Part shown: in pieces, positions 1 through 64,000 of the stretch
How positions within the stretch are numbered: position 1 is the first letter of the stretch
How the letters are laid out: each line of letters begins with the position of its first letter
Source: Variovorax sp. DXTD-1
GTDB taxonomy: Bacteria; Pseudomonadota; Gammaproteobacteria; Burkholderiales; Burkholderiaceae_C
Length of the DNA: 64,000 nt
Assembly (NCBI RefSeq): GCF_003984625.1
Contig: NZ_RWKH01000006.1
Span: forward strand, 62,001-126,000
Direction of reading: 5' to 3'
Notes under the pieces: generated by a model
Told to the model about the DNA's origin: nothing
The model's input: the letters and a program-made list of their open reading frames with translations, nothing else
Databases searched by the model: none
Translations under genes and position numbers: made by a program

Positions 1-1434
1 CCGCTGTGGTTTGCCGTGGTGCTGATGGCGGCGTTCGTGCAGCACTACATGCTCGAGTACCGGGTGGTGATGGATCCGACCATGATTGCCAACGTGCTGC
101 AGACCGACCCGAACGAGGCGCGAGACCTCATGAGTTGGCGCATGGCGTTCCATGTGCTGCTGGTTGTGCTGCTGCCGGGTGTGGCGCTCTGGCGCGCGCG
201 CATCGTGCCGATGCGCTTTGTCGGCAAGCTCTGGCGCAACGCGGCGCTGCTGGTGCTGGCCGCGGTGATGGCCTTGGCGGCGGCCGTGTCGATGAACCGC
301 CAGCTCGCGCCGCTGATGCGCAACAACGTGCACCTGCGCTACATGATGAACCCGGTGGCGAGCCTCTATTCGGCCGGCTCGGTGCTCATCAAGCCGCTGT
401 TCAAGCGCAGCCGCAAGCTGATTCCCATCACCGCCGGCACGGCGCTGGGCGCGAGCTATGCCGGGCAGGCCCGGCCGCCGATGTTCGTGCTGGTGGTGGG
501 CGAAACAGCGCGGGCCGACCACTTCGGCCTGAACGGCTATGCCCGCGACACCACGCCCGAGCTGGCCGCGCGGGGCGTGCTGAGCTACCGCGACGTGCAT
601 TCGTGCGGCACCAACACGCTCGCGTCGGTGCCGTGCATGTTCTCGCCGCTGGGCAAGCAAGGCTACGAATCGCGCAAGGACGACTACGAGAACCTGGTCG
701 ACGTGCTGCAGGCCGCCGGCCTGGCCGTGCTGTGGCTCGACAACCAGGCGGGCTGCAAGGACGTCTGCACGCGCATTCCGAATGCCTCGGCGTTCGACAG
801 CCTTTCGCCCGCGCAGAAGAGCGCGCTGTGCGACGGCGAGGAGTGCCTGGACGACGTCATGCTCAAGGGGCTCGACGCACGCATCGCGGCGCTGCCGGCC
901 GAGCGCCGCGCAAAGGGCGTGGTGCTGGTCATGCATCAGATGGGTAGCCATGGGCCGGCCTACTACAAGCGTTCGGCGCCGGAGGTGAAGCGCTTCCTGC
1001 CCGAGTGCAAGACCAACGCACTGGCCGAGTGCGGCCATGCGGAGCTGCAGAACGTGTACGACAACTCCATCGCCCAGACCGACCACTTCCTGGGCCAGAC
1101 CATCGACTGGCTCAAGGCCCAGTCGGGGCGCTACGACCCGGCGCTGCTGTACGTGAGCGACCATGGGGAGTCGCTCGGCGAGTACGGCCTGTTCCTGCAT
1201 GGCGTGCCCTACAGCTTTGCGCCGGAGGCGCAGAAGCACGTGCCCATGGTCACCTGGTTCGGCCAGGGCATGAGCGAACGCCGCAAGCTCTCGATGCCGT
1301 GCATGGAAGCGGGGCTCGACACGCCGCTCACGCACGACAACCTCTATCACACCGTGCTGGGGTTGATGGATGTGAGCAACTCCACCTACAAGCCCGCCTT
1401 GGACGCGCTCGCGTCCTGCCGAAACAAGGCCTGA
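1..1434 (+). CDS. eptA: Phosphoethanolamine--lipid A transferase (EptA family), 5' partial
   Basis: Inner-membrane enzyme with a periplasmic alkaline-phosphatase/sulfatase-fold domain. The family moves phosphoethanolamine from phosphatidylethanolamine onto lipid A, which lowers surface charge and polymyxin binding. The reading frame is open from base 1, so the start lies outside the window; 477 residues are present against roughly 550 in full-length members, so only the first membrane segments are missing. Two hydrophobic helices remain in the first 100 residues. The catalytic domain follows with VVGETAR, whose Thr (codon 505-507) is the nucleophile position, and SDHGESLGEYG near codon 1159, which supplies metal ligands. 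Several Cys are in the periplasmic part, as in the EptA/MCR group. The family is clear; the exact acceptor (lipid A or another glycolipid) is inferred. Confidence 0.9.
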   Translation, partial: PLWFAVVLMAAFVQHYMLEYRVVMDPTMIANVLQTDPNEARDLMSWRMAFHVLLVVLLPGVALWRARIVPMRFVGKLWRNAALLVLAAVMALAAAVSMNRQLAPLMRNNVHLRYMMNPVASLYSAGSVLIKPLFKRSRKLIPITAGTALGASYAGQARPPMFVLVVGETARADHFGLNGYARDTTPELAARGVLSYRDVHSCGTNTLASVPCMFSPLGKQGYESRKDDYENLVDVLQAAGLAVLWLDNQAGCKDVCTRIPNASAFDSLSPAQKSALCDGEECLDDVMLKGLDARIAALPAERRAKGVVLVMHQMGSHGPAYYKRSAPEVKRFLPECKTNALAECGHAELQNVYDNSIAQTDHFLGQTIDWLKAQSGRYDPALLYVSDHGESLGEYGLFLHGVPYSFAPEAQKHVPMVTWFGQGMSERRKLSMPCMEAGLDTPLTHDNLYHTVLGLMDVSNSTYKPALDALASCRNKA

Positions 1435-1443
1435 AGGATCGCG

Positions 1444-2022
1444 CTATTTCTTCTCGCGAGGCAGCCGCCCCATCAGGAAGAACTCGGGGTTCGGCTGCAT
1501 GCCGCTGAAGCTGGCAAGGCGGTTGCTCAGACCGAAGAAGGCCGTGATGGAAGCGATGTCCCAGATGTCCTCATCGTCGAAGCCGTGGGCATGCAATGCG
1601 CTGAAGTCCGCATCGTCGACTTCATGCGAGCGCTCGCAGACCTTCATCGCAAAGTCGAGCATGGCGCGCTGGCGCGGCGTGATGTCGGCCTTGCGGTAGT
1701 TCACGGCCACCTGGTCGGCCACCAGCGGCTTCTTCTCGTAGATGCGCAGCAGCGCGCCGTGTGCCACGACGCAGTAAAGGCACTGGTTGGCCGCGCTCGT
1801 GGTGGTGACGATCATCTCGCGGTCGCCCTTGGTGAGCGAGCCTTCTTCCTTCAGCATCAGCGCGTCGTGGTAGGCGAAGAAGGCGCGCCACTCGGCCGGG
1901 CGCCGCGCCAGCGCGAGGAAAACGTTGGGCACGAAGCCGGCCTTCTCCTGCACCGCCAGAATCGCGGTGCGGATGTCTTCGGGCAGGTCTTTCAGCTCGG
2001 CAAGGGGGTAGCGGTCGGCCAT
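1444..2022 (-). CDS. AhpD-like peroxidase-related protein (carboxymuconolactone decarboxylase family)
   Basis: A 192-residue all-helical protein of the alkylhydroperoxidase AhpD / carboxymuconolactone decarboxylase superfamily, of the 'uncharacterised peroxidase-related' type. The signature CLYCVVAHG holds the CxxC pair and the following His used for thiol-based peroxide reduction in AhpD relatives. The N-terminus MADRYPLAELKDLP and the C-terminal PEFFLMGRLPREKK also look like this subfamily. The ATG at 2020-2022 is preceded by AGGAGACAAAAC, a strong Shine-Dalgarno sequence, although the frame is open far upstream. It is convergent with eptA and has no obvious operon partner. The substrate is not evident. 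Confidence 0.85.
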   Translation of the reverse strand: MADRYPLAELKDLPEDIRTAILAVQEKAGFVPNVFLALARRPAEWRAFFAYHDALMLKEEGSLTKGDREMIVTTTSAANQCLYCVVAHGALLRIYEKKPLVADQVAVNYRKADITPRQRAMLDFAMKVCERSHEVDDADFSALHAHGFDDEDIWDIASITAFFGLSNRLASFSGMQPNPEFFLMGRLPREKK

Positions 2023-2131
2023 GTTTTGTCTCCTGGGGGCAGTGCCATGATCATAGGCAACTCCCTCGAGAGCAGCTACGCCCGCCGCGCCCGTGACGCT
2101 TCCGCATTGACCTACGCATCGGCCGTGCCAG

Positions 2132-3385
2132 CTACGCGTGCATGCGTGTGTGCTGCTGCTCGATGAACGCCGCAACCCGACGCACGAGCGCCCGGCTTCC
2201 CCCCGCCGCCTCGACGCCCGCAGCGGCATGCAAGGCGACAGTTTCTTCCGTGGCGCGGATGATCGCGTCCGCCTGCGCCGCCGACAGCCCGAAATGGGAG
2301 GACGCGGCGCGCGCCAGGTCGAGGCTCGATGCGTGCTGTCCCGGAAGAATGGCCAGCTCCTGGTAGCCCGTGTGCCCGCCCAGCTGCATGACGAGGTCGA
2401 AAGCCGGGACCAGTCGCCAGAGGCCGTCTTCGCGCCGCAACGCGCCATGGTTCTTGACGTGGTCGTCGCTGTTACCCACCGCCAGGTTGAACACCAGGCG
2501 GCGAAAAAGCTCGGCGAGGTCTGTTTGCGGCTGCGCAGAAATGCGTCGCAGCAACTGCGCCAACTCGACATAGCTGCCCCGGCTGGATTCGTAGGGCACA
2601 TCGAGCAGTGCCGAAGCCGAGAGGTAGTGAAAACGCCGTTCGTTGCCCACCGACCCCGCCCGGTCGAAGCGCTCGACCAGCAAGGCATGCCCTGCCACAA
2701 GCGGTTGCAGCAGAAAAGGCGGAACTTCGATGCCGCAGGCATTGGCCAGCCAGAGCGTTGCCGCCTCGATCACTTCCACATCATGGTCGTCGCCGCGCGA
2801 TGCGAACTTGGCGATGCAGCGCCGGCCCTCGTGCACAAAGGCCGCCTTGGGGCGTGCGCCGCCCAGGCTGCCGCCGCGCAGCAGCCGGTGCATGTCGGGG
2901 CCGATCTCGATTCCCGCTTCGATGCGGCGGGATGCTTCGGCGAGTTCCTCCAGCGAAAGGAGCGTCGATGGCGGTTCTTCACTTTCGATGGGCAGCGATT
3001 CGGCGAACACCATCGCGCCGATGCGGTCCTCGTTGGTCAGCAGCAATGCATCGATGTCCGACAGGGGCCTGCCCTGGCGTATCTCGAGCACCTTGCGGCC
3101 CCAGCTGTCGGGCAGTGCATCGCGCAGCGTGAGCGGCATGGCGCCACCGTCGCGAATGCGGCGCTCGGGCAGCACAAAGGTCGCATCGCGCAGCGGCAGA
3201 TGCTCGGGGTTGAGCGGTGCGGACGCCGGGGCTTCAAGATAACGTCGCCCGTAGGCGAACTCACCGGACTCCACCACGCCGCGGCGCACCACCTTCATCA
3301 GGCCGGCCGGTTGCACCCGTTCACCGGTGCGGTGCGCGAGGCCGACGTAGATGCTTCGCTCGTCGACGGCGCTGTCAGAAGTCAC
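2132..3385 (-). CDS. hipA: HipA-family Ser/Thr kinase toxin
   Basis: Toxin of a HipBA-type type II toxin-antitoxin pair, 417 residues. HipA kinases phosphorylate a translation target (glutamyl-tRNA synthetase in E. coli) and cause growth arrest. The N-terminal barrel begins IYVGLAHRTGERVQPAG. The C-terminal kinase core shows NSDDHVKNHG (about residues 305-314) with the catalytic-loop Asp, then LVPAFDL with the metal-binding Asp. I place the start at the GTG in 3383-3385, 11 bases inside the upstream hipB frame, because homology begins just after it. The frame is open further upstream, but that part is the antitoxin gene read out of frame. hipB and hipA are co-transcribed from the palindromic region upstream. 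Confidence 0.85.
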   Translation of the reverse strand: MTSDSAVDERSIYVGLAHRTGERVQPAGLMKVVRRGVVESGEFAYGRRYLEAPASAPLNPEHLPLRDATFVLPERRIRDGGAMPLTLRDALPDSWGRKVLEIRQGRPLSDIDALLLTNEDRIGAMVFAESLPIESEEPPSTLLSLEELAEASRRIEAGIEIGPDMHRLLRGGSLGGARPKAAFVHEGRRCIAKFASRGDDHDVEVIEAATLWLANACGIEVPPFLLQPLVAGHALLVERFDRAGSVGNERRFHYLSASALLDVPYESSRGSYVELAQLLRRISAQPQTDLAELFRRLVFNLAVGNSDDHVKNHGALRREDGLWRLVPAFDLVMQLGGHTGYQELAILPGQHASSLDLARAASSHFGLSAAQADAIIRATEETVALHAAAGVEAAGGSRALVRRVAAFIEQQHTRMHA

Positions 3386-3719
3386 GTTCGTCTTCCGCGA
3401 TCTTGCCTGCTGGGCCTTCCGCCGCCGACCTGCGCACGCGGCGTTTCGCGGCCAGCGCTGCGGGGGCGGGGGCCACGCTGTCCATCGAGTCGATCTCGCC
3501 AAAGAGCCATAACGCGTGGGCGAGCAGGCCGATGCTGGTGCCCGGCTTGCCGGACTCGAGTGCGCGAAGGGTGTTTGGCGAGCACAGCAGCCGCTCGGCC
3601 ATTTCGGTGATCGTCCATTCGCGATGGACCCTGTGCGCGCGGAGGCGCAGGCCGAGCCTTTCAAGAGGGTCGATGGTCTGCGAGGGCAGGGCGGAAAGGC
3701 TGTGGCTGTTTCGTGGCAT
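3375..3719 (-). CDS. hipB: HipB-like HTH antitoxin
   Basis: A 114-residue XRE-type DNA-binding protein preceding hipA and overlapping it by 11 bases. The helix-turn-helix spans roughly residues 24-70, with TITEMAERLLCSPNTLRALE as its two helices. A basic C-terminal tail (KRRVRRSAAEG) may contact the toxin or DNA. By analogy with HipB it neutralises HipA and represses its own operon, and a 10-base perfect inverted repeat sits just upstream. The ATG at 3717-3719 is used here; a TTG one codon earlier is an alternative. No good Shine-Dalgarno sequence is visible. Confidence 0.8.
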   Translation of the reverse strand: MPRNSHSLSALPSQTIDPLERLGLRLRAHRVHREWTITEMAERLLCSPNTLRALESGKPGTSIGLLAHALWLFGEIDSMDSVAPAPAALAAKRRVRRSAAEGPAGKIAEDERDF

Positions 3720-3722
3720 CAA

Positions 3723-3757
3723 TAAAATGACTATTAAACGGCTTAAAAGTCATTTTA
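3723..3757. promoter_or_regulatory. Probable HipB operator (perfect inverted repeat)
   Basis: TAAAATGACT (3723-3732) and AGTCATTTTA (3748-3757) are exact reverse complements separated by 15 AT-rich bases. The repeat begins four bases before the hipB start, in a strongly AT-rich pocket of otherwise GC-rich DNA. Position and symmetry fit an autoregulatory operator overlapping the hipBA promoter. Confidence 0.7.
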
Positions 3758-3786
3758 ATGCGTTTTCTGGCGAATAGCGGAACTTG

Positions 3787-4572
3787 TTATCCGGGCAGTT
3801 CGGGCCTGTGGGCGTCTTGCTGAAGCACCGCCAGATCGCTCTCGTCCTTGAGGCCGACGCCGGTCAGCCCTCTCTGCTGCGCCTCGTGCATCAGCCATGC
3901 CAGCTTGAACGCGGCGGCTTCGCAGAGCAGGCCTTCGGGGCGCACGTTCGAGATGCAGTTGCGCTCGGCATCATGTCGGCCGCGCTTGGGTGAATGGGTC
4001 AGGTAGATGCCCAGGCTGTCGGGCGAACTGAGCCCCGGGCGTTCGCCGATCAGCATGACCGAGAGGGCGGCGCCGAAAAGTTCGCCCACCTCGTCGGCCA
4101 GCGCCACGCGTGCCTGCGTGGCGATCACCACGGGCGAGAAGCGCGTATCGGCCGGCAGATGCGAACGCAAGGCAGCCAGCAGCGGCGCGGCATGCCGCGC
4201 CACTGCGAGCGAGGAAAGGCCGTCGCCGATGACCACGCACACGTCGCATCCCGGCTTTGCCGCGGCACGCAGGCGCTCCGCGTCGGCGGGGTCGAGTTGC
4301 CGGCCGAGGTCAGGCCGGCGCAGGTAGGTGGTGCGGTCTTCCGCGCGGCTGCGGACGTGCAGCGTGTCCCAGTTCTGCTGGCGCAGCGTGGCTTCGAGCG
4401 CATCGACATCGAGCGCTGCATGAATGGCATCGCGCGCCATGGCATGCGCCCAGCCGAAGCGCAGCGTCTCGTCGGTCGGCATGCCGGCCCCGGCACGGCC
4501 CAGCGCCAGCCGCGCGGGCGTGGCCGAGCGCCACTGGCCCCAAGGGTTTGGCGTGACGGAATCGCCGCTCAT
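3787..4572 (-). CDS. eutC: Ethanolamine ammonia-lyase, small subunit
   Basis: Small subunit (261 residues) of the adenosylcobalamin-dependent enzyme that splits ethanolamine into acetaldehyde and ammonia. Recognisable family segments are PTDETLRFGWAHAMARDAIH near the N-terminus, VVIGDGLSSLAVARH in the cobalamin-binding Rossmann part, LIGERPGLSSPDSLGIYLT and NCISNVRPEGL near the C-terminus. The ATG overlaps the eutB stop by four bases, so translation is coupled. It is shorter than the E. coli protein (about 295 residues), as usual for the non-microcompartment form. No microcompartment shell genes lie nearby, suggesting ethanolamine is used mainly as a nitrogen and carbon source in the cytosol. 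Confidence 0.95.
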   Translation of the reverse strand: MSGDSVTPNPWGQWRSATPARLALGRAGAGMPTDETLRFGWAHAMARDAIHAALDVDALEATLRQQNWDTLHVRSRAEDRTTYLRRPDLGRQLDPADAERLRAAAKPGCDVCVVIGDGLSSLAVARHAAPLLAALRSHLPADTRFSPVVIATQARVALADEVGELFGAALSVMLIGERPGLSSPDSLGIYLTHSPKRGRHDAERNCISNVRPEGLLCEAAAFKLAWLMHEAQQRGLTGVGLKDESDLAVLQQDAHRPELPG

Positions 4573-5963
4573 GGCGCCAGTGCGGCCAGCCCGCTCATGT
4601 CGGCCAGCAGGCGGTTGGCCGAAGGCGGTGCGAGCTGCCCCGCCGCATTGGTGATCTGCATGCGTTGCAGCCAGGCCTCGAATTCGGGCGCGCGCTTCAG
4701 GCCGAGCGTCTGCCGCAGGAACAGCGCGTCGTGGAACGAGGTGCTCTGATAATTGAGCATCACGTCGTCGGCGCCCGGGATGCCCATGATGAAGTTGATG
4801 CCCGCGGCGCCGAGCAGCACCAGCAGGTTGTCCATGTCGTCCTGGTCGGCTTCGGCGTGGTTGGTGTAGCAGATGTCGCAGCCAATGGGCAGGCCCAACA
4901 GCTTGCCGCAGCAATGGTCTTCGAGCCCGGCGCGGATGATCTGCTTGCCGTCGTACAGGTACTCCGGCCCGATGAAGCCGACCACCGTGTTGATGAGGAG
5001 CGGCTTGTAGCGCCGTGCCAAGGCATAGGCGCGAACCTCGCAGGTCTGCTGGTCCACGCCGAAGTTGGCGTTGGCCGAAAGCGCGCTGCCCTGGCCCGTC
5101 TCGAAGTACATCACGTTGTTGCCCACCGTGCCCCGGTTCAGCGCCAGCGCCGCGGCATAGGCTTCGTCGAGTAGCTCGGGCGTGATGCCGAAAGAGAGGT
5201 TCGCCTTCTCGGTGCCCGCAATCGACTGGAACACCAGGTCCACCGGCCCGCCGGCTTCCGCCAGCTTGAGCGTGTTGGTCACATGCGTGAGCACGCAGCT
5301 TTGCGTGGGAATCTCGAAGCGCTGGATCACCTCGTCGAGCATGTGCAGCAAACGCCCCAGCACCTGCATGCTGTCGGACACGGGGTTGATCCCGATCACC
5401 GCGTCGCCCGCGCCATAAAGCAAGCCGTCGAGCGTGGAGGCCGCCACGCCGCGCAGGTCGTCGGTGGGGTGGTTGGGCTGCAGGCGCACGGCCAGATGGC
5501 CGGGCAGGCCGATGGTGTCGCGGAACCGCGTGACCACGCTGCACTTCCTGGCGACCGAGACCAGGTCCTGGTTGCGCATGAGCTTGGACACGGCCGCCAC
5601 CATCTCGGGCATGAGGCCGGGCGCCAGCGCCGTCAGTGCTTCGGTGGTGGCCTGTTCCGACAGCAGCCAGTTGCGGAAGTCGCCCACCGTGAGATGCGAC
5701 ACCGGCGCAAAAGCCTGTGCGTCGTGGCTGTCGACGATCAGGCGCGTGATGTTGTCGCTCTCGTAGGGAATCAGCGCTTCGGTCAGGAACTGCTTGAGCG
5801 GCGTTTCGGCCAGCACGTGGCGCGCGGCCATGCGCTGCTGCGCCGTGGCCGCGCCGATGCCCGCAAGATAGTCGCCCGAGCGGGCCGGGCTGGCCACGGC
5901 CATGACCTGCTTCAGGTCGTCGAATGCGAAGACCTGGCCGGCGATGGTGGTGCGATAGCGCAT
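4569..5963 (-). CDS. eutB: Ethanolamine ammonia-lyase, large subunit
   Basis: Catalytic TIM-barrel subunit, 464 residues, binding ethanolamine and, with EutC, adenosylcobalamin. Diagnostic segments include ANLSFGITPELLDEAYAA, FETGQGSALSANANFGVDQQ, CEVRAYALARRY and IGCDICYTNHAEADQDDMD, all typical of EutB. The ATG follows AAGGAAAG and lies eight bases after the stop of the upstream permease gene, forming a permease-eutB-eutC operon on the minus strand. No EutR-type AraC regulator or acetaldehyde dehydrogenase is adjacent, so acetaldehyde must be processed by enzymes coded elsewhere. Confidence 0.97.
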   Translation of the reverse strand: MRYRTTIAGQVFAFDDLKQVMAVASPARSGDYLAGIGAATAQQRMAARHVLAETPLKQFLTEALIPYESDNITRLIVDSHDAQAFAPVSHLTVGDFRNWLLSEQATTEALTALAPGLMPEMVAAVSKLMRNQDLVSVARKCSVVTRFRDTIGLPGHLAVRLQPNHPTDDLRGVAASTLDGLLYGAGDAVIGINPVSDSMQVLGRLLHMLDEVIQRFEIPTQSCVLTHVTNTLKLAEAGGPVDLVFQSIAGTEKANLSFGITPELLDEAYAAALALNRGTVGNNVMYFETGQGSALSANANFGVDQQTCEVRAYALARRYKPLLINTVVGFIGPEYLYDGKQIIRAGLEDHCCGKLLGLPIGCDICYTNHAEADQDDMDNLLVLLGAAGINFIMGIPGADDVMLNYQSTSFHDALFLRQTLGLKRAPEFEAWLQRMQITNAAGQLAPPSANRLLADMSGLAALAP

Positions 5964-5970
5964 CTTTCCT

Positions 5971-7392
5971 TCAGGCGGCCGGAGGCGCGGAAAGCATCTC
6001 GTCCGGCGCCGCCGCCTTGCGTTGTGCAGAGGTCAAGAGAAAGTAGCCGTAGGCCGCTGCCATCAGCACCAGGAACAGCAGCGTGAGCATGGCGTTGAAC
6101 CACACCATGGCGCCGAGGCACACCACGCCGAGCCCGAGCGCGATGGCCGGAAATACCGGGTAGAAGGGCGCGCGGTAGGTGCGCAGCAGGTTGGGCTCGC
6201 TCTTGCGCAGCTTGAAGAGCGCGGCCATCGAGATCAGGTACATCACGATGGCGCCGAGCACTGCCATGGTCACGATGTTGGCGGTGAGCGTCTGGCCGCC
6301 GAACTGCACCCACTCGTCGCTGAAGATGGCCACCACGCCGATGACGCCGCCGGCCAGCAAGGCGCGGTGCGGTGTGTCGAAGCGCGGGCTCAGGCCGGCG
6401 AAGTAGCGCGGCAGATAGCCTGCGCGCGCCAGTGCGAAGATCTGGCGCGAGTAGCCCATGATGATTCCGTGGAACGAGGCGATCAGCCCGAACAGGCCGA
6501 TCCACACCAGCATGTGCAGCCAGCCGCTGTTGTCGCCCACCACCGCCTTCATGGCTTGCGGCAACGGGTCGTTGATGTTGGCGAGCTTGCGCCAGTCGCC
6601 CACGCCGCCCGCGAAGATCATCACGCCGAAGGCCAGCACCACCAGCGTGACGATGCCGGTGGTGTAGGCGATGGGAATGGTGCGGTGCGGGTCGCGTGCT
6701 TCCTCGGCCGCCATGGCCGCGCCTTCGATCGCCAGGAAGAACCAGATTGCGAATGGGATGGACGCGAAGATGCCCGAGACGGCCGCGCCGTTGAGCACGT
6801 TGCCGCCCGCCCAGCCGTTGGCAACGAAATTCGCCATCGACCAGCCCGGCGTGACCACGCCCATGAACACGAACAGCTCGAAGATCGCCAGCACCGTCAC
6901 AAAGAGTTCGAAGGCCGCCGCAATGCCGATGCCGATCCAGTTGAGCCCGATGAAGATCACATAGGCGCCCAGTGCAAACCACTTCGGGTTGATGCCGGGG
7001 AACTGCACGTTGAGGTAGGCGCCGATGGCCAGCGCAATGGCCGGCGGCGCAAAGACGAACTCGACCAGCGTGGCAAAACCGGCCACGAAACCGCCGGTCG
7101 GCCCGAAGGCGCGCCTTGCATAGGCAAAGGGGCCGCCGGCGTGCGGAATGGCCGTCGAGAGCTCGGTAAAACTGAAGATGAAGGTGGTGTACATGGTGGC
7201 CACCAGCACCGTGGCGACCAGAAAGCCGAGCGTGCCGGCCGTGTTCCAGCCGTAGCTCCAACCAAAGTATTCACCGGAAATGACGAGGCCCACCGCAATG
7301 CCCCAGAGCTGGATGGGGCCGAGCACCTTCTTCAGGTGGCCGGTGCCGGCCGGAACAGGGACGGCGACCGGAGTGGCTTCGATGGACTGCAT
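5971..7392 (-). CDS. eat: Ethanolamine permease (APC superfamily)
   Basis: A 473-residue inner-membrane transporter with about twelve hydrophobic helices, of the amino acid-polyamine-organocation superfamily. The N-terminal region (LGPIQLWGIAVGLVISGEYF, then GWSYGWNTAG) is characteristic of bacterial ethanolamine permeases, and the eutBC genes directly downstream support the substrate. The ATG at 7390-7392 is preceded by AGAGGAACGCTCC, a usable ribosome-binding site. It is the first gene of the ethanolamine operon and is transcribed divergently from the FKBP gene. Confidence 0.92.
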   Translation of the reverse strand: MQSIEATPVAVPVPAGTGHLKKVLGPIQLWGIAVGLVISGEYFGWSYGWNTAGTLGFLVATVLVATMYTTFIFSFTELSTAIPHAGGPFAYARRAFGPTGGFVAGFATLVEFVFAPPAIALAIGAYLNVQFPGINPKWFALGAYVIFIGLNWIGIGIAAAFELFVTVLAIFELFVFMGVVTPGWSMANFVANGWAGGNVLNGAAVSGIFASIPFAIWFFLAIEGAAMAAEEARDPHRTIPIAYTTGIVTLVVLAFGVMIFAGGVGDWRKLANINDPLPQAMKAVVGDNSGWLHMLVWIGLFGLIASFHGIIMGYSRQIFALARAGYLPRYFAGLSPRFDTPHRALLAGGVIGVVAIFSDEWVQFGGQTLTANIVTMAVLGAIVMYLISMAALFKLRKSEPNLLRTYRAPFYPVFPAIALGLGVVCLGAMVWFNAMLTLLFLVLMAAAYGYFLLTSAQRKAAAPDEMLSAPPAA

Positions 7393-7499
7393 GGAGCGTT
7401 CCTCTCTTTTCGCGGATGTTGACAGTGCGCATGCAGCAAAGCAAGGGCTGTTCCACCGCTCGCCATAATCATGCTTTTCCCATCCTTCCGAGGTATTCC

Positions 7500-7925
7500 G
7501 TGAAGTCCTTTTCTTCTTCGTCGCTCGTCTGTGCTGCTTTTCTTTCCGTGTGCGCCGTGTCCACCGCGTGGGCGCAGCCGGCCCCCGTCACCACGCCGAG
7601 CGGCCTGGTCTATCAATCGCTGAAGGAAGGCACCGGCGCATCGCCGGCCGCAACGGATGTGGTGAAGGTGCACTACCGCGGCACGTTTCCCGACAGCGGC
7701 AAGGAGTTCGACAGCTCCTACAGCCGCGGCGAGCCCACCGAGTTTCCGCTCAACGGCGTGATCCCGTGCTGGACCGAAGGCGTGCAGAAGATGAAGCCGG
7801 GCGGCAAGGCCAAGCTCACCTGCCCGCCGGCCATTGCGTATGGCACGCGCGGCGCGGGCGGCGTGATTCCGCCCAACGCCACGCTCAACTTCGAAGTCGA
7901 GCTGGTGTCGGTGAAGAAGCGCTGA
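7500..7925 (+). CDS. Exported FKBP-type peptidyl-prolyl cis-trans isomerase
   Basis: A 141-residue foldase with a Sec signal peptide (about residues 1-25, hydrophobic run SLVCAAFLSVCAVSTAWA with AWA/QP cleavage) and one FKBP domain. Active-site landmarks are VKVHYRGTFPDSGKEFDSSY, VIPCWTEGVQKMKPGG and AYGTRGAGGVIPPNATL. Members of this family catalyse proline isomerisation during periplasmic folding. The GTG at 7500 is chosen because it has a CGAGGT ribosome-binding sequence and starts a clean signal peptide; an in-frame upstream start would add unrelated residues that spoil it. Confidence 0.9.
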   Translation: MKSFSSSSLVCAAFLSVCAVSTAWAQPAPVTTPSGLVYQSLKEGTGASPAATDVVKVHYRGTFPDSGKEFDSSYSRGEPTEFPLNGVIPCWTEGVQKMKPGGKAKLTCPPAIAYGTRGAGGVIPPNATLNFEVELVSVKKR

Positions 7926-7931
7926 TCAAGC

Positions 7932-8687
7932 CTAGATCTGCGCCATGCCGCCGTCGACGAAGAGCTCGGCGCCGTGCACGAAGCTGCTGTCGTCCGAGGC
8001 GAGGAACACCACGGCCTTGGCGATCTCGTCTGGCGCGCCCACGCGGCCAAGCGGGATGTTCTGCGCCTGTGAGTCGATGAAGCCCTTCACCTGTTCGGGC
8101 GTGAGGCCCAGCAGGTCATAGGCCGGGGTCGGCACCACGCCGGGACTCACGGCGTTGACGCGGATGCCGGCATCCTTCAGGTCCACCGCCCAGCTGCGCG
8201 CGAAGCTGCGCACGGCCGCCTTCGTGGCGCTGTAGACGCTGAAGGCGGGCGTGCCCTTGATGCTGGTGATCGATGCGTTGAGGACGATCGACGCGCCCTT
8301 GGGCATCAGCGGCAGCGCCTTCTGCACGGTGAAGAGCAGGCCGCGCACGTTGGTGCCGAAGATCTTGTCGAAATGCTCTTCGGTGATCTGCCCCAGCGGC
8401 AGCAGGCTGCCGCCGCCCGCATTGGCAAACAGCACGTCGAGGCGGCCTTTCTGTTCCTTGATGGTTGCGTAGAGCTTGTCGAGATCCGCGAGATTCGACA
8501 CGTCGCCGATCACGCCCGTCACGTTGCGGCCGATGGTTTTTACGGCCGCATCGAGTTCAGCCTGGCGGCGGCCCGTGATGAACACGTAGGCGCCTTCGGC
8601 CACAAAGCGTTGCGCGGTGGCCAGGCCGATGCCGCTGGTGCCGCCGGTGACGAGGGCGATCTTGTCGTTGAGCTTGGGTTGGGACAT
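7932..8687 (-). CDS. SDR-family oxidoreductase
   Basis: Classical short-chain dehydrogenase/reductase of 251 residues. TGGTSGIG at residues 14-21 is the NAD(P)-binding loop, NAGGG the second cofactor motif, and YSATK with an upstream Ser (NASITSIKG) the catalytic triad. [14 protein letters not shown] at the C-terminus is typical. The ATG at 8685-8687 follows AAGGAAG on the minus strand. A LysR-type gene diverges from it 128 bases away and is the likely regulator. The substrate is unknown; quinone or ketone reduction is common among close relatives. Confidence 0.88.
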
Positions 8688-8789
8688 GGGATTCTTCCTT
8701 TGGATTGCTTGCTGCGAGGCAGCGTTGAACAGGCAAGGAAGTTTGGGCGCCATCCCCCCGCGGACCAAGACGCTGCGGCGGATTTGTTT

Positions 8790-8799
8790 ATTCACGAAT
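8790..8799. promoter_or_regulatory. Possible LysR site between SDR and LysR genes
   Basis: ATTCACGAAT is a short dyad (ATTC-N2-GAAT) in an AT-rich stretch, 16 bases before the LysR start and about 100 bases upstream of the SDR start. Its position suits an autoregulatory LysR contact, but the repeat is short. Confidence 0.3.
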
Positions 8800-8815
8800 C
8801 ACTAATAATCCGGCA

Positions 8816-9733
8816 ATGGACCAGATCGCCGCCATGCGTGTCTTCGCCCGTGTGGTCGAGGCCGGCACCTTCACCCGCGCAGCCGATTCGCTGCAGATGC
8901 CCAAGCCCTCGGTGACGAAGCTGGTGCAGCAACTCGAGACGCATCTGCGCGTGAAGCTACTGCAGCGCACGACGCGGCGCGTGACGGTCACGCCCGAGGG
9001 TGCCGCGTACTACGAGCGAACGGCACGCGTGCTGGCCGAACTGGAAGAGATCGAATCGGATCTCAGCAACGCGCAAGCAAATCCACGCGGGCGGCTGAGG
9101 GTGGATGTCGGCTCGTCGTTTGCCAACATGATCCTGATTCCGCAACTGCCGGCATTTCACGCGCGGTACCCGGAGATCGAACTCGAGATCGGCGTGGGCG
9201 ACCGGCCGGTGAACCTGATCGGCGATGCGGTCGACTGCGTGATCCGCGCCGGCGAACTGAGCGACCAGTCGCTGGTGGCGCGCCGCATCGCGACCTTGCC
9301 CTTCGTGACCTGCGCCACGCCGGGCTACCTGGAGCGCCATGGCATTCCCAAGACGCCGGCGGACCTCGGCGACGGCGCGCACCGCGTGGTGGGCTACTTT
9401 TCATCGCTGAGCAACCGCCCGATTCCGCTGCGCTATGCGCATGGCGAAGAGCGCATCGAGATCCATGGCCGCACCGCGGTAGGCGTGAACGAAAGCACCG
9501 CGCAGATCACGGCCGTGCTTACCGGCATGGGCGTGTCGCAGGTCTTTTATCCAATGGCCGCGCCGCACCTCGCGAGCGGCGCGCTGGTGGCGGTACTGCA
9601 AGACTGGGCGCCGCCGCCATACCCGCTGCACGTGGTGTACCCCGCCAACCGGCATCTCAGTGCCAAGCTGCGCGTGTTCGTCGACTGGGCCGTGGAGCTT
9701 TTCGCGCCCTACAACACACGCGCAGCGCGCTGA
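8816..9733 (+). CDS. LysR-family transcriptional regulator
   Basis: A 305-residue LysR-type regulator of the AaeR/DmlR-like group that starts MDQIAAMRVFARVVEAGTFT. The winged HTH is in residues 1-60, with a PKPSVTKLVQQLE recognition helix; the substrate-binding domain spans roughly 90-295. It is divergent from the SDR gene at 7932-8687, which is its most probable target. No ligand can be inferred. Confidence 0.88.
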   Translation: MDQIAAMRVFARVVEAGTFTRAADSLQMPKPSVTKLVQQLETHLRVKLLQRTTRRVTVTPEGAAYYERTARVLAELEEIESDLSNAQANPRGRLRVDVGSSFANMILIPQLPAFHARYPEIELEIGVGDRPVNLIGDAVDCVIRAGELSDQSLVARRIATLPFVTCATPGYLERHGIPKTPADLGDGAHRVVGYFSSLSNRPIPLRYAHGEERIEIHGRTAVGVNESTAQITAVLTGMGVSQVFYPMAAPHLASGALVAVLQDWAPPPYPLHVVYPANRHLSAKLRVFVDWAVELFAPYNTRAAR

Positions 9734-9742
9734 TGGCGGCGA

Positions 9743-11341
9743 TCAACTTGGCTGGAATTGATACAGCCAGGTTTCCGTGAGCGTCTTGTCGCCGGTCTTC
9801 AGGTAGAGCCGCATGTCGACGGGTTCGTTGCCTTCGGGCGTGTAGTCGAACTGCGCGCGCCAGTGGCCGGGCACGCCGTTGGGCACGGCCTCGGCAAACA
9901 CGTAGGAGAACTTGCCGCGGGGCGCGGTCAGCACCAGCTCTGGCTTTACGCCGAAGGGCACGGTCGTGAGCGGCTCGCCGACGAACTCGACCATGAACTT
10001 GCGCACCCCCGGCGGCCGCGGCTGGCCCGGCTGACCGCCGCGGCCGATGCGCGTGGCGACGCAGCGCGCGAGCGGCGAGGGAAAGGGCTCCTGGTCGGTC
10101 CAGTGGAGCCGGTACTGCAGGCTGTAGCTCGCGCCCGCCTTCGCGTCGGCCTTGGGCACCCAGAAGGCGACGATGTTGTCGTGGATTTCGTCGTCGGTGG
10201 GAATCTCGATCAGCTGCACCGAGCCCTCGCCCCAGTCGCCCTGCGGCTCGATCCACAGGCTCGGGCGCTTTTCGTAGTTGACGCCGTCCTGGTAGTTGTC
10301 GAATACGCGGTCGCGCTGCAGCAGCCCGAAGCCGCGCGGCCGGGTGTCGGCAAACGCCGAAGCGCGGGTTTGCGTCGGGTTGTTGAGAGGGCGCCAGATG
10401 CGCTCGCCCGCGCCGTTCCAGATGGCAAGGCCATCGGAGTCGTGCACCTCGGGGCGCCAGTCGATGGCAGTGGGCTTGATGGTCTCGGAGTACCAGTACA
10501 TCGAAGTGAGCGGCACCAGGCCAAGGCGCGACACGTCGCGGCGCAGGAAGAGGCGCGAATCGATGTCCATGATCACGGCCTTGCCGCGCTGCATCACGAA
10601 CTTGAACACCCCCGTGACGCTCGGCCCCTCGAGCAGCGCGTAGACCGTCATCGAGGTGGTGTTGTTGGGTGCGGGCGTCTCGAAGTAATAGCGCGTGAAG
10701 GTCGGAAACTCTTCCGGCTTGTCGGGCACGGCCACGTCGAGTGCGATGCCGCGCGCCGACAGGCCGTACTGGTACAGCTCGCCGATCGCGCGGAAGTAGG
10801 AGGCACCTAGAAACGCGACCCAGTCGTTCTTCTGCCAGTCGAGCTTGCTCTGGTCGCCCAGGCGGCTTTCCTGCAGGCGAAAGCCTGCAAAGCCCGCGCC
10901 GGCCGGCAGCGCGCGCGCCGGGCTGTCGGGCGGCATCGAAAAGTAGCTGGGGCTGTAGAGCACCTCGCGTGCAAACACGTCGCCTCCCGCGTTCTCGAGC
11001 ACGTGCATGCGCACCGGTGTCTGGAAGAAGCGGCCCAGGTGAAAGAAGGTGACGGGAAAGGCGCCGGGCCCGTCGCGGAAGAGGGCGTTGGCGGGGTCGA
11101 ACTTGATCTTGCCGTGGGCGTCGTAGTCGATCTTCTCGAGCACATCGGGTGCCAGCGGCGCGGCTGCTGCATAGGGTTGCGAGGCCAGGCGCCCGGCCTG
11201 CGCGACGAGGCGGTCGAACGAGAAGGGCGAGGGCTGGCTCAGTTTCAGGCCGTTGGCGGCCATTGCCTCTTCGGGCAGTCCAAGGGCGGCGAGTGCGGCG
11301 GCGGCACCACCAGCGGCAAGGAAGGATCGGCGATCAAGCAT
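9743..11341 (-). CDS. opgD: Periplasmic glucan biosynthesis protein OpgD/MdoD
   Basis: A 532-residue protein of the OpgG/OpgD family, which shape osmoregulated periplasmic glucans (OpgD affects backbone structure). A Tat signal lies at the start: DRRSFLAAGG followed by a hydrophobic Ala/Leu stretch ending AMAAN, as expected for OpgD rather than Sec-exported OpgG. The rest matches the family throughout: YPVTFFHLG-like segments early, FREIGELYQYG-like residues, FLRRDVSRLGLVPLTSMYWY in the middle and an Ig-like C-terminal domain ending TLTETWLYQFQPS. No opgH glucosyltransferase is adjacent. It is convergent with the LysR gene, with only nine bases between. The 226 bases upstream contain nothing recognisable. 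Confidence 0.9.
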   Translation of the reverse strand: MLDRRSFLAAGGAAAALAALGLPEEAMAANGLKLSQPSPFSFDRLVAQAGRLASQPYAAAAPLAPDVLEKIDYDAHGKIKFDPANALFRDGPGAFPVTFFHLGRFFQTPVRMHVLENAGGDVFAREVLYSPSYFSMPPDSPARALPAGAGFAGFRLQESRLGDQSKLDWQKNDWVAFLGASYFRAIGELYQYGLSARGIALDVAVPDKPEEFPTFTRYYFETPAPNNTTSMTVYALLEGPSVTGVFKFVMQRGKAVIMDIDSRLFLRRDVSRLGLVPLTSMYWYSETIKPTAIDWRPEVHDSDGLAIWNGAGERIWRPLNNPTQTRASAFADTRPRGFGLLQRDRVFDNYQDGVNYEKRPSLWIEPQGDWGEGSVQLIEIPTDDEIHDNIVAFWVPKADAKAGASYSLQYRLHWTDQEPFPSPLARCVATRIGRGGQPGQPRPPGVRKFMVEFVGEPLTTVPFGVKPELVLTAPRGKFSYVFAEAVPNGVPGHWRAQFDYTPEGNEPVDMRLYLKTGDKTLTETWLYQFQPS

Positions 11342-11567
11342 GTGTTTCTTGAGGGTTGCGAGTCTTGGAGGTACGGAAGCGTTCACGAAGAAGACGCGGC
11401 CAGCGGGTGTGCCGGCCAGGCTGCGGAAGAACCATCCTAATGCAGCACGCACGAGGATTTTCCGCGACGAGAGGAACGGCGAGCATGCCTTGAAGCTGGC
11501 CCGCCCGGCGTCAGCCAAGCCGCGCAATGCAGGCCAGACAAGGCCGGCGATTGGAAAAATTGTGCGT

Positions 11568-12413
11568 TTATGTATCGGCGGGGTCGGTCGCGTTCAACGC
11601 ATAGACAGCGTAGAGCGACACGCCCAGCATCATCAGCACCAGCGGCGCGAACAGGGTGTATGGCAGGCCGAAGCCTTCCAGCACCCGATAGGCGGAATCG
11701 AGCCGCAACCGCGGATGGGCTTCGGTCAGCTCGGAGGCCCGGCGCAGCCCCCATCGAAACTCCGCGCCAGTGGCGCGCACCGAAGGGTGCTGCGCGGCGC
11801 GTCCGACGGCAAGCCAGCACATGGCGTCGAACGCCAGCACCGAGCCCGCGGGCGCGCGCTCGCCGAAGGTTGCGAACACGGCCCGCACCTGTTGCGGCTC
11901 CAGGTACATCAGCACGCCCTCGGTAAAGAGAAAAACGGGCGCCCCCTTGCGATTGCGCGGCAGTGCCAGCTGCTCCCACCATCCCTGGGAGGTGAGATCG
12001 AGCGGGCACACGTCGTGCCGCGGATCGGTTTCGGGAATCAGCGCGCGGCGCAGTTCGAGCACTTCGGGCAGGTCGGCATCCGTCAGGCGGCACTGCCCGT
12101 CGTCCAGCCACTGGAAGTAGTGGCTCAGGCCGCAGCCCATGTTCACCACGCGGCCGCCCGGATGCTGCTTGAGAAATTCCTGTGCAAGGCTGCGGAAGCG
12201 GCGCGTGCGGTTCAGGATGCCGTAGATGGTGGCCCTGTCTTGCGGCAGGGCATGCCCGTCGTCGCGTATCTGCTCGAGCACCGATGCGGCGTAGGCGTCG
12301 CGCACCCCGATCTGCGGAAACATCGCGTCGCCGGAGGCGCGCGCCGCAAGCGAAATCCGCAAGGTCGAAGGCACGGCCGACAGGCTCCGCGCGGCTTGGC
12401 TCGTCGTCGTCAT
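11568..12413 (-). CDS. Class I SAM-dependent methyltransferase (leucine carboxyl methyltransferase-like)
   Basis: A 281-residue methyltransferase related to the Ppm1/LCMT and polyketide O-methyltransferase group. VVNMGCGLSHYFQWL is motif I, TDADLPEVLELRRALIP the region around the SAM ribose acid, and FLFTEGVLMYLEPQQVRAVF the family hallmark after the central strand. The C-terminus ends with a hydrophobic stretch (PLVLMMLGVSLYAVYALN) that could be a membrane anchor. The ATG at 12411-12413 is used; the frame is open upstream but runs into the IS element. Substrate unknown; it stands alone. Confidence 0.8.
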   Translation of the reverse strand: MTTTSQAARSLSAVPSTLRISLAARASGDAMFPQIGVRDAYAASVLEQIRDDGHALPQDRATIYGILNRTRRFRSLAQEFLKQHPGGRVVNMGCGLSHYFQWLDDGQCRLTDADLPEVLELRRALIPETDPRHDVCPLDLTSQGWWEQLALPRNRKGAPVFLFTEGVLMYLEPQQVRAVFATFGERAPAGSVLAFDAMCWLAVGRAAQHPSVRATGAEFRWGLRRASELTEAHPRLRLDSAYRVLEGFGLPYTLFAPLVLMMLGVSLYAVYALNATDPADT

Positions 12414-12474
12414 GGGCGCTGGACCAGGGTCATGCCCAAAGTCTGGCTGCAAAGCGGGGCAAGTCAGCCTTTGG

Positions 12475-12478
12475 TTAG
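12475..12478. repeat. IS5 target-site duplication, left copy (TTAG)
   Basis: TTAG directly abuts the left terminal inverted repeat; the same four bases follow the right end at 13675-13678. It fits the YTAR target preference of IS5-subgroup elements. Confidence 0.85.
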
Positions 12479-12494
12479 GGATGGTCTGCATAAC
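12479..12494 (+). repeat. IS5 left terminal inverted repeat
   Basis: GGATGGTCTGCATAAC, exactly repeated in inverse orientation at 13659-13674. Confidence 0.93.
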
Positions 12495-12557
12495 TCTCGA
12501 CGCGATGTGGTTGCCGAAGGCGATCTGGGCGCATGAATTGCGAGCATCATCTTTCTG

Positions 12558-13518
12558 ATGAATCAAACTAGCCTTGGCCTGAAGCTCACGGTGAAGAAGA
12601 CGCGCAAGCAGGAGTTGCTCGCGCAGATGGAACAGGTCGTGCCCTGGGCGGCGTTGATCGAACTCATCACGCCGTACTACCCCGAGGGCCGCACCGGCCG
12701 CCCGCCGTTCTCGTTGAGCACCATGCTGCGCGTGCACTTCATGCAGCAGTGGTTCGGTCTGTCGGACCCCGCCATGGAAGAAGCTTTCTTCGACACGCCG
12801 ATCTACCGCGAGTTTGCGCAACTGGGCGATTTCTCCCGCCTGCCCGACGAGAGCACGATCTTGCGGTTTCGCCACCGCCTGGACAAGCACAAGTTGGCCG
12901 AACAGATTCTGAGGACCGTGAACGATTCGCTCAGCGAACGAGGCCTGCTGCTGAAGGTCGCCAGCGTGGTCGATGCGACGCTGATCGCGGCGCCCAGCTC
13001 GACGAAGAACAAGGACGGCTTGCGCGACCCCGAGATGCATTCGGCGCAGAAGGGCAATCAATGGCACTTCGGCATGAAGGCACATCGGCGTGGACGCCGA
13101 CAGCGGGCTGGTGCACACCGTGCGAGGCACGGCGGCCAACGTCAACGACGTGACCGAGGGCAACAGCCTGCTGCACGGGCACGAGGAGGTGGCCTTTGGG
13201 GATGCGGGCTACCAGGGCGTGGATAAGCGCCCTGACGCCAAGGCCAACGTCATCTGGCGCGTGGCGATGCGTCCCGGCAAGCGCCGGGCTTTGAACAAGG
13301 ACAACGAAATCGACGCCTTGATTCACAAGCTGGAGAAGCTCAAGGCCAGCGTGCGTGCCAAGGTGGAGCACCCGTTCCGGGTGATCAAGCGCCAGTTCGG
13401 CTTCGTGAAGGTCCGTTATCGAGGTCTGAAGAAGAACACAGCGCAGCTCACGACGCTGTTTGCGCTGAGCAACCTGTGGATGAGCCGCCATCGAATTTTG
13501 CAGGCGATGCCGGCATGA
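12558..13518 (+). pseudogene. IS5-family transposase, frameshifted
   Basis: The N-terminal half (MNQTSLGLKLTVKKTRKQEL onward, 12558 to about 13085) carries the HTH region and the first DDE aspartate (VVDATLIAAPSS). The C-terminal half in another frame continues with VDADSGLVHTVRGTAAN, the second Asp in AFGDAGYQGVD, and the Glu in KVEHPFRVIKRQFG. Joining the frames requires two more bases near 13080-13086, where AAGGCACATCGGC would read AAGGCACACATCGGC, restoring KAHIGVDADSG. So one CA unit appears lost. Restored length is about 320 residues, normal for the family. No slippery heptamer suggests programmed frameshifting. The copy is probably inactive unless this is a sequencing error. Confidence 0.88.
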
Positions 13519-13658
13519 GTGCGCCCGCAGAACTGCAAAGCGCCCGCTGCGGCGCAAACAGGGACGAATTTCTCGCCGAATTCAAACGAAATTGAGCTTG
13601 CGAGTATCCGTCTTCTCATATCGCGAGTTCACGGGCTTCGCACACCATCGTTGCCGTG

Positions 13659-13674
13659 GTTATGCAGACCATCC
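13659..13674 (-). repeat. IS5 right terminal inverted repeat
   Basis: GTTATGCAGACCATCC on the + strand, the exact complement of the left end. Confidence 0.93.
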
Positions 13675-13678
13675 TTAG
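13675..13678. repeat. IS5 target-site duplication, right copy (TTAG)
   Basis: TTAG immediately outside the right end, matching 12475-12478. Confidence 0.85.
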
Positions 13679-13747
13679 CCCTGGCAGGCCGCCGCTGCGC
13701 CCGCGGCTATAACTTATTGCTTCGATTGCTTCGGATCGCGCCTTCGG

Positions 13748-15256
13748 TCACTTGGCGGTGGGCATCACGAACTCGGCGCCCTTGCCGATGCTCTCGGGCC
13801 AGCGCTGCATGATGGACTTCTGCTTGGTGTAGAAGCGCACGCCTTCCTCGCCGTAGGCATGCATGTCGCCGAAGAGCGAGCGCTTCCAGCCGCCGAAGCC
13901 GTGCCACGCCATGGGCACGGGAATCGGCACGTTGATGCCGACCATGCCCACCTGGATGCGGCGGCTGAACTCGCGCGCCACATTGCCGTCACGCGTGAAG
14001 CAGCTCACGCCGTTGCCGAACTCATGGTCGTTGACCAGGTCGATCGCATCCTTGAAGTTGGCCACGCGCACGCACGAGAGCACCGGGCCGAAGATCTCTT
14101 CCTTGTAGATGCGCATTTCGGGCGTGACATGGTCGAACAGCGTGCCGCCCATCCAGAAGCCGTCGCCGCAGCCCGCGCCCGCCTGGTTGCCGTCGAACTG
14201 GCGGCCATCGACCAGCAGCTTCGCGCCTTCTTTTTCGCCCTGGGCGATGTAGCCCGTGATGCGTTCGTGCGCCGCGCGGGTGACGATCGGGCCCATCTCG
14301 GCCGCGAGGTTCTCGCCGTCGAGCACCTTGAGCGTCTTCGTGCGCTCGACGAGCTTGGGAATGATCTTGTCGGCCACGTCGCCCACCAGCACCGCCACGC
14401 TGATCGCCATGCAGCGCTCGCCGGCCGAACCGTAGCCGGCGCCGATCAGCGCGTCCACCGTCTGGTCGATGTCGGCGTCGGGCATCACCACCATGTGGTT
14501 CTTTGCGCCGCCGAGCGCCTGCACGCGCTTGCCGTTGCGCGCGCCGGTTTCGTAGATGTAGTTGGCAATGGGCGTGGAGCCCACGAAGCTGACGGCCTTG
14601 ACGTCGGGATGCTCGAGCAGCGCATCGACTGCGGCCTTGTCGCCCTGCACCACGTTGAAGACGCCGTCGGGGAGGCCCGCTTCCTTCAGCAGCTCGGCCA
14701 TGCGCAGCGAAGGGGTCGGGTCGGTCGGGCTGGGCTTGAGCACGAAGGTGTTGCCCGCGGCAATGGCCACCGGGAACATCCACATCGGCACCATCACGGG
14801 AAAGTTGAAGGGCGTGATGCCCGCCACCACGCCGAGCGGCTGGCGCAGCGTCCAGTTGTCGATGCCGGTGCTCACCTGGTCGGTGAAGTCGCCCTTGAGC
14901 AGATGCGGAATACCGCAGGCGAACTCGACGATGTCGATACCGCGCGAGACCTCGCCCTGCGCGTCGGTGAACACCTTGCCGTGCTCGGCGGTGATCATGT
15001 GGGCCAGCTCGTCCTTGTGCAGGTTGAGCAGCTCCAGAAACTTGAACATCACGCGGGCGCGGCGAATCGGCGGCGTGTCGGCCCACTTGGGAAACGCAGC
15101 CTGGGCGGCTGCCACTGCGGCGTCGACATCGGCAGCGGCGGCAAGCACCACCTTGCCCGTGACCTTGCCGGAGGCCGGATTGGTGACGTCCTGCGTGCGG
15201 TTGGAACCGCCGGTGGTGTGCTGGCCGGCGATGAAATGCGCGATCTGTGTGGTCAT
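13748..15256 (-). CDS. mmsA: Methylmalonate-semialdehyde dehydrogenase (CoA-acylating), copy 1
   Basis: A 502-residue aldehyde dehydrogenase of the MmsA type, which converts methylmalonate or malonate semialdehyde plus CoA and NAD to propionyl- or acetyl-Co[21 protein letters not shown] is the family signature; [16 protein letters not shown] and the catalytic Cys in [11 protein letters not shown] follow, and [20 protein letters not shown] closes the oligomerisation end. A second MmsA is coded at 24380-25912, within the valine operon, so this copy may serve another source of semialdehyde such as beta-alanine or myo-inositol. It is divergent from a LysR gene 103 bases away. Confidence 0.93.
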
Positions 15257-15325
15257 GGAGAGTCCAGGGTCAAGTGATTGCGCCAGTCTAGGAAAGGGAA
15301 GGGCGCCTGCCTAGGCGCTAAAGTT

Positions 15326-15351
15326 GAACTGTTTGTTCGCTATGGTGAACA
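15326..15351. promoter_or_regulatory. Probable LysR operator between mmsA copy 1 and LysR
   Basis: The stretch holds GAAC-N5-GTTC (15326-15338) followed by TGTTC-N8-GAACA (15334-15351), i.e. three alternating GAAC/GTTC half-sites sharing the middle one. It lies in the divergent promoter region and just ahead of the LysR start chosen here. Confidence 0.55.
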
Positions 15352-15359
15352 ATGCAGCC

Positions 15360-16310
15360 ATGGATACGCAAAAAGCCGAATCGCTCTGGACGCACCTGCA
15401 CTGGCTGATCGTGCTCGGACAGCAGGGCAGCTACACCGCCGCAGCGGCGCGCCTGGGCGTGAGCAAGGCGGCCATGAGCCAGCGCATCGCCGAACTCGAA
15501 CGCGCCGCGGGCGTGCCGCTGGTGCGGCGCACCACGCGCAGCATGCGGCTCACCGAGGCCGGCCAGCAGCTCGTCGACCAGACCCGGGAGCCCTTCGAGC
15601 AAATCGCCCACAGCTTTTTGAAGGCCCAGGACCATGCGGGCGAACCGCGCGGCTTGGTGCGAGTGACGGCGCCGGTGGCGCTGGGGCGGCAGCAACTCTT
15701 GCCGCGGTTGGCCGACTTCCTGCTCGCGCATCCATCGATCCGCATCGAGATGGAGCTTTCCGATCGTCTCAGCTCGCTTGCGACGGAAGGCTTCGACTTG
15801 GCGGTCCGGCATGCCGCATCGCCGCCCGATACGCACGTGGCCTGGCGCTTGTGCGAGACCCGATCCGTGCTGGTGGCGAGCCGGGCCTACCTCCGCCGCA
15901 AGGGAACGCCGCTGGCGCCGGCCATGCTGGCCGAGCACGATTGCCTGCACTATCCCCGCGGGCAAGAAACGAATGTGTGGTCGTTCGAGCGGCGCAACGC
16001 CCGGGCACGCCAGGCCGAGCGCATGACCGTGCCCATTGCCGGCCCGCTCGCGGCCAACAACAGCGAAGCGCTTCGCGATGCCGCGCAGGCCGGCCTGGGC
16101 ATTGCCCTGCTGCCCGACTTCAGTGCGCAGTCGGCCTTGCAAACCGGCAAGCTGGTGGAGGTGCTGCCCGACTGGCAGCCCACCGGCGCATTCGCGGACC
16201 ATATCTACGCCATTCGACCGTACTCACTGCACATACCGCGCGCGGTCAATCTATTCGTGAGTCACCTGCGCGAAACCCTCAAGGCGGGATTCCGTTTGCC
16301 GCAGGCCTGA
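15360..16310 (+). CDS. LysR-family transcriptional regulator
   Basis: A LysR-type regulator of 316 residues from MDTQKAESLWTHLHWLIVLG. The HTH includes YTAAAARLGVSKAAMSQRIA; the effector domain runs from about residue 95 and ends near RETLKAGFRLPQA. An in-frame ATG at 15342 is possible but would sit inside the palindrome that looks like the operator, so 15360 is preferred. It is divergent from mmsA copy 1, its likely target, and convergent with the next LysR gene. Confidence 0.87.
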   Translation: MDTQKAESLWTHLHWLIVLGQQGSYTAAAARLGVSKAAMSQRIAELERAAGVPLVRRTTRSMRLTEAGQQLVDQTREPFEQIAHSFLKAQDHAGEPRGLVRVTAPVALGRQQLLPRLADFLLAHPSIRIEMELSDRLSSLATEGFDLAVRHAASPPDTHVAWRLCETRSVLVASRAYLRRKGTPLAPAMLAEHDCLHYPRGQETNVWSFERRNARARQAERMTVPIAGPLAANNSEALRDAAQAGLGIALLPDFSAQSALQTGKLVEVLPDWQPTGAFADHIYAIRPYSLHIPRAVNLFVSHLRETLKAGFRLPQA

Positions 16311-16338
16311 GGTTTCAGCCCGCTGGTGCGGCCTGGTT

Positions 16339-17250
16339 TCAGGTGGACGATGCAAGCAGCTGCTTAACCAGCAACTGCGCCGCGGGCGACAAGGTCTCGC
16401 CCGTCTTCGTCGCCATCAGCAGCCGGCGAATCGCCCAGGGGTCCTTCAGCCGCACCACCTTGAGATCGAGCGCGCTCACCTGCGCCTTGCAGGCCGCGAG
16501 CGGCACCACGCCGATGCCGAGGTTGGCGGCGATCATGTGGCACATCGCATCGAAGCTGCGCACCTGCACGCGCAGGCGCATCGGAATGCCGGCCTGCTCG
16601 GCGGCGCGGGATGTCAGTTCGAGCAGCGAGCTGCTGCGGTTCAGGCCCACGAACTCGTGGGCGAGGCAGGTCTTGAAATCCGTTCTGCGGGTGCGCGCAA
16701 GCGGATGCTGCCTGGCGCACAGCACCACCAACTCGTCGGTCTGGAACTGCGCGACGTCGAGCCCGTAGGCGGGCGTGTTCTCCGCGAACACGCCGACATC
16801 GGCGAGGCCGTCGACCAAAGCGCGAACGATGTCGCCGCTCAGCTGCTCTTCGACCTCAACGCGGATGTCCGGGTGCTGGCCGAGAAAGGCCGCCAGGGTA
16901 GCCGGCAGGAACTCGGTGAGTGCCGACATGTTGGCCCAGAGCCGCACATGGCCGCGCACGCCGCTCGAGTAGTCGCCGAGTTCGTTGCTGAACTGCTCGA
17001 AGCCCTGGAAGAGCCGCATTGCATGCTGCATGGCCACATGGCCGGCGGGAGTGAGGGCGATGCCTTGCGAACTGCGTTCCAGCAGCTTCGACCCGGTGGC
17101 GGCCTCGAAGTCCGAAAGCCGCCGGCTGGCTGCCGACAGCGCGAGGTGGCAGGCCTCCGCGCCCTTGGTGATGCTGCCCGACTGGGCCACGGCGCAGAAC
17201 AGGCGCAGCGTCACGAAATCGACACGCGCGGGATTGATCGGGCTGGCCAT
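16339..17250 (-). CDS. LysR-family transcriptional regulator of the CoA-transferase operon
   Basis: A 303-residue LysR-type protein. The HTH covers FVTLRLFCAVAQSGSITKGA with LALSAASRRLSDFE; the C-terminal domain has ANMSALTEFLPATLAAFLGQ at the start of the first lobe. It is divergent from the CoA-transferase / HMG-CoA-lyase-like operon starting at 17361, with a perfect dyad between them at 17265-17283. That arrangement makes it the probable regulator of that operon. The inducer is unknown. Confidence 0.87.
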   Translation of the reverse strand: MASPINPARVDFVTLRLFCAVAQSGSITKGAEACHLALSAASRRLSDFEAATGSKLLERSSQGIALTPAGHVAMQHAMRLFQGFEQFSNELGDYSSGVRGHVRLWANMSALTEFLPATLAAFLGQHPDIRVEVEEQLSGDIVRALVDGLADVGVFAENTPAYGLDVAQFQTDELVVLCARQHPLARTRRTDFKTCLAHEFVGLNRSSSLLELTSRAAEQAGIPMRLRVQVRSFDAMCHMIAANLGIGVVPLAACKAQVSALDLKVVRLKDPWAIRRLLMATKTGETLSPAAQLLVKQLLASST

Positions 17251-17264
17251 CGCGGGATTCTAGG

Positions 17265-17283
17265 CCTTCGCATTTTGCGAAGG
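17265..17283. promoter_or_regulatory. Perfect dyad between LysR and CoA-transferase operon
   Basis: CCTTCGCA-TTT-TGCGAAGG, 8-base perfect arms around three bases. Its core TCGCATTTTGCGA matches the T-N11-A pattern of LysR sites. It starts 15 bases upstream of the LysR start, in the divergent regulatory region. Confidence 0.65.
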
Positions 17284-17360
17284 GGTGCTGCCGTCAGAGC
17301 AATTCCGGCGGACGCGATCTGTTCTTAGAGTTGGGGCATTCCCACAGGAGACAGACGCAG

Positions 17361-18536
17361 ATGAACGCACTCGAAGGCCTCAAGGTGCTGGAGCTCGGCC
17401 AGCTCATCGCCGGCCCGTTCGCCGGCAAGACGCTGGCGGAATTCGGCGCCGACGTGATCAAGGTCGAGCCTGCAGGCATCGGCGACCCGCTGCGCAAATG
17501 GCGGATGCTGCGCGAAGGCACTTCGGTGTGGTGGGAGGTGCAGTCTCGCAACAAGCGCTCGGTGTGTTTAGACCTGCGCAGCGCCGAAGGCCAGGAGGCG
17601 GTGCGCACCCTGGCGCTTGAGGCCGACGTGCTCATCGAGAATTTCAAGCCTGGCACGCTCGAAGGCTGGGGCCTGGGCTGGGAGCAACTGCATGCGCTCA
17701 ACCCCCGGCTCATCATGCTGCGCATCTCCGGCTACGGGCAGACTGGCCCCTACCGCGACAAGCCAGGCTTCGGCGTGCTCGGCGAATCGATGGGCGGGCT
17801 GCGCTACCTGAGCGGCGAACCGGGCCGCGTGCCGGTGCGCGTGGGCGTTTCGCTCGGCGACACGCTGGCTGCGCTGCATGGCGTCATTGGCGTGCTCACG
17901 GCGCTGCACCACCGCACGGCCCATGGCGGGGAGGGGCAGTTCATCGACGTGGCGCTGTATGAGTCGGTCTTCAACGTGATGGAAAGCCTGCTGCCCGAAT
18001 ACGACGCGTTCGGCGCAGTGCGCGAACGTGCCGGCAGCGCGTTGCCGGGCATCGCACCGACCAATGCCTACAAGTGCTGCGATGGACATTACGTGCTGGT
18101 GGCGGGCAACGGCGACAGCATCTTCCGCCGGTTGATGCGCGCCATCGACCGCGCGGATCTTGAGAATGATCCGCAGCTGGTGCACAACGACGGCCGCGTG
18201 CAGCGTGTCGAAGAGATCGACGCCGCCATCGAGGCCTGGACGCTGCAGCGCAGCCGCGACGAAGTGCTGGCGGTGCTCGATGCGGCGGGCGTGCCCGTCG
18301 GGCGCATCTACTCGGTGGCCGACATCGCCGCCGATCCGCAATACCAGGCGCGGCAGATGATCGTCGAGGCGACCACTTCCGATGGTGGCAGGCTCAAGGT
18401 GCCTGGCGTCGTGCCCAAGCTCAGCGCCACGCCGGGCCGCATCGCGCACCCCGCGCCGCGGCTCGGCGAACACACCGGCGACCTGCGTGGTTCGGGTTGG
18501 CCGGCGCGCCGCACCGAAGAAAGCGAGGCCGTATGA
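17361..18536 (+). CDS. Class III (CaiB/BaiF) CoA-transferase
   Basis: A 391-residue CoA-transferase of family III, which exchanges CoA between a thioester and a free carboxylic acid. LELGQLIAGPFAGKTLAEFG is the N-terminal CoA-binding signature, KRSVCLDLR follows, and GEGQFIDVALYESVFNVMES carries the catalytic Asp. The ATG follows AGGAGACAGACGCAG. It is first in an operon with an HMG-CoA-lyase-like gene (overlapping by four bases), a VOC protein and a Bug receptor. Together these suggest uptake of a branched dicarboxylate, CoA activation and retro-aldol cleavage, but the substrate cannot be named from sequence. Confidence 0.9.
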   Translation: MNALEGLKVLELGQLIAGPFAGKTLAEFGADVIKVEPAGIGDPLRKWRMLREGTSVWWEVQSRNKRSVCLDLRSAEGQEAVRTLALEADVLIENFKPGTLEGWGLGWEQLHALNPRLIMLRISGYGQTGPYRDKPGFGVLGESMGGLRYLSGEPGRVPVRVGVSLGDTLAALHGVIGVLTALHHRTAHGGEGQFIDVALYESVFNVMESLLPEYDAFGAVRERAGSALPGIAPTNAYKCCDGHYVLVAGNGDSIFRRLMRAIDRADLENDPQLVHNDGRVQRVEEIDAAIEAWTLQRSRDEVLAVLDAAGVPVGRIYSVADIAADPQYQARQMIVEATTSDGGRLKVPGVVPKLSATPGRIAHPAPRLGEHTGDLRGSGWPARRTEESEAV

Positions 18537-19516
18537 AAGAAGGCAACGGCAAGCGGCTCTTCATCAACGAAGTGGCCACGCGAGACGGCTTCCAGATGGA
18601 AAGCCGATTCATTCCCACCGACGACAAGATTGCGCTGGTCGACCGCTTCAGCACGCTCGGCTACGCCAAGATCGAGGTGACCTCGTTCACTTCCGCCAAG
18701 GCGATACCGGCACTGCGCGACGGCGAAGAGGTGATGCAGCGCATCGCCCGCCGGCCCGGCGTGGTCTATACCGCGCTGGTGCCGAACCTGCGCGGGGCCG
18801 AGCGCGCGCTGGAGAGCCGCATCGGCGAATTCAACATCGTCATGTCGGTGAGCGAGACCCACAACCTCAGCAACCTGCGGATGACGCGCGAGCAGTCTTT
18901 CGCGCAGCTCACCGAAGTTATTGCGTTGGCAGCGCAAGCCGGTGTGCCGGTGAACGTCTCGCTCTCGTGCGTGTTCGGCTGCCCGATGGAGGGCGAGGTG
19001 CCGCTTGCCACGGTGCTCGAATGGATCGACCGCTTCGCTGCGCTGCGGGTGCAGGGCATCACGCTGTGCGACACCACGGGCATGGCTTTTCCCACGCAGG
19101 TGCAGGCCGTTTGCGAGGCGGTGCTGGCGAGATATTCCGCACTGCAATGGACGGCGCACTTTCACAACACGCGCGGCATGGGGCTTGCCAACACCGTGGC
19201 CGCGGTCGAGGCGGGTATCGAGCGGCTCGACATGTCGCTCGGCGGCATCGGCGGTTGCCCCTATGCACCCGGCGCCACCGGCAATGTGGCCACGGAAGAC
19301 GTGGTGCACATGCTGCAATGCATGGGGTACGACACCGGCATGGATCTGGAAGGCCTGATCGAAGCCGCCTCGGAGCTCGAGGCCCTGGTGCAGCATGACT
19401 TGCCGAGCCAGGTCTCCCGCGCCGGACACCGGTTCACGCGGCATGCGCCACCGGCGGATTTCAACGACATCGTGGCGCGTGCGCATGCGCGCCGCGGCAA
19501 GGAGCTGCAGACATGA
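18533..19516 (+). CDS. Hydroxymethylglutaryl-CoA lyase family protein
   Basis: A 327-residue TIM-barrel lyase of the HMGL-like family (pyruvate carboxyltransferase fold). EVATRDGFQMESRFIPT holds the catalytic Arg-Asp pair, GITLCDTTGMAFPTQVQ the middle metal region, and LGGIGGCPYAPGATGNVATE the active-site Cys loop of HMG-CoA lyases. The enzyme should cleave a 3-hydroxy-3-methylacyl-CoA into acetyl-CoA plus a keto acid. Coupling to the CoA-transferase by an ATGA overlap suggests that enzyme makes its substrate. Whether it is true HMG-CoA or an analogue such as a citramalyl-type thioester is open. Confidence 0.88.
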   Translation: MKEGNGKRLFINEVATRDGFQMESRFIPTDDKIALVDRFSTLGYAKIEVTSFTSAKAIPALRDGEEVMQRIARRPGVVYTALVPNLRGAERALESRIGEFNIVMSVSETHNLSNLRMTREQSFAQLTEVIALAAQAGVPVNVSLSCVFGCPMEGEVPLATVLEWIDRFAALRVQGITLCDTTGMAFPTQVQAVCEAVLARYSALQWTAHFHNTRGMGLANTVAAVEAGIERLDMSLGGIGGCPYAPGATGNVATEDVVHMLQCMGYDTGMDLEGLIEAASELEALVQHDLPSQVSRAGHRFTRHAPPADFNDIVARAHARRGKELQT

Positions 19517-19893
19517 TCGACCATCTGGACCACCTGGTGCTCACCACCGTCGACGAGGAGGCCTGCACCCGCTTCTATATCGACGTGATGGGCATGGCGC
19601 TGGAAACTTTCGGCCCGGGCCGCAAGGCTTTTCGCTTCGGCAACCAGAAGATCAACCTGCATGTGAAGGGGCACGAGTTCGAGCCCAAGGCGCAGGTGCC
19701 GATGCCCGGCTCGCTGGACTTGTGCTTCATCGCGAGCGTGCCGCTCGACGACGTGATCGCGCGGCTGAAGGACAAGGCTGTGCCGATCATCGAAGGCCCG
19801 GTGATGCGGACCGGCGCCACATCGCGTATTCGCTCGGTCTACGTGCGCGACCCCGACCTGAATCTGATCGAAATCTCGGAGCTGGCGCCCTGA
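19513..19893 (+). CDS. VOC-superfamily protein
   Basis: A 126-residue single vicinal-oxygen-chelate domain of glyoxalase/dioxygenase type. IDHLDHLVLTTVDEEACTRF is the first beta-alpha unit with a potential metal His, KINLHVKGHEF gives a second His, and DPDLNLIEISE the C-terminal Glu ligand. Such one-domain proteins include lyases, epimerases and resistance proteins, so the reaction is not assigned. It overlaps the preceding gene by four bases, which ties it to the CoA-transferase/lyase pathway. Confidence 0.82.
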   Translation: MIDHLDHLVLTTVDEEACTRFYIDVMGMALETFGPGRKAFRFGNQKINLHVKGHEFEPKAQVPMPGSLDLCFIASVPLDDVIARLKDKAVPIIEGPVMRTGATSRIRSVYVRDPDLNLIEISELAP

Positions 19894-19940
19894 CGGGCCG
19901 GCTTCGGAGACAGCCTACAAAAAACCACCGGAGACAAACC

Positions 19941-20921
19941 ATGAAACCCACACTTCGCCTTCTTGCGGCCAATCTCGGCCTTGCGCTAGCGGCCGCCGCG
20001 GCCACCACGGCCAGCGCCGACACCTGGCCTTCGAAACCGATCACCTTCATCGTGCCCACCGCGCCCGCGGGCTCCACCGACATCATGGCGCGCATGGTCG
20101 GCGAGCCGCTGCAGCGCGCGCTGGGCCAGCCCGTGGTCGTCGACAACCGGCCCGGCGCCAGCGGCAACATCGGCACCGAAGCCGTGGCGCGCGCCGCGCC
20201 AGACGGGTACACGCTGCTGATGCAGTACTCGGGCTACCACGTCGGCAACCCCTCGCTCTACCCGCAGCTCAAGTGGAGCCCGTCCAAGGACTTCGTGCCG
20301 GTGGCCATGGTGATGCGCGCGCCGCACGTGGTTGCCGTCAGCGGCAAGCTGCCGGTCAACTCGATGAAGGAACTGGTCGAGCACGGCAAGAAGAAGGAGG
20401 GCGGCTTGTTCTACGCCTCGTCGGGCAACGGATCGATCCAGCACATTGCGGGCGAACTGCTGTCGCGGCAGGCCAAGCAGCCGATGACGCACGTGCCCTA
20501 CAAGGGCTCGGGTCCGGCCATCAACGACCTGATCGCGGGCAACGTGGACATGTTCATCACCACGCCGCCCTCGGTCATCGGGCACATTGCGAGCGGACGC
20601 ATGAAGGCGCTGGGCTATACCGGCAGCAAGCGGCATCCGTCGATGCCCAATGTGCCGACTTCGGCCGAGGCAGGCTTGCCGGGCTACGAAGTGGAGTCGT
20701 GGTTCGCGGTGTTCGCGCCGGCCAAGACGCCGCCCGAGGTGGTGGCGAAGCTCAGCGCCGAGATCAAGAAGATCGTCGAGAGCGAGTCGTTCCGCAAGAA
20801 GGTGGACGAGCAGGGCGCCTTTGCCACCTACATGGACTCCGCGGCGCTGGGCAAATTCGTCGACCAGGAACTGGTGGCCTGGTCGAAGGTGATCAAGGCG
20901 GCCGACATCAAGCCCGAGTGA
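19941..20921 (+). CDS. Bug-family periplasmic solute receptor (TctC-like)
   Basis: A 326-residue tripartite tricarboxylate transporter receptor. It has a Sec signal peptide in residues 1-29 (cleavage after TASA), then the family start WPSKPITFIVPTAPAGSTDI, DNRPGASGNIGTEAVARAAP and the DGYTLL motif. Bug proteins bind small carboxylates in the periplasm and are greatly expanded in Burkholderiales. GGAGACAAA precedes the start. As last gene of the CoA-transferase/lyase operon it probably senses or delivers the pathway's substrate; no TctA/TctB membrane genes are adjacent, as is usual for orphan Bug proteins. Confidence 0.93.
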   Translation: MKPTLRLLAANLGLALAAAAATTASADTWPSKPITFIVPTAPAGSTDIMARMVGEPLQRALGQPVVVDNRPGASGNIGTEAVARAAPDGYTLLMQYSGYHVGNPSLYPQLKWSPSKDFVPVAMVMRAPHVVAVSGKLPVNSMKELVEHGKKKEGGLFYASSGNGSIQHIAGELLSRQAKQPMTHVPYKGSGPAINDLIAGNVDMFITTPPSVIGHIASGRMKALGYTGSKRHPSMPNVPTSAEAGLPGYEVESWFAVFAPAKTPPEVVAKLSAEIKKIVESESFRKKVDEQGAFATYMDSAALGKFVDQELVAWSKVIKAADIKPE

Positions 20922-20942
20922 GCGGGCCCGGGCCGCAATGCC

Positions 20943-21089
20943 CTACGGCTTGACGCCGAGCACCGAGAGGATGATGGCTGCCAGGGTCAGCGTGACCGGC
21001 AGCCGGTGCGACGCCAAGGCTTGCGCCCGCGCAACCGACAGCTTCGACGAGAGAAGCAGGTTCTTTTCGGAATGAAGAGGTGTGGTCAT
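20943..21089 (-). CDS. Small single-span membrane protein (hypothetical)
   Basis: A 48-residue open frame starting MTTPLHSEKNLLLSSKLSVA. The ATG at 21087-21089 is preceded by CAGGAGT eight bases upstream, a strong ribosome-binding sequence. A single hydrophobic helix (LPVTLTLAAIILSVLGV) sits at the very C-terminus, the layout of small tail-anchored membrane peptides. I do not recognise a family. It faces the Bug gene tail to tail, and 148 bases of featureless sequence separate it from the LuxR-type gene. Confidence 0.55.
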   Translation of the reverse strand: MTTPLHSEKNLLLSSKLSVARAQALASHRLPVTLTLAAIILSVLGVKP

Positions 21090-21237
21090 ATCGATACTCC
21101 TGAATGGCTGCGGGCGACTTGTCCGCATGCCTCGAAGATAGTCATCGCAAGGCACTGCGGCACAGGCCTTTGCGCGACACCGCGTTTCCGTTTTTGCAAC
21201 GATCGGCGCGGAACCAGGTCAGGGTAGCTGCGAAGAA

Positions 21238-21804
21238 TTAGCCGGCAATGAGCTTCTGCACCAGCTCCGCGGTGGTGGCCGCCGCGTACTTGCGCATCAG
21301 CCTCGCCCGATGCAGCTCGACCGTGCGGTGGCTGATGCCGAGCGCCTTGCCGATCTCCTTGGACGTGAGCCCGCGCATCACCTGCGCGGCCACCTCGCGC
21401 TCGCGCGGCGTGAGCTCGGCCTTCACGGCGCGGCGTGAACCCAGGTCATCGAAGGTCCAGATGCCGGCCTCGTGCGGCGCGGCGCGGTTCATGGCGTGGC
21501 CCGTGACGTGGCACCAGAAGGTTTCGCCGGCCCTGGCGCCGTGCAGGCCGCCCAGGCGCTTCATCATGCGGTTGTCGGCATAGCGGCCGCTGGCGTTCAG
21601 AAACGGCTCCATGCGCTTGCCGATGCGCTCGAACTCGGCCACGCTGGGGTACAGAATGCTGAACGAATGCCCGACCAGTGCAGAGGGCGTTGCGCCAAAA
21701 ATCTCGCAAACCCGCTCGTTGCAGGCCACGATGGTGCGGTTGCGCGAAACCACCATACCCACGGGGGCATGCTCAAAGGCCAGGCGGTAGTCGATCTCCT
21801 GCAT
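21238..21804 (-). CDS. PAS-LuxR transcriptional regulator
   Basis: A 188-residue regulator with an N-terminal PAS domain (YRLAFEHAPVGMVVSRNRTI, about residues 6-115) and a C-terminal LuxR/NarL HTH (ELTPREREVAAQVMRGLTSK then IGKALGISHRTVELHRARLM, about 130-185). There is no receiver domain, so it responds through the PAS domain rather than phosphorylation, or acts constitutively. It is divergent from the 3-oxoacid CoA-transferase genes, and a perfect 10-base inverted repeat lies between them. It therefore probably controls ketoacid or fatty acid use. Confidence 0.85.
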   Translation of the reverse strand: MQEIDYRLAFEHAPVGMVVSRNRTIVACNERVCEIFGATPSALVGHSFSILYPSVAEFERIGKRMEPFLNASGRYADNRMMKRLGGLHGARAGETFWCHVTGHAMNRAAPHEAGIWTFDDLGSRRAVKAELTPREREVAAQVMRGLTSKEIGKALGISHRTVELHRARLMRKYAAATTAELVQKLIAG

Positions 21805-21823
21805 CGGGGGTCACCATTACGAA

Positions 21824-21849
21824 ATACTACGTATGCGACTACGTAGTAT
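21824..21849. promoter_or_regulatory. LuxR-type operator upstream of scoAB
   Basis: ATACTACGTA (21824-21833) and TACGTAGTAT (21840-21849) are exact reverse complements around six bases. Each arm also contains the self-complementary TACGTA. It lies 20 bases from the LuxR-type gene start and 58 bases before scoA. Confidence 0.7.
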
Positions 21850-21906
21850 CGTTCAAGGCTCTTCAAAGCTTTCGCCAACTCTCCATCCATCCATCAAGGA
21901 GCCCGA

Positions 21907-22710
21907 GTGAACAAGATTTATCCCTCCGCAGACGCGGCACTCAAGGGGGTCGTGGCCGACGGGCAGATGCTCGCGGTCGGCGGCTTCGGCCTGTGCGGCA
22001 TTCCAGAGGCGCTGATCGATGCGCTCAAGGACACCGGCGTGCAGAACCTCACCGTCATCTCGAACAACGCGGGGGTCGACGGCTTTGGCCTCGGCAAGCT
22101 GCTCGAAACGCGCCAGATCAAGAAGATGATCGCGTCGTACGTGGGCGAGAACAAGGAGTTCGAGCGCCAGTACCTGGCCGGCGAACTCGCCCTCGAATTC
22201 ACGCCCCAGGGCACGCTGGCCGAGAAGCTGCGCGCGGGCGGCGCGGGCATTCCGGCCTTCTTCACCAAGACCGGCGTCGGCACGCAAGTGGCCGAGGGCA
22301 AGGAACTGCGCGAGTTCGACGGCGAAACCTACGTGATGGAACGCTCGCTGGTGCCCGACGTGGCACTGGTCAAGGCCGACGTGGCCGACAAATCAGGCAA
22401 CCTGCGATTTCGCCTCACGGCGCGCAACTTCAACCCCGCCGCCGCCATGGCCGGCAAGATCTGCATCGTCGAAGTCGAGAAGATCGTCGAAGTGGGCGAG
22501 CTGGCGCCTGACGACATCCACCTGCCCGGCATCTACGTGCACCGCATCGTGCTGAACGCCAACCCCGAGAAGCGCATCGAGAAGCGCACTGTGAGCGCCG
22601 CCGCGCCGGCTGACGCAGCGGCCGCCAAGGTCGAAGCCCAGGCTGCCATTGCGCAAGCCGCCGCTGGCAGCGAAGTGCCCGCCCCCGTCAAGAACACCAA
22701 AGGAGCCTGA
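21907..22710 (+). CDS. scoA: 3-oxoacid CoA-transferase, subunit A
   Basis: Alpha subunit (267 residues) of succinyl-CoA:3-ketoacid CoA-transferase, which activates acetoacetate or similar acids with CoA from succinyl-Co[18 protein letters not shown] is the glycine-rich CoA-binding loop, and [20 protein letters not shown] is typical of the A subunit. A low-complexity Ala-rich C-terminal tail of about 40 residues is additional. The start is a GTG with AAGGAG six bases upstream. scoB follows one base after the stop. Confidence 0.92.
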
Positions 22711-22711
22711 G

Positions 22712-23350
<639 letters not shown>

Positions 23351-24273
23351 TAGGCAGCAGCAGCGCATCGCGCTGCGCTTCGGCGGCTTCGCGCAGAAAG
23401 TTCCACACCGTCTGCATTCGCACGAGATGCTTGGTTTCCGCCGGCATCGACATCCAGAAGGTGCGGGTGAAGTTCGCCTGGTCGCCGAGCACGGGGCGCA
23501 ATGCGGCGTCCTGTTCGGCAATGAAGGCCGGCAGCACCGCAATGCCGGCCCCGGCGACCACCGCCCGGTGCTGCGCGAGCACGCTGGTGCTGCGCAGCGC
23601 AAAGGCGTCGGGCCGATGCAGTTCGTCGAGATACTGCAATTCCTTGCTGAAGAGCAGGTCATCCACGTAGCTGATGAAGGTGTGGCCGCGCAGGTCTTCG
23701 CGTGTCCTGATCGGCTTGTGGGCGGCCAGGTATTGCTTCGACGCGTAGAGCCGCAGCGTGTAGTCGGTGAGCTTAGTCACGACCACGGGTCCGCGCGCCG
23801 GCCGTTCGAGCGAAATCACGATGTCGGCCTCGCGCCGGGACAGATGCACCAGCCGCGGCATGGCCAGCAGGTCGATGGTGAGCTTGGGATGCTGCTGTGC
23901 GAACAGCGCGAGCTGCGGCGCCAGCACCACAGTGCCGAAACCCTCGGTGGCGCCGATGCGGATCAGGCCCGACAGGCCTTCCTGCGAAGCGGGCGCGGTG
24001 CTTTCCACCGCCTGGAATGCGCTCTCCATGGCTTCGACCTGCGGCTGCAGCTTGCGGCCCGCTTCGGTGAGCCGGTGACCACCGGCTTCGCGCGAGAAAA
24101 GCGGCGCGCCCACCTCCTTTTCGAGCGCCTGGATGCGCCGCGCCACCGTGGTGTGGTCCACCTCCAGCCGGCGCGCGGCGCTTATCAGCGTGCCCGAGCG
24201 GGCCAGCTCCAGAAAGTAGCGAAGGTTGTCCCAGTCCATGTGCTCGCGTTTCCTTGGGTGGGCTCTGCATTTT

Positions 24274-24323
24274 TGCAAAGCGATGGCGCATATTTGTCTA
24301 TTGTCATGGCAAATCTGCAAAGC
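24274..24323. repeat. Direct repeats TGCAAAGC in the mmsA copy 2 promoter
   Basis: TGCAAAGC occurs at 24274-24281 and again at 24316-24323, 42 bases apart (about four helical turns), with an additional ATTTG/CAAAT dyad between. The spacing suits a LysR-type tetramer bound upstream of and across the mmsA promoter. Confidence 0.45.
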
Positions 24324-24329
24324 TAGGAT
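24301..24329 (+). promoter_or_regulatory. Sigma-70 promoter of the valine-degradation operon
   Basis: TTGTCA (24301-24306), 17 bases, then TAGGAT (24324-24329): five and four matches to the -35 and -10 consensus with ideal spacing, 51 bases before the mmsA start. The second TGCAAAGC repeat abuts the -10 box. Confidence 0.55.
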
Positions 24330-24379
24330 GCGGCTTGAACCTGCCACGCAGGCCCCGAATTCACAGGAGACAAAACCCC

Positions 24380-25908
<1,529 letters not shown>

Positions 25909-25912
<4 letters not shown>

Positions 25913-26304
25913 GGCACGGTCTCCGCGTCGCGGCTTCGGGGGCGGTGACGGCGCTCGCGTTGCTCGGCGGCAGCGCGCTGGCGGCCAACGCCGGTCCGGA
26001 CGACTGCAATCCCAACGGGAACCAACAGCAGATGAACGCCTGCGCGGCGCGCGATTTTCGTGCGGCCGATGCCGCGCTCAACATCCGCTACGGCGAGGTG
26101 ATGAAGACGCTCTCGCCGCGGATGCGCGTCGCGCTGCGCACCGAGCAGCGCGCCTGGCTCAAGGGCCGCGACCCCGCCTGCAAGCGCGCCTCGAAAGCGA
26201 ACGAAGGCGGCTCCATCTGGCCGCTGGTGTTCAATTCCTGTCTGGAGAAATCGACCCGGGAGCGGACCGCCGAACTGGACCGCTGGAAGGGCCGCGAACA
26301 ATGA
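25909..26304 (+). CDS. Secreted LprI-like (DUF1311) protein
   Basis: A 131-residue protein with a signal peptide (residues 1-26, hydrophobic [17 protein letters not shown]) and a four-cysteine helical domain ([34 protein letters not shown]) of the lysozyme-inhibitor LprI / DUF1311 family. [13 protein letters not shown] is the typical core. Members are periplasmic or lipoproteins, some of which inhibit lysozyme. It overlaps mmsA and the acyl-CoA dehydrogenase by four bases at each end, so it is translated within the valine operon, an unexpected place for an envelope protein. Confidence 0.8.
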
Positions 26305-27455
26305 ACTTCGAATTGTCCGAAGAGCAGAACGCCTTTGCGCAGAGCGCGCGCGACTTTGCGCAGGCCGAGTTCGCGCCGCATGCCGCGCAGTGGGACGCCG
26401 AGGCGATCTTTCCAAAGGAGGCCATCGCGAAGGCCGGCGAGCTGGGCTTCTGCGGGCTCTATGCGCCCGAGCGCATCGGCGGCCTCGGGTTGCCGCGGCT
26501 CGACTCGGCGCTGGTGTTCGAGGAAATGGCCGCGGTCGACCCGTCGACCACTGCCTTCATCACCATCCACAACATGGCGACGTGGATGCTCGGCACCTGG
26601 TCCACGGATGCCGTGGCGGCGCAATGGGGCGAAGACCTCACGAGCGGGCGCAAGCTTGCTTCCTACTGTCTCACCGAACCGGGCGCCGGTTCGGACGCGG
26701 GCTCGCTCAAGACGCGCGCCGAGCTGCAGGGTGCCGAGTACGTCATCAACGGCGGCAAGGCCTTCATCTCCGGCGCGGGGTCGACCGATGTGCTGGTGCT
26801 CATGGCGCGCACGGGCGGCGGCGGCGCGGGCGGCATCTCCGCGTTTGCGGTGCCGGCCGACGCGCCCGGCGTGAGCTATGGCAAGAAGGAACACAAGATG
26901 GGCTGGAACAGCCAGCCCACGCGCACCATCAACTTCGACAACGTGCGCGTGCCGGCCGAGAACCTGCTGGGCAAGGAAGGCGAGGGCTTTCGCATTGCCA
27001 TGAAGGGGCTCGACGGCGGGCGCATCAACATCGCGACCTGCTCCGTGGGCGCAGCACAGGGCGCGCTGGACGCGGCGCGCCGCTACCTGCATGAACGCCA
27101 GCAGTTCGGCAAGCCGATATCGAGCTTTCAGGCGCTGCAGTTCAAGCTGGCCGACATGGCGACCGAACTGGTAGCAGCGCGGCAGATGGTGCGGCTTGCC
27201 GCAAGCAAGCTCGATGCGGGGCACGCCGATGCCAGTACCTACTGCGCCATGGCCAAGCGCTTTGCAACCGATGCGGGCTTCAACGTGTGCAACGAGGCGC
27301 TGCAGTTGCATGGCGGCTACGGCTACCTGAGCGAGTTTCCGCTCGAGCGGCTGGTGCGCGATACCCGCGTGCACCAGATCCTCGAAGGTACCAACGAGAT
27401 CATGCGCGTGATCGTTGCGCGAAAATTGCTGGAAGGGGACAGCGATATCCGCTGA
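26301..27455 (+). CDS. Acyl-CoA dehydrogenase (isobutyryl-CoA dehydrogenase type)
   Basis: A 384-residue FAD-dependent dehydrogenase. YCLTEPGAGSDAGSLKTRAE and KAFISGAGSTDVLVLMARTG are FAD/substrate signatures; LQLHGGYGYLSEFPLERLVR and QILEGTNEIMRVIVARKLL, with the catalytic Glu in EGTNEI, are typical of isobutyryl-CoA dehydrogenase. It oxidises isobutyryl-CoA to methacrylyl-CoA, passing electrons to ETF. Its place among mmsA, HIBCH-like and mmsB genes supports isobutyryl-CoA as the substrate rather than straight-chain thioesters. Confidence 0.9.
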   Translation: MNFELSEEQNAFAQSARDFAQAEFAPHAAQWDAEAIFPKEAIAKAGELGFCGLYAPERIGGLGLPRLDSALVFEEMAAVDPSTTAFITIHNMATWMLGTWSTDAVAAQWGEDLTSGRKLASYCLTEPGAGSDAGSLKTRAELQGAEYVINGGKAFISGAGSTDVLVLMARTGGGGAGGISAFAVPADAPGVSYGKKEHKMGWNSQPTRTINFDNVRVPAENLLGKEGEGFRIAMKGLDGGRINIATCSVGAAQGALDAARRYLHERQQFGKPISSFQALQFKLADMATELVAARQMVRLAASKLDAGHADASTYCAMAKRFATDAGFNVCNEALQLHGGYGYLSEFPLERLVRDTRVHQILEGTNEIMRVIVARKLLEGDSDIR

Positions 27456-27483
27456 CGCCTCGCATCCACAACCTCCCAAGACA

Positions 27484-28599
27484 ATGACCGACTCCGTAGT
27501 TCTTTTTGAAGAAATCAAGACCGCCGGCGGCCAGCGCTTCGGCGTTGCAACGCTCAACGCACCGGCCTCGCTCAACGCGCTTTCCGTGGACATGGTGCGC
27601 CTGCTCACGCCCAAGCTGCGCGAGTGGGCGAAGGACGACGGCATCGTCGGCGTGCTGATGCAGGCAGCTGGCGAGAAGGCCTTCTGCGCCGGCGGCGACC
27701 TGCGCCAGCTGTATCAAACGCTGCTCGAATGCGGCCCCGCGCGCAACACCTACGCCGAAGACTTCTTCCGCGAAGAGTACGAGCTCGACTACCTGATCCA
27801 CACCTTTCCCAAGCCGTTTCTCTGCTGGGGCCACGGCATCGTGATGGGCGGCGGCGTAGGCCTGATGTCGGGCTGCTCGCACCGCGTGGTCACCGCGCAA
27901 AGCCGCATTGCCATGCCCGAGATCAGCATCGGCCTCTACCCCGACGTGGGGGGCAGCTGGTTCCTGCGTCGCACGCCGGGGCGCACGGGCTTGTTCCTGG
28001 CGCTCACCGCCGCCAACCTGAATGCGGCCGATGCCATCTTCTGCGGGCTGGCCGACGTGCTGGTGCCGCATGAGCACAAGGGCCAGGTGCTCGAGGCGAT
28101 TGCCGCTACGCGCTGGCACGGCGAGCAGAAGGCCGACCGTGCCGAGCTTTCGCGAATTCTCGCGCGGGCGGGCGAGGGCGCGCACATGCCGCCATCCAAG
28201 GTGCGCGAGCACTACGACACCATCAATGCTCTGATGGCCGGCGACGACCTGCTCGACATTGCGAACCGCCTGCGCAACCTGCAAAGCGACGATGCATGGC
28301 TGCAGTCCGCGTCCAAGACTTTCATGAAGGGCGCGCCGAGTTCGGCCGCGCTGAGCTTCGAGCTGTGGCAGCGCGTGCACCGCATGTCGCTGGCCGAGGT
28401 GTTCCGGCTCGAATACTGGGCTTCGCTCGGCTTTTGCGCGCACAAGGATTTTGCCGAGGGCATCCGCGCGGTGCTGATCGACAAGGACCGCAACCCGCGC
28501 TGGAATCCCGCCACCATCGAAGAGATCACGCCCGATTTCATCGAAGACCACCTGCGCCCGCGCGGCGAAATGCCGGCGGAGCTGGCTGCGCTGGTCTGA
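27484..28599 (+). CDS. 3-hydroxyisobutyryl-CoA hydrolase (enoyl-CoA hydratase/isomerase family)
   Basis: A 371-residue crotonase-fold protein whose length (simple hydratases have about 260 residues) fits the HIBCH type. EKAFCAGGDLRQLYQ forms the oxyanion hole, and MPEISIGLYPDVGGSWFLRR holds the conserved Glu and Asp of the hydrolase active site. It should release 3-hydroxyisobutyrate from its CoA ester, the substrate for MmsB just downstream. The start lacks a clear Shine-Dalgarno sequence but is 28 bases after the preceding gene. No separate methacrylyl-CoA hydratase is coded here, so that step must come from elsewhere. Confidence 0.88.
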   Translation: MTDSVVLFEEIKTAGGQRFGVATLNAPASLNALSVDMVRLLTPKLREWAKDDGIVGVLMQAAGEKAFCAGGDLRQLYQTLLECGPARNTYAEDFFREEYELDYLIHTFPKPFLCWGHGIVMGGGVGLMSGCSHRVVTAQSRIAMPEISIGLYPDVGGSWFLRRTPGRTGLFLALTAANLNAADAIFCGLADVLVPHEHKGQVLEAIAATRWHGEQKADRAELSRILARAGEGAHMPPSKVREHYDTINALMAGDDLLDIANRLRNLQSDDAWLQSASKTFMKGAPSSAALSFELWQRVHRMSLAEVFRLEYWASLGFCAHKDFAEGIRAVLIDKDRNPRWNPATIEEITPDFIEDHLRPRGEMPAELAALV

Positions 28600-28630
28600 C
28601 CCGCTTCCACAGATACAACGGAGACAAAAA

Positions 28631-29527
28631 ATGAAGATCGCATTCATCGGCCTCGGCAACATGGGCGGCCCCATGGCCATGAACCTGAAGAAGGCGGGCC
28701 ACGAGGTGAAGGCTTTCGACCTGTCGGCCGAGGCTTGCAAGAAATACGCGGCCGAAGGCCTGGGCATTGCCTCTTCCGCTGCCGATTCGGTTGCCGGTGC
28801 CGAGGTGGTGATCAGCATGCTGCCGGCCAGCGCGCACGTGGAGGGCCTGTTTCTCGGCGGCGCCGGCAAGCCCGGCCTGCTCGAGAGCATCGCGGCCGGC
28901 ACGCTCGTCATCGACAGCAGCACCATCGCGGCTGCCACCTCGCGCAAGGTGGCCGAGGCGGCCGCTGCCAAGGGCATTGCCATGATCGATGCGCCGGTTT
29001 CCGGTGGCACCGGCGGGGCTATTGCCGGCACGCTCACCTTCATGGTCGGCGGCGAAGCGAGAGACCTGGAGCGCGCCCGCCCGGTGCTCGAGAAGATGGG
29101 TGCCAACATCTTTCATGCCGGCGCGGCAGGTGCGGGCCAGACCGCGAAGATCTGCAACAACATGCTGCTCGGCATCTTGATGATCGGCACCTCCGAAGCG
29201 CTGGCGCTGGGCGTTGCCAACGGGCTCGACCCCAAGGTGCTGTCCGAAATCATGCGCCGCAGTTCCGGGGGTAACTGGGCGCTTGAAAAATACAACCCGA
29301 TGCCGGGCGTGATGGATACCGCACCCGCATCGAAGAACTACGCGGGCGGCTTCGGTACCGACCTGATGCTCAAGGATTTGGGCCTGGCGCAGGAAAACGC
29401 CACCGCCGTACGCGCCGCCACGCCGCTGGGCGGGTTGGCGCGCAGCCTGTACGCGGCGCACAGCCTCGCGGGGCACGGAGCGCTTGATTTTTCGAGCGTG
29501 CTGAAGCTGGTGCAGAAGGCTTCGTGA
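28631..29527 (+). CDS. mmsB: 3-hydroxyisobutyrate dehydrogenase
   Basis: A 298-residue NAD-dependent beta-hydroxyacid dehydrogenase that makes methylmalonate semialdehyde, the MmsA substrate. IAFIGLGNMGGPMAMNLKKA is the Rossmann cofactor loop, DAPVSGGTGGAIAGTL the substrate loop, and AKICNNMLLGIL contains the catalytic Lys. GGNWALEKYNP and the C-terminal domain follow the family. GGAGACAAAAA precedes the ATG. It is the final gene of the valine operon and converges on the MFS gene four bases later. Confidence 0.95.
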   Translation: MKIAFIGLGNMGGPMAMNLKKAGHEVKAFDLSAEACKKYAAEGLGIASSAADSVAGAEVVISMLPASAHVEGLFLGGAGKPGLLESIAAGTLVIDSSTIAAATSRKVAEAAAAKGIAMIDAPVSGGTGGAIAGTLTFMVGGEARDLERARPVLEKMGANIFHAGAAGAGQTAKICNNMLLGILMIGTSEALALGVANGLDPKVLSEIMRRSSGGNWALEKYNPMPGVMDTAPASKNYAGGFGTDLMLKDLGLAQENATAVRAATPLGGLARSLYAAHSLAGHGALDFSSVLKLVQKAS

Positions 29528-29531
29528 CCCC

Positions 29532-30827
29532 TCATGGCTCATTGCCGCTGTGCACTGCGGTCGTCGGCCGGGCGCCTTTTCGCGCCTTCGATATCGACAG
29601 CAGGATGCCGGCTGCAATCAGGTTGGCGCCGATGCTCGCAAGTATCGGCAGCATGTAGCTGCGGCTGACGTCGAATGCAAAGCCCGCCGTGCTCGGGCCG
29701 ATCAAGGTGCCGACAGCCACGCTGGTGTACAGCACGCCAAGAATCGCGCTGATGCTGCGGCCGCCGAAATAGTCCATGACCAGGGCGGGCAGCAGCGCGA
29801 CAAAACCGCCGTAGAAAACACCATAGGCAAACGCAAAGACGGCCAGGCCCCAGAACCCGCCTGAGCTCGCCCACACCACCAGTGAAAGCGCCATGCCGGC
29901 GGACATCAGCGGCAGTGCGAGCTGACGGCCGAGACGATCGGCCAGGCCGCCGAGAAAAAAGCGCCCGGCCGTGCTGCCGACGCCGATCGATCCCAGCAGA
30001 AGAACGGCCGAGCCCGGTGGCACGCCGTGGTCCAGTGCATAGGGCACGAGGTGCACGAAGGGAACGAACAACCCGAAGGAGCTGATCAGGCACGCGGCGT
30101 ACAGGCCCGCGAAGCGCCGCGACCTTGTTGCTTCTCCTACCGTGGCGCCCGGCGGCATGGCCGGTGAGGCCTGCGCATCCCGCGGGTCTCCGTCGGGGCC
30201 GAGCCCGCGGTCTTGCGGGTCGTTCTCGATCAGCAGGGCCATGCCCACGCCCGCCACCACGGCTACGCCAGCGAGCGCCAGATAGGCATGGCGCCAACCC
30301 AGGGCTTCGATGAGGAAGGCCGCGAGCGGCGGCATCAGCAGCGTGCCCACGCCGATGCCGCTTACAGCCAAGCCTGACGCGAATCCGCGGCGCCTGCGGA
30401 ACCAGCGCTGCACAGCACCCAGCACCGGCACATAGGATGCACCGACCCCAAGGCCCACGCCAAGCCCGTATGCAAGGTAGAGCTGTGTCAGCGTGCGGGC
30501 CTGCCCCGCAGCGGCCAGTCCCAGGCCGACCAGCAGCATGCCCGCGACGGCAAGCTGCCGTGAGCCCCATCGGTCCGCAAGCGGGCCGCTGATCACGCCC
30601 AGCCCGAAATACAAGAAGCCGGCAATCGAGAACACCAGCGACGCGGATCCGCGTGAGGCGCCGAAGTCGCGTTGCAGGGACTCGAGAAAAGCGCTGAAGG
30701 TGTATGCACTGCCAAAGCCCACAAGGGTGACCGTGAAAGCACCGGCCACCACGAACCAGCCGCGGAAGATGCCCACATGCCGCGATTGGAATGGAGATTT
30801 CGAGGAGATGGCTTTAATGATGGTCAA
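29532..30827 (-). CDS. MFS transporter (OFA / monocarboxylate type)
   Basis: A major facilitator of about 431 residues with twelve predicted helices, beginning IFRGWFVVAGAFTVTLVGFG. GPLADRWGSRQLAVAG is the loop 2-3 MFS signature, RRGFASGLAVSGIGVGTLLM resembles the oxalate/formate antiporter-like (monocarboxylate porter) group, and a long central loop follows helix 6. No ATG precedes helix 1; I use a TTG at 30825-30827 that overlaps the amidase stop (TTGA), implying coupling. Substrate unknown, possibly the carboxylic acid released by the neighbouring amidase. Confidence 0.78.
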   Translation of the reverse strand: MTIIKAISSKSPFQSRHVGIFRGWFVVAGAFTVTLVGFGSAYTFSAFLESLQRDFGASRGSASLVFSIAGFLYFGLGVISGPLADRWGSRQLAVAGMLLVGLGLAAAGQARTLTQLYLAYGLGVGLGVGASYVPVLGAVQRWFRRRRGFASGLAVSGIGVGTLLMPPLAAFLIEALGWRHAYLALAGVAVVAGVGMALLIENDPQDRGLGPDGDPRDAQASPAMPPGATVGEATRSRRFAGLYAACLISSFGLFVPFVHLVPYALDHGVPPGSAVLLLGSIGVGSTAGRFFLGGLADRLGRQLALPLMSAGMALSLVVWASSGGFWGLAVFAFAYGVFYGGFVALLPALVMDYFGGRSISAILGVLYTSVAVGTLIGPSTAGFAFDVSRSYMLPILASIGANLIAAGILLSISKARKGARPTTAVHSGNEP

Positions 30828-32209
30828 TCCAGCGGATGGCGCCGATGCCAGGTGGTGGCGCCCTGAAACGCCGCCCCGGCCCGCACCAGCGTTGCTTCGT
30901 TCATGTGCGCGGCGACCAGCTGGAACGCGAGCGGCATTCCCGCGGTGAATCCACCCGGCAGCGTGATCGCCGGGTGTCCGGTCATGTCGAAGGGCGCGGT
31001 GCACCGCAGCAATGCAGACACGAGCGAGGGCGTTTCGGCAAGGGCCTGCATGGCTTCGACGGTGGGCGAGTCAAAGGGGTGCACCGGAATCAGCAGCACA
31101 TCGACTTTGCAGAACACCTCGGCCATGCGGCCGCGCAGGTTCATGCGGCGCAAGAGAATGCGTTGCAAGTCGACGCCGCTTACCGAAAGACCGGCGTCGA
31201 CGACCGAGGCGAGCACAGGCCCGTATTCGTCCTTGCGAGCCGGGTAGCTTGCGGCGTGTGCAACCGCCGCCTCCACGGCGCAAAGCGGAAACCAGTCCGC
31301 CACGGCCTGCGTCACATCGGGAAGGCGCACGTCCACCATCCGTGCACCAAGCGCGCGAAAGGTCTCGGCGACATCCGCCAGCATGGTCTCTGTTGCGAAG
31401 CCCACGCCGTCGCAGTTGAACGCGGCATCGATACCGATGCGCAGCCCGCGTATGCCTTGCCCCACCGCGGCAAGGTAGTCTGGCACCGGGTCGAGCGATG
31501 CGGTCGGGTCGTTCGCGTCGGCGCCGGCTATCACGCCGAGCAGCACGCCGGCATCGACCGCACTGCGCGCCATCGGTCCCACATGGTCCAGCGACGGCGC
31601 GAGGTCGAGAACGCCATGGCGGCTCACACGGCCCCAGCTGGGCTTCAGCCCGGTCAGGCCGTTGGCGGCGCATGGAAAGCGGATCGATCCGCCCGTGTCC
31701 GAACCCAGCGAGCCGTAGCAAAGACCGGCGGCCGTCGCCACGCCCGAGCCGCTCGACGACATGCCCGGCCAATGCTCCGCATGCCACGGGTTGCGTGGCG
31801 GCTCGATGCAAGGGTGGTGATCGGAGTACGCGCCTTCTGTGAGTTGAAGCTTGCCCAGAAGCACGGCGCCGGCTTCTTGCAAGCGGCGCACCACAGTCGC
31901 GTCTTCTGCGGGAATGCGGTTCTGGTGGATGGCCATGCCGCCCGCGGTGATGAAGCCTGCGGTGTCGCACAAGTCTTTGACGGCGAGTGGAACGCCGTGC
32001 AAAGGGCCACGATAGGAGCCGGCCTTTATTTCCTTCTCCGCCGCCTCGGCCTGCGCCATTGCTGGATCTCCCATCACCAGCGCGTAGCTGCGGAGCGTGC
32101 CGTCCAGTGCGGCGATGCGGTCGAGTTGCCCGCGAGTCGCGGCCACGGGTGAGATCTCGCGCGAACGGATGCGGGCAGCGAGTTCCGTCAGGTCGAGGTA
32201 ATGAATCAC
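30824..32209 (-). CDS. Amidase (amidase signature family)
   Basis: Amidase-signature hydrolase of about 461 residues. GVPLAVKDLCDTAG has the catalytic Lys, GMSSSGSGVATAAGLCYGSL the bridging cis-Ser, and GSDTGGSIRFPCAANGLTGL the nucleophilic Ser, so the Ser-cisSer-Lys triad is intact. The GTG at 32207-32209 (VIHYLDLTELAARI) is chosen because the 22 codons back to an ATG at 32275 have AT-rich third positions unlike the rest, suggesting they are intergenic. It is followed by a coupled MFS gene and diverges from a LysR gene. Substrate unknown. Confidence 0.85.
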   Translation of the reverse strand: MIHYLDLTELAARIRSREISPVAATRGQLDRIAALDGTLRSYALVMGDPAMAQAEAAEKEIKAGSYRGPLHGVPLAVKDLCDTAGFITAGGMAIHQNRIPAEDATVVRRLQEAGAVLLGKLQLTEGAYSDHHPCIEPPRNPWHAEHWPGMSSSGSGVATAAGLCYGSLGSDTGGSIRFPCAANGLTGLKPSWGRVSRHGVLDLAPSLDHVGPMARSAVDAGVLLGVIAGADANDPTASLDPVPDYLAAVGQGIRGLRIGIDAAFNCDGVGFATETMLADVAETFRALGARMVDVRLPDVTQAVADWFPLCAVEAAVAHAASYPARKDEYGPVLASVVDAGLSVSGVDLQRILLRRMNLRGRMAEVFCKVDVLLIPVHPFDSPTVEAMQALAETPSLVSALLRCTAPFDMTGHPAITLPGGFTAGMPLAFQLVAAHMNEATLVRAGAAFQGATTWHRRHPLD

Positions 32210-32356
32210 CGATTCGCCGATGTGCTTTGAAGAATCATAAAAACTAAGTTCAGAAAAATTTCGAAGATGCTGCATGCTTGTCTATGAGCTTTTTTGTAGC
32301 TCGATAATCCTCCTTCGTATGCAATTGCACAAACCGGATTTTCTAATGAGTTCGAG

Positions 32357-32369
32357 TTAGATTAACTAA
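32357..32369. promoter_or_regulatory. Probable LysR box between amidase and LysR genes
   Basis: TTAGATTAACTAA is a TTAG-N5-CTAA dyad, a perfect T-N11-A LysR box, ending three bases before the LysR start. CTAA at 32343-32346 adds a further half-site. The surrounding 160 bases are unusually AT-rich. Confidence 0.55.
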
Positions 32370-32372
32370 GCA

Positions 32373-33317
32373 ATGGAATATCAGCTCCCACCGCTCAACG
32401 CACTCCGCGCCTTCGAAGCGACGGCCCGTCACCTGTCGGTAAAAAATGCGGCCGACGAGTTGTGCGTAACCGCCGGTGCCGTAAGCCAACTGATCAAGTC
32501 GCTGGAGCTGCATCTCGGCGTGGCGCTCTTTCGCCGCGCGAACCGCGGCATCTTTCTCAGCGATGCAGGCCAGGCGTACCTGCCACCGGTGCGCAATGCC
32601 TTCCGTCAGATCAGCGACGCAACGCGCCGCGTGGCGGTGCCCGCGGAGACCGGCATCCTCACGATCAGCGCCACGCCGTTCTTCGCTGCTGCGTGGCTGG
32701 TGCCGCGCCTGAAGGGTTTTCAAGATGCGCATCCAGACATCGACCTGCAGGTGGTGAGCAGCACTGCGCTGGCCGATTTTTCGCGTGACGGCGTGGACGT
32801 TGCCGTTCGCCATGGCCTTGGCTGCTACCCCGGGTTGAGCAGTCAGCGCGTGCTGACGGTGGAAATCGTTCCCGTCGCTGCGCCGGCGCTGGTGCAGCGG
32901 CTGGGCATGCCGGTGGCACCGGCCGAGCTCAAGCGCTGGCCGCGCGTGAACGATGCGGACCGCAAGGCTTGGCAGCTGTGGTTCAAGGCACAGGGCATCG
33001 AAGACATGGGGCCCGCCCGCGGCCCGTCGTTCGACGATTCGGGCCTGCTGCTGAAGGCGGTACTCATGGGGCAGGGCGCGGCCTTGCTGCCCGCCGCTGT
33101 CGTGGCCGACGATCTGGCGGAGGGTCGGTTGGTCCAGCTCTGCAATGTGAGCTGGATCGAAGACTTTGCCTATTACCTGGTCTGCCCGGAAAGCAGCCGC
33201 GACCGACCCAAGGTTGCTGCCTTTCGCGAATGGATTGCTGCCGAGGCCTGCAAAAAAACCGCCAAACCACGCAGGCAAGTTCCGGTCAAAGCAGCTCGAT
33301 CCCGGGCAGGCTCTTGA
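32373..33317 (+). CDS. LysR-family regulator (GcvA-like)
   Basis: A 314-residue LysR-type regulator of the GcvA/AmpR-like group, with the characteristic start LPPLNALRAFEATARHLSVK and HTH ELCVTAGAVSQLIKSLELHL, then FRRANRGIFLSDAGQAYLPP. It is divergent from the amidase and MFS genes, which it probably controls through the adjacent T-N11-A box. Its final 32 bases overlap the end of convergent metR. Confidence 0.87.
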   Translation: MEYQLPPLNALRAFEATARHLSVKNAADELCVTAGAVSQLIKSLELHLGVALFRRANRGIFLSDAGQAYLPPVRNAFRQISDATRRVAVPAETGILTISATPFFAAAWLVPRLKGFQDAHPDIDLQVVSSTALADFSRDGVDVAVRHGLGCYPGLSSQRVLTVEIVPVAAPALVQRLGMPVAPAELKRWPRVNDADRKAWQLWFKAQGIEDMGPARGPSFDDSGLLLKAVLMGQGAALLPAAVVADDLAEGRLVQLCNVSWIEDFAYYLVCPESSRDRPKVAAFREWIAAEACKKTAKPRRQVPVKAARSRAGS

Positions 33318-34212
33318 AGCAGCTCTCGCGCGTGATGCGCACAAAGTCGGCCAGCCATGGCTGGCCGGAGGTGCCCTGCGTACACGCCATGTACAGCCGG
33401 CCCGTGAGGCCCCTGGCGCCCACCCGCCGCGCGGTAACGTAGCCGCGATCCAGGTAGTTCTGCACCGCCCACAGCGGCAAGGTCGCCACGCCCCGGCCGC
33501 TGGCCACCAGCTGCAGCATGGCCACCGTGAGCTCGGTCGTGCGTCGGTGCGCGGGCTCCACGCCGGCAGGAGCCAGCACCTGCCGCACGATGTCGAGCAT
33601 TTCGTCGGGCACGGGGTAGGTGATGAGCGTCTGGTCGGCAAAGTGGCGTGCGGTGAGATGCGGCTTGGCCGTGAGCGCGTGGTCGTTGGCCAGCAATGCC
33701 ACAATCTCGAAGCGGAACAGCGCGTGGTAGTCCACCGTTTCGTCCGGGTCCTGCTCGGAGACGATCGCCACCTCGGCGCGGTTCTGCATGACCAGCGCGA
33801 TCGGGTCGGGGTGAAAGCCCGAGACGATGTCGAGTTCGATCTCGGGCCAGCGCTGGCGAAAGGCGTCCATTGCCGGCATGAGCCAGTCGAAGCAGGTGTG
33901 GCACTCGACCACGATGCGCAGTTGTCCGCTGCGCCCCAGCGCAAGCCGAGCCACGTCGCGCTCCGCTTCTTCGACCAGCGGCAGCGCGGTATCGGCCAGC
34001 TGCAGCAGCCGCAGCCCGGTGGTGCTGAACTGCGGCGGCACCGACTTGCGCTCGAACAGCTGCGCGCCATAACGGTCTTCGAGCAGCTTGATCTGGTGCG
34101 ACAGTGCCGACTGCGTGAGGTTGAGCAATTGCGCCGCCCGCACCAGGCTGCCGGTGTCGCGCAGCGCAACCAGCGTGCGCAGGTGCCGTATTTCCAGAAT
34201 GGACTGCAACAT
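33286..34212 (-). CDS. metR: MetR, LysR-type regulator of methionine synthesis
   Basis: A 308-residue LysR-type protein matching MetR: IRHLRTLVALRDTGSLVRAA, LTQSALSHQIKLLEDRYGAQ, then FERKSVPPQFSTTGLRLLQL. MetR uses homocysteine as co-effector to activate metE and repress itself. metE diverges from it 102 bases away, and MetR-type TGAA-N5-TTCA sites lie in the shared promoter region, one abutting this start codon. This is the usual bacterial metR-metE layout. Confidence 0.93.
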   Translation of the reverse strand: MLQSILEIRHLRTLVALRDTGSLVRAAQLLNLTQSALSHQIKLLEDRYGAQLFERKSVPPQFSTTGLRLLQLADTALPLVEEAERDVARLALGRSGQLRIVVECHTCFDWLMPAMDAFRQRWPEIELDIVSGFHPDPIALVMQNRAEVAIVSEQDPDETVDYHALFRFEIVALLANDHALTAKPHLTARHFADQTLITYPVPDEMLDIVRQVLAPAGVEPAHRRTTELTVAMLQLVASGRGVATLPLWAVQNYLDRGYVTARRVGARGLTGRLYMACTQGTSGQPWLADFVRITRESCFKSLPGIELL

Positions 34213-34224
34213 GAATGAATTTCA
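34212..34224. promoter_or_regulatory. MetR box 1
   Basis: TGAATGAATTTCA is an exact TGAA-N5-TTCA match to the MetR consensus. It touches the first base of the metR start codon, so binding would block metR expression while supporting metE. Confidence 0.7.
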
Positions 34225-34248
34225 AGTGAAATGGCAAAACGTTTCGTT

Positions 34249-34261
34249 TGAATCATATTCC
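34249..34261. promoter_or_regulatory. MetR box 2
   Basis: TGAATCATATTCC matches TGAA-N5-TTCA at seven of eight positions and lies 37 bases from box 1, nearer metE. Confidence 0.5.
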
Positions 34262-34314
34262 TCAAAGCCCGACCATTGCTGATTCTCAAGATACAGCGAC
34301 CGGAATACCTGCAA

Positions 34315-36669
34315 ATGACCACCCGTACCCACACCCTCGGCTTTCCGCGCATGGGCGCCAACCGGGAACTGAAGTTCGCACTCGAAAAGCACTGGCGCGG
34401 CGAGATCGACCGCGCCGCGCTCGAAGCGGTCGGCGAACAGCTGCGCGCGCGCCATTGGCAGGCCCAGCGCGACGCGGGGCTCGACTACGTGACCGTCGGC
34501 GACTTCGCCTACTACGACCACGTGGCCAATCACATCCAGCTGCTCGGCTGCGAGCCGGCGCGTTTCGGCTTCAAGGGCGACGAACCCGAACTCTCGCGTT
34601 ATTTCAAGATGGCCCGCGGCGTGGAAGACGAAGCCGGCCATGTGCACGATGCGGCTTGCGGCCACGGCTGCGAAGGTACGGCGGGCACCTTCGCCCTGGA
34701 GATGACCAAGTGGTTCGACACCAACTACCACTACCTCGTGCCCGAGTTCACCGCGGCCACCCAGTTCAAGCTGGCCTCGTCGCGGCTGTTCGACGAAGTG
34801 GCGCAGGCGCAGCAGGCCGGGCATGCGGTCAAGGCCGTGCTGCTCGGTCCGCTGAGCTTTCTGTACCTTGGCAAGGAGAAAGAAGCGGGCTTCGACCGCT
34901 TCTCGCTGCTCGATGCCTTGCTGCCCGTTTACGAGCAGGTGCTGAACCGCCTGAAGCAGCAGGGCGTGGAGTGGGTGCAGATCGACGAGCCCATCCTGGG
35001 CCTGGACCTGCCCGATGCCTGGCGCAACGCCTTCGAGCGTGCCTGCTGGCAGCTGGCCCGCAGTGCACCCAAGCTGCTGCTGGCCACGTATTTCTCGCCG
35101 CTTTCGGACAACCTGCGCCTTGCCTGCCAGCTGCCGGTGGCCGGCCTGCACGTGGATGCCGTGCGCTCGCCGCAAGAGCTGACGGGCGTGGCCGACTGGC
35201 TCCCGGCGCACAAGGTGCTGTCGGTCGGCATCGTCGATGGGCGCAACATCTGGCGCACCGACCCCGATGCCGCGCTTTCCACGCTGCGCCCGGTGGTCGA
35301 CAAGATCCGGAGCGAACTGTGGATAGCGCCGTCGTGCTCGCTGCTGCATGTGCCGTTCAGCCTTGCGGCGGAAAACAAGCTCGATGCGGAGCTCAAGTCG
35401 TGGCTCGCGTTTGCGGTCGAAAAGCTCGACGAACTGCGCGTGCTGCGTGCCGTGCTCGAGGGCCGCGAAGGCTCCGTCGCCGAAGAGCTGAAGACTGCGC
35501 GTACCGCAGTGGCCGCGCGGCGCGGCAGCTCGCGCGTGCACCGCGCCGATGTGGCGCTGCGGCTGGCGCGCGGTGTAGCGGGCGACGACCAGCGCACGTC
35601 AACCTTCAACAAGCGCCAGTCGGTGCAGCGCGCGCGCTTTGCGTTGCCTGCACTGCCGACCACCACCATCGGCTCGTTCCCCCAGACCTCGGAAATCCGC
35701 GCCGCGCGCGCCGCCTTCAAGCGCGGCGAACTCGATGCGGCGGGTTATCGCGAAAAGATGCGCGCCGAAATCGCGCTGGCCGTGCGCAAGCAGGAAGCGC
35801 TGGGCATCGACGTGCTGGTGCACGGCGAGGCCGAGCGCAACGACATGGTCGAGTACTTCGGCGAACAGCTCGACGGCTTTGCCTTCACCGCCAACGGCTG
35901 GGTGCAGTCGTATGGATCGCGCTGCGTGAAGCCGCCGGTCATCTTCGGCGACGTGGCGCGCCCGGTGCCGATGACGGTCGAGTGGACCGCCTATGCGCAG
36001 AGCCTCACGCAACTGCCGATGAAGGGCATGCTGACGGGCCCCGTCACCATCCTGCAATGGTCGTTCGTGCGCGACGACCAGCCGCGTGCCACCACCTGCG
36101 AGCAGCTTGCCTGGGCGATCCGCGACGAGGTGGTCGACCTCGAGGGCGCGGGCATCGGCATCATCCAGATCGACGAGCCCGCGATCCGCGAAGGCTTGCC
36201 GCTGCGCCGCGCGGGCTGGCCGGCTTACCTGAAGTCGGCCACACGCGCGTTTCGCATCAGCGCCTCGGGCGTGCGCGACGAGACGCAGATCCACACCCAC
36301 ATGTGCTATTCGGAGTTCAACGACATCCTGCCCGAGATTGCCGCCATGGATGCGGACGTGATCACCATCGAGACGAGCCGCTCCGACATGGAACTGCTGC
36401 GGGGCTTCGGTGGCGAGAACAGTGCGGGCGGCTTCCGCTACCCGAACGAGATCGGCCCCGGCGTGTACGACATCCATTCGCCCCGCGTACCCTCGGTCGA
36501 CGAGATCGTGCGCCTGATGCGCAAGGCCGCGGGCGTGGTGCCGCCGGAGAACCTCTGGATCAATCCCGACTGCGGCCTGAAAACCCGCGGCTGGCCCGAG
36601 ACGGAGGCGGCGCTGTCGAACATGGTGACGGCTGCGAAGCTGCTGCGCGAGGAACTGGCCGCCGCCTGA
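34315..36669 (+). CDS. metE: Cobalamin-independent methionine synthase
   Basis: A 784-residue enzyme (typical 750-790) that methylates homocysteine from 5-methyltetrahydropteroyl-triglutamate. It starts [20 protein letters not shown] with the N-terminal barrel. The C-terminal barrel begins near [20 protein letters not shown], and the zinc ligands are in HTHMCYSEF and [11 protein letters not shown]. The ATG at 34315 lacks a good Shine-Dalgarno sequence; the same frame is open slightly upstream, but homology starts here. No cobalamin riboswitch is seen; control is by MetR. Confidence 0.96.
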
Positions 36670-36727
36670 AGGAGCGAGCGCAGGAGAGGGGAAGAGGGCG
36701 GCCGCGGCGAGCGCCAATAATGACGCC

Positions 36728-37591
36728 ATGACCGCTTCTCCAGTCGTTGCCAAACGTTTCTCCTTCGCACCTTTTCTTTTGCTCCTGCTGTTGCTGGCGC
36801 CCGCATTGGCCCGTGCGCAAGACCGCGCCCAGGCCCTGCTGCAATTCGAAGGCGTGCAGGCGCGCTACCAGGCCGCCTATGCGCCGGGCGCGGTGGCGCG
36901 CGATGCCCGCCAGCTGCTCGAGCCTGCCGATCAGGCCATTGCCGACAGCGCACTCCAGGCGCTCGATGCAGCAGCCGCGCGGTCTTTCGATGTAGCGGCA
37001 TCCGTCGCCGCCATCCAGCAGGAAGTAGCCGCTGCGGGCAGGGGCGCAGCCGCGCCAAGCCCGCAAATAGTGGCAGCGGTGGCCCGCTTCGCGCAACTGC
37101 GCGCCGACTACGCCGCGAAGGATCAGGCGGCCAAATTCGAGTTCTTCAATCGCGAGCGTGCGAAGCCGGCCGATCCTGCGCGCACGGAACTGCTTGAGCG
37201 CATGGCGGTGGCCGACATGCGAGAGGTCGATTTTTCGAGCCAGCTGCTGCTGAGTTCCGTCGTCAAGCAGCTGGCCCGGGGGAATGCCGGCCAGTTCATG
37301 TCGCTGCCCGACCGCACGCTCGACATGGCGGTGGACACGCTGTGGTCGCGTGGCGTCACGTCGCCGCGCCCGCGCAATCTGTTGACCGTGGCGCGCGAAC
37401 TCGAAAAGCAGGTGACGCAGGCCTTGCTCGCGGCATTGCCAGATGCGGATGTGGCTGCCTTGCTGGCCTGGCGCAACGACCCGCATGCCGCGGCCGAGCG
37501 CGAAGCACTGCTGGGTGCTTACCGCGCCGAGGTCAAGGCAAGCGGCGCCGTGGCAATCCGGACGATGGTGCGCGGCTGGCCGCGTTCTTGA
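36728..37591 (+). CDS. Hypothetical exported helical protein
   Basis: A 287-residue protein I do not recognise. Residues 1-30 are a signal peptide ([20 protein letters not shown]). The mature part is helical and charged, Ala-rich, with a possible coiled coil around residues 100-150 and no Cys, so it probably acts in the periplasm. No enzymatic motif is visible. It follows metE by 58 bases on the same strand and overlaps the convergent regulator gene by 59 bases at its 3' end. Confidence 0.7.
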
Positions 37592-39044
37592 CCGCGGCGC
37601 GCGCGGTGCCGTATTTGTCGGGCGCCGCGGCATAGGGCATGAAGCGGCTCTGGTTCTCGTCCACGTCGAGCGGGCGGCCGACGAACGGAAAGGCGCGCTG
37701 CGGGCAGGCTTCCCGTTCGCACACCTTGCAGCCCGCGCCGATCGGGGTGGGCACATCGGGGTCGCGCAGGTCCAGGCCCTTGGAGTAGACGAGCCGCGTC
37801 GCATGGCTGACGTCGCAGCCCAGGCCGATGGAAAAAGTCTTGTTGGGCGAGCCGTAGCCGCGGAACCCGTGCGACACCGTGCGCGCAATCCACAGATAGG
37901 CGCGCCCGTCGGGCATGCGAGCCAGTTGGGTGAGCACACGTCCGGGCTGCGCAAAGGCTTCGTACACGTTCCATAGCGGACAGGTGCCGCCGGTCTTCGA
38001 AAAGTGGAAGTGCGTGGCCGATTGCCGCTTCGAGATGTTGCCCGCCCGGTCGACGCGAATCAGAAAGAAGGGCACGCCGCGCGCGTCGGGCCGCTGCAGC
38101 GAACTCAGGCGATGGCAGATGGTTTCGAAGCCCACGCCGAAGCGCCTCGCCAGCTGGTCGATGTCGTAGCGCAGTTGCTCGGCCGCCTCGAGAAAAATCA
38201 TGTAGGGCAGGAGCAGGGCGGCGGCAAAGTAGTTGGCCAGGCCTATGCGCGCGAGAGAGCGTGCGGTGTCGCTGGAGAGCGGCGCATTGGCCACGAGCTG
38301 GTCGATCAGCTCGCCTACTTCAAGAAACGCGAGCTGTGTTGCGAGCTGGAACGCATGCTGGCCCGGCTCCAGGTAGCGCGAGAGCCGCAGCACGCGCGTG
38401 GCCGGGTCGTAGCGGCGTTGCGCGCCGTCTTCGTCGTCGGCGGCTGGAATTACCTGCACGCCATGCGCTTCCAGCAGCCGCTGCGCGAGCCTGTCGCCCG
38501 GGCTGCCTTCGCGCAGCCGCCATTGCGCGGAAAAGGCCTCGGCGGCAGCATCGAGCGGCGCGATGTGGTTCTGGTGCGCAAAGAAGAAGTCGCGCACTTC
38601 TTCGAAGGGCATGGGCCGCGCCTGCGGCATGCGCGCGAGGTCGCCGCGGCCGTCGCCCAGTTCGGCTGCCAGTGCTTCGAGCCGTTCGGTGGCGTCGCGG
38701 TGGCGCTGGTGCAGCGCCACCAGTGCGCGGCCCACGGCCGGCATTTGCGTGGCAACTTCGCGCAGCTCGGCAAGCGCGACGGCATCGCCGCCCGGGTTGT
38801 CGGCCAGTGCTTCGCGCAGGCTTGCGATCAGCCGCGCCTCTTCGTCTTCGGAGAAGGCCTGGATGTCGACACCCAGCGTGGCATGCAGGCGCAACAGCAC
38901 CGGCACCGTGAGCGGCCGCTGGTTCTGCTCGATCTGGTTCAGGTAGCTCGGCGAGAGGCCCAACTGCTGCGCGAGCGCGAACTGGCTCAGGCCGCGCTCT
39001 TCGCGCAGGCTTCGCAGGCGCACGCCCATGAAGGTCTTCTTCAT
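37533..39044 (-). CDS. ScfR/RamB-type short-chain fatty acyl regulator
   Basis: A 503-residue regulator. An XRE HTH covers residues 7-62 (LRSLREERGLSQFALAQQLG, YLNQIEQNQRPLTVPVL), an IrrE/ImmA-like middle domain follows, and the C-terminal ScfR-type domain carries cysteines in GAGCKVCEREACPQRAFPF. Relatives (RamB, PrpR of actinobacteria, ScfR) sense acyl-CoAs and control acetate and propionate genes. It is divergent from a thioesterase-methylcitrate operon, with repeated TTCGCAA elements between, so it very probably regulates that operon and itself. The ATG at 39042-39044 starts MKKTFMGVRLRSL. Confidence 0.87.
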   Translation of the reverse strand: MKKTFMGVRLRSLREERGLSQFALAQQLGLSPSYLNQIEQNQRPLTVPVLLRLHATLGVDIQAFSEDEEARLIASLREALADNPGGDAVALAELREVATQMPAVGRALVALHQRHRDATERLEALAAELGDGRGDLARMPQARPMPFEEVRDFFFAHQNHIAPLDAAAEAFSAQWRLREGSPGDRLAQRLLEAHGVQVIPAADDEDGAQRRYDPATRVLRLSRYLEPGQHAFQLATQLAFLEVGELIDQLVANAPLSSDTARSLARIGLANYFAAALLLPYMIFLEAAEQLRYDIDQLARRFGVGFETICHRLSSLQRPDARGVPFFLIRVDRAGNISKRQSATHFHFSKTGGTCPLWNVYEAFAQPGRVLTQLARMPDGRAYLWIARTVSHGFRGYGSPNKTFSIGLGCDVSHATRLVYSKGLDLRDPDVPTPIGAGCKVCEREACPQRAFPFVGRPLDVDENQSRFMPYAAAPDKYGTARAAVKNAASRAPSSGLPRRRLP

Positions 39045-39057
39045 CGTCGATCCGTTC

Positions 39058-39149
39058 TTCGCAAGATTCGCAAAATTGCGTGCAAGGTCTTCGCAATCAT
39101 TCGCCAATTCAGTCCTTCATTATGGACACGATCTTGCGTAAATTGCGAA
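39058..39149. promoter_or_regulatory. Cluster of TTCGCAA / TTGCGAA regulator sites
   Basis: TTCGCAA occurs at 39058-39064, 39067-39073 and 39090-39096, and its complement TTGCGAA at 39143-39149; further TTGCG copies lie at 39076 and 39134. The region separates the ScfR-type regulator from the thioesterase-prp operon. RamB-family proteins recognise TTTGCAAA-like sequences, so these are likely operators. Confidence 0.6.
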
Positions 39150-39150
39150 T

Positions 39151-39564
39151 ATGCAAAGCGCACGCGGCACAGTCCGACTGATCGAGGTGGTGTTCCCCGA
39201 GCACACCAACCACTACGGCACGCTGTTCGGCGGACAGGCCTTGCAGCTGCTGTCGAAGGCGGCGTTTCTTTCCGGCCGCGGCTTCGTGCGTGGCGACGTG
39301 GTGATGGCGCGCTGCGGCGAGGTGCTGTTCCACGCGCCCGTGCGGCTGGGCAGCACGCTGGTGCTCGATACGCACGTGTCGCGCGTGGGCCGCAGTTCGC
39401 TCACCGTGCGCGTTGCGGGCAGCGTGCAGGACGTGGCCACCGATGCGCTCACCCGTGTGCTCGACGGCGAATTCGAAATGGTGGCGGTCGATGCCGCCGG
39501 ACGCCCGGTGCGGCTGGCGAATCCGCCGCACTTTCATGAACAGACATTCGAGGAGACGGTATGA
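39151..39564 (+). CDS. Acyl-CoA thioesterase (hotdog fold)
   Basis: A 137-residue single-hotdog acyl-CoA thioesterase of the YciA/BFIT type. FPEHTNHYGTLFGGQALQLL contains the catalytic Asn/Gly helix region, and GDVVMARCGEVLFHAPVRLG the second strand pair. It hydrolyses acyl-CoA esters, perhaps to limit propionyl- or methylcitryl-CoA build-up and free CoA. The start is one base after a TTGCGAA element, so the transcript may be leaderless or the regulator may bind over the start. It overlaps prpC by four bases. Confidence 0.85.
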   Translation: MQSARGTVRLIEVVFPEHTNHYGTLFGGQALQLLSKAAFLSGRGFVRGDVVMARCGEVLFHAPVRLGSTLVLDTHVSRVGRSSLTVRVAGSVQDVATDALTRVLDGEFEMVAVDAAGRPVRLANPPHFHEQTFEETV

Positions 39565-40725
39565 CACTGATCGCAGAAAACGCGCCCGCCGCCGGCTTCA
39601 GGCCGAAGAAATCCGTCGCGCTTTCAGGCGTGACCGCCGGCAACACCGCGCTGTGCACCGTGGGGCGCACCGGAAACGACCTGCACTACCGCGGCTACGA
39701 CATCCTCGACATTGCCGACGTCTGCGAGTTCGAGGAAATTGCGCATCTGCTGGTGCACGGCAAGCTGCCGACCGCCTCGGAGCTGCGCGCCTACAAGGGC
39801 CGGCTGAAGGCGATGCGCGGCCTGCCCGCGAGCGTGAAGGAAGCGCTGGAGCGACTGCCCGCCAGCGCGCACCCGATGGACGTGATGCGCACCGGCGTTT
39901 CCGCACTCGGCTGCGTGCTGCCGGAGAAGGACGACCATTCACTGCCCGGTGCGCGCGACATTGCCGACCGGCTGATGGCGTCGCTCGGCTCGATGCTGCT
40001 CTATTGGTATCACTGGTCCACGCAGGGCAAGCGCATCGAGGTGGAGACAGACGACGATTCGATCGGTGCGCACTTCCTGCACCTGCTGCACGGCCGCTCG
40101 CCTTCGGCAAGCTGGGAGCGCGCAATGCACACCTCGCTCAACCTGTATGCCGAGCATGAGTTCAACGCATCGACCTTCACCGCGCGCGTGGTGGCGGGCA
40201 CGGGCTCCGATGTGTATTCGGCCATTACCGGCGCCATCGGCGCGTTGCGCGGGCCCAAGCACGGCGGTGCCAACGAAGTGGCCTTCGAGATACAGAAGCG
40301 CTACGACACACCCGACGAAGCCGAGGCGGACATTCGCCGCCGCGTGGAAGCCAGGGAGGTCGTCATCGGCTTCGGCCACCCGGTCTACACCGTGTCGGAC
40401 CCGCGCAATGCGGTCATCAAGCGGGTGGCAAAACAACTCGGAAGAGGCCGGCTCCACCCGCATGTTCGACATTGCCGAGCGCATCGAAAGTGTGATGTGG
40501 AACGCCAAGAAGATGTTTCCCAACCTCGACTGGTTCAGCGCCGTGAGCTATCACATGCTCGGCGTGCCCACGGCCATGTTCACGCCGCTGTTCGTGATTG
40601 CGCGCACCAGCGGTTGGGCCGCTCACATCATCGAGCAGCGGCAGGACAACAAGATCATCCGGCCCAGCGCCAACTACACCGGCCCTGAAGACCTGGCCTT
40701 CGTGCCGATCTCGGACCGCCGCTGA
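39561..40725 (+). pseudogene. prpC: 2-methylcitrate synthase, frameshifted
   Basis: Condenses propionyl-CoA with oxaloacetate in the methylcitrate cycle. The first 293 codons are intact and highly typical ([55 protein letters not shown]). At 40437-40440 the frame is lost: CAACTCGGAAGAG should read CAACTCTCGGAAGAG for the family sequence KQLSEEAG. The remaining part ([42 protein letters not shown]) continues in another frame to 40725. Two catalytic His lie before the break, but the catalytic Asp (NLDWF) lies after it, so a real deletion would inactivate the enzyme. Restored length is 388 residues, exactly normal. Confidence 0.9.
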
Positions 40726-40770
40726 AGGCTTGCGCACAGCTAAGCACCGTTACCGCAACAGAGAAGAACC

Positions 40771-42225
40771 ATGTCCGCTCACATCAGCAACGTCCGCCCC
40801 GAACCCGACCAGGTGCTGGTCGACATCGTCGACTACGTGCTCGACCACCAGCAGATCACCAGCGCGCTGGCGTACGAAACAGCGCGCCACTGCCTGATCG
40901 ACACGCTCGGCTGCGGGCTCGAGGCGCTCGAGTATCCGGCCTGCACCAAGCTGCTCGGCCCGGTCGTGCCCGGCACGGTGGTGCCGCATGGCGCCAAGGT
41001 GCCCGGCACGCCGTATCAGCTCGACCCGATCCAGGCGGCCTTCAACATCGGCACGATGATTCGGTGGCTCGACTTCAACGACACCTGGCTTGCGGCGGAG
41101 TGGGGCCATCCGAGCGACAACCTCGGCGGCATTCTTGCCACGGCCGACTGGCTCAGCCGCAATGCGGTGGCGGCGGGGCGCAAGCCGCTCGTGATGCGCG
41201 ACGTGCTCACCGCCATGATCCAGGCGCACGAGATCCAGGGCTGCCTTGCGCTGGAAAACTCGTTCAACAAGGTGGGCCTCGATCACGTGGTGCTGGTGAA
41301 GGTGGCTTCGACGGCCGTGGTGGCGCGCCTGATGGGCTTGTCGCGAGACGAGATCGTCAATGCCGTGTCGCTGGCCTGGGTGGATGGGCAGAGCCTGCGC
41401 ACCTACCGCCATGCACCCAACACCGGCAGCCGCAAGAGCTGGGCCGCGGGCGACGCCACGAGCCGCGCGGTGCGCCTTGCGCTCATCGCCAAGACCGGAG
41501 AGATGGGCTACCCGAGCGTGCTCACGGCCAAGACCTGGGGCTTCTACGACGTGCTGTTCAAGGGCCAGCCTTTCAAATTCCAGCGGCCGTATGCAAGCTA
41601 CGTGATGGAGAACGTGCTGTTCAAGATCAGCTTTCCGGCCGAGTTTCACAGCCAGACGGCGGTGGAGGCGGCCATGGCGCTGCATGCGCAGCTGAAGCAG
41701 GCGGGCAAGAAGGTGGAGGACATCGAGCGCGTGACCATCCGCACGCACGAGGCTTGCATTCGCATCATCGACAAGAAGGGGCCGCTCGCCAATCCGGCCG
41801 ATCGCGACCATTGCATTCAGTACATGGTGGCGGTGCCGATGATCTTCGGCCGCCTCACGGCCGGCGACTACGAAGACAGCGTTGCGAGCGACCCGCGGAT
41901 CGATGCGCTGCGCGACAAGATCGTGTGCGTGGAAGACCCGCGCTTTACCGCCGACTATCACGACCCCGAAAAGCGCAGCATTGCCAACGCGCTGACGGTG
42001 ACCTTCAAGGACGGCACCGGCTTTTCGGAGGTGGTCGTCGAATACCCCATCGGCCACAGGCGCCGCCGCGCGGACGGCATTCCGCTGCTCGAAGCCAAGT
42101 TCCGCACCAACCTGGCACGCCGCTTCGCGCACAAGCGGCAGGAGGCCATCCTCGATGTGTCGCTCGATGCGAAGAAGCTCGAGGCCATGGCGGTGCATGA
42201 GTATGTCGATCTGTATGCCGCCTGA
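40771..42225 (+). CDS. prpD: 2-methylcitrate dehydratase, MmgE/PrpD family
   Basis: A 484-residue MmgE/PrpD enzyme that dehydrates 2-methylcitrate to 2-methylaconitate. [60 protein letters not shown] and the Lys/His-rich central motifs match PrpD of Proteobacteria throughout. The start follows AGAGAAG and is 45 bases after prpC. It continues the thioesterase-prpC operon and overlaps nothing. Confidence 0.94.
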
Positions 42226-42229
42226 TCCG

Positions 42230-43108
42230 ATGCAAGCAAACACTGAATCCACCAAGAGGGTGCTGCGCCGCCTGGCCGAGGCGCGCCGCGGCGTGCTGGT
42301 GCCGGGGGCATTCAACGCGCTCTCCGCCCGCGTGATCGAAGACCTCGGCTTCGAGGCGATCTACGTCACGGGCGCTGGCGTCACCAACATGCACTTCGGC
42401 ATGCCCGACCAGGCCTTCATGGGCCTGCATGAGATAGCGGAGCACACGGCGCGCATTCGCGACGCGGTGAGCTTGCCGCTGCTGGTGGACGCCGACACCG
42501 GCTTTGGCAACGCGCTGAACGTGCGGCATGCAGTGCGCGTGCTCGAGCGGGCAGGGGCCGACTGCATCCAGCTGGAAGACCAGGTCAGCCCCAAGCGCTG
42601 CGGCCACTTCGCGGGCAAGGCGGTCATCGACACAGCCGAGATGCTCGGCAAGATCAAGGCCGCGGCCGATGCACGCACCAATGCCGACATGCTCATCATG
42701 GCCCGCACCGATGCGGCGGCCGTGCACGGCTTCGAGGCGGCTGTCGAACGTGCGCAGCTGTTCAGCGAGGCCGGTGCCGACATTCTTTTTGTGGAAGCCG
42801 TGACACAGGCCGACGAAGTGCGCGCCTTGCCGCGGCGGGTGGGCAAGCCGCAACTGATGAACATGGTGATCGGCGGCAAGACGCCGACCTTCGGTGCCGA
42901 AGAACTGGGCGCGCTCGGCTATGGGCTGGTGCTGTACGCCAATGCTGCATTGCAGGGCGCGGTGGCTGGCATGCAACGTGCATTAACGCTTTTGCGTGAT
43001 ACTCGCCGCCTCGACGAAGACCCATCGCTCGTGGCTTCGTTTGCCGAACGGCAACGCCTGGTCGGAAAACCCGAGCTCGACCGGCTAGAGAAAAAATACG
43101 CAGGTTGA
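42230..43108 (+). CDS. Isocitrate lyase/PEP mutase family protein, probable 2-methylisocitrate lyase
   Basis: A 292-residue lyase barrel. LLVDADTGFGNALNVRHAVR carries the metal-binding acidic residues, IQLEDQVSPKRCGHFAGKAV the catalytic Cys loop (KRCGH, as in PrpB and isocitrate lyase), and MARTDAAAVHGFEAAVERA follows. In the prp context it should split 2-methylisocitrate into pyruvate and succinate. The loop reads KRCGHFAGK rather than the KRCGHRPNK of enterobacterial PrpB, so a related substrate such as dimethylmalate is conceivable. It starts five bases after prpD stops. Confidence 0.82.
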   Translation: MQANTESTKRVLRRLAEARRGVLVPGAFNALSARVIEDLGFEAIYVTGAGVTNMHFGMPDQAFMGLHEIAEHTARIRDAVSLPLLVDADTGFGNALNVRHAVRVLERAGADCIQLEDQVSPKRCGHFAGKAVIDTAEMLGKIKAAADARTNADMLIMARTDAAAVHGFEAAVERAQLFSEAGADILFVEAVTQADEVRALPRRVGKPQLMNMVIGGKTPTFGAEELGALGYGLVLYANAALQGAVAGMQRALTLLRDTRRLDEDPSLVASFAERQRLVGKPELDRLEKKYAG

Positions 43109-43271
43109 GCTAAATTTCTTAAACGAGATGTGCACTTTTGCCCTCTCGTCAGAAAGTTCCTCGTCATTGTTTCAGTTTCATGAACACTGCGATTCGATTG
43201 GCTAGGGTTTTCCCTTGTCATCGTGGTGCAAACTTCAGGGCATCCAAAGCCCAATCAAGAAGGAAATTGAA

Positions 43272-43613
43272 ATGAAGACCTCGAACATCCTCGCCGCCGC
43301 TGCTCTCTCCCTGCTCGCCGCCGCTGGCGCCCACGCAGAAACCTACGAAGGCGTGCAGCCCCTGACTTCCGGTTACAGCCGCGCCGACGTGGCGCCTCAA
43401 GCCGCCGCCGCAGCCCGCGAGGGCAACGTGTACAGCGATGCCGCTTCGGCAACCGTGGCTCCCGTGCTGGCTGCTTCGACCGACCGCGCCGCAGTTCGCA
43501 ACGAAGCCGTTGCCGCCGCTCACGCACCGGGCCAGAACCTGCGCCGCGAAGCCTTCGCAGGCAGCGTGGTTCCGTCGCAAGCACGCAGCTTCACGCGTCA
43601 AGCCGGCCTGTAA
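43272..43613 (+). CDS. Small secreted protein of unknown function
   Basis: A 113-residue protein with a clear signal peptide (residues 1-22, ILAAAALSLLAAAGAHA, then ETYEGV). The mature 91 residues are Ala-rich and lack Cys, with short degenerate segments such as GNVYSDAASATVAPVLAAS and AAVRNEAVAAAHAPGQ. I do not recognise a characterised family; it resembles small abundant periplasmic proteins of Burkholderiales. An AAGGAAATTGAA leader precedes the ATG, 163 bases of AT-richer DNA lie upstream, and a strong terminator follows, so it is a separate transcript. Confidence 0.75.
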   Translation: MKTSNILAAAALSLLAAAGAHAETYEGVQPLTSGYSRADVAPQAAAAAREGNVYSDAASATVAPVLAASTDRAAVRNEAVAAAHAPGQNLRREAFAGSVVPSQARSFTRQAGL

Positions 43614-43666
43614 ATCACGGCAGGCACGGGAACAGCGGCATCTGGCCGCTTGCTCCAGCCAAGACA

Positions 43667-43705
43667 AAAAAGCCGGACGGTGCCCAGTGCATCGTCCGGC
43701 TTTTT
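43667..43705 (+). terminator. Rho-independent terminator
   Basis: AAAAAGCCGGAC (43667-43678) pairs exactly with GTCCGGCTTTTT (43694-43705), with extra TGC/GCA pairing in the loop and a T-run at the end. It closes the small secreted protein gene and isolates the four-gene operon downstream. Confidence 0.9.
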
Positions 43706-43896
43706 CGCGTTTGCCACGAAGGGCATAGGGGCGCCGACAGGCGTAGGCGAGTCTGTGCGCAGCGTGCGCCTTGACGACCTGGAACGCCCGGTTACAGGGC
43801 GCCGCGTTACCGGAAGTTTCACTCGGCCGGGGAGGGTCCGCGGAGGCGTCCAGGGAGGGTGGCCGGTGTAGACTGCCAGGTTTTTCGTTCTGGGGT

Positions 43897-44583
43897 ATGG
43901 CGCACGTTTCACAGCGCACAGTTTTCAATGGTTCGGCGCTTGTTCGCTTGCTTTCGCGACTGGCCGATTCGGACCTGCGCGAACCCCGGCAAGCCACCGC
44001 GGACCGATTGAGCCAATGGTTCGGCTGGACCGATGCCATTTCGCTGTCCGCGGCGCTGGACGGCGTTCCGGCGGCTGCTTCTTCACGGCTGCGGCCTGGC
44101 GCGAACGCCGAGGAGCGGGAGTGCGCCGGTGCGCGCACCGCGCTGGCCAAGGCCATTGCCGAAGATGCCGCCGTGGCGGCAGCGACCGAGTTCCCGCCGT
44201 TTCGCCGCCGCTACCTCGCGCTGCAGCAAGCCATGGAGGCCGGCATCGGCCCTTTGCGCGGGCGCCTTCGGGCCGCGCTGGCGGCCAGGTCGCCGGCCAT
44301 GGCCCGGCTGGCTGCCGTGGACGTGGTCATGGAACAGGTGCTGGCTGCGCGCGAGCACAGCCTCTTGGCCGGCGTGCCCGCCCTGCTCGAAAAACATTTC
44401 ACCCGCTTGAGCGGGGACGGCCTGCCGACGGCAGCCGAACCCGCCAGCGAGGCCCCGGCCGGCGAGTGGCTGCATGTGTTCCGCAAGGACATGAAGAACG
44501 TGCTGCTCGCCGAACTGGACTTCCGATTTCAACCCGTCGAAGGGCTCCTTGAAGCCTTTCGCGAGGCCACCAGAGTGCCATGA
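43897..44583 (+). CDS. DUF3348 protein, soluble partner of a Zorya-like stator operon (ZorF-like)
   Basis: A 228-residue DUF3348 protein, starting MAHVSQRTVFNGSALVRLLS. RLADSDLREPRQATADRLSQ, WFGWTDAISLSAAL and FPPFRRRYLALQQAMEAGIG are helical and charged; there is no signal peptide or membrane span, so it is probably cytosolic. The function is unproven. It is the first gene of a tightly coupled operon (overlap of four bases with the next) that encodes a MotA-like protein, an OmpA/MotB-like protein and a DUF2894 protein. From memory, DUF3348 and DUF2894 proteins are the subtype-specific components of type III Zorya anti-phage systems. The GGGG before the ATG is a weak ribosome-binding site. 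Confidence 0.75.
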   Translation: MAHVSQRTVFNGSALVRLLSRLADSDLREPRQATADRLSQWFGWTDAISLSAALDGVPAAASSRLRPGANAEERECAGARTALAKAIAEDAAVAAATEFPPFRRRYLALQQAMEAGIGPLRGRLRAALAARSPAMARLAAVDVVMEQVLAAREHSLLAGVPALLEKHFTRLSGDGLPTAAEPASEAPAGEWLHVFRKDMKNVLLAELDFRFQPVEGLLEAFREATRVP

Positions 44584-46673
44584 CTAGATTTCTTCAATAC
44601 GCTGTTTTTGCCGCCGGCCTGGCTGCGGTGTGCTGGGTGGGCGCGGGCTACCTCGGCTCCAGCCATCCGCTGGCGCTTTCGATCACGGTGCTGGTGGGTG
44701 CGTTCTACCTGATGGGGGTGGTGGAGCTGCATCGGTTCAGGCAGGCCACGTCCACCCTGGCCAGCGCCGCGGCGCGGTTGACCGAAGCCCCGGCCAACCT
44801 GGGCTCGTGGCTGGAGCAACTGCATCCGTCGCTGCGCAATGCGGTGCGCCTGCGCATCGAGGGCGAGCGCGTCGGCTTGCCCGGCCCCTCGCTCACGCCG
44901 TACCTTGCCGGATTGCTCGTGCTGCTGGGCATGCTGGGCACTTTTCTCGGCATGGTGGTGACGCTGAACGGCACCGGCATGGCGCTGGAAAGCGCGACCG
45001 ACCTGCAGGCCATCCGCGCCTCGCTCTCCGCGCCGGTGAAGGGGCTGGGGCTGGCGTTCGGCACTTCGGTGGCAGGCGTGGCTGCGTCGGCGATGCTGGG
45101 TTTGGCCTCAGCGCTGTGCCGGCGTGAGCGGCTGCAGGCCGGGCAGATGCTCGACACAAAGATTGCGACCACCTTGCGCGTGTACTCGCTGGTGCATCAG
45201 CGCGAGGCGTCGTTCCAACTGCTCGAGCAGCAGGCCCAGGCCATGCCCATGCTGGTCGACCAGCTGCAGGCCATGCTGGCCGCCATGGAGCGGCAGAGCC
45301 AGGCGTTGAACGAGCGCCTGATCACCAGCCAGGAGCATTTCCACAGCAAGGCCGAGGCGGTGTACGCCGGCCTGGCCTCGTCGGTCGACCAGTCGCTGAA
45401 GCAGAGCCTGACCGAAAGCGCCCGCATTGCCGGCGCAACGATCCAGCCGGTCGTCGAAGCCACCATGGCCGGCATCGCGCGCGAGACGGCCTCGTTGCAC
45501 GGCACGGTCGCGCACACGGTGCAGCAGCAGCTCGAAGGGCTTTCGAGCCGCTTCGAGGCCACCACGGCCACCGTGGCCGATACGTGGAAGGCCGCGCTGG
45601 CCGAACACCAGCGCAGCAATGAGGCGCTGGCGGGGGACCTGCGCGTTTCGCAGGAGCGCTTTGCCGAAACCTTCGAGCAGCGCTCGGCTTCGCTGGTGGA
45701 GACCGTGTCCGCGCGGCTCGAGAGCACCGTGGGCAGCGTATCCGACACATGGGGCAGTGCGCTCGCAGAGCACCAGCGCGCCAGCGAAAAACTGTCGGGC
45801 GACACGCAACAGTCGCTCGCGGCTGCCGCAGCCACCTTCGAGCAGCACTCGGCATCGCTGCTGCGCACGGTGGGCCAGGCGCATGCCAGCCTGCAAACCG
45901 ACATGGCATCGCGCGACGAGCAGCGGCTGTCGGCCTGGACCGCGGCGCTGTCCTCAATGGCTGCATCGCTGCAGCAGGAATGGCAGCAGGCCGGCGCGAA
46001 CACGGCCAGCCAGCAGCAACAGCTCTTCGAAACGCTGGCGCAAACTGCGCGCGACATGTCGGCGCAGGCCGAGGCGCATGCGAAGAGCACCGTGGCAGAA
46101 ATCGCCCAGCTGCTGCAAGCCGCTTCGGATGCACCGCGCGTTGCGGCCGAAGTGGTGGCCGAACTGCGGCAGAAGCTCTCTGACAGCATGGCGCGCGACA
46201 ACGCCATGCTGGAAGAGCGCAGCCGCATCATGGAAACGCTCGGCACCTTGCTCGACGCGGTGAACCATGCCTCCACCGAGCAGCGCTCGGCGGTCGATGC
46301 GCTGGTTGGCGCGTCGGCCGATGTGCTCGAACGCGTAGGCAGCCGATTCACCGAAAAGGTCGAGGCCGAAACCGGCAAGCTGGAGAGCGTTGCCGCGCAG
46401 ATCACCGGCAGCGCGGTCGAGGTGGCAAGCCTTGGCGAGGCCTTCGGGTTTGCGGTGCAGCTGTTCAGCGAATCGAACGACAAGCTGGTGGCGCATCTGC
46501 AGCGCGTCGAAGGCGCGCTGGGCAAGTCCATTGCGCGCAGCGACGAGCAGCTGGCCTACTACGTTGCGCAGGCGCGGGAGGTCATCGACCTGAGCATCAT
46601 GTCGCAGAAGCAGATCGTCGAAGACCTGCAGCAGATTGCCAGCCGGCAAGCCGCCGTGGGCAGCGAAGCATGA
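44580..46673 (+). CDS. DUF802 membrane protein with MotA/ExbB-like core and long coiled tail (ZorA-like)
   Basis: A 697-residue inner-membrane protein. Four hydrophobic helices are seen at about residues 4-22, 32-50, 106-128 (PYLAGLLVLLGMLGTFLGMV) and 150-178; the LGMLGTFLGM segment matches the pore-lining helix of MotA/ExbB/TolQ proteins. From about residue 200 to the end is an uninterrupted helical, Gln/Glu/Ala-rich tail, with an internal duplication of about 55 residues (from T331 and S386, SDTWGSALAEHQRASEKLSG-like), the DUF802 unit. ZorA of Zorya has this plan: a five-fold stator with a long cytoplasmic tail. It overlaps both neighbours by four bases. Confidence 0.82.
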   Translation: MTRFLQYAVFAAGLAAVCWVGAGYLGSSHPLALSITVLVGAFYLMGVVELHRFRQATSTLASAAARLTEAPANLGSWLEQLHPSLRNAVRLRIEGERVGLPGPSLTPYLAGLLVLLGMLGTFLGMVVTLNGTGMALESATDLQAIRASLSAPVKGLGLAFGTSVAGVAASAMLGLASALCRRERLQAGQMLDTKIATTLRVYSLVHQREASFQLLEQQAQAMPMLVDQLQAMLAAMERQSQALNERLITSQEHFHSKAEAVYAGLASSVDQSLKQSLTESARIAGATIQPVVEATMAGIARETASLHGTVAHTVQQQLEGLSSRFEATTATVADTWKAALAEHQRSNEALAGDLRVSQERFAETFEQRSASLVETVSARLESTVGSVSDTWGSALAEHQRASEKLSGDTQQSLAAAAATFEQHSASLLRTVGQAHASLQTDMASRDEQRLSAWTAALSSMAASLQQEWQQAGANTASQQQQLFETLAQTARDMSAQAEAHAKSTVAEIAQLLQAASDAPRVAAEVVAELRQKLSDSMARDNAMLEERSRIMETLGTLLDAVNHASTEQRSAVDALVGASADVLERVGSRFTEKVEAETGKLESVAAQITGSAVEVASLGEAFGFAVQLFSESNDKLVAHLQRVEGALGKSIARSDEQLAYYVAQAREVIDLSIMSQKQIVEDLQQIASRQAAVGSEA

Positions 46674-47326
46674 TGGGTGAAGAAGCCGACGGCGGACTGG
46701 AACCGACCGTTCCGGTATGGGCGGTGTTCGGCGACCTGATGGCGGGCCTGGTCGGGGCCTTTGTGCTGATTCTCGTGGGTGCGCTCGGCATGCAGCTGGA
46801 CCTTGCGGCCAAGCTCGAAGCCGAAGTGCAGCAGCGGCAGGCCGAAACGCAGCGCCGCGAAGCGCTCGAACAGGCCCTCGCCGGGCCGCTCGCGGCGGGC
46901 CGCGTCACGCTGAACAACGGGCGCATCGGCATCAGCGGCAGCGTGCTGTTTGCATTCAACTCCGCCGACCTGCAGCCTGAAGGCCGCCAGCTGCTCAAGA
47001 GCCTGGCCGCGCCGGTGGCGGCCTACCTCAAGGCGCGCGACGAGGTGCTGATGGTGAGCGGCTTCACCGACGACCGGCAGATGCGGCAGTCGAAAGACGG
47101 CAACCGCCCGTTCGCAGACAACTGGGAGCTGTCGGCCCAGCGCGCGCTCACGGTCACGCGCGCGCTCATCGAAGAGGGCATTCCCTCGTCGTCCGTGTTT
47201 GCCGCGGCATTCGGCTCCGAGCAGGCGGTCGCGTCCAATGCCGATGCCGAAGGCCGCTCGAAGAACCGGCGTGTGGAAATGGCGCCCACGCCAAGGCAAT
47301 CCAACGCCACCACGAAGCGGCCGTGA
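46670..47326 (+). CDS. OmpA/MotB-like stator partner (ZorB-like)
   Basis: A 218-residue protein with one N-terminal membrane helix (VPVWAVFGDLMAGLVGAFVL) followed by a short coiled linker and a peptidoglycan-binding OmpA domain (about residues 85-215: SGSVLFAFNSADLQPEGRQL, ELSAQRALTVTRALIEEGIP, NRRVEMAPT). The Asp in FGDLM (residue 22) occupies the place of the ion-carrying Asp of MotB, ExbD and ZorB. Together with the preceding MotA-like protein it should form an ion-driven membrane motor anchored to the cell wall. It overlaps both flanking genes by four bases. Confidence 0.85.
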   Translation: MMGEEADGGLEPTVPVWAVFGDLMAGLVGAFVLILVGALGMQLDLAAKLEAEVQQRQAETQRREALEQALAGPLAAGRVTLNNGRIGISGSVLFAFNSADLQPEGRQLLKSLAAPVAAYLKARDEVLMVSGFTDDRQMRQSKDGNRPFADNWELSAQRALTVTRALIEEGIPSSSVFAAAFGSEQAVASNADAEGRSKNRRVEMAPTPRQSNATTKRP

Positions 47327-47976
47327 GCGACCACGTCGATCCCATCGAGATGATCGGCGCCTGGCGGGCGCAGGGGCAGCATCGCGCGGACCCGGTGCGC
47401 TTTCATCTCATGGAGGCGTTCGCCAGGCGTACGGCTGCGCATCAGGGGGAGGCGAGGCGCATCCTCGATGAGAAGCTCGCCGGCCTGGCTGCGGCCTACG
47501 GCAGGAATCTTGAAAAGGCCCAGGGTGCGGACAGTGCCGCGAAACGACTGCCTGCAGGCGCACCCGCTCGCGGCGCACTCGCGGAACTGGTCGACCATAT
47601 CGCGCGGCATGCACCGGCCATCGGCGGCGGCACCGCGGTGGCAGAAGACACGCTGCACGGCCTTGCGCCGGCGCCCGCCGAGCTGAAGACCCTCAAGTTC
47701 TTCAGGAGCACCTGGTCGCGGCTCAGCGCCGAGCGGCGGCTGACCCAATCGCTCGCCAAGGTGCCCGAGAACGCCGGTCCGCTCAACTCGCACCACCTGG
47801 TGCACAGGTCGCTGCTGTTGATGCGCGATTTGTCGCCGGAGTACCTCAACCGCTTCATGACCTACGTCGACACCCTGTTGTGGGTCGATCAGTTGAACGG
47901 TGCCGGCGCCCCGGCGCCCGCGAGTGCGCCGCGCGCCGAGACCTCGAAGAAGACCGCGCGCGGCAAATCCGCCTGA
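47323..47976 (+). CDS. DUF2894 protein, soluble partner of the stator operon (ZorG-like)
   Basis: A 217-residue DUF2894 protein starting (GTG) MSDHVDPIEMIGAWRAQGQH. It is helical and charged; RRILDEKLAGLAAAYGRNLE and LKFFRSTWSRLSAERRLTQS are family-like segments, and LNSHHLVHRSLLLMRDLSPE, YLNRFMTYVDTLLWVDQL form the conserved C-terminal region. The last 30 residues are low-complexity and basic (KKTARGKSA), possibly nucleic-acid binding. No membrane span. Activity unknown. It is the last gene of the coupled operon and converges on cbpM. Confidence 0.75.
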   Translation: MSDHVDPIEMIGAWRAQGQHRADPVRFHLMEAFARRTAAHQGEARRILDEKLAGLAAAYGRNLEKAQGADSAAKRLPAGAPARGALAELVDHIARHAPAIGGGTAVAEDTLHGLAPAPAELKTLKFFRSTWSRLSAERRLTQSLAKVPENAGPLNSHHLVHRSLLLMRDLSPEYLNRFMTYVDTLLWVDQLNGAGAPAPASAPRAETSKKTARGKSA

Positions 47977-48006
47977 CGCCGAGATCGAGGCTGAGGGCGC
48001 TGCACG

Positions 48007-48324
48007 CTAGCGCAAGCCGTGCGCGCGAATCACGGCCTTGAGCCGCCGCACCTCGTGCTGCAGGTCGAGAATCAGCGCCGCGGCGTCCAGGCCCACGCCA
48101 AAGTCGCGCTCCAGCCGCCGCGCCTCGAGGGCGCATTGCAGGTCGCTGCTCGAGAACTGCCAGCGCTCGGGCGGAGCCTCGGCCGCGGAAATCTGCACGA
48201 TGCCCACTTCGACGAGCTGCACCACCCATTCGGTGTCGGCGCCGCAGGCATGGGCCAACTCGCTCGCGGCAAGCGGCTGCGACGCACTGATGGCTGTTGT
48301 GACGGAAACGGTCGCCATGCTCAC
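48007..48324 (-). CDS. cbpM: Chaperone modulator CbpM
   Basis: A 105-residue MerR-like modulator that binds the J-domain of CbpA and inhibits it. LAASELAHACGADTEWVVQL is the HTH-like part, and the C-terminal LILDLQHEVRRLKAVIRAHG a coiled helix. It starts at a GTG overlapping the cbpA stop (GTGA), the normal cbpA-cbpM order. Confidence 0.85.
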   Translation of the reverse strand: MSMATVSVTTAISASQPLAASELAHACGADTEWVVQLVEVGIVQISAAEAPPERWQFSSSDLQCALEARRLERDFGVGLDAAALILDLQHEVRRLKAVIRAHGLR

Positions 48325-49283
48325 ACTCCCAGATGCTGGCGTGGGTTGAACGAAGCCGATGCCTGCGCCAGTTGCTCGTAGGCCTTGCGGGCAGACTCGC
48401 TGTCGGCCGGGGGCAGGGCAATGTCGAGCAGCAGGTACAGGTCGCCGGGCTGCTTGCCGCCGAGGCCGCGGCCCTTGAGCCTGAGCTTGAGGCCGCTGCG
48501 CGCGTTGCGCGGCACGGTCACCTCGACTGCGCCGCCGGTGGGCACCGGCACCTTCACCTGCGCACCCAGCGCGGCCTCGGTCGGGGTAACGGGCAGCGTC
48601 AAGTAGAGGTCGCGTTCTTCGACACGGTAGAGCTTGTGCGGCGCAATGCGCACCTCCAGGTACAGGTCGCCGGCCGGCTCGCCGCCGTGGCCGGGCATGC
48701 CCTGTCCGGCAAGCCGGATGAACTGTCCCGGATGCATGCCGGGCGGAATCTTGATGCTGAGCGTGCGCGTCTTGAGCGCGGGGCGGCCCTGCGCGTCGAT
48801 TTCCTGCGCGCGCAGCGTGATCTCGCGCTCGGCGCCGTTGAGCGCGTCTTCGAGCGAGATTTCGATGGCCGCATGATGGTCTTCGCCGCGCGCGCGGTAG
48901 TTGCGCCTTGCCGCGCCGCGCCGCTCGGCTTCGCCGAAGAGCGAGGAGAAGAAGTCGCTGAAGTCCGCGTGGTCGGCCGGCCCTTGCCCCGGGCCGCGGT
49001 GAAATTCGAAGCCCGTGTCCCAGCCCGGCGGCGGCTGAAAGTCGCCCTCGGGGTGCCCGCTGCGGGCCACGCGGTCGGCCAGCGCGTCGTAGGCGGTGCG
49101 CTTTTCCTTGTCGCGCAGCACGTCGTAGGCTTCATTGATGTCGCGCATGCGCTTCTCGGCGTCGGCTTCCTTGCTGACGTCGGGGTGGTACTTGCGCGCG
49201 AGCTTGCGATAGGCCTTGCGCACCTCGTCTTCCGACGCGGTGCGGTCGATGCCCAGGGCGCTGTAGTAGTCCTTGAATTCCAT
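48321..49283 (-). CDS. cbpA: Curved DNA-binding protein CbpA (DnaJ-class co-chaperone)
   Basis: A 320-residue DnaJ homologue without a zinc-finger domain. The J-domain occupies residues 1-70 with the HPD motif (ARKYHPDVSKE), a Gly/Phe-rich linker follows (GWDTGFEFHRGPGQG), and two substrate-binding barrels fill the rest (IKIPPGMHPGQFIRLAGQGM, LRLKGRGLGGKQPGDLYLLL). It stimulates DnaK and binds DNA in stationary phase. It forms an operon with cbpM. Confidence 0.92.
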   Translation of the reverse strand: MEFKDYYSALGIDRTASEDEVRKAYRKLARKYHPDVSKEADAEKRMRDINEAYDVLRDKEKRTAYDALADRVARSGHPEGDFQPPPGWDTGFEFHRGPGQGPADHADFSDFFSSLFGEAERRGAARRNYRARGEDHHAAIEISLEDALNGAEREITLRAQEIDAQGRPALKTRTLSIKIPPGMHPGQFIRLAGQGMPGHGGEPAGDLYLEVRIAPHKLYRVEERDLYLTLPVTPTEAALGAQVKVPVPTGGAVEVTVPRNARSGLKLRLKGRGLGGKQPGDLYLLLDIALPPADSESARKAYEQLAQASASFNPRQHLGV

Positions 49284-49327
49284 GGCTGTCGGTTGGTGTG
49301 AACGCCGAACAGTGTGCGCCCGGCCGT

Positions 49328-49969
49328 CTACGCGAGGGCGGAATCCCCGTCGGCATGCCGCAGCAGCGGCGTTACAGCCCATGCAGGGCCGCTGCGCGAA
49401 AAACGCAATGGCTGCGCATTGCCGAGCAGGCCCAGGTCGATGGGTACGCCGATCAGCGCGGCCAGCGCGTAGAGCGTGCCGCCGTGGGCCACCACCAGAA
49501 CCGGCGCAGGCTGCGCCAGTGCGTCGTCGAGTGCCTGCCTCTTGCGCGCCACGAACTGCGAAAGGGTTTCGCCGCCATCGGGCTCGCAGGCCCAGTCGAT
49601 ATTGACTGAAGACGTGCCGATCAGCGCGCCGAAGTTGCGCTCGCGCAGTGCGGCCTGCGGCGTGGGCTCGATGCGGAGTACCGCCGCCACGGTGTGCGCG
49701 GTGTCGTGGGCACGCCGCGCGTCGCTGCAGACGATGGTGCGGATCGGCTCGCCGGCCAGCAGTTGGGCGGCGCGGGCCGCCTGCTGGAGTCCGAGCTCGC
49801 TCAGCGGCTCGTCCACGGCCTGGAAAATGCGCTGCGCATTCCGGCCGGTCTGGCCGTGGCGCAAGAAGTAGAAGTGATCGCAGGCCGGCGACAGCGGCTG
49901 CGCGGCGGCAATGCTTACCAGCTGGTCGAGGCCGGCGGTTGCGCCATGGGGGAATTGTGCTTGTGCCAT
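49328..49969 (-). CDS. Histidine phosphatase family protein
   Basis: A 213-residue phosphoglycerate-mutase-like phosphatase. FYFLRHGQTGRNAQRIFQ holds the phosphorylated His and Arg, LRERNFGALIG the acid/base Glu, and LVVAHGGTLYALAALIG the second His. The first 30 residues (MAQAQFPHGATAG) are extra. The physiological substrate (sugar phosphate, nucleotide or cobalamin precursor) cannot be decided. The GST gene lies 16 bases upstream on the same strand, so they may be co-transcribed. Confidence 0.88.
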   Translation of the reverse strand: MAQAQFPHGATAGLDQLVSIAAAQPLSPACDHFYFLRHGQTGRNAQRIFQAVDEPLSELGLQQAARAAQLLAGEPIRTIVCSDARRAHDTAHTVAAVLRIEPTPQAALRERNFGALIGTSSVNIDWACEPDGGETLSQFVARKRQALDDALAQPAPVLVVAHGGTLYALAALIGVPIDLGLLGNAQPLRFSRSGPAWAVTPLLRHADGDSALA

Positions 49970-49985
49970 GCGGTGTGAATCAACC

Positions 49986-50564
49986 TCAACCGAATTTCAT
50001 GCCCTTGGGCCGGGCCTGGAGTCGGTTGATGTAGGCATCGATCTTCGGCCGGTTGGAGCGCCCGCCGAAGGCACGGTGCCAGATGAACATCGAGCCGATC
50101 ATCACGTCGGCCGCGGTGAACCGCGCGCCGAAGAGATACGGCCCCTCACCCAGTTCGCGCTCCACCGCGTCCTTGGCCTGCTCGAAGTTGGTCCAGCCGC
50201 GCGCGCTGTTGTTGCTGCGCACCCCCAGCAGGCTGTCGCCCATCGCGGGCTCCAGCTGCGCCGTCGAATAGACCATGAGCGACAGGTAACGGCCACGGTC
50301 GGGGGAATTCAGGGGCGGCGCCAGCCGGGCCTGCGGAAATTTGTCGGCCACATACATGCAGATGGCCGCGTTCTCGAACACGCGTGTTCGGCCGTCCACC
50401 AGCGCCGGCAGCTTGCCCGCGGGGTTGATCTTCAGGTATTCGGGTTTCTTGTGCGCCTTTTCGCGGATGAGGGTCTGCACGATCTCGTATTCCACGCCGG
50501 CTTCGTCGAGCATCCACTTCGCAACCTGCGAGCGGCTTTGCGGATCGAAATACAGCTTCAGCAT
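49986..50564 (-). CDS. Glutathione S-transferase family protein
   Basis: A 192-residue protein with a thioredoxin-fold N-terminal domain (MLKLYFDPQSRSQVAKWMLD; NPAGKLPALVDGRTRVFENA with the cis-Pro and the Glu-Asn glutathione contacts) and a helical C-terminal domain (YLFGARFTAADVMIGSMFIW). Ser in SRSQV is the likely catalytic residue. The ATG has AAGGAGACC upstream. Substrate unknown. Confidence 0.88.
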   Translation of the reverse strand: MLKLYFDPQSRSQVAKWMLDEAGVEYEIVQTLIREKAHKKPEYLKINPAGKLPALVDGRTRVFENAAICMYVADKFPQARLAPPLNSPDRGRYLSLMVYSTAQLEPAMGDSLLGVRSNNSARGWTNFEQAKDAVERELGEGPYLFGARFTAADVMIGSMFIWHRAFGGRSNRPKIDAYINRLQARPKGMKFG

Positions 50565-50592
50565 TGAAGGTCTCCTTTCAGCGGATGGACGG

Positions 50593-51231
50593 TCAGAACT
50601 TGGGAATGCGCAGCGTCTTGCTGATCATCAGCGTGCCCGAGAGCGCGAAGAGCAGCGTGAGCGGATGCAGCTGCCACGGGCCGAGCATCCATGCGCCACC
50701 CCATACCGCATCGCCGATGCGGCCTTGCCAAGCCGCCCAGGCCAGCACGCCGACCAGCACCACGCTGGTGGGAATGGGCGTGCCTTCGAAGTACTTGACC
50801 TTGTCGGCGCCCGCGGAAAGCGCTTCGGCCGTGACGTTGTAGCGTGCGAGCCGGCTCACGCCGCAGCCGACGAAGTAGATCAGCAGCACGCAGTCCCAGC
50901 CGCCGTCCAGGCCCGCCGCAAAGGCGAGCGCGGCGGGCGCCACGCCGAAAGAGATTACGTCGGCCAGCGAGTCGAGCTCGCGCCCGAGGGCCGAGTGGGT
51001 TTGCCGCCAGCGCGCAATGCGGCCGTCGAACACGTCGAACACGAAGGCCGCGGGCGCGAGCGCGGCGGCCCACAAGAACTGCGCAAGCGACTGGCTCGCC
51101 ATGAAGGCCATGGCAAGGAACACCGCGCCCACGCCGCACGCGGCATTGCCGAGCGTGAACGCATCGGCCAGGTGAAAGCTGCGGATCATCGAGAAATGCT
51201 TGCGGGCCGGTGCGGAGGAGGGGGTGGTCAT
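50593..51231 (-). CDS. pssA: CDP-alcohol phosphatidyltransferase (phosphatidylserine synthase type)
   Basis: A 212-residue integral membrane enzyme. FDVFDGRIARWRQTHSALGR and the following ELDSLAD together form the CDP-alcohol phosphotransferase motif DGxxAR-x8-GxxxDxxxD. The length, helix pattern and the start HFSMIRSFHLADAFTLGNAA match the type II PssA group, which makes phosphatidylserine from CDP-diacylglycerol and serine, the route to phosphatidylethanolamine. Six helices are expected. The symbol is tentative because a second CDP-alcohol transferase may exist elsewhere. It ends 28 bases before the GST start. Confidence 0.85.
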   Translation of the reverse strand: MTTPSSAPARKHFSMIRSFHLADAFTLGNAACGVGAVFLAMAFMASQSLAQFLWAAALAPAAFVFDVFDGRIARWRQTHSALGRELDSLADVISFGVAPAALAFAAGLDGGWDCVLLIYFVGCGVSRLARYNVTAEALSAGADKVKYFEGTPIPTSVVLVGVLAWAAWQGRIGDAVWGGAWMLGPWQLHPLTLLFALSGTLMISKTLRIPKF

Positions 51232-51312
51232 GGGGGTGCTTCGGAGTCTGCGAATGCACCGCACCTTAACGCAAGCGGGGCCGCTTGCCTGTAGTCGGCA
51301 TCCGACTCCGGC

Positions 51313-51848
51313 TCAGGCCGGAAACCGGGCCTCATAGGCTTTTTCGAGTTCCGCGTGGTTGCTCCAGAACCCCCGGGGGGTGCGCTCGTGCAGCACGTCG
51401 TCGAGCACGTCCAGGTGCGCGTGCCAGCCGCTCGAAACGCTGAGTGTTTCCTTGCGGTCGGGCAGGCGGCGGTGGGTGAGCACCAGGTGCGTCGAATCGC
51501 CCCGGGGCGTGACTCGAAGCTCACCTCGGATGCGGTGGCGCTTTCGCTGCCCCAGCTGATGGTCAGGCGTTTCAGTGGTTCGATCTCGACCAACCGCGAT
51601 TTCTGGGAGATGGGGCTGCGGCAGTCGGCGAAGCGATCGGGCGCCACTTCGCCGGAAAGGCTGGTGTGGTCGAAGCGCAGTTCGAACACGCCGCCGCTTT
51701 TCTCGGCCATGGTGCCGCCGGCCAGCCACCTCGCGCGCTTGTCGGGGTCGATGAAATAGGCCCACACGCGCTCCACCGGCGCGGGCAGGGTGCGCTCCAT
51801 GCGCACGGTGCCGGGTTCGATCAGGGTTCCGAGGCTGCTTGTCATCAT
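51313..51848 (-). pseudogene. SRPBCC (AHSA1-like) protein, frameshifted
   Basis: An Aha1/START-fold (Bet v1-like) protein of the kind usually encoded with an ArsR regulator. The frame begins MMTSSLGTLIEPGTVRMERT (AAGGAG upstream) and runs through PAPVERVWAYFIDPDKRARW to SATASEVSFE. It then breaks near 51505-51518: GAGTCACGCCCC should carry one more base to give FE(V/L)TPRGDSTHLVLTHRRL, which continues in another frame to DVLHERTPRGFWSNHAELEK and stop. Restored length is 178 residues, normal. A single-base deletion, real or technical, explains it. It follows the ArsR gene by 29 bases. Confidence 0.82.
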
Positions 51849-51877
51849 CGTTTGCTCCTTGAAGAAGGGAAAGAAGT

Positions 51878-52219
51878 TCACTTGCGGGATGCGTTGTCGC
51901 GCCGCAGCTCCTGCTCCAGCGCGTCCAGATGGCTGTTCCAGAAGCCTTCGTAGTACCGCAGCCATGCGTTGGCCGAGGCGAGCGCCGCCGGCTCCAGCCG
52001 GCAGACGTGCGCGCGGCCCTGCACCGTGCGGGAGACCAGGCCGGCGCGCTCCAGCGCCTTGACGTGCTTGGAGGCGCCCGCAAAGGACATTCGAAACGGC
52101 GCCCCGAGTTCGCCCACGCTGCACTCGCCCTGCGCCAGCAGCTGCAGCATCGTGCGCCGCGTGCTGTCGGCCAGGGCATGGAACACGGCGTCGAGCCGTT
52201 CGTCGTCTAGTTCAACCAT
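51878..52219 (-). CDS. ArsR-family regulator
   Basis: A 113-residue winged-HTH repressor, starting MVELDDERLDAVFHALADST. RRTMLQLLAQGECSVGELGA and MSFAGASKHVKALERAGLVS are the HTH; there is no metal-binding Cys motif, so it belongs to the SRPBCC-associated ArsR group rather than metal sensors. It heads an operon with the SRPBCC gene. Two TTCAAC-N6-GTTGAA sites lie at and upstream of its start, which strongly suggests autorepression. Confidence 0.88.
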   Translation of the reverse strand: MVELDDERLDAVFHALADSTRRTMLQLLAQGECSVGELGAPFRMSFAGASKHVKALERAGLVSRTVQGRAHVCRLEPAALASANAWLRYYEGFWNSHLDALEQELRRDNASRK

Positions 52220-52228
52220 GAGGTTGAA
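52211..52228. promoter_or_regulatory. ArsR operator 1
   Basis: TTCAAC-CATGAG-GTTGAA, a perfect dyad that includes the ArsR start codon. Confidence 0.75.
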
Positions 52229-52249
52229 TATAGCCGCGCGCAAAAAGTT

Positions 52250-52269
52250 ATTCAACCAAAAAGTTGAAT
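52250..52269. promoter_or_regulatory. ArsR operator 2
   Basis: ATTCAAC-CAAAAA-GTTGAAT, a perfect 7-base-arm dyad with the same core as operator 1. The centres are 40 bases apart, close to four helical turns. It lies 120 bases upstream of the divergent beta-lactamase gene. Confidence 0.75.
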
Positions 52270-52388
52270 GAATTGTGCCGTTACACCCGATACAGGAGAG
52301 ACGCAGTTGCGCCGCCTCGCGCTGGAGCTTGCGAGGTGGCGCTCCTACGATTCCCCTCGTTCCATCCACTCGCTGAAAAAACAGACAA

Positions 52389-53279
52389 ATGAAACCCTCC
52401 GCCAACCGCCGCATCTTCCTGCTTGCCGCATCCGCGCTGCCGCTGGCCAGTGCCTGCACCGCCTGGTCCGCGAAAGCGCAACAGGCCACATCGGCTGAGG
52501 CGCAGCTCGCGGCGCTCGAAAGCTCCGTGGGCGCGCGGCTCGGCGTGGCCGCGCTGGACACCGGTAGCGGCGCGCGCGTGCAGCACCGCGCAACCGAACG
52601 CTTTGCGCTGTGCAGCACCTTCAAGACCATGCTGGCTGCGGCCATCCTCGCGCGCAGCGCACGCGACAGCAGCCTGCTGGAGCGCCGCGTGAGCTACAGC
52701 AGGAGCGACATCCTGACCAATTCACCCATCACGGAGAAAAACCTGGGGCAGGGGATGACGGTTTCCGCCCTGTGCGCAGCCACCATGCAGTACAGCGACA
52801 ACGCGGCCGCCAACCTGCTGATGAAGATCCTTGGCGGGCCTGCCGCGGTGACCGCGTTCGCGCGCTCCATCGGCGACCAGACCTTCAGGCTCGACCGCTG
52901 GGAGACGGAACTCAACAGTGCCATTCCGGGCGACCTGCGCGACACGACCACGCCCGAGGCCATGGCCGCGAGCCTGCAGCGGCTGGTGCTGGGCGACGCG
53001 CTCAGTGCGGCGCAGCGCAGCCAGCTCGAAGCCTGGCTCTTGGGCAACACCACCGGCGCCGCCCGCATTCGCGCCGGCGTGCCGGCGGACTGGAAGGTCG
53101 GCGACAAGACCGGTCTGGGCTCCTACGGCACCAACAACGACACCGGCGTCCTGTGGCCGCCCTCGGGCGCTCCGGTGGTGCTGGCGGTGTACCTGACCTT
53201 TCCCAAGGAGGATGCGCCGGCCCGCAACGACGTCATCGCATCGGCGGCGCGCATCGTGGTGAATGCGCTGCGGGGCTGA
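52389..53279 (+). CDS. bla: Class A beta-lactamase
   Basis: A 296-residue periplasmic serine beta-lactamase. Residues 1-30 are a signal peptide with twin Arg nearby ([20 protein letters not shown]) and a possible lipobox-like Cys. All class A motifs are present: STFK (nucleophilic Ser and Lys), [11 protein letters not shown] (SDN loop), [16 protein letters not shown] (omega-loop Glu) and [20 protein letters not shown] (KTG). Chromosomal enzymes of this kind are known in Burkholderiales. No AmpR-like LysR is adjacent; the only regulator nearby is the divergent ArsR. It is convergent with the MurA paralogue. Confidence 0.94.
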
Positions 53280-53292
53280 GCCCGGCGCTTAT

Positions 53293-54594
53293 CTATTCTT
53301 CGCTCGTCCACTCCACCTGCACGCCCAGGCTGCGCAGGTTCTCGGCGAAGCGGGGGTGGGCACGGCGAATGGGCGCGGCATTGCGGATTTCGGAGCGGCC
53401 TTCGATGCTGGCCGCAACCATGAAGAGCGCAATTGCCACGCGGATGATGTAGGGGCTTTCGACCACGGCCGGCGTCAGCGGGCTGCCGCCGAAGCTGATG
53501 AGCCGGTGCGGATCCGAAGAGAAGACATGGGCGCCGAACTTGGAGAGTTCGCTGGTCCAGCCCAGGGCGCCGTCGTACACCTTGTTCCAGAACATCGCAT
53601 TGCCCTGGGCACGCACGCCCAGCGCAATGAAGATGGGCAGCAGGTCGACCGGAAAGTACGGCCACGGCGCGGCCTCCACCTTGGTGAGCACGTTGCTCGT
53701 GAAGGGCGTCTGCACCTTCAGCGGGCCGGCGCAGGTGGCGCGCGACCACCCGTCCTGGTGCGTGACCGTGACGCCGAACTTGGCGAAGGTGCGGTCGATC
53801 AGCGGAAAGTTCTCGGGCGCGCTGTTGCGCACGACCACGTCGCCGCCCGTGATGGCGCCCAGCGCCAGGAAGGTGGTGATCTCGTGAAAGTCTTCATCGA
53901 AGCGGAACTCGCCGCCGCCCAGGGCATTGCCGCCGTGCACCGTGAGCCGCGAGGTGCCGATGCCCTCGATGCGCACCCCCAGCATCGTCATGAAGCGGCA
54001 GAACTCCTGCACATGCGGCTCTGACGCTGCGTTGGTGAGCGTCGACGTGCCCTTGGCCGCCGCGGCGCACAGCACGAAGTTTTCGGTGGTGGTGACCGAG
54101 GCGTAGTCGAGCCAGTGCTCGGTGGGCGCAAGCGGCCCGTCGCAGCGCACGAGCAGCGAGCCGCTGGCGCGTTCCACCTTGCCGCCGAAGCGGCGGAACA
54201 CGTCCACGTGCGGATCGATCTCGCGCACGCCCAGCGTGCAGCCCTTGACGTTGTCTTCGAGCCGCGCAATGCCGAAGCGCGCCAGGAGCGGAGGCACCAG
54301 CATGATCGACGATCGCATTTCCTCGGGCAGCCGGTCGCGAGCGGCGTCGAATGCGGTGTCGCGGTGGTGCAGCTCCAGCGTGCCGGTGGCGTGGTCCATG
54401 CGCGCTTCGCTGCCGAGGCTGCGGAAGATGTCGAGGATCTTGCGCACGTCGGTGATGTCGGGCACGCCGTGCAGCCGCAGCGGCTCACGCGTGAGCAGCG
54501 TGGCGCACAGCACCGGCAGCACGGCGTTCTTGTTGGCGGAGGGAGTGATGCGGCCGCGAAGCGGCGTACCGCCGTGCACGATGAGATTGGACAT
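53293..54594 (-). CDS. UDP-N-acetylglucosamine 1-carboxyvinyltransferase (MurA paralogue)
   Basis: A 433-residue enolpyruvyl-transferase with two inside-out barrels. Residues needed in MurA appear conserved: Lys in SANKNAVLPVLCATLL, Arg in MRSSIMLV, the fosfomycin-target Cys and Arg in KGCTLGVREIDPH, and Arg in YIIRVAIALF. The N-terminus MSNLIVHGGTPLRGRITPSA fits. Yet the overall sequence diverges from housekeeping MurA (for example FDEDFHEITTFLALGAI for the DRIETGTF segment), and no cell-wall or histidine genes are adjacent, so this is probably a second, possibly specialised, enzyme. It lies tail to tail with the beta-lactamase. Confidence 0.85.
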   Translation of the reverse strand: MSNLIVHGGTPLRGRITPSANKNAVLPVLCATLLTREPLRLHGVPDITDVRKILDIFRSLGSEARMDHATGTLELHHRDTAFDAARDRLPEEMRSSIMLVPPLLARFGIARLEDNVKGCTLGVREIDPHVDVFRRFGGKVERASGSLLVRCDGPLAPTEHWLDYASVTTTENFVLCAAAAKGTSTLTNAASEPHVQEFCRFMTMLGVRIEGIGTSRLTVHGGNALGGGEFRFDEDFHEITTFLALGAITGGDVVVRNSAPENFPLIDRTFAKFGVTVTHQDGWSRATCAGPLKVQTPFTSNVLTKVEAAPWPYFPVDLLPIFIALGVRAQGNAMFWNKVYDGALGWTSELSKFGAHVFSSDPHRLISFGGSPLTPAVVESPYIIRVAIALFMVAASIEGRSEIRNAAPIRRAHPRFAENLRSLGVQVEWTSEE

Positions 54595-54680
54595 GGGAAT
54601 ACAGGGCGGAAAAGAACCGGGGAAATGAGTGCCGGAACTGTACCCGCCGGGCGGCTTGCGTTGTAGAGCGCGAAAGTGAA

Positions 54681-55121
54681 CTATTCCGCGTTCAGCTGTT
54701 CCGCCACTTCGCGCCGGCCCAGGCCCCGCACAGATGCGAGACCCTCCAGCTGCGCCTTGCGCGGCCGCGCCTTGCCTTGTTCCCACTTGTAGATGGTCTG
54801 GCCGGTAACCCCCACCAGCTTTCCATAAGCCGCCGCCGAGAGGCCGAGCTTTTCGCGGTGCGCGGCCAGCCGGGTGGCGCTGAACCGGCGGGACGGGCCC
54901 GATTCGGCGCCATCGTCCGCATCGCCGGCGGAGGGGGTGCTTGAAGACATCTTCAGCGCACGCCGTAATTCCTTCTCAAGTTTCTCGACCTGCCGGCGCA
55001 GTGCGGCGATCGAGGCGCGATGGTGCGTTGAAGCTTTTTTCAGCGTTTCGATCTCTGTGCGAACTTCCTTGCGGGCGACACGGGAAATCTCGGTTTTGAG
55101 GATGGAGGCAATATTTGGCAT
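54681..55121 (-). CDS. Coiled-coil plus C-terminal XRE-type HTH protein
   Basis: A 146-residue protein beginning MPNIASILKTEISRVARKEV. The first 60 residues form a basic coiled coil (TLKKASTHHRASIAALRRQV). A Ser/Asp-rich linker follows, then an HTH at about residues 90-140 (HREKLGLSAAAYGKLVGVTG, QTIYKWEQGKARPRKAQLEG) typical of Cro/XRE. HTH at the C-terminus after a coiled coil is unusual; it may act as a DNA-bridging oligomer. Targets unknown; no toxin gene is adjacent. Confidence 0.78.
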   Translation of the reverse strand: MPNIASILKTEISRVARKEVRTEIETLKKASTHHRASIAALRRQVEKLEKELRRALKMSSSTPSAGDADDGAESGPSRRFSATRLAAHREKLGLSAAAYGKLVGVTGQTIYKWEQGKARPRKAQLEGLASVRGLGRREVAEQLNAE

Positions 55122-55187
55122 GGGCGCATTTTGCACACCTTGTGCCAAGGTGGACCGGAAGGTAATGAAAAATGCTTATTTTTTTGG

Positions 55188-55808
55188 TCAGAGCACGTAC
55201 CGGCCCACCGAGATGAAATGGCTCACCGTGCCCGCCACCACGAACAGGTGCCAGGTGCCGTGCGCATGCCGGAAGCCGCGCCGGTTTCGGTAGAACACCG
55301 TGCCCACCGTATAGAGCACGCCGCCCGCCAGCAGCCAGGCCAGCCCGCCGACGTCGAGCCGCGCCGCGAGTGGCGCGGCCGCCAGCACGCCGAGCCAGCC
55401 CATGCCGATGTAGAGCGCCAGCGGGGGCTTGGAGGCCGCGCTGTCCGGCTGCAGCAGTTCACGCCCGATACCGAAGAACGCGGCGCCCCATACCGCAACA
55501 AGCAGCAGCCAGCCCCAGGTGCCCTGCAGCGTGACGAGCGCGAAGGGCGTGTAGGTGCCCGCAATCAGCAGGTAGATGGCGCAGTGGTCGGCCCGCTCCC
55601 AGAAGCGCTTCAGCCGCCCGCGCGTGCTGTGGAACAGCGTGGATGCGGCATACAGCAGCACGGCCGAGAGCGAGAACGCCAGCGCACCGCCAATGCGCGC
55701 GGCATCACCCGTGGGCAAGGTCTTGGCAAGGAAGAGAACGGTGGCCACAAGGGCAAGCACCAGGCCCAGCAGATGGCTGTACCCATTGAGACGTTCGCCG
55801 GGGTACAT
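55188..55808 (-). CDS. Hemolysin III family (PAQR-like) membrane protein
   Basis: A 206-residue protein with seven hydrophobic helices, starting YPGERLNGYSHLLGLVLALV. LYAASTLFHSTRGRLKRFWE, RADHCAIYLLIAGTYTPFAL and the C-terminal FRHAHGTWHLFVVAGTVSHF hold the conserved Ser, His and Asp that bind zinc in the PAQR/hemolysin III superfamily. Despite the name most members are not haemolysins; they are thought to act on membrane lipids. It stands alone. Confidence 0.9.
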   Translation of the reverse strand: MYPGERLNGYSHLLGLVLALVATVLFLAKTLPTGDAARIGGALAFSLSAVLLYAASTLFHSTRGRLKRFWERADHCAIYLLIAGTYTPFALVTLQGTWGWLLLVAVWGAAFFGIGRELLQPDSAASKPPLALYIGMGWLGVLAAAPLAARLDVGGLAWLLAGGVLYTVGTVFYRNRRGFRHAHGTWHLFVVAGTVSHFISVGRYVL

Positions 55809-55900
55809 CGCGTGAGTGCAGCAGTTCTGGTCGGAAAGGGGAGGCGGAGGCCGCGGATGCTAGGCCGCCCCCATGACCGCACGGTGACTCCGGTGCGTGT

Positions 55901-56809
55901 TCACGCGGCCGTGCCGAAGCGCTCCGCATAGAGCTGCGCAATCCAGTCGATGAACACCCGCACGCGCGGCGACAGCTGCCGATGGTGCGGGTACAGCACC
56001 GAATAGACCATGGGTGGGCAGGGCGTGTGCGCCAATATCTCGACCAGCGAACCCTCGCGCAATTGGCGCTCCACGCTGAAGCGCGGCACCTGGATGATCC
56101 CGCAGCCCTGTTCGGCGCAGATCTTGTAGAGGTCGGCGTTGTTCACGCTGATCCAGTCCTTCAGCATGTACGTCTCGAGCTTGCCGTCGACCAAGAACTC
56201 GTACGGAAACACCTCGGGCCGCGAAGCCGAGAAGAAATTGACGCCCAGGTGCCTCGCAAGCTCCAAAGGCTGCGTGGGCGTGCCGTATTCGGCCAGGTAG
56301 CCCGGGCTTGCGCAGGTCACTTGCGGCAGCAGCGCCAGGCGGCGGGTGACAAGCGATGAATCCTTGGGCTCGCCCGCGCGCACCACGCAATCGACCCCCT
56401 CGCGCAGCAGGTCCACCAGACGGTCGCCGCTGCCCATGACAAGCTCGATGTGCGGATAGCGCTCGTGAAATTCGCGAATGCGCGGCAGCACGATGGCCTG
56501 CGCCGGCGCGCCGTGAATGTCGATGCGCAGGCGCCCGCGCGGGTTGACCGCCAGCTCCGACAGCGAAGACTCCGCCTCCTCCAGTTCGCGCAGCAGATGG
56601 CGGCAGCGCTCGTAGAAAGCCTGCCCGTCGACGGTGGTGCGCACCTGCCGCGTGGTGCGCTCCAGGAGGCGCACGTGCAGCCTGGCTTCCAGCTCCTTGA
56701 TGGCATGCGTGGCCGTGGCACGCGGAATGTCGAGCGCGGCCGCGGCCTGGGTAAAGCTGCCCAGATCGACGATGCGGGTGAACAGCTGCATGGCGTCGAA
56801 GCGGTCCAT
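55901..56809 (-). CDS. LysR-family transcriptional regulator
   Basis: A 302-residue LysR-type protein of the DmlR/AaeR-like group: FDAMQLFTRIVDLGSFTQAA, LDIPRATATHAIKELEARLH, then LLERTTRQVRTTVDGQAFYE. It diverges from the DoxX and PaoABC-like genes, with 117 bases between, and is their likely regulator. No strong dyad was found in that gap beyond a short TTCATTGAA at 56831-56839. Confidence 0.88.
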   Translation of the reverse strand: MDRFDAMQLFTRIVDLGSFTQAAAALDIPRATATHAIKELEARLHVRLLERTTRQVRTTVDGQAFYERCRHLLRELEEAESSLSELAVNPRGRLRIDIHGAPAQAIVLPRIREFHERYPHIELVMGSGDRLVDLLREGVDCVVRAGEPKDSSLVTRRLALLPQVTCASPGYLAEYGTPTQPLELARHLGVNFFSASRPEVFPYEFLVDGKLETYMLKDWISVNNADLYKICAEQGCGIIQVPRFSVERQLREGSLVEILAHTPCPPMVYSVLYPHHRQLSPRVRVFIDWIAQLYAERFGTAA

Positions 56810-56926
56810 GTGTTCCTGGGATTGTTGAGTTTCATTGAATTGTATTGGCGAGATTTGCGTATTTATTCGCCCATACAGAACAGAGAGACTCTCCGCTCAC
56901 CCCTTCGACATCCAAGGAGCGCTCTC

Positions 56927-57382
56927 ATGCATTTGATCTTTCCGCAGCTGCGCGGTGTTTACGACCGGCTGGAGCCGCTGAGCTATGCCCTGCTGCGCAT
57001 CGCGTTCGGGCTGATGCTCATGACGCACGGCGTTCCCAAGCTGCTTGGCCGCAGCCACGGCAGCATGGGCGACCCGATGGCAGGTTCGGTCAACCTGATT
57101 GCCAACGTGCTGCACCTGCCTTTCGCGCCGCTGATCGGGTGGTTCATTGCGCTGCTCGAAGGCGTGGGCGGGCTGATGCTGGCGCTGGGTTTCCTGACGC
57201 GCATCGTCGCGCCGATGGTGGTGGTGCAGATGCTGGTCATCTGCTACCTGCTGGCACCGACCTTCCCCTGGATCGACCGCGGCTACGAATACCCGCTGAT
57301 GCTGGTCTTCGCCGCGCTTTGCATCGCTGCGCGCGGCGGCGGGCCGGTCTCGATCGACGCGCGCCTCGGCCGCGAATTCTGA
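56927..57382 (+). CDS. DoxX family membrane protein
   Basis: A 151-residue protein with four hydrophobic helices, of the DoxX/DoxD-like family: LLRIAFGLMLMTHGVPKLLG, FIALLEGVGGLMLALGFLTR, IVAPMVVVQMLVICYLLAPT. These small quinol- or redox-associated membrane proteins are often found beside oxidoreductases. AAGGAG lies eight bases before the ATG. It is 25 bases upstream of the aldehyde oxidoreductase operon and likely co-transcribed with it, perhaps linking the periplasmic enzyme to the membrane. Confidence 0.85.
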   Translation: MHLIFPQLRGVYDRLEPLSYALLRIAFGLMLMTHGVPKLLGRSHGSMGDPMAGSVNLIANVLHLPFAPLIGWFIALLEGVGGLMLALGFLTRIVAPMVVVQMLVICYLLAPTFPWIDRGYEYPLMLVFAALCIAARGGGPVSIDARLGREF

Positions 57383-57407
57383 AGACCAAAAAAAAAGGAG
57401 AAGCCCC

Positions 57408-58076
57408 ATGAACCAACTCCAGCAGAACGCGGCAGGCCCGGTGCCTGCCATCCATACCCTCAACCGCCGCACGTTCATGATGACCACCGCGGCCGGCGCG
57501 GGTGCCGCCGCTTCGGCCGCCACCGGCACGGCCGCGGAAACCGGCAGCGCGGCACCGCCCTCCGGCGCCGGCTCCCACGAGACCCGGGTCACCATCAACG
57601 GCAAGCCCCACCCGCTGAAGCTGGAGCCGCGCGCCTCATTGCTCGACGTGCTGCGCGAGCAGCTCGGCCTTACCGGCGCCAAGAAAGGCTGCGATCACGG
57701 CCAGTGCGGCGCCTGCACGGTGCATGTGGACGGCCGCCGCGTCGCCTCGTGCCTCACGCTGGCCGTGAAGACCGACGGCTGCGCCGTGACCACCATCGAG
57801 GGCATCGAGTCGGCCGACGGCACGCTCCACCCGATGCAGCAGGCATTTCTCGACCACGATGCGCTGCAGTGCGGCTACTGCACGCCCGGCCAGATCATGG
57901 CGGCCATCGCCTGCGTGCGCGAGGGCCACGCCACCAGCGAGGCGCAGATCCGCGAATACATGAGCGGCAATATCTGCCGGTGCGGCGCCTATACCGGCAT
58001 CGTCGAAGCAATCCGCGAAGCTGCGCCGCAAGTGCTTCGCATGGAAGGCCGCATGGAGGGCCGCCGCCATGCATGA
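57408..58076 (+). CDS. paoA: Aldehyde oxidoreductase iron-sulfur subunit
   Basis: A 222-residue subunit with two 2Fe-2S clusters. The N-terminus has a Tat signal (LNRRTFMMTTAAGAGAAASA), as in E. coli PaoA, so the complex is exported folded. CDHGQCGACTVHVDGRRVAS binds the plant-type cluster; CGYCTPGQIMAAIA and ICRCGAYTGIVEAI the second. It overlaps paoB by eight bases. The complex oxidises a range of aldehydes to acids in the periplasm. Confidence 0.93.
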   Translation: MNQLQQNAAGPVPAIHTLNRRTFMMTTAAGAGAAASAATGTAAETGSAAPPSGAGSHETRVTINGKPHPLKLEPRASLLDVLREQLGLTGAKKGCDHGQCGACTVHVDGRRVASCLTLAVKTDGCAVTTIEGIESADGTLHPMQQAFLDHDALQCGYCTPGQIMAAIACVREGHATSEAQIREYMSGNICRCGAYTGIVEAIREAAPQVLRMEGRMEGRRHA

Positions 58077-59064
58077 CTTTGCCTACCTCCGCCCGCGCAG
58101 CACCGGCGAAGCCGTGCAGCTGCTGGCCCGGCACCAGCCCGGCGCGCGCTACTTCGCAGGCGGCACCACGCTGTTCGACCTGATGAAGCTCGGCGTTGAA
58201 GCGCCGGCCACGGTGATCGACATCACCCGCATCGAAGGGCTGCGCGAAGTCGATACGTCGAGCCGCGCCGAACTGCGCGTCGGCGCGCTCGCGGCCATGA
58301 GCGACGTGGCCGAGAACGCCACGGTGCAGCGCGAATTCCCGGCCTTGTCGGAATCGCTCTGGAAGGCCGCCTCGCAGCAGCTGCGCAACATGGCGACGGT
58401 GGGCGGCAACCTGCTGCAGCGCACGCGCTGCGCCTACTTCCGCGGCGGGCCCGAATTTGCATGCAACAAGCGCGTGCCCGGCAGCGGTTGCGCGGCGCTG
58501 GGCGGGCAGAACCGCGGCCACGCGGTGCTTGGCGGCAGCGAAGCCTGCGTGGCCGTGTATCCGGGCGACTGGGCGGTTGCGCTGGTGGCTTTCGATGCGC
58601 AGGTCGACACCGTGAGCCCGCGCGGCGAACGCACGGTGCCGGTGCGCGAACTCCATCGCGCGCCGGGCACCACGCCGCACCTGGAAACGGTGCTCGCGGC
58701 CGACGAACTGATCGTGCGCATTCGCATACCGCGCGGGCCCATCGGCCGCGGCTCCACGTACCACAAGATCCGCGACCGCGAGTCCTACGCCTTTGCGCTT
58801 GCATCGGCGGCTGTTGCACTGGAGATCCGGGGCAACCGTGTGGCCGACGCGCGCATTGCGCTCGGCGGCGTGGCCACGCATCCGTGGCGCGCCGTGCAGG
58901 CGGAGCGCAGCCTTGTGGGCCAGCCGTTCACACGGGCGGCCGCGCGGCGTGCCGCCGAACTTGCCTTCGAGCGCGCAAGGCCGCTCGAGCACAACGCATT
59001 CAAGGTGGCGCTCGGCATCGAAACGGTGACCGACGCGCTGATGCTGGCCAGGGAAAGGAACTGA
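58069..59064 (+). CDS. paoB: Aldehyde oxidoreductase FAD-binding subunit
   Basis: A 331-residue FAD subunit. YFAGGTTLFDLMKLGVEAPA and ATVGGNLLQRTRCAYFRGG are the FAD-binding motifs. Cysteines in TRCAYF, FACNKR, GSGCAAL and SEACVAVYP match the extra 4Fe-4S cluster that distinguishes PaoB from xanthine dehydrogenase subunits. A C-terminal CO-dehydrogenase flavoprotein domain follows. It passes electrons between PaoC and PaoA. Confidence 0.93.
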   Translation: MHDFAYLRPRSTGEAVQLLARHQPGARYFAGGTTLFDLMKLGVEAPATVIDITRIEGLREVDTSSRAELRVGALAAMSDVAENATVQREFPALSESLWKAASQQLRNMATVGGNLLQRTRCAYFRGGPEFACNKRVPGSGCAALGGQNRGHAVLGGSEACVAVYPGDWAVALVAFDAQVDTVSPRGERTVPVRELHRAPGTTPHLETVLAADELIVRIRIPRGPIGRGSTYHKIRDRESYAFALASAAVALEIRGNRVADARIALGGVATHPWRAVQAERSLVGQPFTRAAARRAAELAFERARPLEHNAFKVALGIETVTDALMLARERN

Positions 59065-59066
59065 AG

Positions 59067-61316
59067 ATGGCAACCCACCTCAAGACAGCGCCAAGGAACA
59101 CGCCTCGCGCGGGTGCCGAGCGTGTCGACGCGCGCGACAAGGTGCGCGGCGCCACGCGCTATGCGGCGGACGATGCACGCGCCGGGCTGCTGCACGCCGC
59201 GCTGGTGCCTTCGCGCATTGCGCGCGGCACCGTCACCGGCATCGATACCGCTGCGGCGCAGCGCGTGCGCGGCGTTCGGCAAGTGTTCACGCACGAGAAC
59301 GTCGGTGCCTTCGACACAGGCGGCTTCCTGATGGGCGGCGGTTTCGGTTTCCAGAGCTTCTATCCCCTGCGCTCGCCGCAAGTCGCCTACCGTGGCCAGA
59401 CCGTGGCGATGGTGGTGGCCGAAACGCTGGAGGCCGCGCGCGAGGCGGCGGCGCTGGTGCAGGTGACCTATGCAGCCGTTCCCTTCGTTGCCGGCATCGA
59501 TGCGCCCGATGCCCAGCCGCAGGCGCAATCGGCATTGCTGCCGCAGCCGATGTTCGCCGACCGGCGTGCGGGCGATGCGGAGGCCGCGCTCCAGGGCGCT
59601 GCATTCACGGTGGATGCGGCGTATGAGTTGCCGACCCAGCACCAGAACCCGATGGAGATCATCGCGACCGTGGCCGAGTGGAGCGCAGACGGCGTGCTGA
59701 CCGTTCGCGAGCCGACCCAGAATGCCGAAGGCGTGCGCCACGGCCTCGCCAAGCAGCTCGGCATCGAGCCCGCCAGGGTGCGCGTGCTGTCGCCCACCGT
59801 GGGCGGCGGCTTCGGCCAGAAGAACTCGCTGCAGTCGCACACCGCGCTGGTGGCGATGGCGGCGCGCGCACTGGGCCAGCCGGTCAAGCTCGTGCTGTCG
59901 CGCAGCCAGCTGTTCCACAACGCGAGCTTCAGGCCCGCGAGCCGCCACCATGTGCGCTTGGGCGCGGACCGCAACGGCAAGCTGACGGCAGCCATTCACG
60001 AGATCGACCAGCAGACCTCGCGGCACGACCTGTTTCCGTCGAGCGGCACCGAGATCACATCGCGGCTCTACGGCATCGGCAACTTCCTGGGCCGCGAACG
60101 GCTCGTGCGCACCGACGTGCAGACGCCCGGCTACATGCGCGCGCCGTTCGAGCATCCGGCCGCCTTTGCATTCGAAAGCGCGGTCGACGAGATGGCCTGC
60201 GTGCTCGGCCGCGATCCCGTCGCGTTCCGCCTTGCGAACGATGCGGCTGCAGACCCGATCAGCGGCAAGCCTTTTTCATCGCGCCACCTGGCCGAATGCC
60301 TGGTCAAGGGAAGCACCGCCTTCGGCTGGGCGCGCCGCACGATGGCGCCGCGCTCGATGCGCGCCGCCGACGGCAGCCTCATCGGATGGGGCGTGGCGGC
60401 CGGTGCCTACAAGGCGGCCATTGCACCGGCTGTTGCCAAGGTGCGGCTGGACGCCAACGGCACGGTGAGGGTGGCCGTGGGCGGCCACGAGATGGGGCAG
60501 GGCATTCGCACCGCCATTGCGTTGACGGTGGCGCGCACGCTGGGCGCGCCGGTGGCCGCGGTGGAAATTGTGCTGGGCGACACTACCGCCGCGCCGCAGC
60601 ACCTGACCGCCGGCTCCTGGGGCACGGCCACGGCGTTGCCGCCGGTGCAGGAAGCCGCCCAGCGGCTCATGGAAGACCTGCGGCAGAACGCCGGCGGGCA
60701 AGCCGGTGTGCAGGCGGATGCCAATGGCGCCACGGCGGTAGCGCTGCTGCGCGCCTCCGGCCGCCCCTTTGCCGAGGCCGAAAGCCGGATGCGTGCGCCG
60801 GGCCAGCCCGAGCAGGTCTTCGGCCGGCTCACCGGCGGCCTGCCCGCTGCGGCGGGGCCGGTCTATCCGGACTTCGTCGCCTTCAGTTTCATTGCGCATT
60901 TCGTCGAGGTGCGCATCGAACCCACCACGCGCCGCATCCGCGTGCCGCGCGTGCTCAGCGTGGCCGACTGCGGCACCGTGGCCAGCCTGCGCACCGCGCG
61001 CAGCCAGGTCGAGGGCGGCGTGGTGTGGGGCATAGGCGCCGCATTGCGCGAGGCGAGCGAGGTCGATCCGCGCTACGGCGGCTTTCTCAACGCCGACCTT
61101 GCGGAATACGTGCTGCCCGTTGCGGCGGACATCGGCCGCATCGACGTCGACTTTGTCGGCAAGCCCGACACGCGGCTCAACGCCATGGGCGTGAAGGGCC
61201 TGGGCGAAGTAGCCATGGTGGGCGTGGCACCCGCCATCGTGAATGCGGTGTTCCATGCCACGGGCAAGCGGCTGCGCCGGCTGCCGCTGCGGCTGGAAGA
61301 CCTGCTGGAGAGCTGA
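59067..61316 (+). CDS. paoC: Aldehyde oxidoreductase molybdenum-binding subunit
   Basis: A 749-residue catalytic subunit with the molybdenum cytosine dinucleotide cofactor. The start MATHLKTAPRNTPRAGAERV follows GGAAAGGAACTGAAG. SPTVGGGFGQKNSLQSHTAL and GGHEMGQGIRTAIALTVART bind the pterin; the C-terminal GVKGLGEVAMVGVAPAIVNA contains the catalytic Glu. It has no signal peptide of its own and would be carried out by PaoA. The maturation factor PaoD (XdhC-like), usually the next gene, is absent here. Confidence 0.93.
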   Translation: MATHLKTAPRNTPRAGAERVDARDKVRGATRYAADDARAGLLHAALVPSRIARGTVTGIDTAAAQRVRGVRQVFTHENVGAFDTGGFLMGGGFGFQSFYPLRSPQVAYRGQTVAMVVAETLEAAREAAALVQVTYAAVPFVAGIDAPDAQPQAQSALLPQPMFADRRAGDAEAALQGAAFTVDAAYELPTQHQNPMEIIATVAEWSADGVLTVREPTQNAEGVRHGLAKQLGIEPARVRVLSPTVGGGFGQKNSLQSHTALVAMAARALGQPVKLVLSRSQLFHNASFRPASRHHVRLGADRNGKLTAAIHEIDQQTSRHDLFPSSGTEITSRLYGIGNFLGRERLVRTDVQTPGYMRAPFEHPAAFAFESAVDEMACVLGRDPVAFRLANDAAADPISGKPFSSRHLAECLVKGSTAFGWARRTMAPRSMRAADGSLIGWGVAAGAYKAAIAPAVAKVRLDANGTVRVAVGGHEMGQGIRTAIALTVARTLGAPVAAVEIVLGDTTAAPQHLTAGSWGTATALPPVQEAAQRLMEDLRQNAGGQAGVQADANGATAVALLRASGRPFAEAESRMRAPGQPEQVFGRLTGGLPAAAGPVYPDFVAFSFIAHFVEVRIEPTTRRIRVPRVLSVADCGTVASLRTARSQVEGGVVWGIGAALREASEVDPRYGGFLNADLAEYVLPVAADIGRIDVDFVGKPDTRLNAMGVKGLGEVAMVGVAPAIVNAVFHATGKRLRRLPLRLEDLLES

Positions 61317-61325
61317 GCCCGGGCG

Positions 61326-61688
61326 CTACTTGCCCGTGGTGCCGAACGAATTGACGTGCACCTCGACGATGTCCACGAACTCCGGCAGCTCCAGCAGGAA
61401 TTCGGGGTCTCGTGCCAGCGGTGCGACGCGCAGCGGATCGCCGCGCTGCGCGTGCATGGCGTGCATGTGTTCGATCGATTGCCAGTAAGACACGGTCCTG
61501 AATTCGGCGGTGTCGCCGTTCAGTTTGCGAAAGTACTGCACGCCCAGGCATTCAGGTTTCTTCGCGATCTCCTGGATGCCGTGCTCGAAGCTGTAGCGCA
61601 GGTATTCGTCGGCCCGCGCAATGGGCGTGCGGCCTTGCCACACGCGTCCGATCAAAGGGGTGGCGAGCAGTTTGCATTCAACGGACAT
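61326..61688 (-). CDS. Antibiotic biosynthesis monooxygenase-like (ABM fold) protein
   Basis: A 120-residue small alpha-beta protein starting MSVECKLLATPLIGRVWQGR. RADEYLRYSFEHGIQEIAKK, GVQYFRKLNGDTAEFRTVSY and WQSIEHMHAMHA resemble the ferredoxin-like ABM family, which binds small aromatic or haem-like ligands. No specific activity can be named. It is convergent with paoC, with nine bases between the stops. Confidence 0.7.
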   Translation of the reverse strand: MSVECKLLATPLIGRVWQGRTPIARADEYLRYSFEHGIQEIAKKPECLGVQYFRKLNGDTAEFRTVSYWQSIEHMHAMHAQRGDPLRVAPLARDPEFLLELPEFVDIVEVHVNSFGTTGK

Positions 61689-61710
61689 GGGTGCTCCTTT
61701 TTCTTGAGGG

Positions 61711-61740
61711 CGACAAAACAAACGGCACCCTGTGTGCCGT
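61711..61740 (-). terminator. Second Rho-independent terminator of the GTPase operon
   Basis: On the minus strand ACGGCAC-ACAGG-GTGCCGT forms a 7-base perfect stem followed by TTTGTTTTG. It lies about 100 bases after the GTPase gene. Confidence 0.6.
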
Positions 61741-61750
61741 CGATGTCGTG

Positions 61751-61775
61751 AAAAAAGACTGGCGCTCGTGCCAGT
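61751..61775 (-). terminator. Rho-independent terminator of the GTPase operon
   Basis: On the minus strand ACTGGC-ACGAGC-GCCAGT is a perfect 6-base stem followed by C and six T residues, 60 bases after the DUF3482 gene stop. Confidence 0.8.
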
Positions 61776-61835
61776 GCCGGTGCGTAGGAATCCGTCGCCT
61801 CACGCTGCAAGTGAAGGCAAGCGAAGGCTGGACGC

Positions 61836-63248
61836 TCAGTTTTCGAAAGCACCTTGGAGCGTGCGCGCGAGCTCGGCCGCAAGTGCCTCGCGCTGCGGCG
61901 CAGGGCGCCAGAAGCCGCGCACCGCCACGCCCTTCGACTCCCACTCCGGATGATTGCGCGCCGGCCGCGCCGCGCGAACGGCAGCCGCGGTGGCGCGTGT
62001 CGGCGCGTCCTGCGTTGCGCTGGTTTCGGCCGCAATGCGCCCGGTGGCCGCGTGCCCGCGCTGCTCCAGCGCGCGCGTGAGCTTCAGTTGCCATGCCACC
62101 ACCGTGAACAGCACGCCGTCTTCGATGGTGAGCTCGTGCACGTCGCGCAGCTTGTTCACCAGCTTGCGACCGAAGGGGCCCCACCCCTGCGAAACGGCGC
62201 CGCCGATGGCACCGCCCACCGCGGCACCCGCGCCCAACGAAATGCCGGCGACGGCAAGGTCCGCCACCACGCCCACAGCGGCGCCGATGACCGCGCCCTT
62301 GCCGAGACGCAGGCCCGCGTCCTTCATTGCCTCGGGGCTGAAGAAGTCCAGCGTCCAGCGGCCTTCGACGAGCGGCAGCGGCGCTTCGCCGGCATCGCCC
62401 TGGCGAAAACCGTAGAGCGCGAGCAGGTCGTCCGTGCAGCGCTGCGCCTTGTCGAAAACGTCTTTCTGCAATGCGGCGACGAGCGCCTTCCGGCGCGCGG
62501 TGTCCGCGAATTCTTCGGCCGGCACGGTGCGGCGCAATGCCGCGGCGTCGACCAGCAGTTCGGCGATGCGCGCAGAGGCCACGCGGCGCCGCTCGGCGGC
62601 TTCGGCGGCCAGCGAATCCACCACGCTGTGCAGCAGTTCGCGCCGGCCGCGCAGCAGTGTCGAAAGATCGGTGTAGAGCTCGCGCTCGGCCCCGACGAAA
62701 GGCGCAGCGGCGTCGAAGCGCACCTGCACGTGGAGGCCATAAGCCGAGAGCAGCTCTTTCCATGCGGACTCGCGGCTTGCCGCATCGCGTACAAAGTTGA
62801 GCACCGGCAGTACGGGCCGCGCGCAGGAGTTGAGCAGTTCGATCTCGTCTCGAAACTTGGGCAGCACCGGCTCCCGCACATCGATGACGAGAAAGGCCGC
62901 ATCGATGCCGAGCATGGTGCGCAGCACCTTGGCCTCCTGCTCGAACACGCCGTGCGCCTCGGGGCCCTGCAGAAAGTTGCGAATGCGCTCGGGCGGCGTG
63001 GCCTGCGGATCGAGCCCGGCCAGGTGCTCGCGCAGGGCCACCGCATCTTCGAGCCCCGGTGTGTCGAAGAAGCGCACGGCAGCCTGGCCGTTCACTTCAA
63101 GGTCGGCCGATTCCACGTGGCGCGTGGTGCCGGGGCGCTGCGACACCTCGCCGAAATTCGCGCGCCGCGTGAGCGTACGCAGCAGCGAGGTCTTGCCGGC
63201 GTTGGTGTGACCGACGACGGCGATGAGGATGGCTTGCTGCTGCGTCAT
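61836..63248 (-). CDS. DUF3482 GTPase
   Basis: A 470-residue Era/TrmE-like GTPase. VVGHTNAGKTSLLRTLTRR is the P-loop, QRPGTTRHVES the switch region, FFDTPGLEDAVAL the G3 motif. The C-terminal DUF3482 half contains a glycine-zipper stretch (about residues 305-355: KGAVIGAAVGVVADLAVAGI, GAGAAVGGAIGGAVSQG) likely to insert into membrane. A G4 NKxD motif is not obvious; LNFVRDA may replace it. It overlaps the DUF2868 gene by four bases. The pair occurs together in Proteobacteria but its role is unknown. Confidence 0.85.
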   Translation of the reverse strand: MTQQQAILIAVVGHTNAGKTSLLRTLTRRANFGEVSQRPGTTRHVESADLEVNGQAAVRFFDTPGLEDAVALREHLAGLDPQATPPERIRNFLQGPEAHGVFEQEAKVLRTMLGIDAAFLVIDVREPVLPKFRDEIELLNSCARPVLPVLNFVRDAASRESAWKELLSAYGLHVQVRFDAAAPFVGAERELYTDLSTLLRGRRELLHSVVDSLAAEAAERRRVASARIAELLVDAAALRRTVPAEEFADTARRKALVAALQKDVFDKAQRCTDDLLALYGFRQGDAGEAPLPLVEGRWTLDFFSPEAMKDAGLRLGKGAVIGAAVGVVADLAVAGISLGAGAAVGGAIGGAVSQGWGPFGRKLVNKLRDVHELTIEDGVLFTVVAWQLKLTRALEQRGHAATGRIAAETSATQDAPTRATAAAVRAARPARNHPEWESKGVAVRGFWRPAPQREALAAELARTLQGAFEN

Positions 63249-64000
63249 GGTGTCGTGCCGAGTTGCTGCAGGGCGTCTTCGAGCCGGTGCGTGGCCGCGA
63301 CGCGTTGCAGGCCTGTGCCCTGTAGCCAGTCCACCCAGCGCTGGGCCAGCCCGGCGTCAGCCGCGTCTTCTGCCGCATGGGCCGGCCACAGCCGGCATTC
63401 GCCGCAATGGGCCAGCACTTCGCGCAGAAAGCGCTCGGTGCCGCGGTCGGGGCTCGATGCGGCATGGCACACCAGCAGCACCGCACGCGGGCGTGCCAGC
63501 GCCAGCTGGTCGACCAGTGCGCGGCGAGCAGGGGCGCTGCCGTCGATCCGCTGCACCTGCGCGGCAGGCAATCCCTCGGGCGGCCATGTCAGGTCGGCAG
63601 GCAGCTCGAACCCGATGACGAAGAGCGCATCCTGCAGTTCCGAAGGCGCGAGGCCGGCAGGTGGGGTGCCGGGCGCGCGGCCTGGGTCGGCATCCACGAT
63701 GGCCGGCGGCGCGAGTGCGGCGAACCTGGCGATGAGCTTGCGGTAGTAGGGCTCGCTCCAGTCCGGCTGCAGTGCGGCCCTGCGCCTGTGCCACACCGCG
63801 GCGCTCAGCAATACCAGCGCAACGCGCGGCAGCAGCCCGTACACGGCAATGCAGCCCGTGAGCCACATCGCCCATGTGCGCTGGCCCGCGGCACCAGGGG
63901 TGACCGAGAGAATGGTCGCGGCATCGGGAACCGGAAAGCCGAGTTGCGCCGGCGCCCAGCCCAGCGCATGGACCGCGCGCACAAAGAAGGCGGGATCGAG
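63245..64000 (-). CDS. DUF2868 membrane protein, 5' partial
   Basis: C-terminal 251 residues of a DUF2868 protein whose start lies beyond the right edge of the window. A membrane helix is seen near TWAMWLTGCIAVYGLLPRVA, followed by WSEPYYRKLIARFAALAPPA and a cytoplasmic Rossmann-like part (ALFVIGFELPADLTWPPEGL, RPRAVLLVCHAASSPDRGTE). It is translationally coupled to the DUF3482 GTPase (ATGA overlap), suggesting the two proteins form a membrane complex. Confidence 0.82.
   Translation of the reverse strand, partial: LDPAFFVRAVHALGWAPAQLGFPVPDAATILSVTPGAAGQRTWAMWLTGCIAVYGLLPRVALVLLSAAVWHRRRAALQPDWSEPYYRKLIARFAALAPPAIVDADPGRAPGTPPAGLAPSELQDALFVIGFELPADLTWPPEGLPAAQVQRIDGSAPARRALVDQLALARPRAVLLVCHAASSPDRGTERFLREVLAHCGECRLWPAHAAEDAADAGLAQRWVDWLQGTGLQRVAATHRLEDALQQLGTTP

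Follow-up and report, generated by a model that had tools for sequence, protein, structure and literature searches.

A type III Zorya operon of Variovorax sp. DXTD-1 forms a conserved four-gene unit found in differing genomic neighbourhoods

The window analysed here is a stretch of 64,000 nucleotides from contig NZ_RWKH01000006.1 of Variovorax sp. DXTD-1, and it contains four consecutive genes encoding, in order, a DUF3348 protein, a ZorA-like motor subunit, a ZorB-like subunit, and a DUF2894 protein (Table 1). A first-pass annotation had described a four-gene operon at 43897..47976 joined by ATGA or similar four-base overlaps; its coordinates proved exact and its gene order was borne out, and the three junctions read ATGA, ATGA, and GTGA in turn. 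The same annotation had proposed either a type III Zorya system, with ZorF as the name for DUF3348 and ZorG as the name for DUF2894, or a related ion-driven motor.

Table 1. Positions of the operon genes and their features in the window
Feature	Position	Strand	Remarks
Promoter-like element TAGACT-N6-TTTTT	43867..43886	+	Found by conservation; TAGACT 43869–43874, T-tract 43881–43885, start codon 43897
DUF3348 gene	43897..44583	+	228 aa; first of four
ZorA-like gene	44580..46673	+	697 aa; motor subunit of MotA/ExbB/TolQ type, extended into the cytoplasm by a long tail
ZorA pore region with membrane helices 3 and 4 (residues about 104–181)	44889..45122	+	ZorA1/ZorA2 local matches
ZorA shaft (residues about 215–510)	45222..46109	+	Hendecad coiled coil, length change, weakly conserved middle
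DUF802 copy 1, ZorA tail	45540..45698	+	PF05650, 76.1 bits
DUF802 copy 2, ZorA tail	45705..45863	+	PF05650, 67.8 bits; 55 residues after copy 1
ZorA tip (residues about 511–690)	46110..46649	+	Conserved; proposed docking site for both partners
ZorB-like gene	46670..47326	+	218 aa; MotB-like protein with a single membrane helix and an OmpA-type (peptidoglycan-binding) domain
Codon of ZorB Asp22, predicted ion-carrying residue	46733..46735	+	D in 110/110 relatives
OmpA/peptidoglycan-binding domain of ZorB (residues 93–200)	46946..47269	+	PF00691, 8.1e-20
DUF2894 gene	47323..47976	+	217 aa; GTG start
Basic C-terminal tail of DUF2894 protein (last 15 residues)	47929..47973	+	Net charge in relatives

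PADLOC searches supported the type III identity, with strong matches to type III Zorya models from all four products. The DUF3348 product matched PDLC00658 (8.2e-89; Pfam PF11828, 2.3e-75), the ZorA product matched ZorA3 PDLC00650 (E = 0, 1210.5 bits), the ZorB product matched ZorB3 (4e-111), and the DUF2894 product matched PDLC00652 (1.5e-79; Pfam PF11445, 4.4e-62). The two DUF genes flank the motor gene pair, fitting the type III definition of Payne 2021 (PMC8565338), and the names ZorF and ZorG are used in the same way in that paper and in PMC11890865, both cited here from excerpts. By its sequence, the operon is a further example of the already described type III Zorya. Among NCBIfam models, ZorB scored over the cut-off of NF006547.1, while the window ZorA stayed far under the cut-offs of the two ZorA models (25.5 of 100 and 22.3 of 190 bits). 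The PADLOC-DB 2.0.0 labels are swapped relative to the papers, with DUF3348 called ZorG3 and DUF2894 called ZorF3.

Hydropathy analysis of ZorA revealed four hydrophobic stretches (residues about 4–27, 27–53, 98–136, and 155–181), the third of which contains LVLLGMLGTFLGM, and about 490 residues with a coiled-coil period past the last membrane helix. ZorB has a single hydrophobic stretch (residues 13–50) that includes Asp22, and Pfam recovered the OmpA domain, from which peptidoglycan binding is predicted. The first-pass annotation is thereby upheld in its account of both proteins, namely four ZorA membrane helices with a MotA/ExbB-like pore segment and a helical tail of roughly 490 residues, and one ZorB membrane helix with Asp22 followed by an OmpA-type domain.

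The hydrophobic period of the ZorA tail was 3.67 residues, that of a hendecad coiled coil, and none of 500 shuffles attained the peak. Many pore residues were invariant in 105/105 relatives. Identity per 30-residue block across 74 relatives was 83–91% in the pore, 47–68% over residues 331–510, and 71–87% in the tip, in an alignment where repeated modules may be placed arbitrarily; on these sequence data, tip conservation is almost as strong as that of the pore. Identity at residues 331–360 of the shaft was 47% among all relatives and 36% among those of Burkholderia type, insertions occurred mostly at residue 459, and nearly all length change was taken up by the weakly conserved middle. Self-comparison of the tail at an offset of 55 gave 56% identity over 50 aa. 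DUF802 was present in only 29 of the 42 genomes with DUF3348 in a sample of the family, and the ZorA tail therefore diverges.

Structure prediction gave all-helical folds for both partners, with a pLDDT of 82 and a pTM of 0.79 for the DUF3348 protein and a pLDDT of 73 and a pTM of 0.40, a low overall confidence, for the DUF2894 protein. The earlier statement that the soluble partners have no recognisable nuclease agrees with these predictions and with database searches: Pfam returned the DUF families alone (PF11828 and PF11445) and no nuclease family, and the search of solved structures yielded no confident match or convincing structural relative for either. Either protein may still have an unrecognised activity. 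Counted as K+R less D+E, the final 15 residues of DUF2894 carried a net charge of at least +4 in 67 and at least +3 in 74 of 75 named relatives, and this basic tail may contact nucleic acid.

The four genes and the promoter-like element form a conserved unit across differing neighbourhoods. The gene set was complete and in the same order in 40/40 loci fetched from the genus (hand-picked from 98, mainly for long contigs, and thus non-random), 10/10 family loci, 75/80 named loci, and 20/20 loci of a second genus; the order kept in the first three sets indicates that the four-gene set is not due to chance. The remaining five named loci lacked DUF3348 and the start of ZorA because they were cut by record ends, the match lying at most 2.5 kb from the record's first base. 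Conservation among loci placed the limits of the unit at the promoter-like element and the last stop codon of the operon, with no further gene beyond the four.

The TAGACT-N6-TTTTT element, a candidate promoter on sequence grounds, had one match in the window, and its sole other match in the genome has three mismatches. The pattern TAnAnT-N6-TTTT, which was composed after viewing many of the loci it was scored on, preceded the operon in 40/41 genus, 19/21 Burkholderia-type, and 19/20 second-genus loci, against a background of 1/1066 windows in which the single match may be the operon's own copy. N7 spacing also fits many loci because the T-tract is longer than four. A longer fuzzy motif, allowing up to three substitutions, was found at 71/75 named, 7/10 family, and 17/20 second-genus loci.

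DUF3348 was detected in 98 of the 101 genomes of the genus (Variovorax-like), one of the three others being 62% complete, and the operon was detected in 87 of 91 genomes of the second genus. Presence within each genus is thus not patchy, as it would be for typical defence-island genes. In the family sample DUF3348 was patchy (42/150 genomes); all 42 carried DUF2894, which lay within 5 kb on the same contig in 40 and on other contigs in two. Two complete operon copies were found in none of the 98 carrier genomes. The control restriction domain HSDR_N occurred in 47/101 genomes of the genus, with at least two matches in 14 of these 47, a count that includes partial matches; the Fisher values treat related genomes as independent.

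To the contrary of this regular presence, the position of the operon varied. The 41 operon loci fell into 21–23 neighbourhoods, whereas the nearby gene cbpA, the lone control gene, fell into one. Because neighbourhoods were joined by single linkage, pair counts were added: a quarter of the 6-kb flank was shared by 78/820 operon pairs and by 523/820 cbpA pairs, genome G218 replacing the window's genome in the cbpA set. When flanks were compared more loosely, at the protein level (tblastx, a quarter of the flank), 14 operon clusters resulted, one of them joined partly by opposite-flank matches. The operon data rejected a core-gene clade in an AU test for which clades were picked after the trees had been seen and in which the operon tree has long branches; pssA was found in 39/41 genomes.

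Defence neighbours were few: for the 138 proteins flanking the operon at 23 loci, PADLOC gave four matches (E ≤ 1e-10), which fell in three families, short of what is expected around a typical defence-island gene. On one side of the window copy lie metabolic genes (prp) and on the other chaperone genes (cbpM/cbpA), as named by reading translations. Near-universal presence in two genera, few defence neighbours, and metabolic and chaperone flanks are together unusual for a defence system.

According to the excerpts of PMC8565338, a Stenotrophomonas type III operon was tested in E. coli, where it lowered the plaquing of one or more phages, and ZorF and ZorG were proposed as ZorAB regulators. The window operon shares the four genes, their domains, and the DUF genes flanking the motor pair with the system described there, and differs in its Variovorax-like host and its place between prp and cbpM/cbpA. 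The excerpts contain no roving single-copy distribution, promoter-like element, shaft modules, or conserved tip. What our analysis adds to known type III Zorya is the genus distribution, the site changes, the limits of the conserved unit, the ZorA anatomy, and the all-helical partner predictions. Among the literature matches listed, no account of the type III mechanism was found.

Comparison with Zorya types I and II (PMC11890865; 8VVN, 8VVI) revealed a MotA-like ZorA with a long tail and a MotB-like ZorB with an ion-carrying Asp and a peptidoglycan-binding domain in common. ZorB matched the 8VVN ZorB chain weakly in sequence (E 0.0032), ZorA matched no solved chain at E ≤ 0.01, and the ZorA1 and ZorA2 models aligned with ZorA just over the pore region and a portion of its tail. 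In types I and II, as the excerpts of PMC11890865 have it, the motor is a 5:2 assembly, ion flow, peptidoglycan binding, and the ZorA tail are required, and soluble effectors attack DNA. The window operon has two DUF proteins in place of ZorC, ZorD (helicase), and ZorE (nickase), none of whose PADLOC models was matched by the four products at E ≤ 0.001, and no DNA-attacking effector is recognisable in it.

We consider it probable, at roughly 0.7, that the ZorAB motor senses phage damage and turns its shaft, and that DUF3348 and DUF2894 proteins docked at the tip act antivirally. Together, ZorA and ZorB would make up a predicted ion-driven motor of the inner membrane, for which a 5:2 ZorA:ZorB assembly and a need for ion flow may be carried over from types I and II. 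Cell-wall damage caused by phage would likely be sensed by this motor, whereupon the long ZorA shaft would turn and its conserved tip would dock and activate both partners. These probably perform the antiviral step, though neither matches a known nuclease. Phage defence by the window copy is putative. Weighing against this reading are the low NCBIfam scores of ZorA, the near-universal presence in two genera with few defence neighbours and with metabolic and chaperone flanks, the neutral knock-down in B. cenocepacia described below, the low confidence of the DUF2894 model, and the divergence of the ZorA tail.

A possible, if less favoured, explanation is that DUF3348 and DUF2894 only gate ZorAB and that ion flow protects by depolarising the infected cell. 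This would accord with the regulator role proposed in PMC8565338 and with two partners that have neither a nuclease family nor a convincing structural match, but the soluble DNA-attacking effectors of types I and II (PMC11890865) speak against it, and a simple channel would hardly account for a long shaft whose tip is conserved. It is also unlikely, though conceivable, that the two proteins are adaptors recruiting to the shaft tip a cellular nuclease encoded elsewhere, as their predicted helical folds and a conserved unit without a further gene would allow; since protection by a type III operon was seen in E. coli (PMC8565338, from the excerpts), such a nuclease would need to be shared between distant hosts. 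We regard as quite improbable a housekeeping motor that maintains the cell envelope and protects E. coli only as a side effect of plasmid expression. Its near-universal presence in two genera, few defence neighbours, and strongly conserved promoter-like element would fit, as would excerpts of a B. cenocepacia study in which no predicted defence system, when knocked down, changed fitness under infection with the one phage Bcep176. However, such a motor should stay put like cbpA and follow the core tree, yet the operon does neither, and only 42/150 family genomes carry its marker DUF3348. A selfish cassette that spreads or persists through second-copy exclusion or punished loss, with defence as a by-product, would match the many sites and the single copy per genome (0/98 with two complete copies against 14/47 with multiple HSDR_N matches), but is very unlikely given only four genes, no recombinase or known toxin family among their products in the PADLOC, Pfam, and NCBIfam models, no repeat pair joining the operon ends among those listed (20/42 direct families, 25/54 inverted pairs), no tRNA gene within 38–54 kb, and the existence of operon-free genomes.

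The docked-partner motor could be extended to a core but roving immune organelle, an extension that we hold to be speculative and rather improbable. Such a promoter-to-stop cassette of four genes would be kept in exactly one copy by almost every member of some genera, swapped between lineages, and re-inserted at new places. Without a nuclease, its motor would turn an adjustable-length shaft, and the conserved tip of this shaft would present two helical proteins, one basic-tailed, that mechanically seize or block incoming phage DNA. Transcription would begin at the conserved T-tract, and a drop in UTP during infection would thereby turn the operon on.

The window offers a compact type III operon from an environmental genus with testable anatomy, comprising a measurable shaft length, a conserved tip at which partner binding might be sought, the basic tail of DUF2894, and the promoter-like element. 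If it is a defence system, presence in nearly every species without a fixed place would sit oddly with ideas about the spread of bacterial immunity.

Flagellar MotAB/PomAB stators share with the window motor the pore segment, the single-helix B subunit with its Asp, and the OmpA-type domain; unlike in flagellar MotA, ZorA has an additional tail shaft, and the operon's partners are not flagellar proteins. Among the NCBIfam matches listed (25 of 37 families), no MotB or MotD model reached its cut-off, the MotD model scoring 88.4 of 283 bits. The closest solved relative of ZorB by sequence is 3khn, a putative MotB (2.2e-12).

Searches with PADLOC revealed that all four products of the operon at 43897-47976 match type III Zorya models, as the first-pass annotation had proposed, and its gene positions agreed exactly with ours, including the four-base overlap found at every junction between adjoining genes. 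By every sequence test run, the operon is a genuine type III Zorya and adds one more case to an already described type. Of specialist interest are its near-universal, roving, single-copy distribution and also its conserved promoter-like start, shaft-and-tip anatomy and missing effector. The nearest DUF3348 relative among the matches listed was from Variovorax paradoxus (96% identity), which puts the window within Variovorax or close beside it.

Operon genes and upstream element, with the matches obtained
Feature	Position	Strand	Evidence
DUF3348 gene	43897-44583	+	PADLOC type III Zorya model 8.2e-89; Pfam DUF3348
ZorA-like gene	44580-46673	+	PADLOC type III Zorya model E = 0; Pfam DUF802 twice in tail
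ZorB-like gene	46670-47326	+	PADLOC type III Zorya model 4e-111; Pfam OmpA
DUF2894 gene	47323-47976	+	PADLOC type III Zorya model 1.5e-79; Pfam DUF2894
Promoter-like 5' element	43866-43886 (searched as 43867-43886)	+	Window sequence GTGTAGACTGCCAGGTTTTTC

In its passages on type III, Payne et al. 2021 (PMC8565338) defined the type from 6,401 gene pairs with DUF3348/DUF2894 partners, reported that a Stenotrophomonas nitritireducens type III operon in E. coli reduced the plaquing of at least one phage, and suggested a regulator role for both partners. The earlier naming of DUF3348 as ZorF and DUF2894 as ZorG agrees with the relevant sections of both Zorya papers (PMC8565338 and PMC11890865). A literature search on the three DUF families gave three papers, these two among them. 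Entries PDLC00652-00658 of PADLOC-DB 2.0.0 carry the opposite usage (ZorF3 for DUF2894, ZorG3 for DUF3348), and names taken from PADLOC output will clash with the literature for these two proteins.

DUF3348 was present in 98 of the 101 genomes of the Variovorax-like genus (85/87 among good genomes), compared with 47 of the same 101 for the type I restriction domain HSDR_N, used as a presence control (Fisher 5.5e-17, genomes treated as independent). None of the 101 carried two complete DUF3348 copies, because the double matches in three genomes were pieces of one gene each, split over two contigs (G186, G214) or lying in adjoining stretches of one contig (G227). In the second genus sampled, from the same class, DUF3348 occurred in 87/91 genomes and all four genes in 20/20 fetched loci. 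Presence across the family sample of 150 genomes was patchy, with DUF3348 in 42, DUF2894 in 44 (43 above cut-off) and DUF802 in 29. DUF2894 accompanied DUF3348 in 42/42 of these genomes, on one contig with starts 2.9-4.7 kb apart in 40 of them; one other genome (65% complete) had DUF2894 above cut-off without DUF3348. The phylum sample gave 13/299 genomes, 12 above cut-off. The DUF2894 model also exceeded its cut-off in a Corynebacterium glutamicum control genome, far beyond the operon's range seen here.

The window operon is flanked by genes that we take, from reading of their translations, to be prpC-prpD-prpB-DUF4148 and cbpM-cbpA; Pfam domains on the neighbour proteins include citrate synthase and PrpD. 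All 40 genus loci fetched (from 98, picked mainly for long contigs) contained the four genes in order. With the window added, DNA comparison of the 41 loci revealed 21 neighbourhoods when a quarter of the 6-kb flank was shared and 23 when half was shared, the protein-level counts being 14 and 23. The window's place was common to 10/40 loci by the stricter count, one more having the cbp side inverted, and several genomes had the prp-cbp place without the operon (e.g. locus L129). The chaperone gene cbpA, a control for genomic place found in 97/101 genomes, occupied a single neighbourhood across 41/41 genomes examined; pairs sharing a quarter of flank numbered 78/820 for the operon versus 523/820 for cbpA. 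DUF3348 lay within 8 kb of cbpA on the same contig in 19/94 genomes with both genes, where different contigs counted as unlinked and the two genome listings were compared by eye, with distances computed for the 19. In L022 and L030, which carry the operon at the window's place, extra genes, coding for a protein of about 1000 residues and for three small proteins, separate DUF4148 from the operon, and the prp-cbp place may therefore gain genes repeatedly.

Two neighbouring genes appeared split between frames. The first part and C-terminal part of the gene at 39561-40725, presumably the 2-methylcitrate synthase gene prpC, lie in different frames, and its L030 counterpart is one 388-residue frame; the split is possibly an assembly error. 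A gene at 51313-52124, which we assume to be AHSA1/SRPBCC-like beside an ArsR-like regulator, is seemingly split as well (190-residue frame in L030), a second sign of possible base errors in this assembly. The Zorya frames themselves are open.

Phylogenetic analysis of cbpA, pssA and PGAM yielded a group of 24/41 genomes (SH-aLRT 98) that the operon data rejected (AU p 0.0015), and core data rejected a 23-genome operon group (AU p 0.00012). Close relatives were concordant between the two trees, and operon and core distances were correlated (Mantel r 0.78, p 0.001). Over short spans, then, the operon is inherited vertically, and over longer ones it seems to be exchanged or relocated. This evidence is good but not final, since long branches occur in the operon tree and the AU-tested groups were named after the trees had been seen.

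Across different neighbourhoods, DNA similarity extended from about 45 bases 5' of DUF3348 to the DUF2894 stop, and no repeat pair among the repeats listed linked both ends of this unit. The core pattern of the 5' element had a single other match in the genome, with three mismatches. The element was mostly GTGTAAACTGC...TTTTT in Burkholderia-type loci and GTGTAAAAT...TTTT in the second genus. TAnAnT-N6-TTTT stood upstream of the operon in 40/41 genus and 42/50 named Variovorax loci (overlapping sets), 19/21 Burkholderia-type, 19/20 second-genus, 5/10 further family and 1/4 other named loci, and in 1/1066 background windows. Its layout suggests a putative -10 element and, beyond it, a transcription start within the T-tract. 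The portion of PMC6245113 on E. coli pyrimidine operons describes T-tract starts that permit UTP-dependent slippage, and by analogy the operon's start might behave likewise. A hairpin carrying a T-run, at 43658-43714 in the gap that separates DUF4148 from the operon, resembles the terminator of the preceding gene.

ZorB Asp22 and Trp17 were invariant in 110/110 relatives, as were many ZorA pore residues in 105/105. The ZorA tail showed a hendecad period of 3.67 residues in the window (averaging 3.66 when 75 named loci are counted with it). ZorA length ranged from 601 to 1015 residues in named loci, leaving out L051, whose 473-residue copy is probably broken. Alignment of the 74 remaining relatives placed nearly all inserted residues at window residue 459, with identity to the window protein of 83-91% in the pore, only 47-68% over 331-510 and 71-87% in blocks 511-690. 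The pattern is one of pore, extensible shaft and conserved tip, which would make the tip the natural candidate docking place for the DUF3348 and DUF2894 proteins. Among 12 ZorA proteins examined, an older 55-residue repeat (30-56% identity) occurred in 11, and a near-identical module repeat (90-100% over 50 residues) in nine, being absent from the window, L080 and L056. The module measured 87 residues in L049, L083, L088, L090 and L095, 116 in L047, and 80 in L103, L104 and L111, where it was identical over 50 residues. Burkholderia loci among L103-L121 had ZorA proteins of 855, 935 and 1015 residues, in steps of exactly 80; together with the identical 80-residue module, this indicates that the tail may gain or lose length among close relatives.
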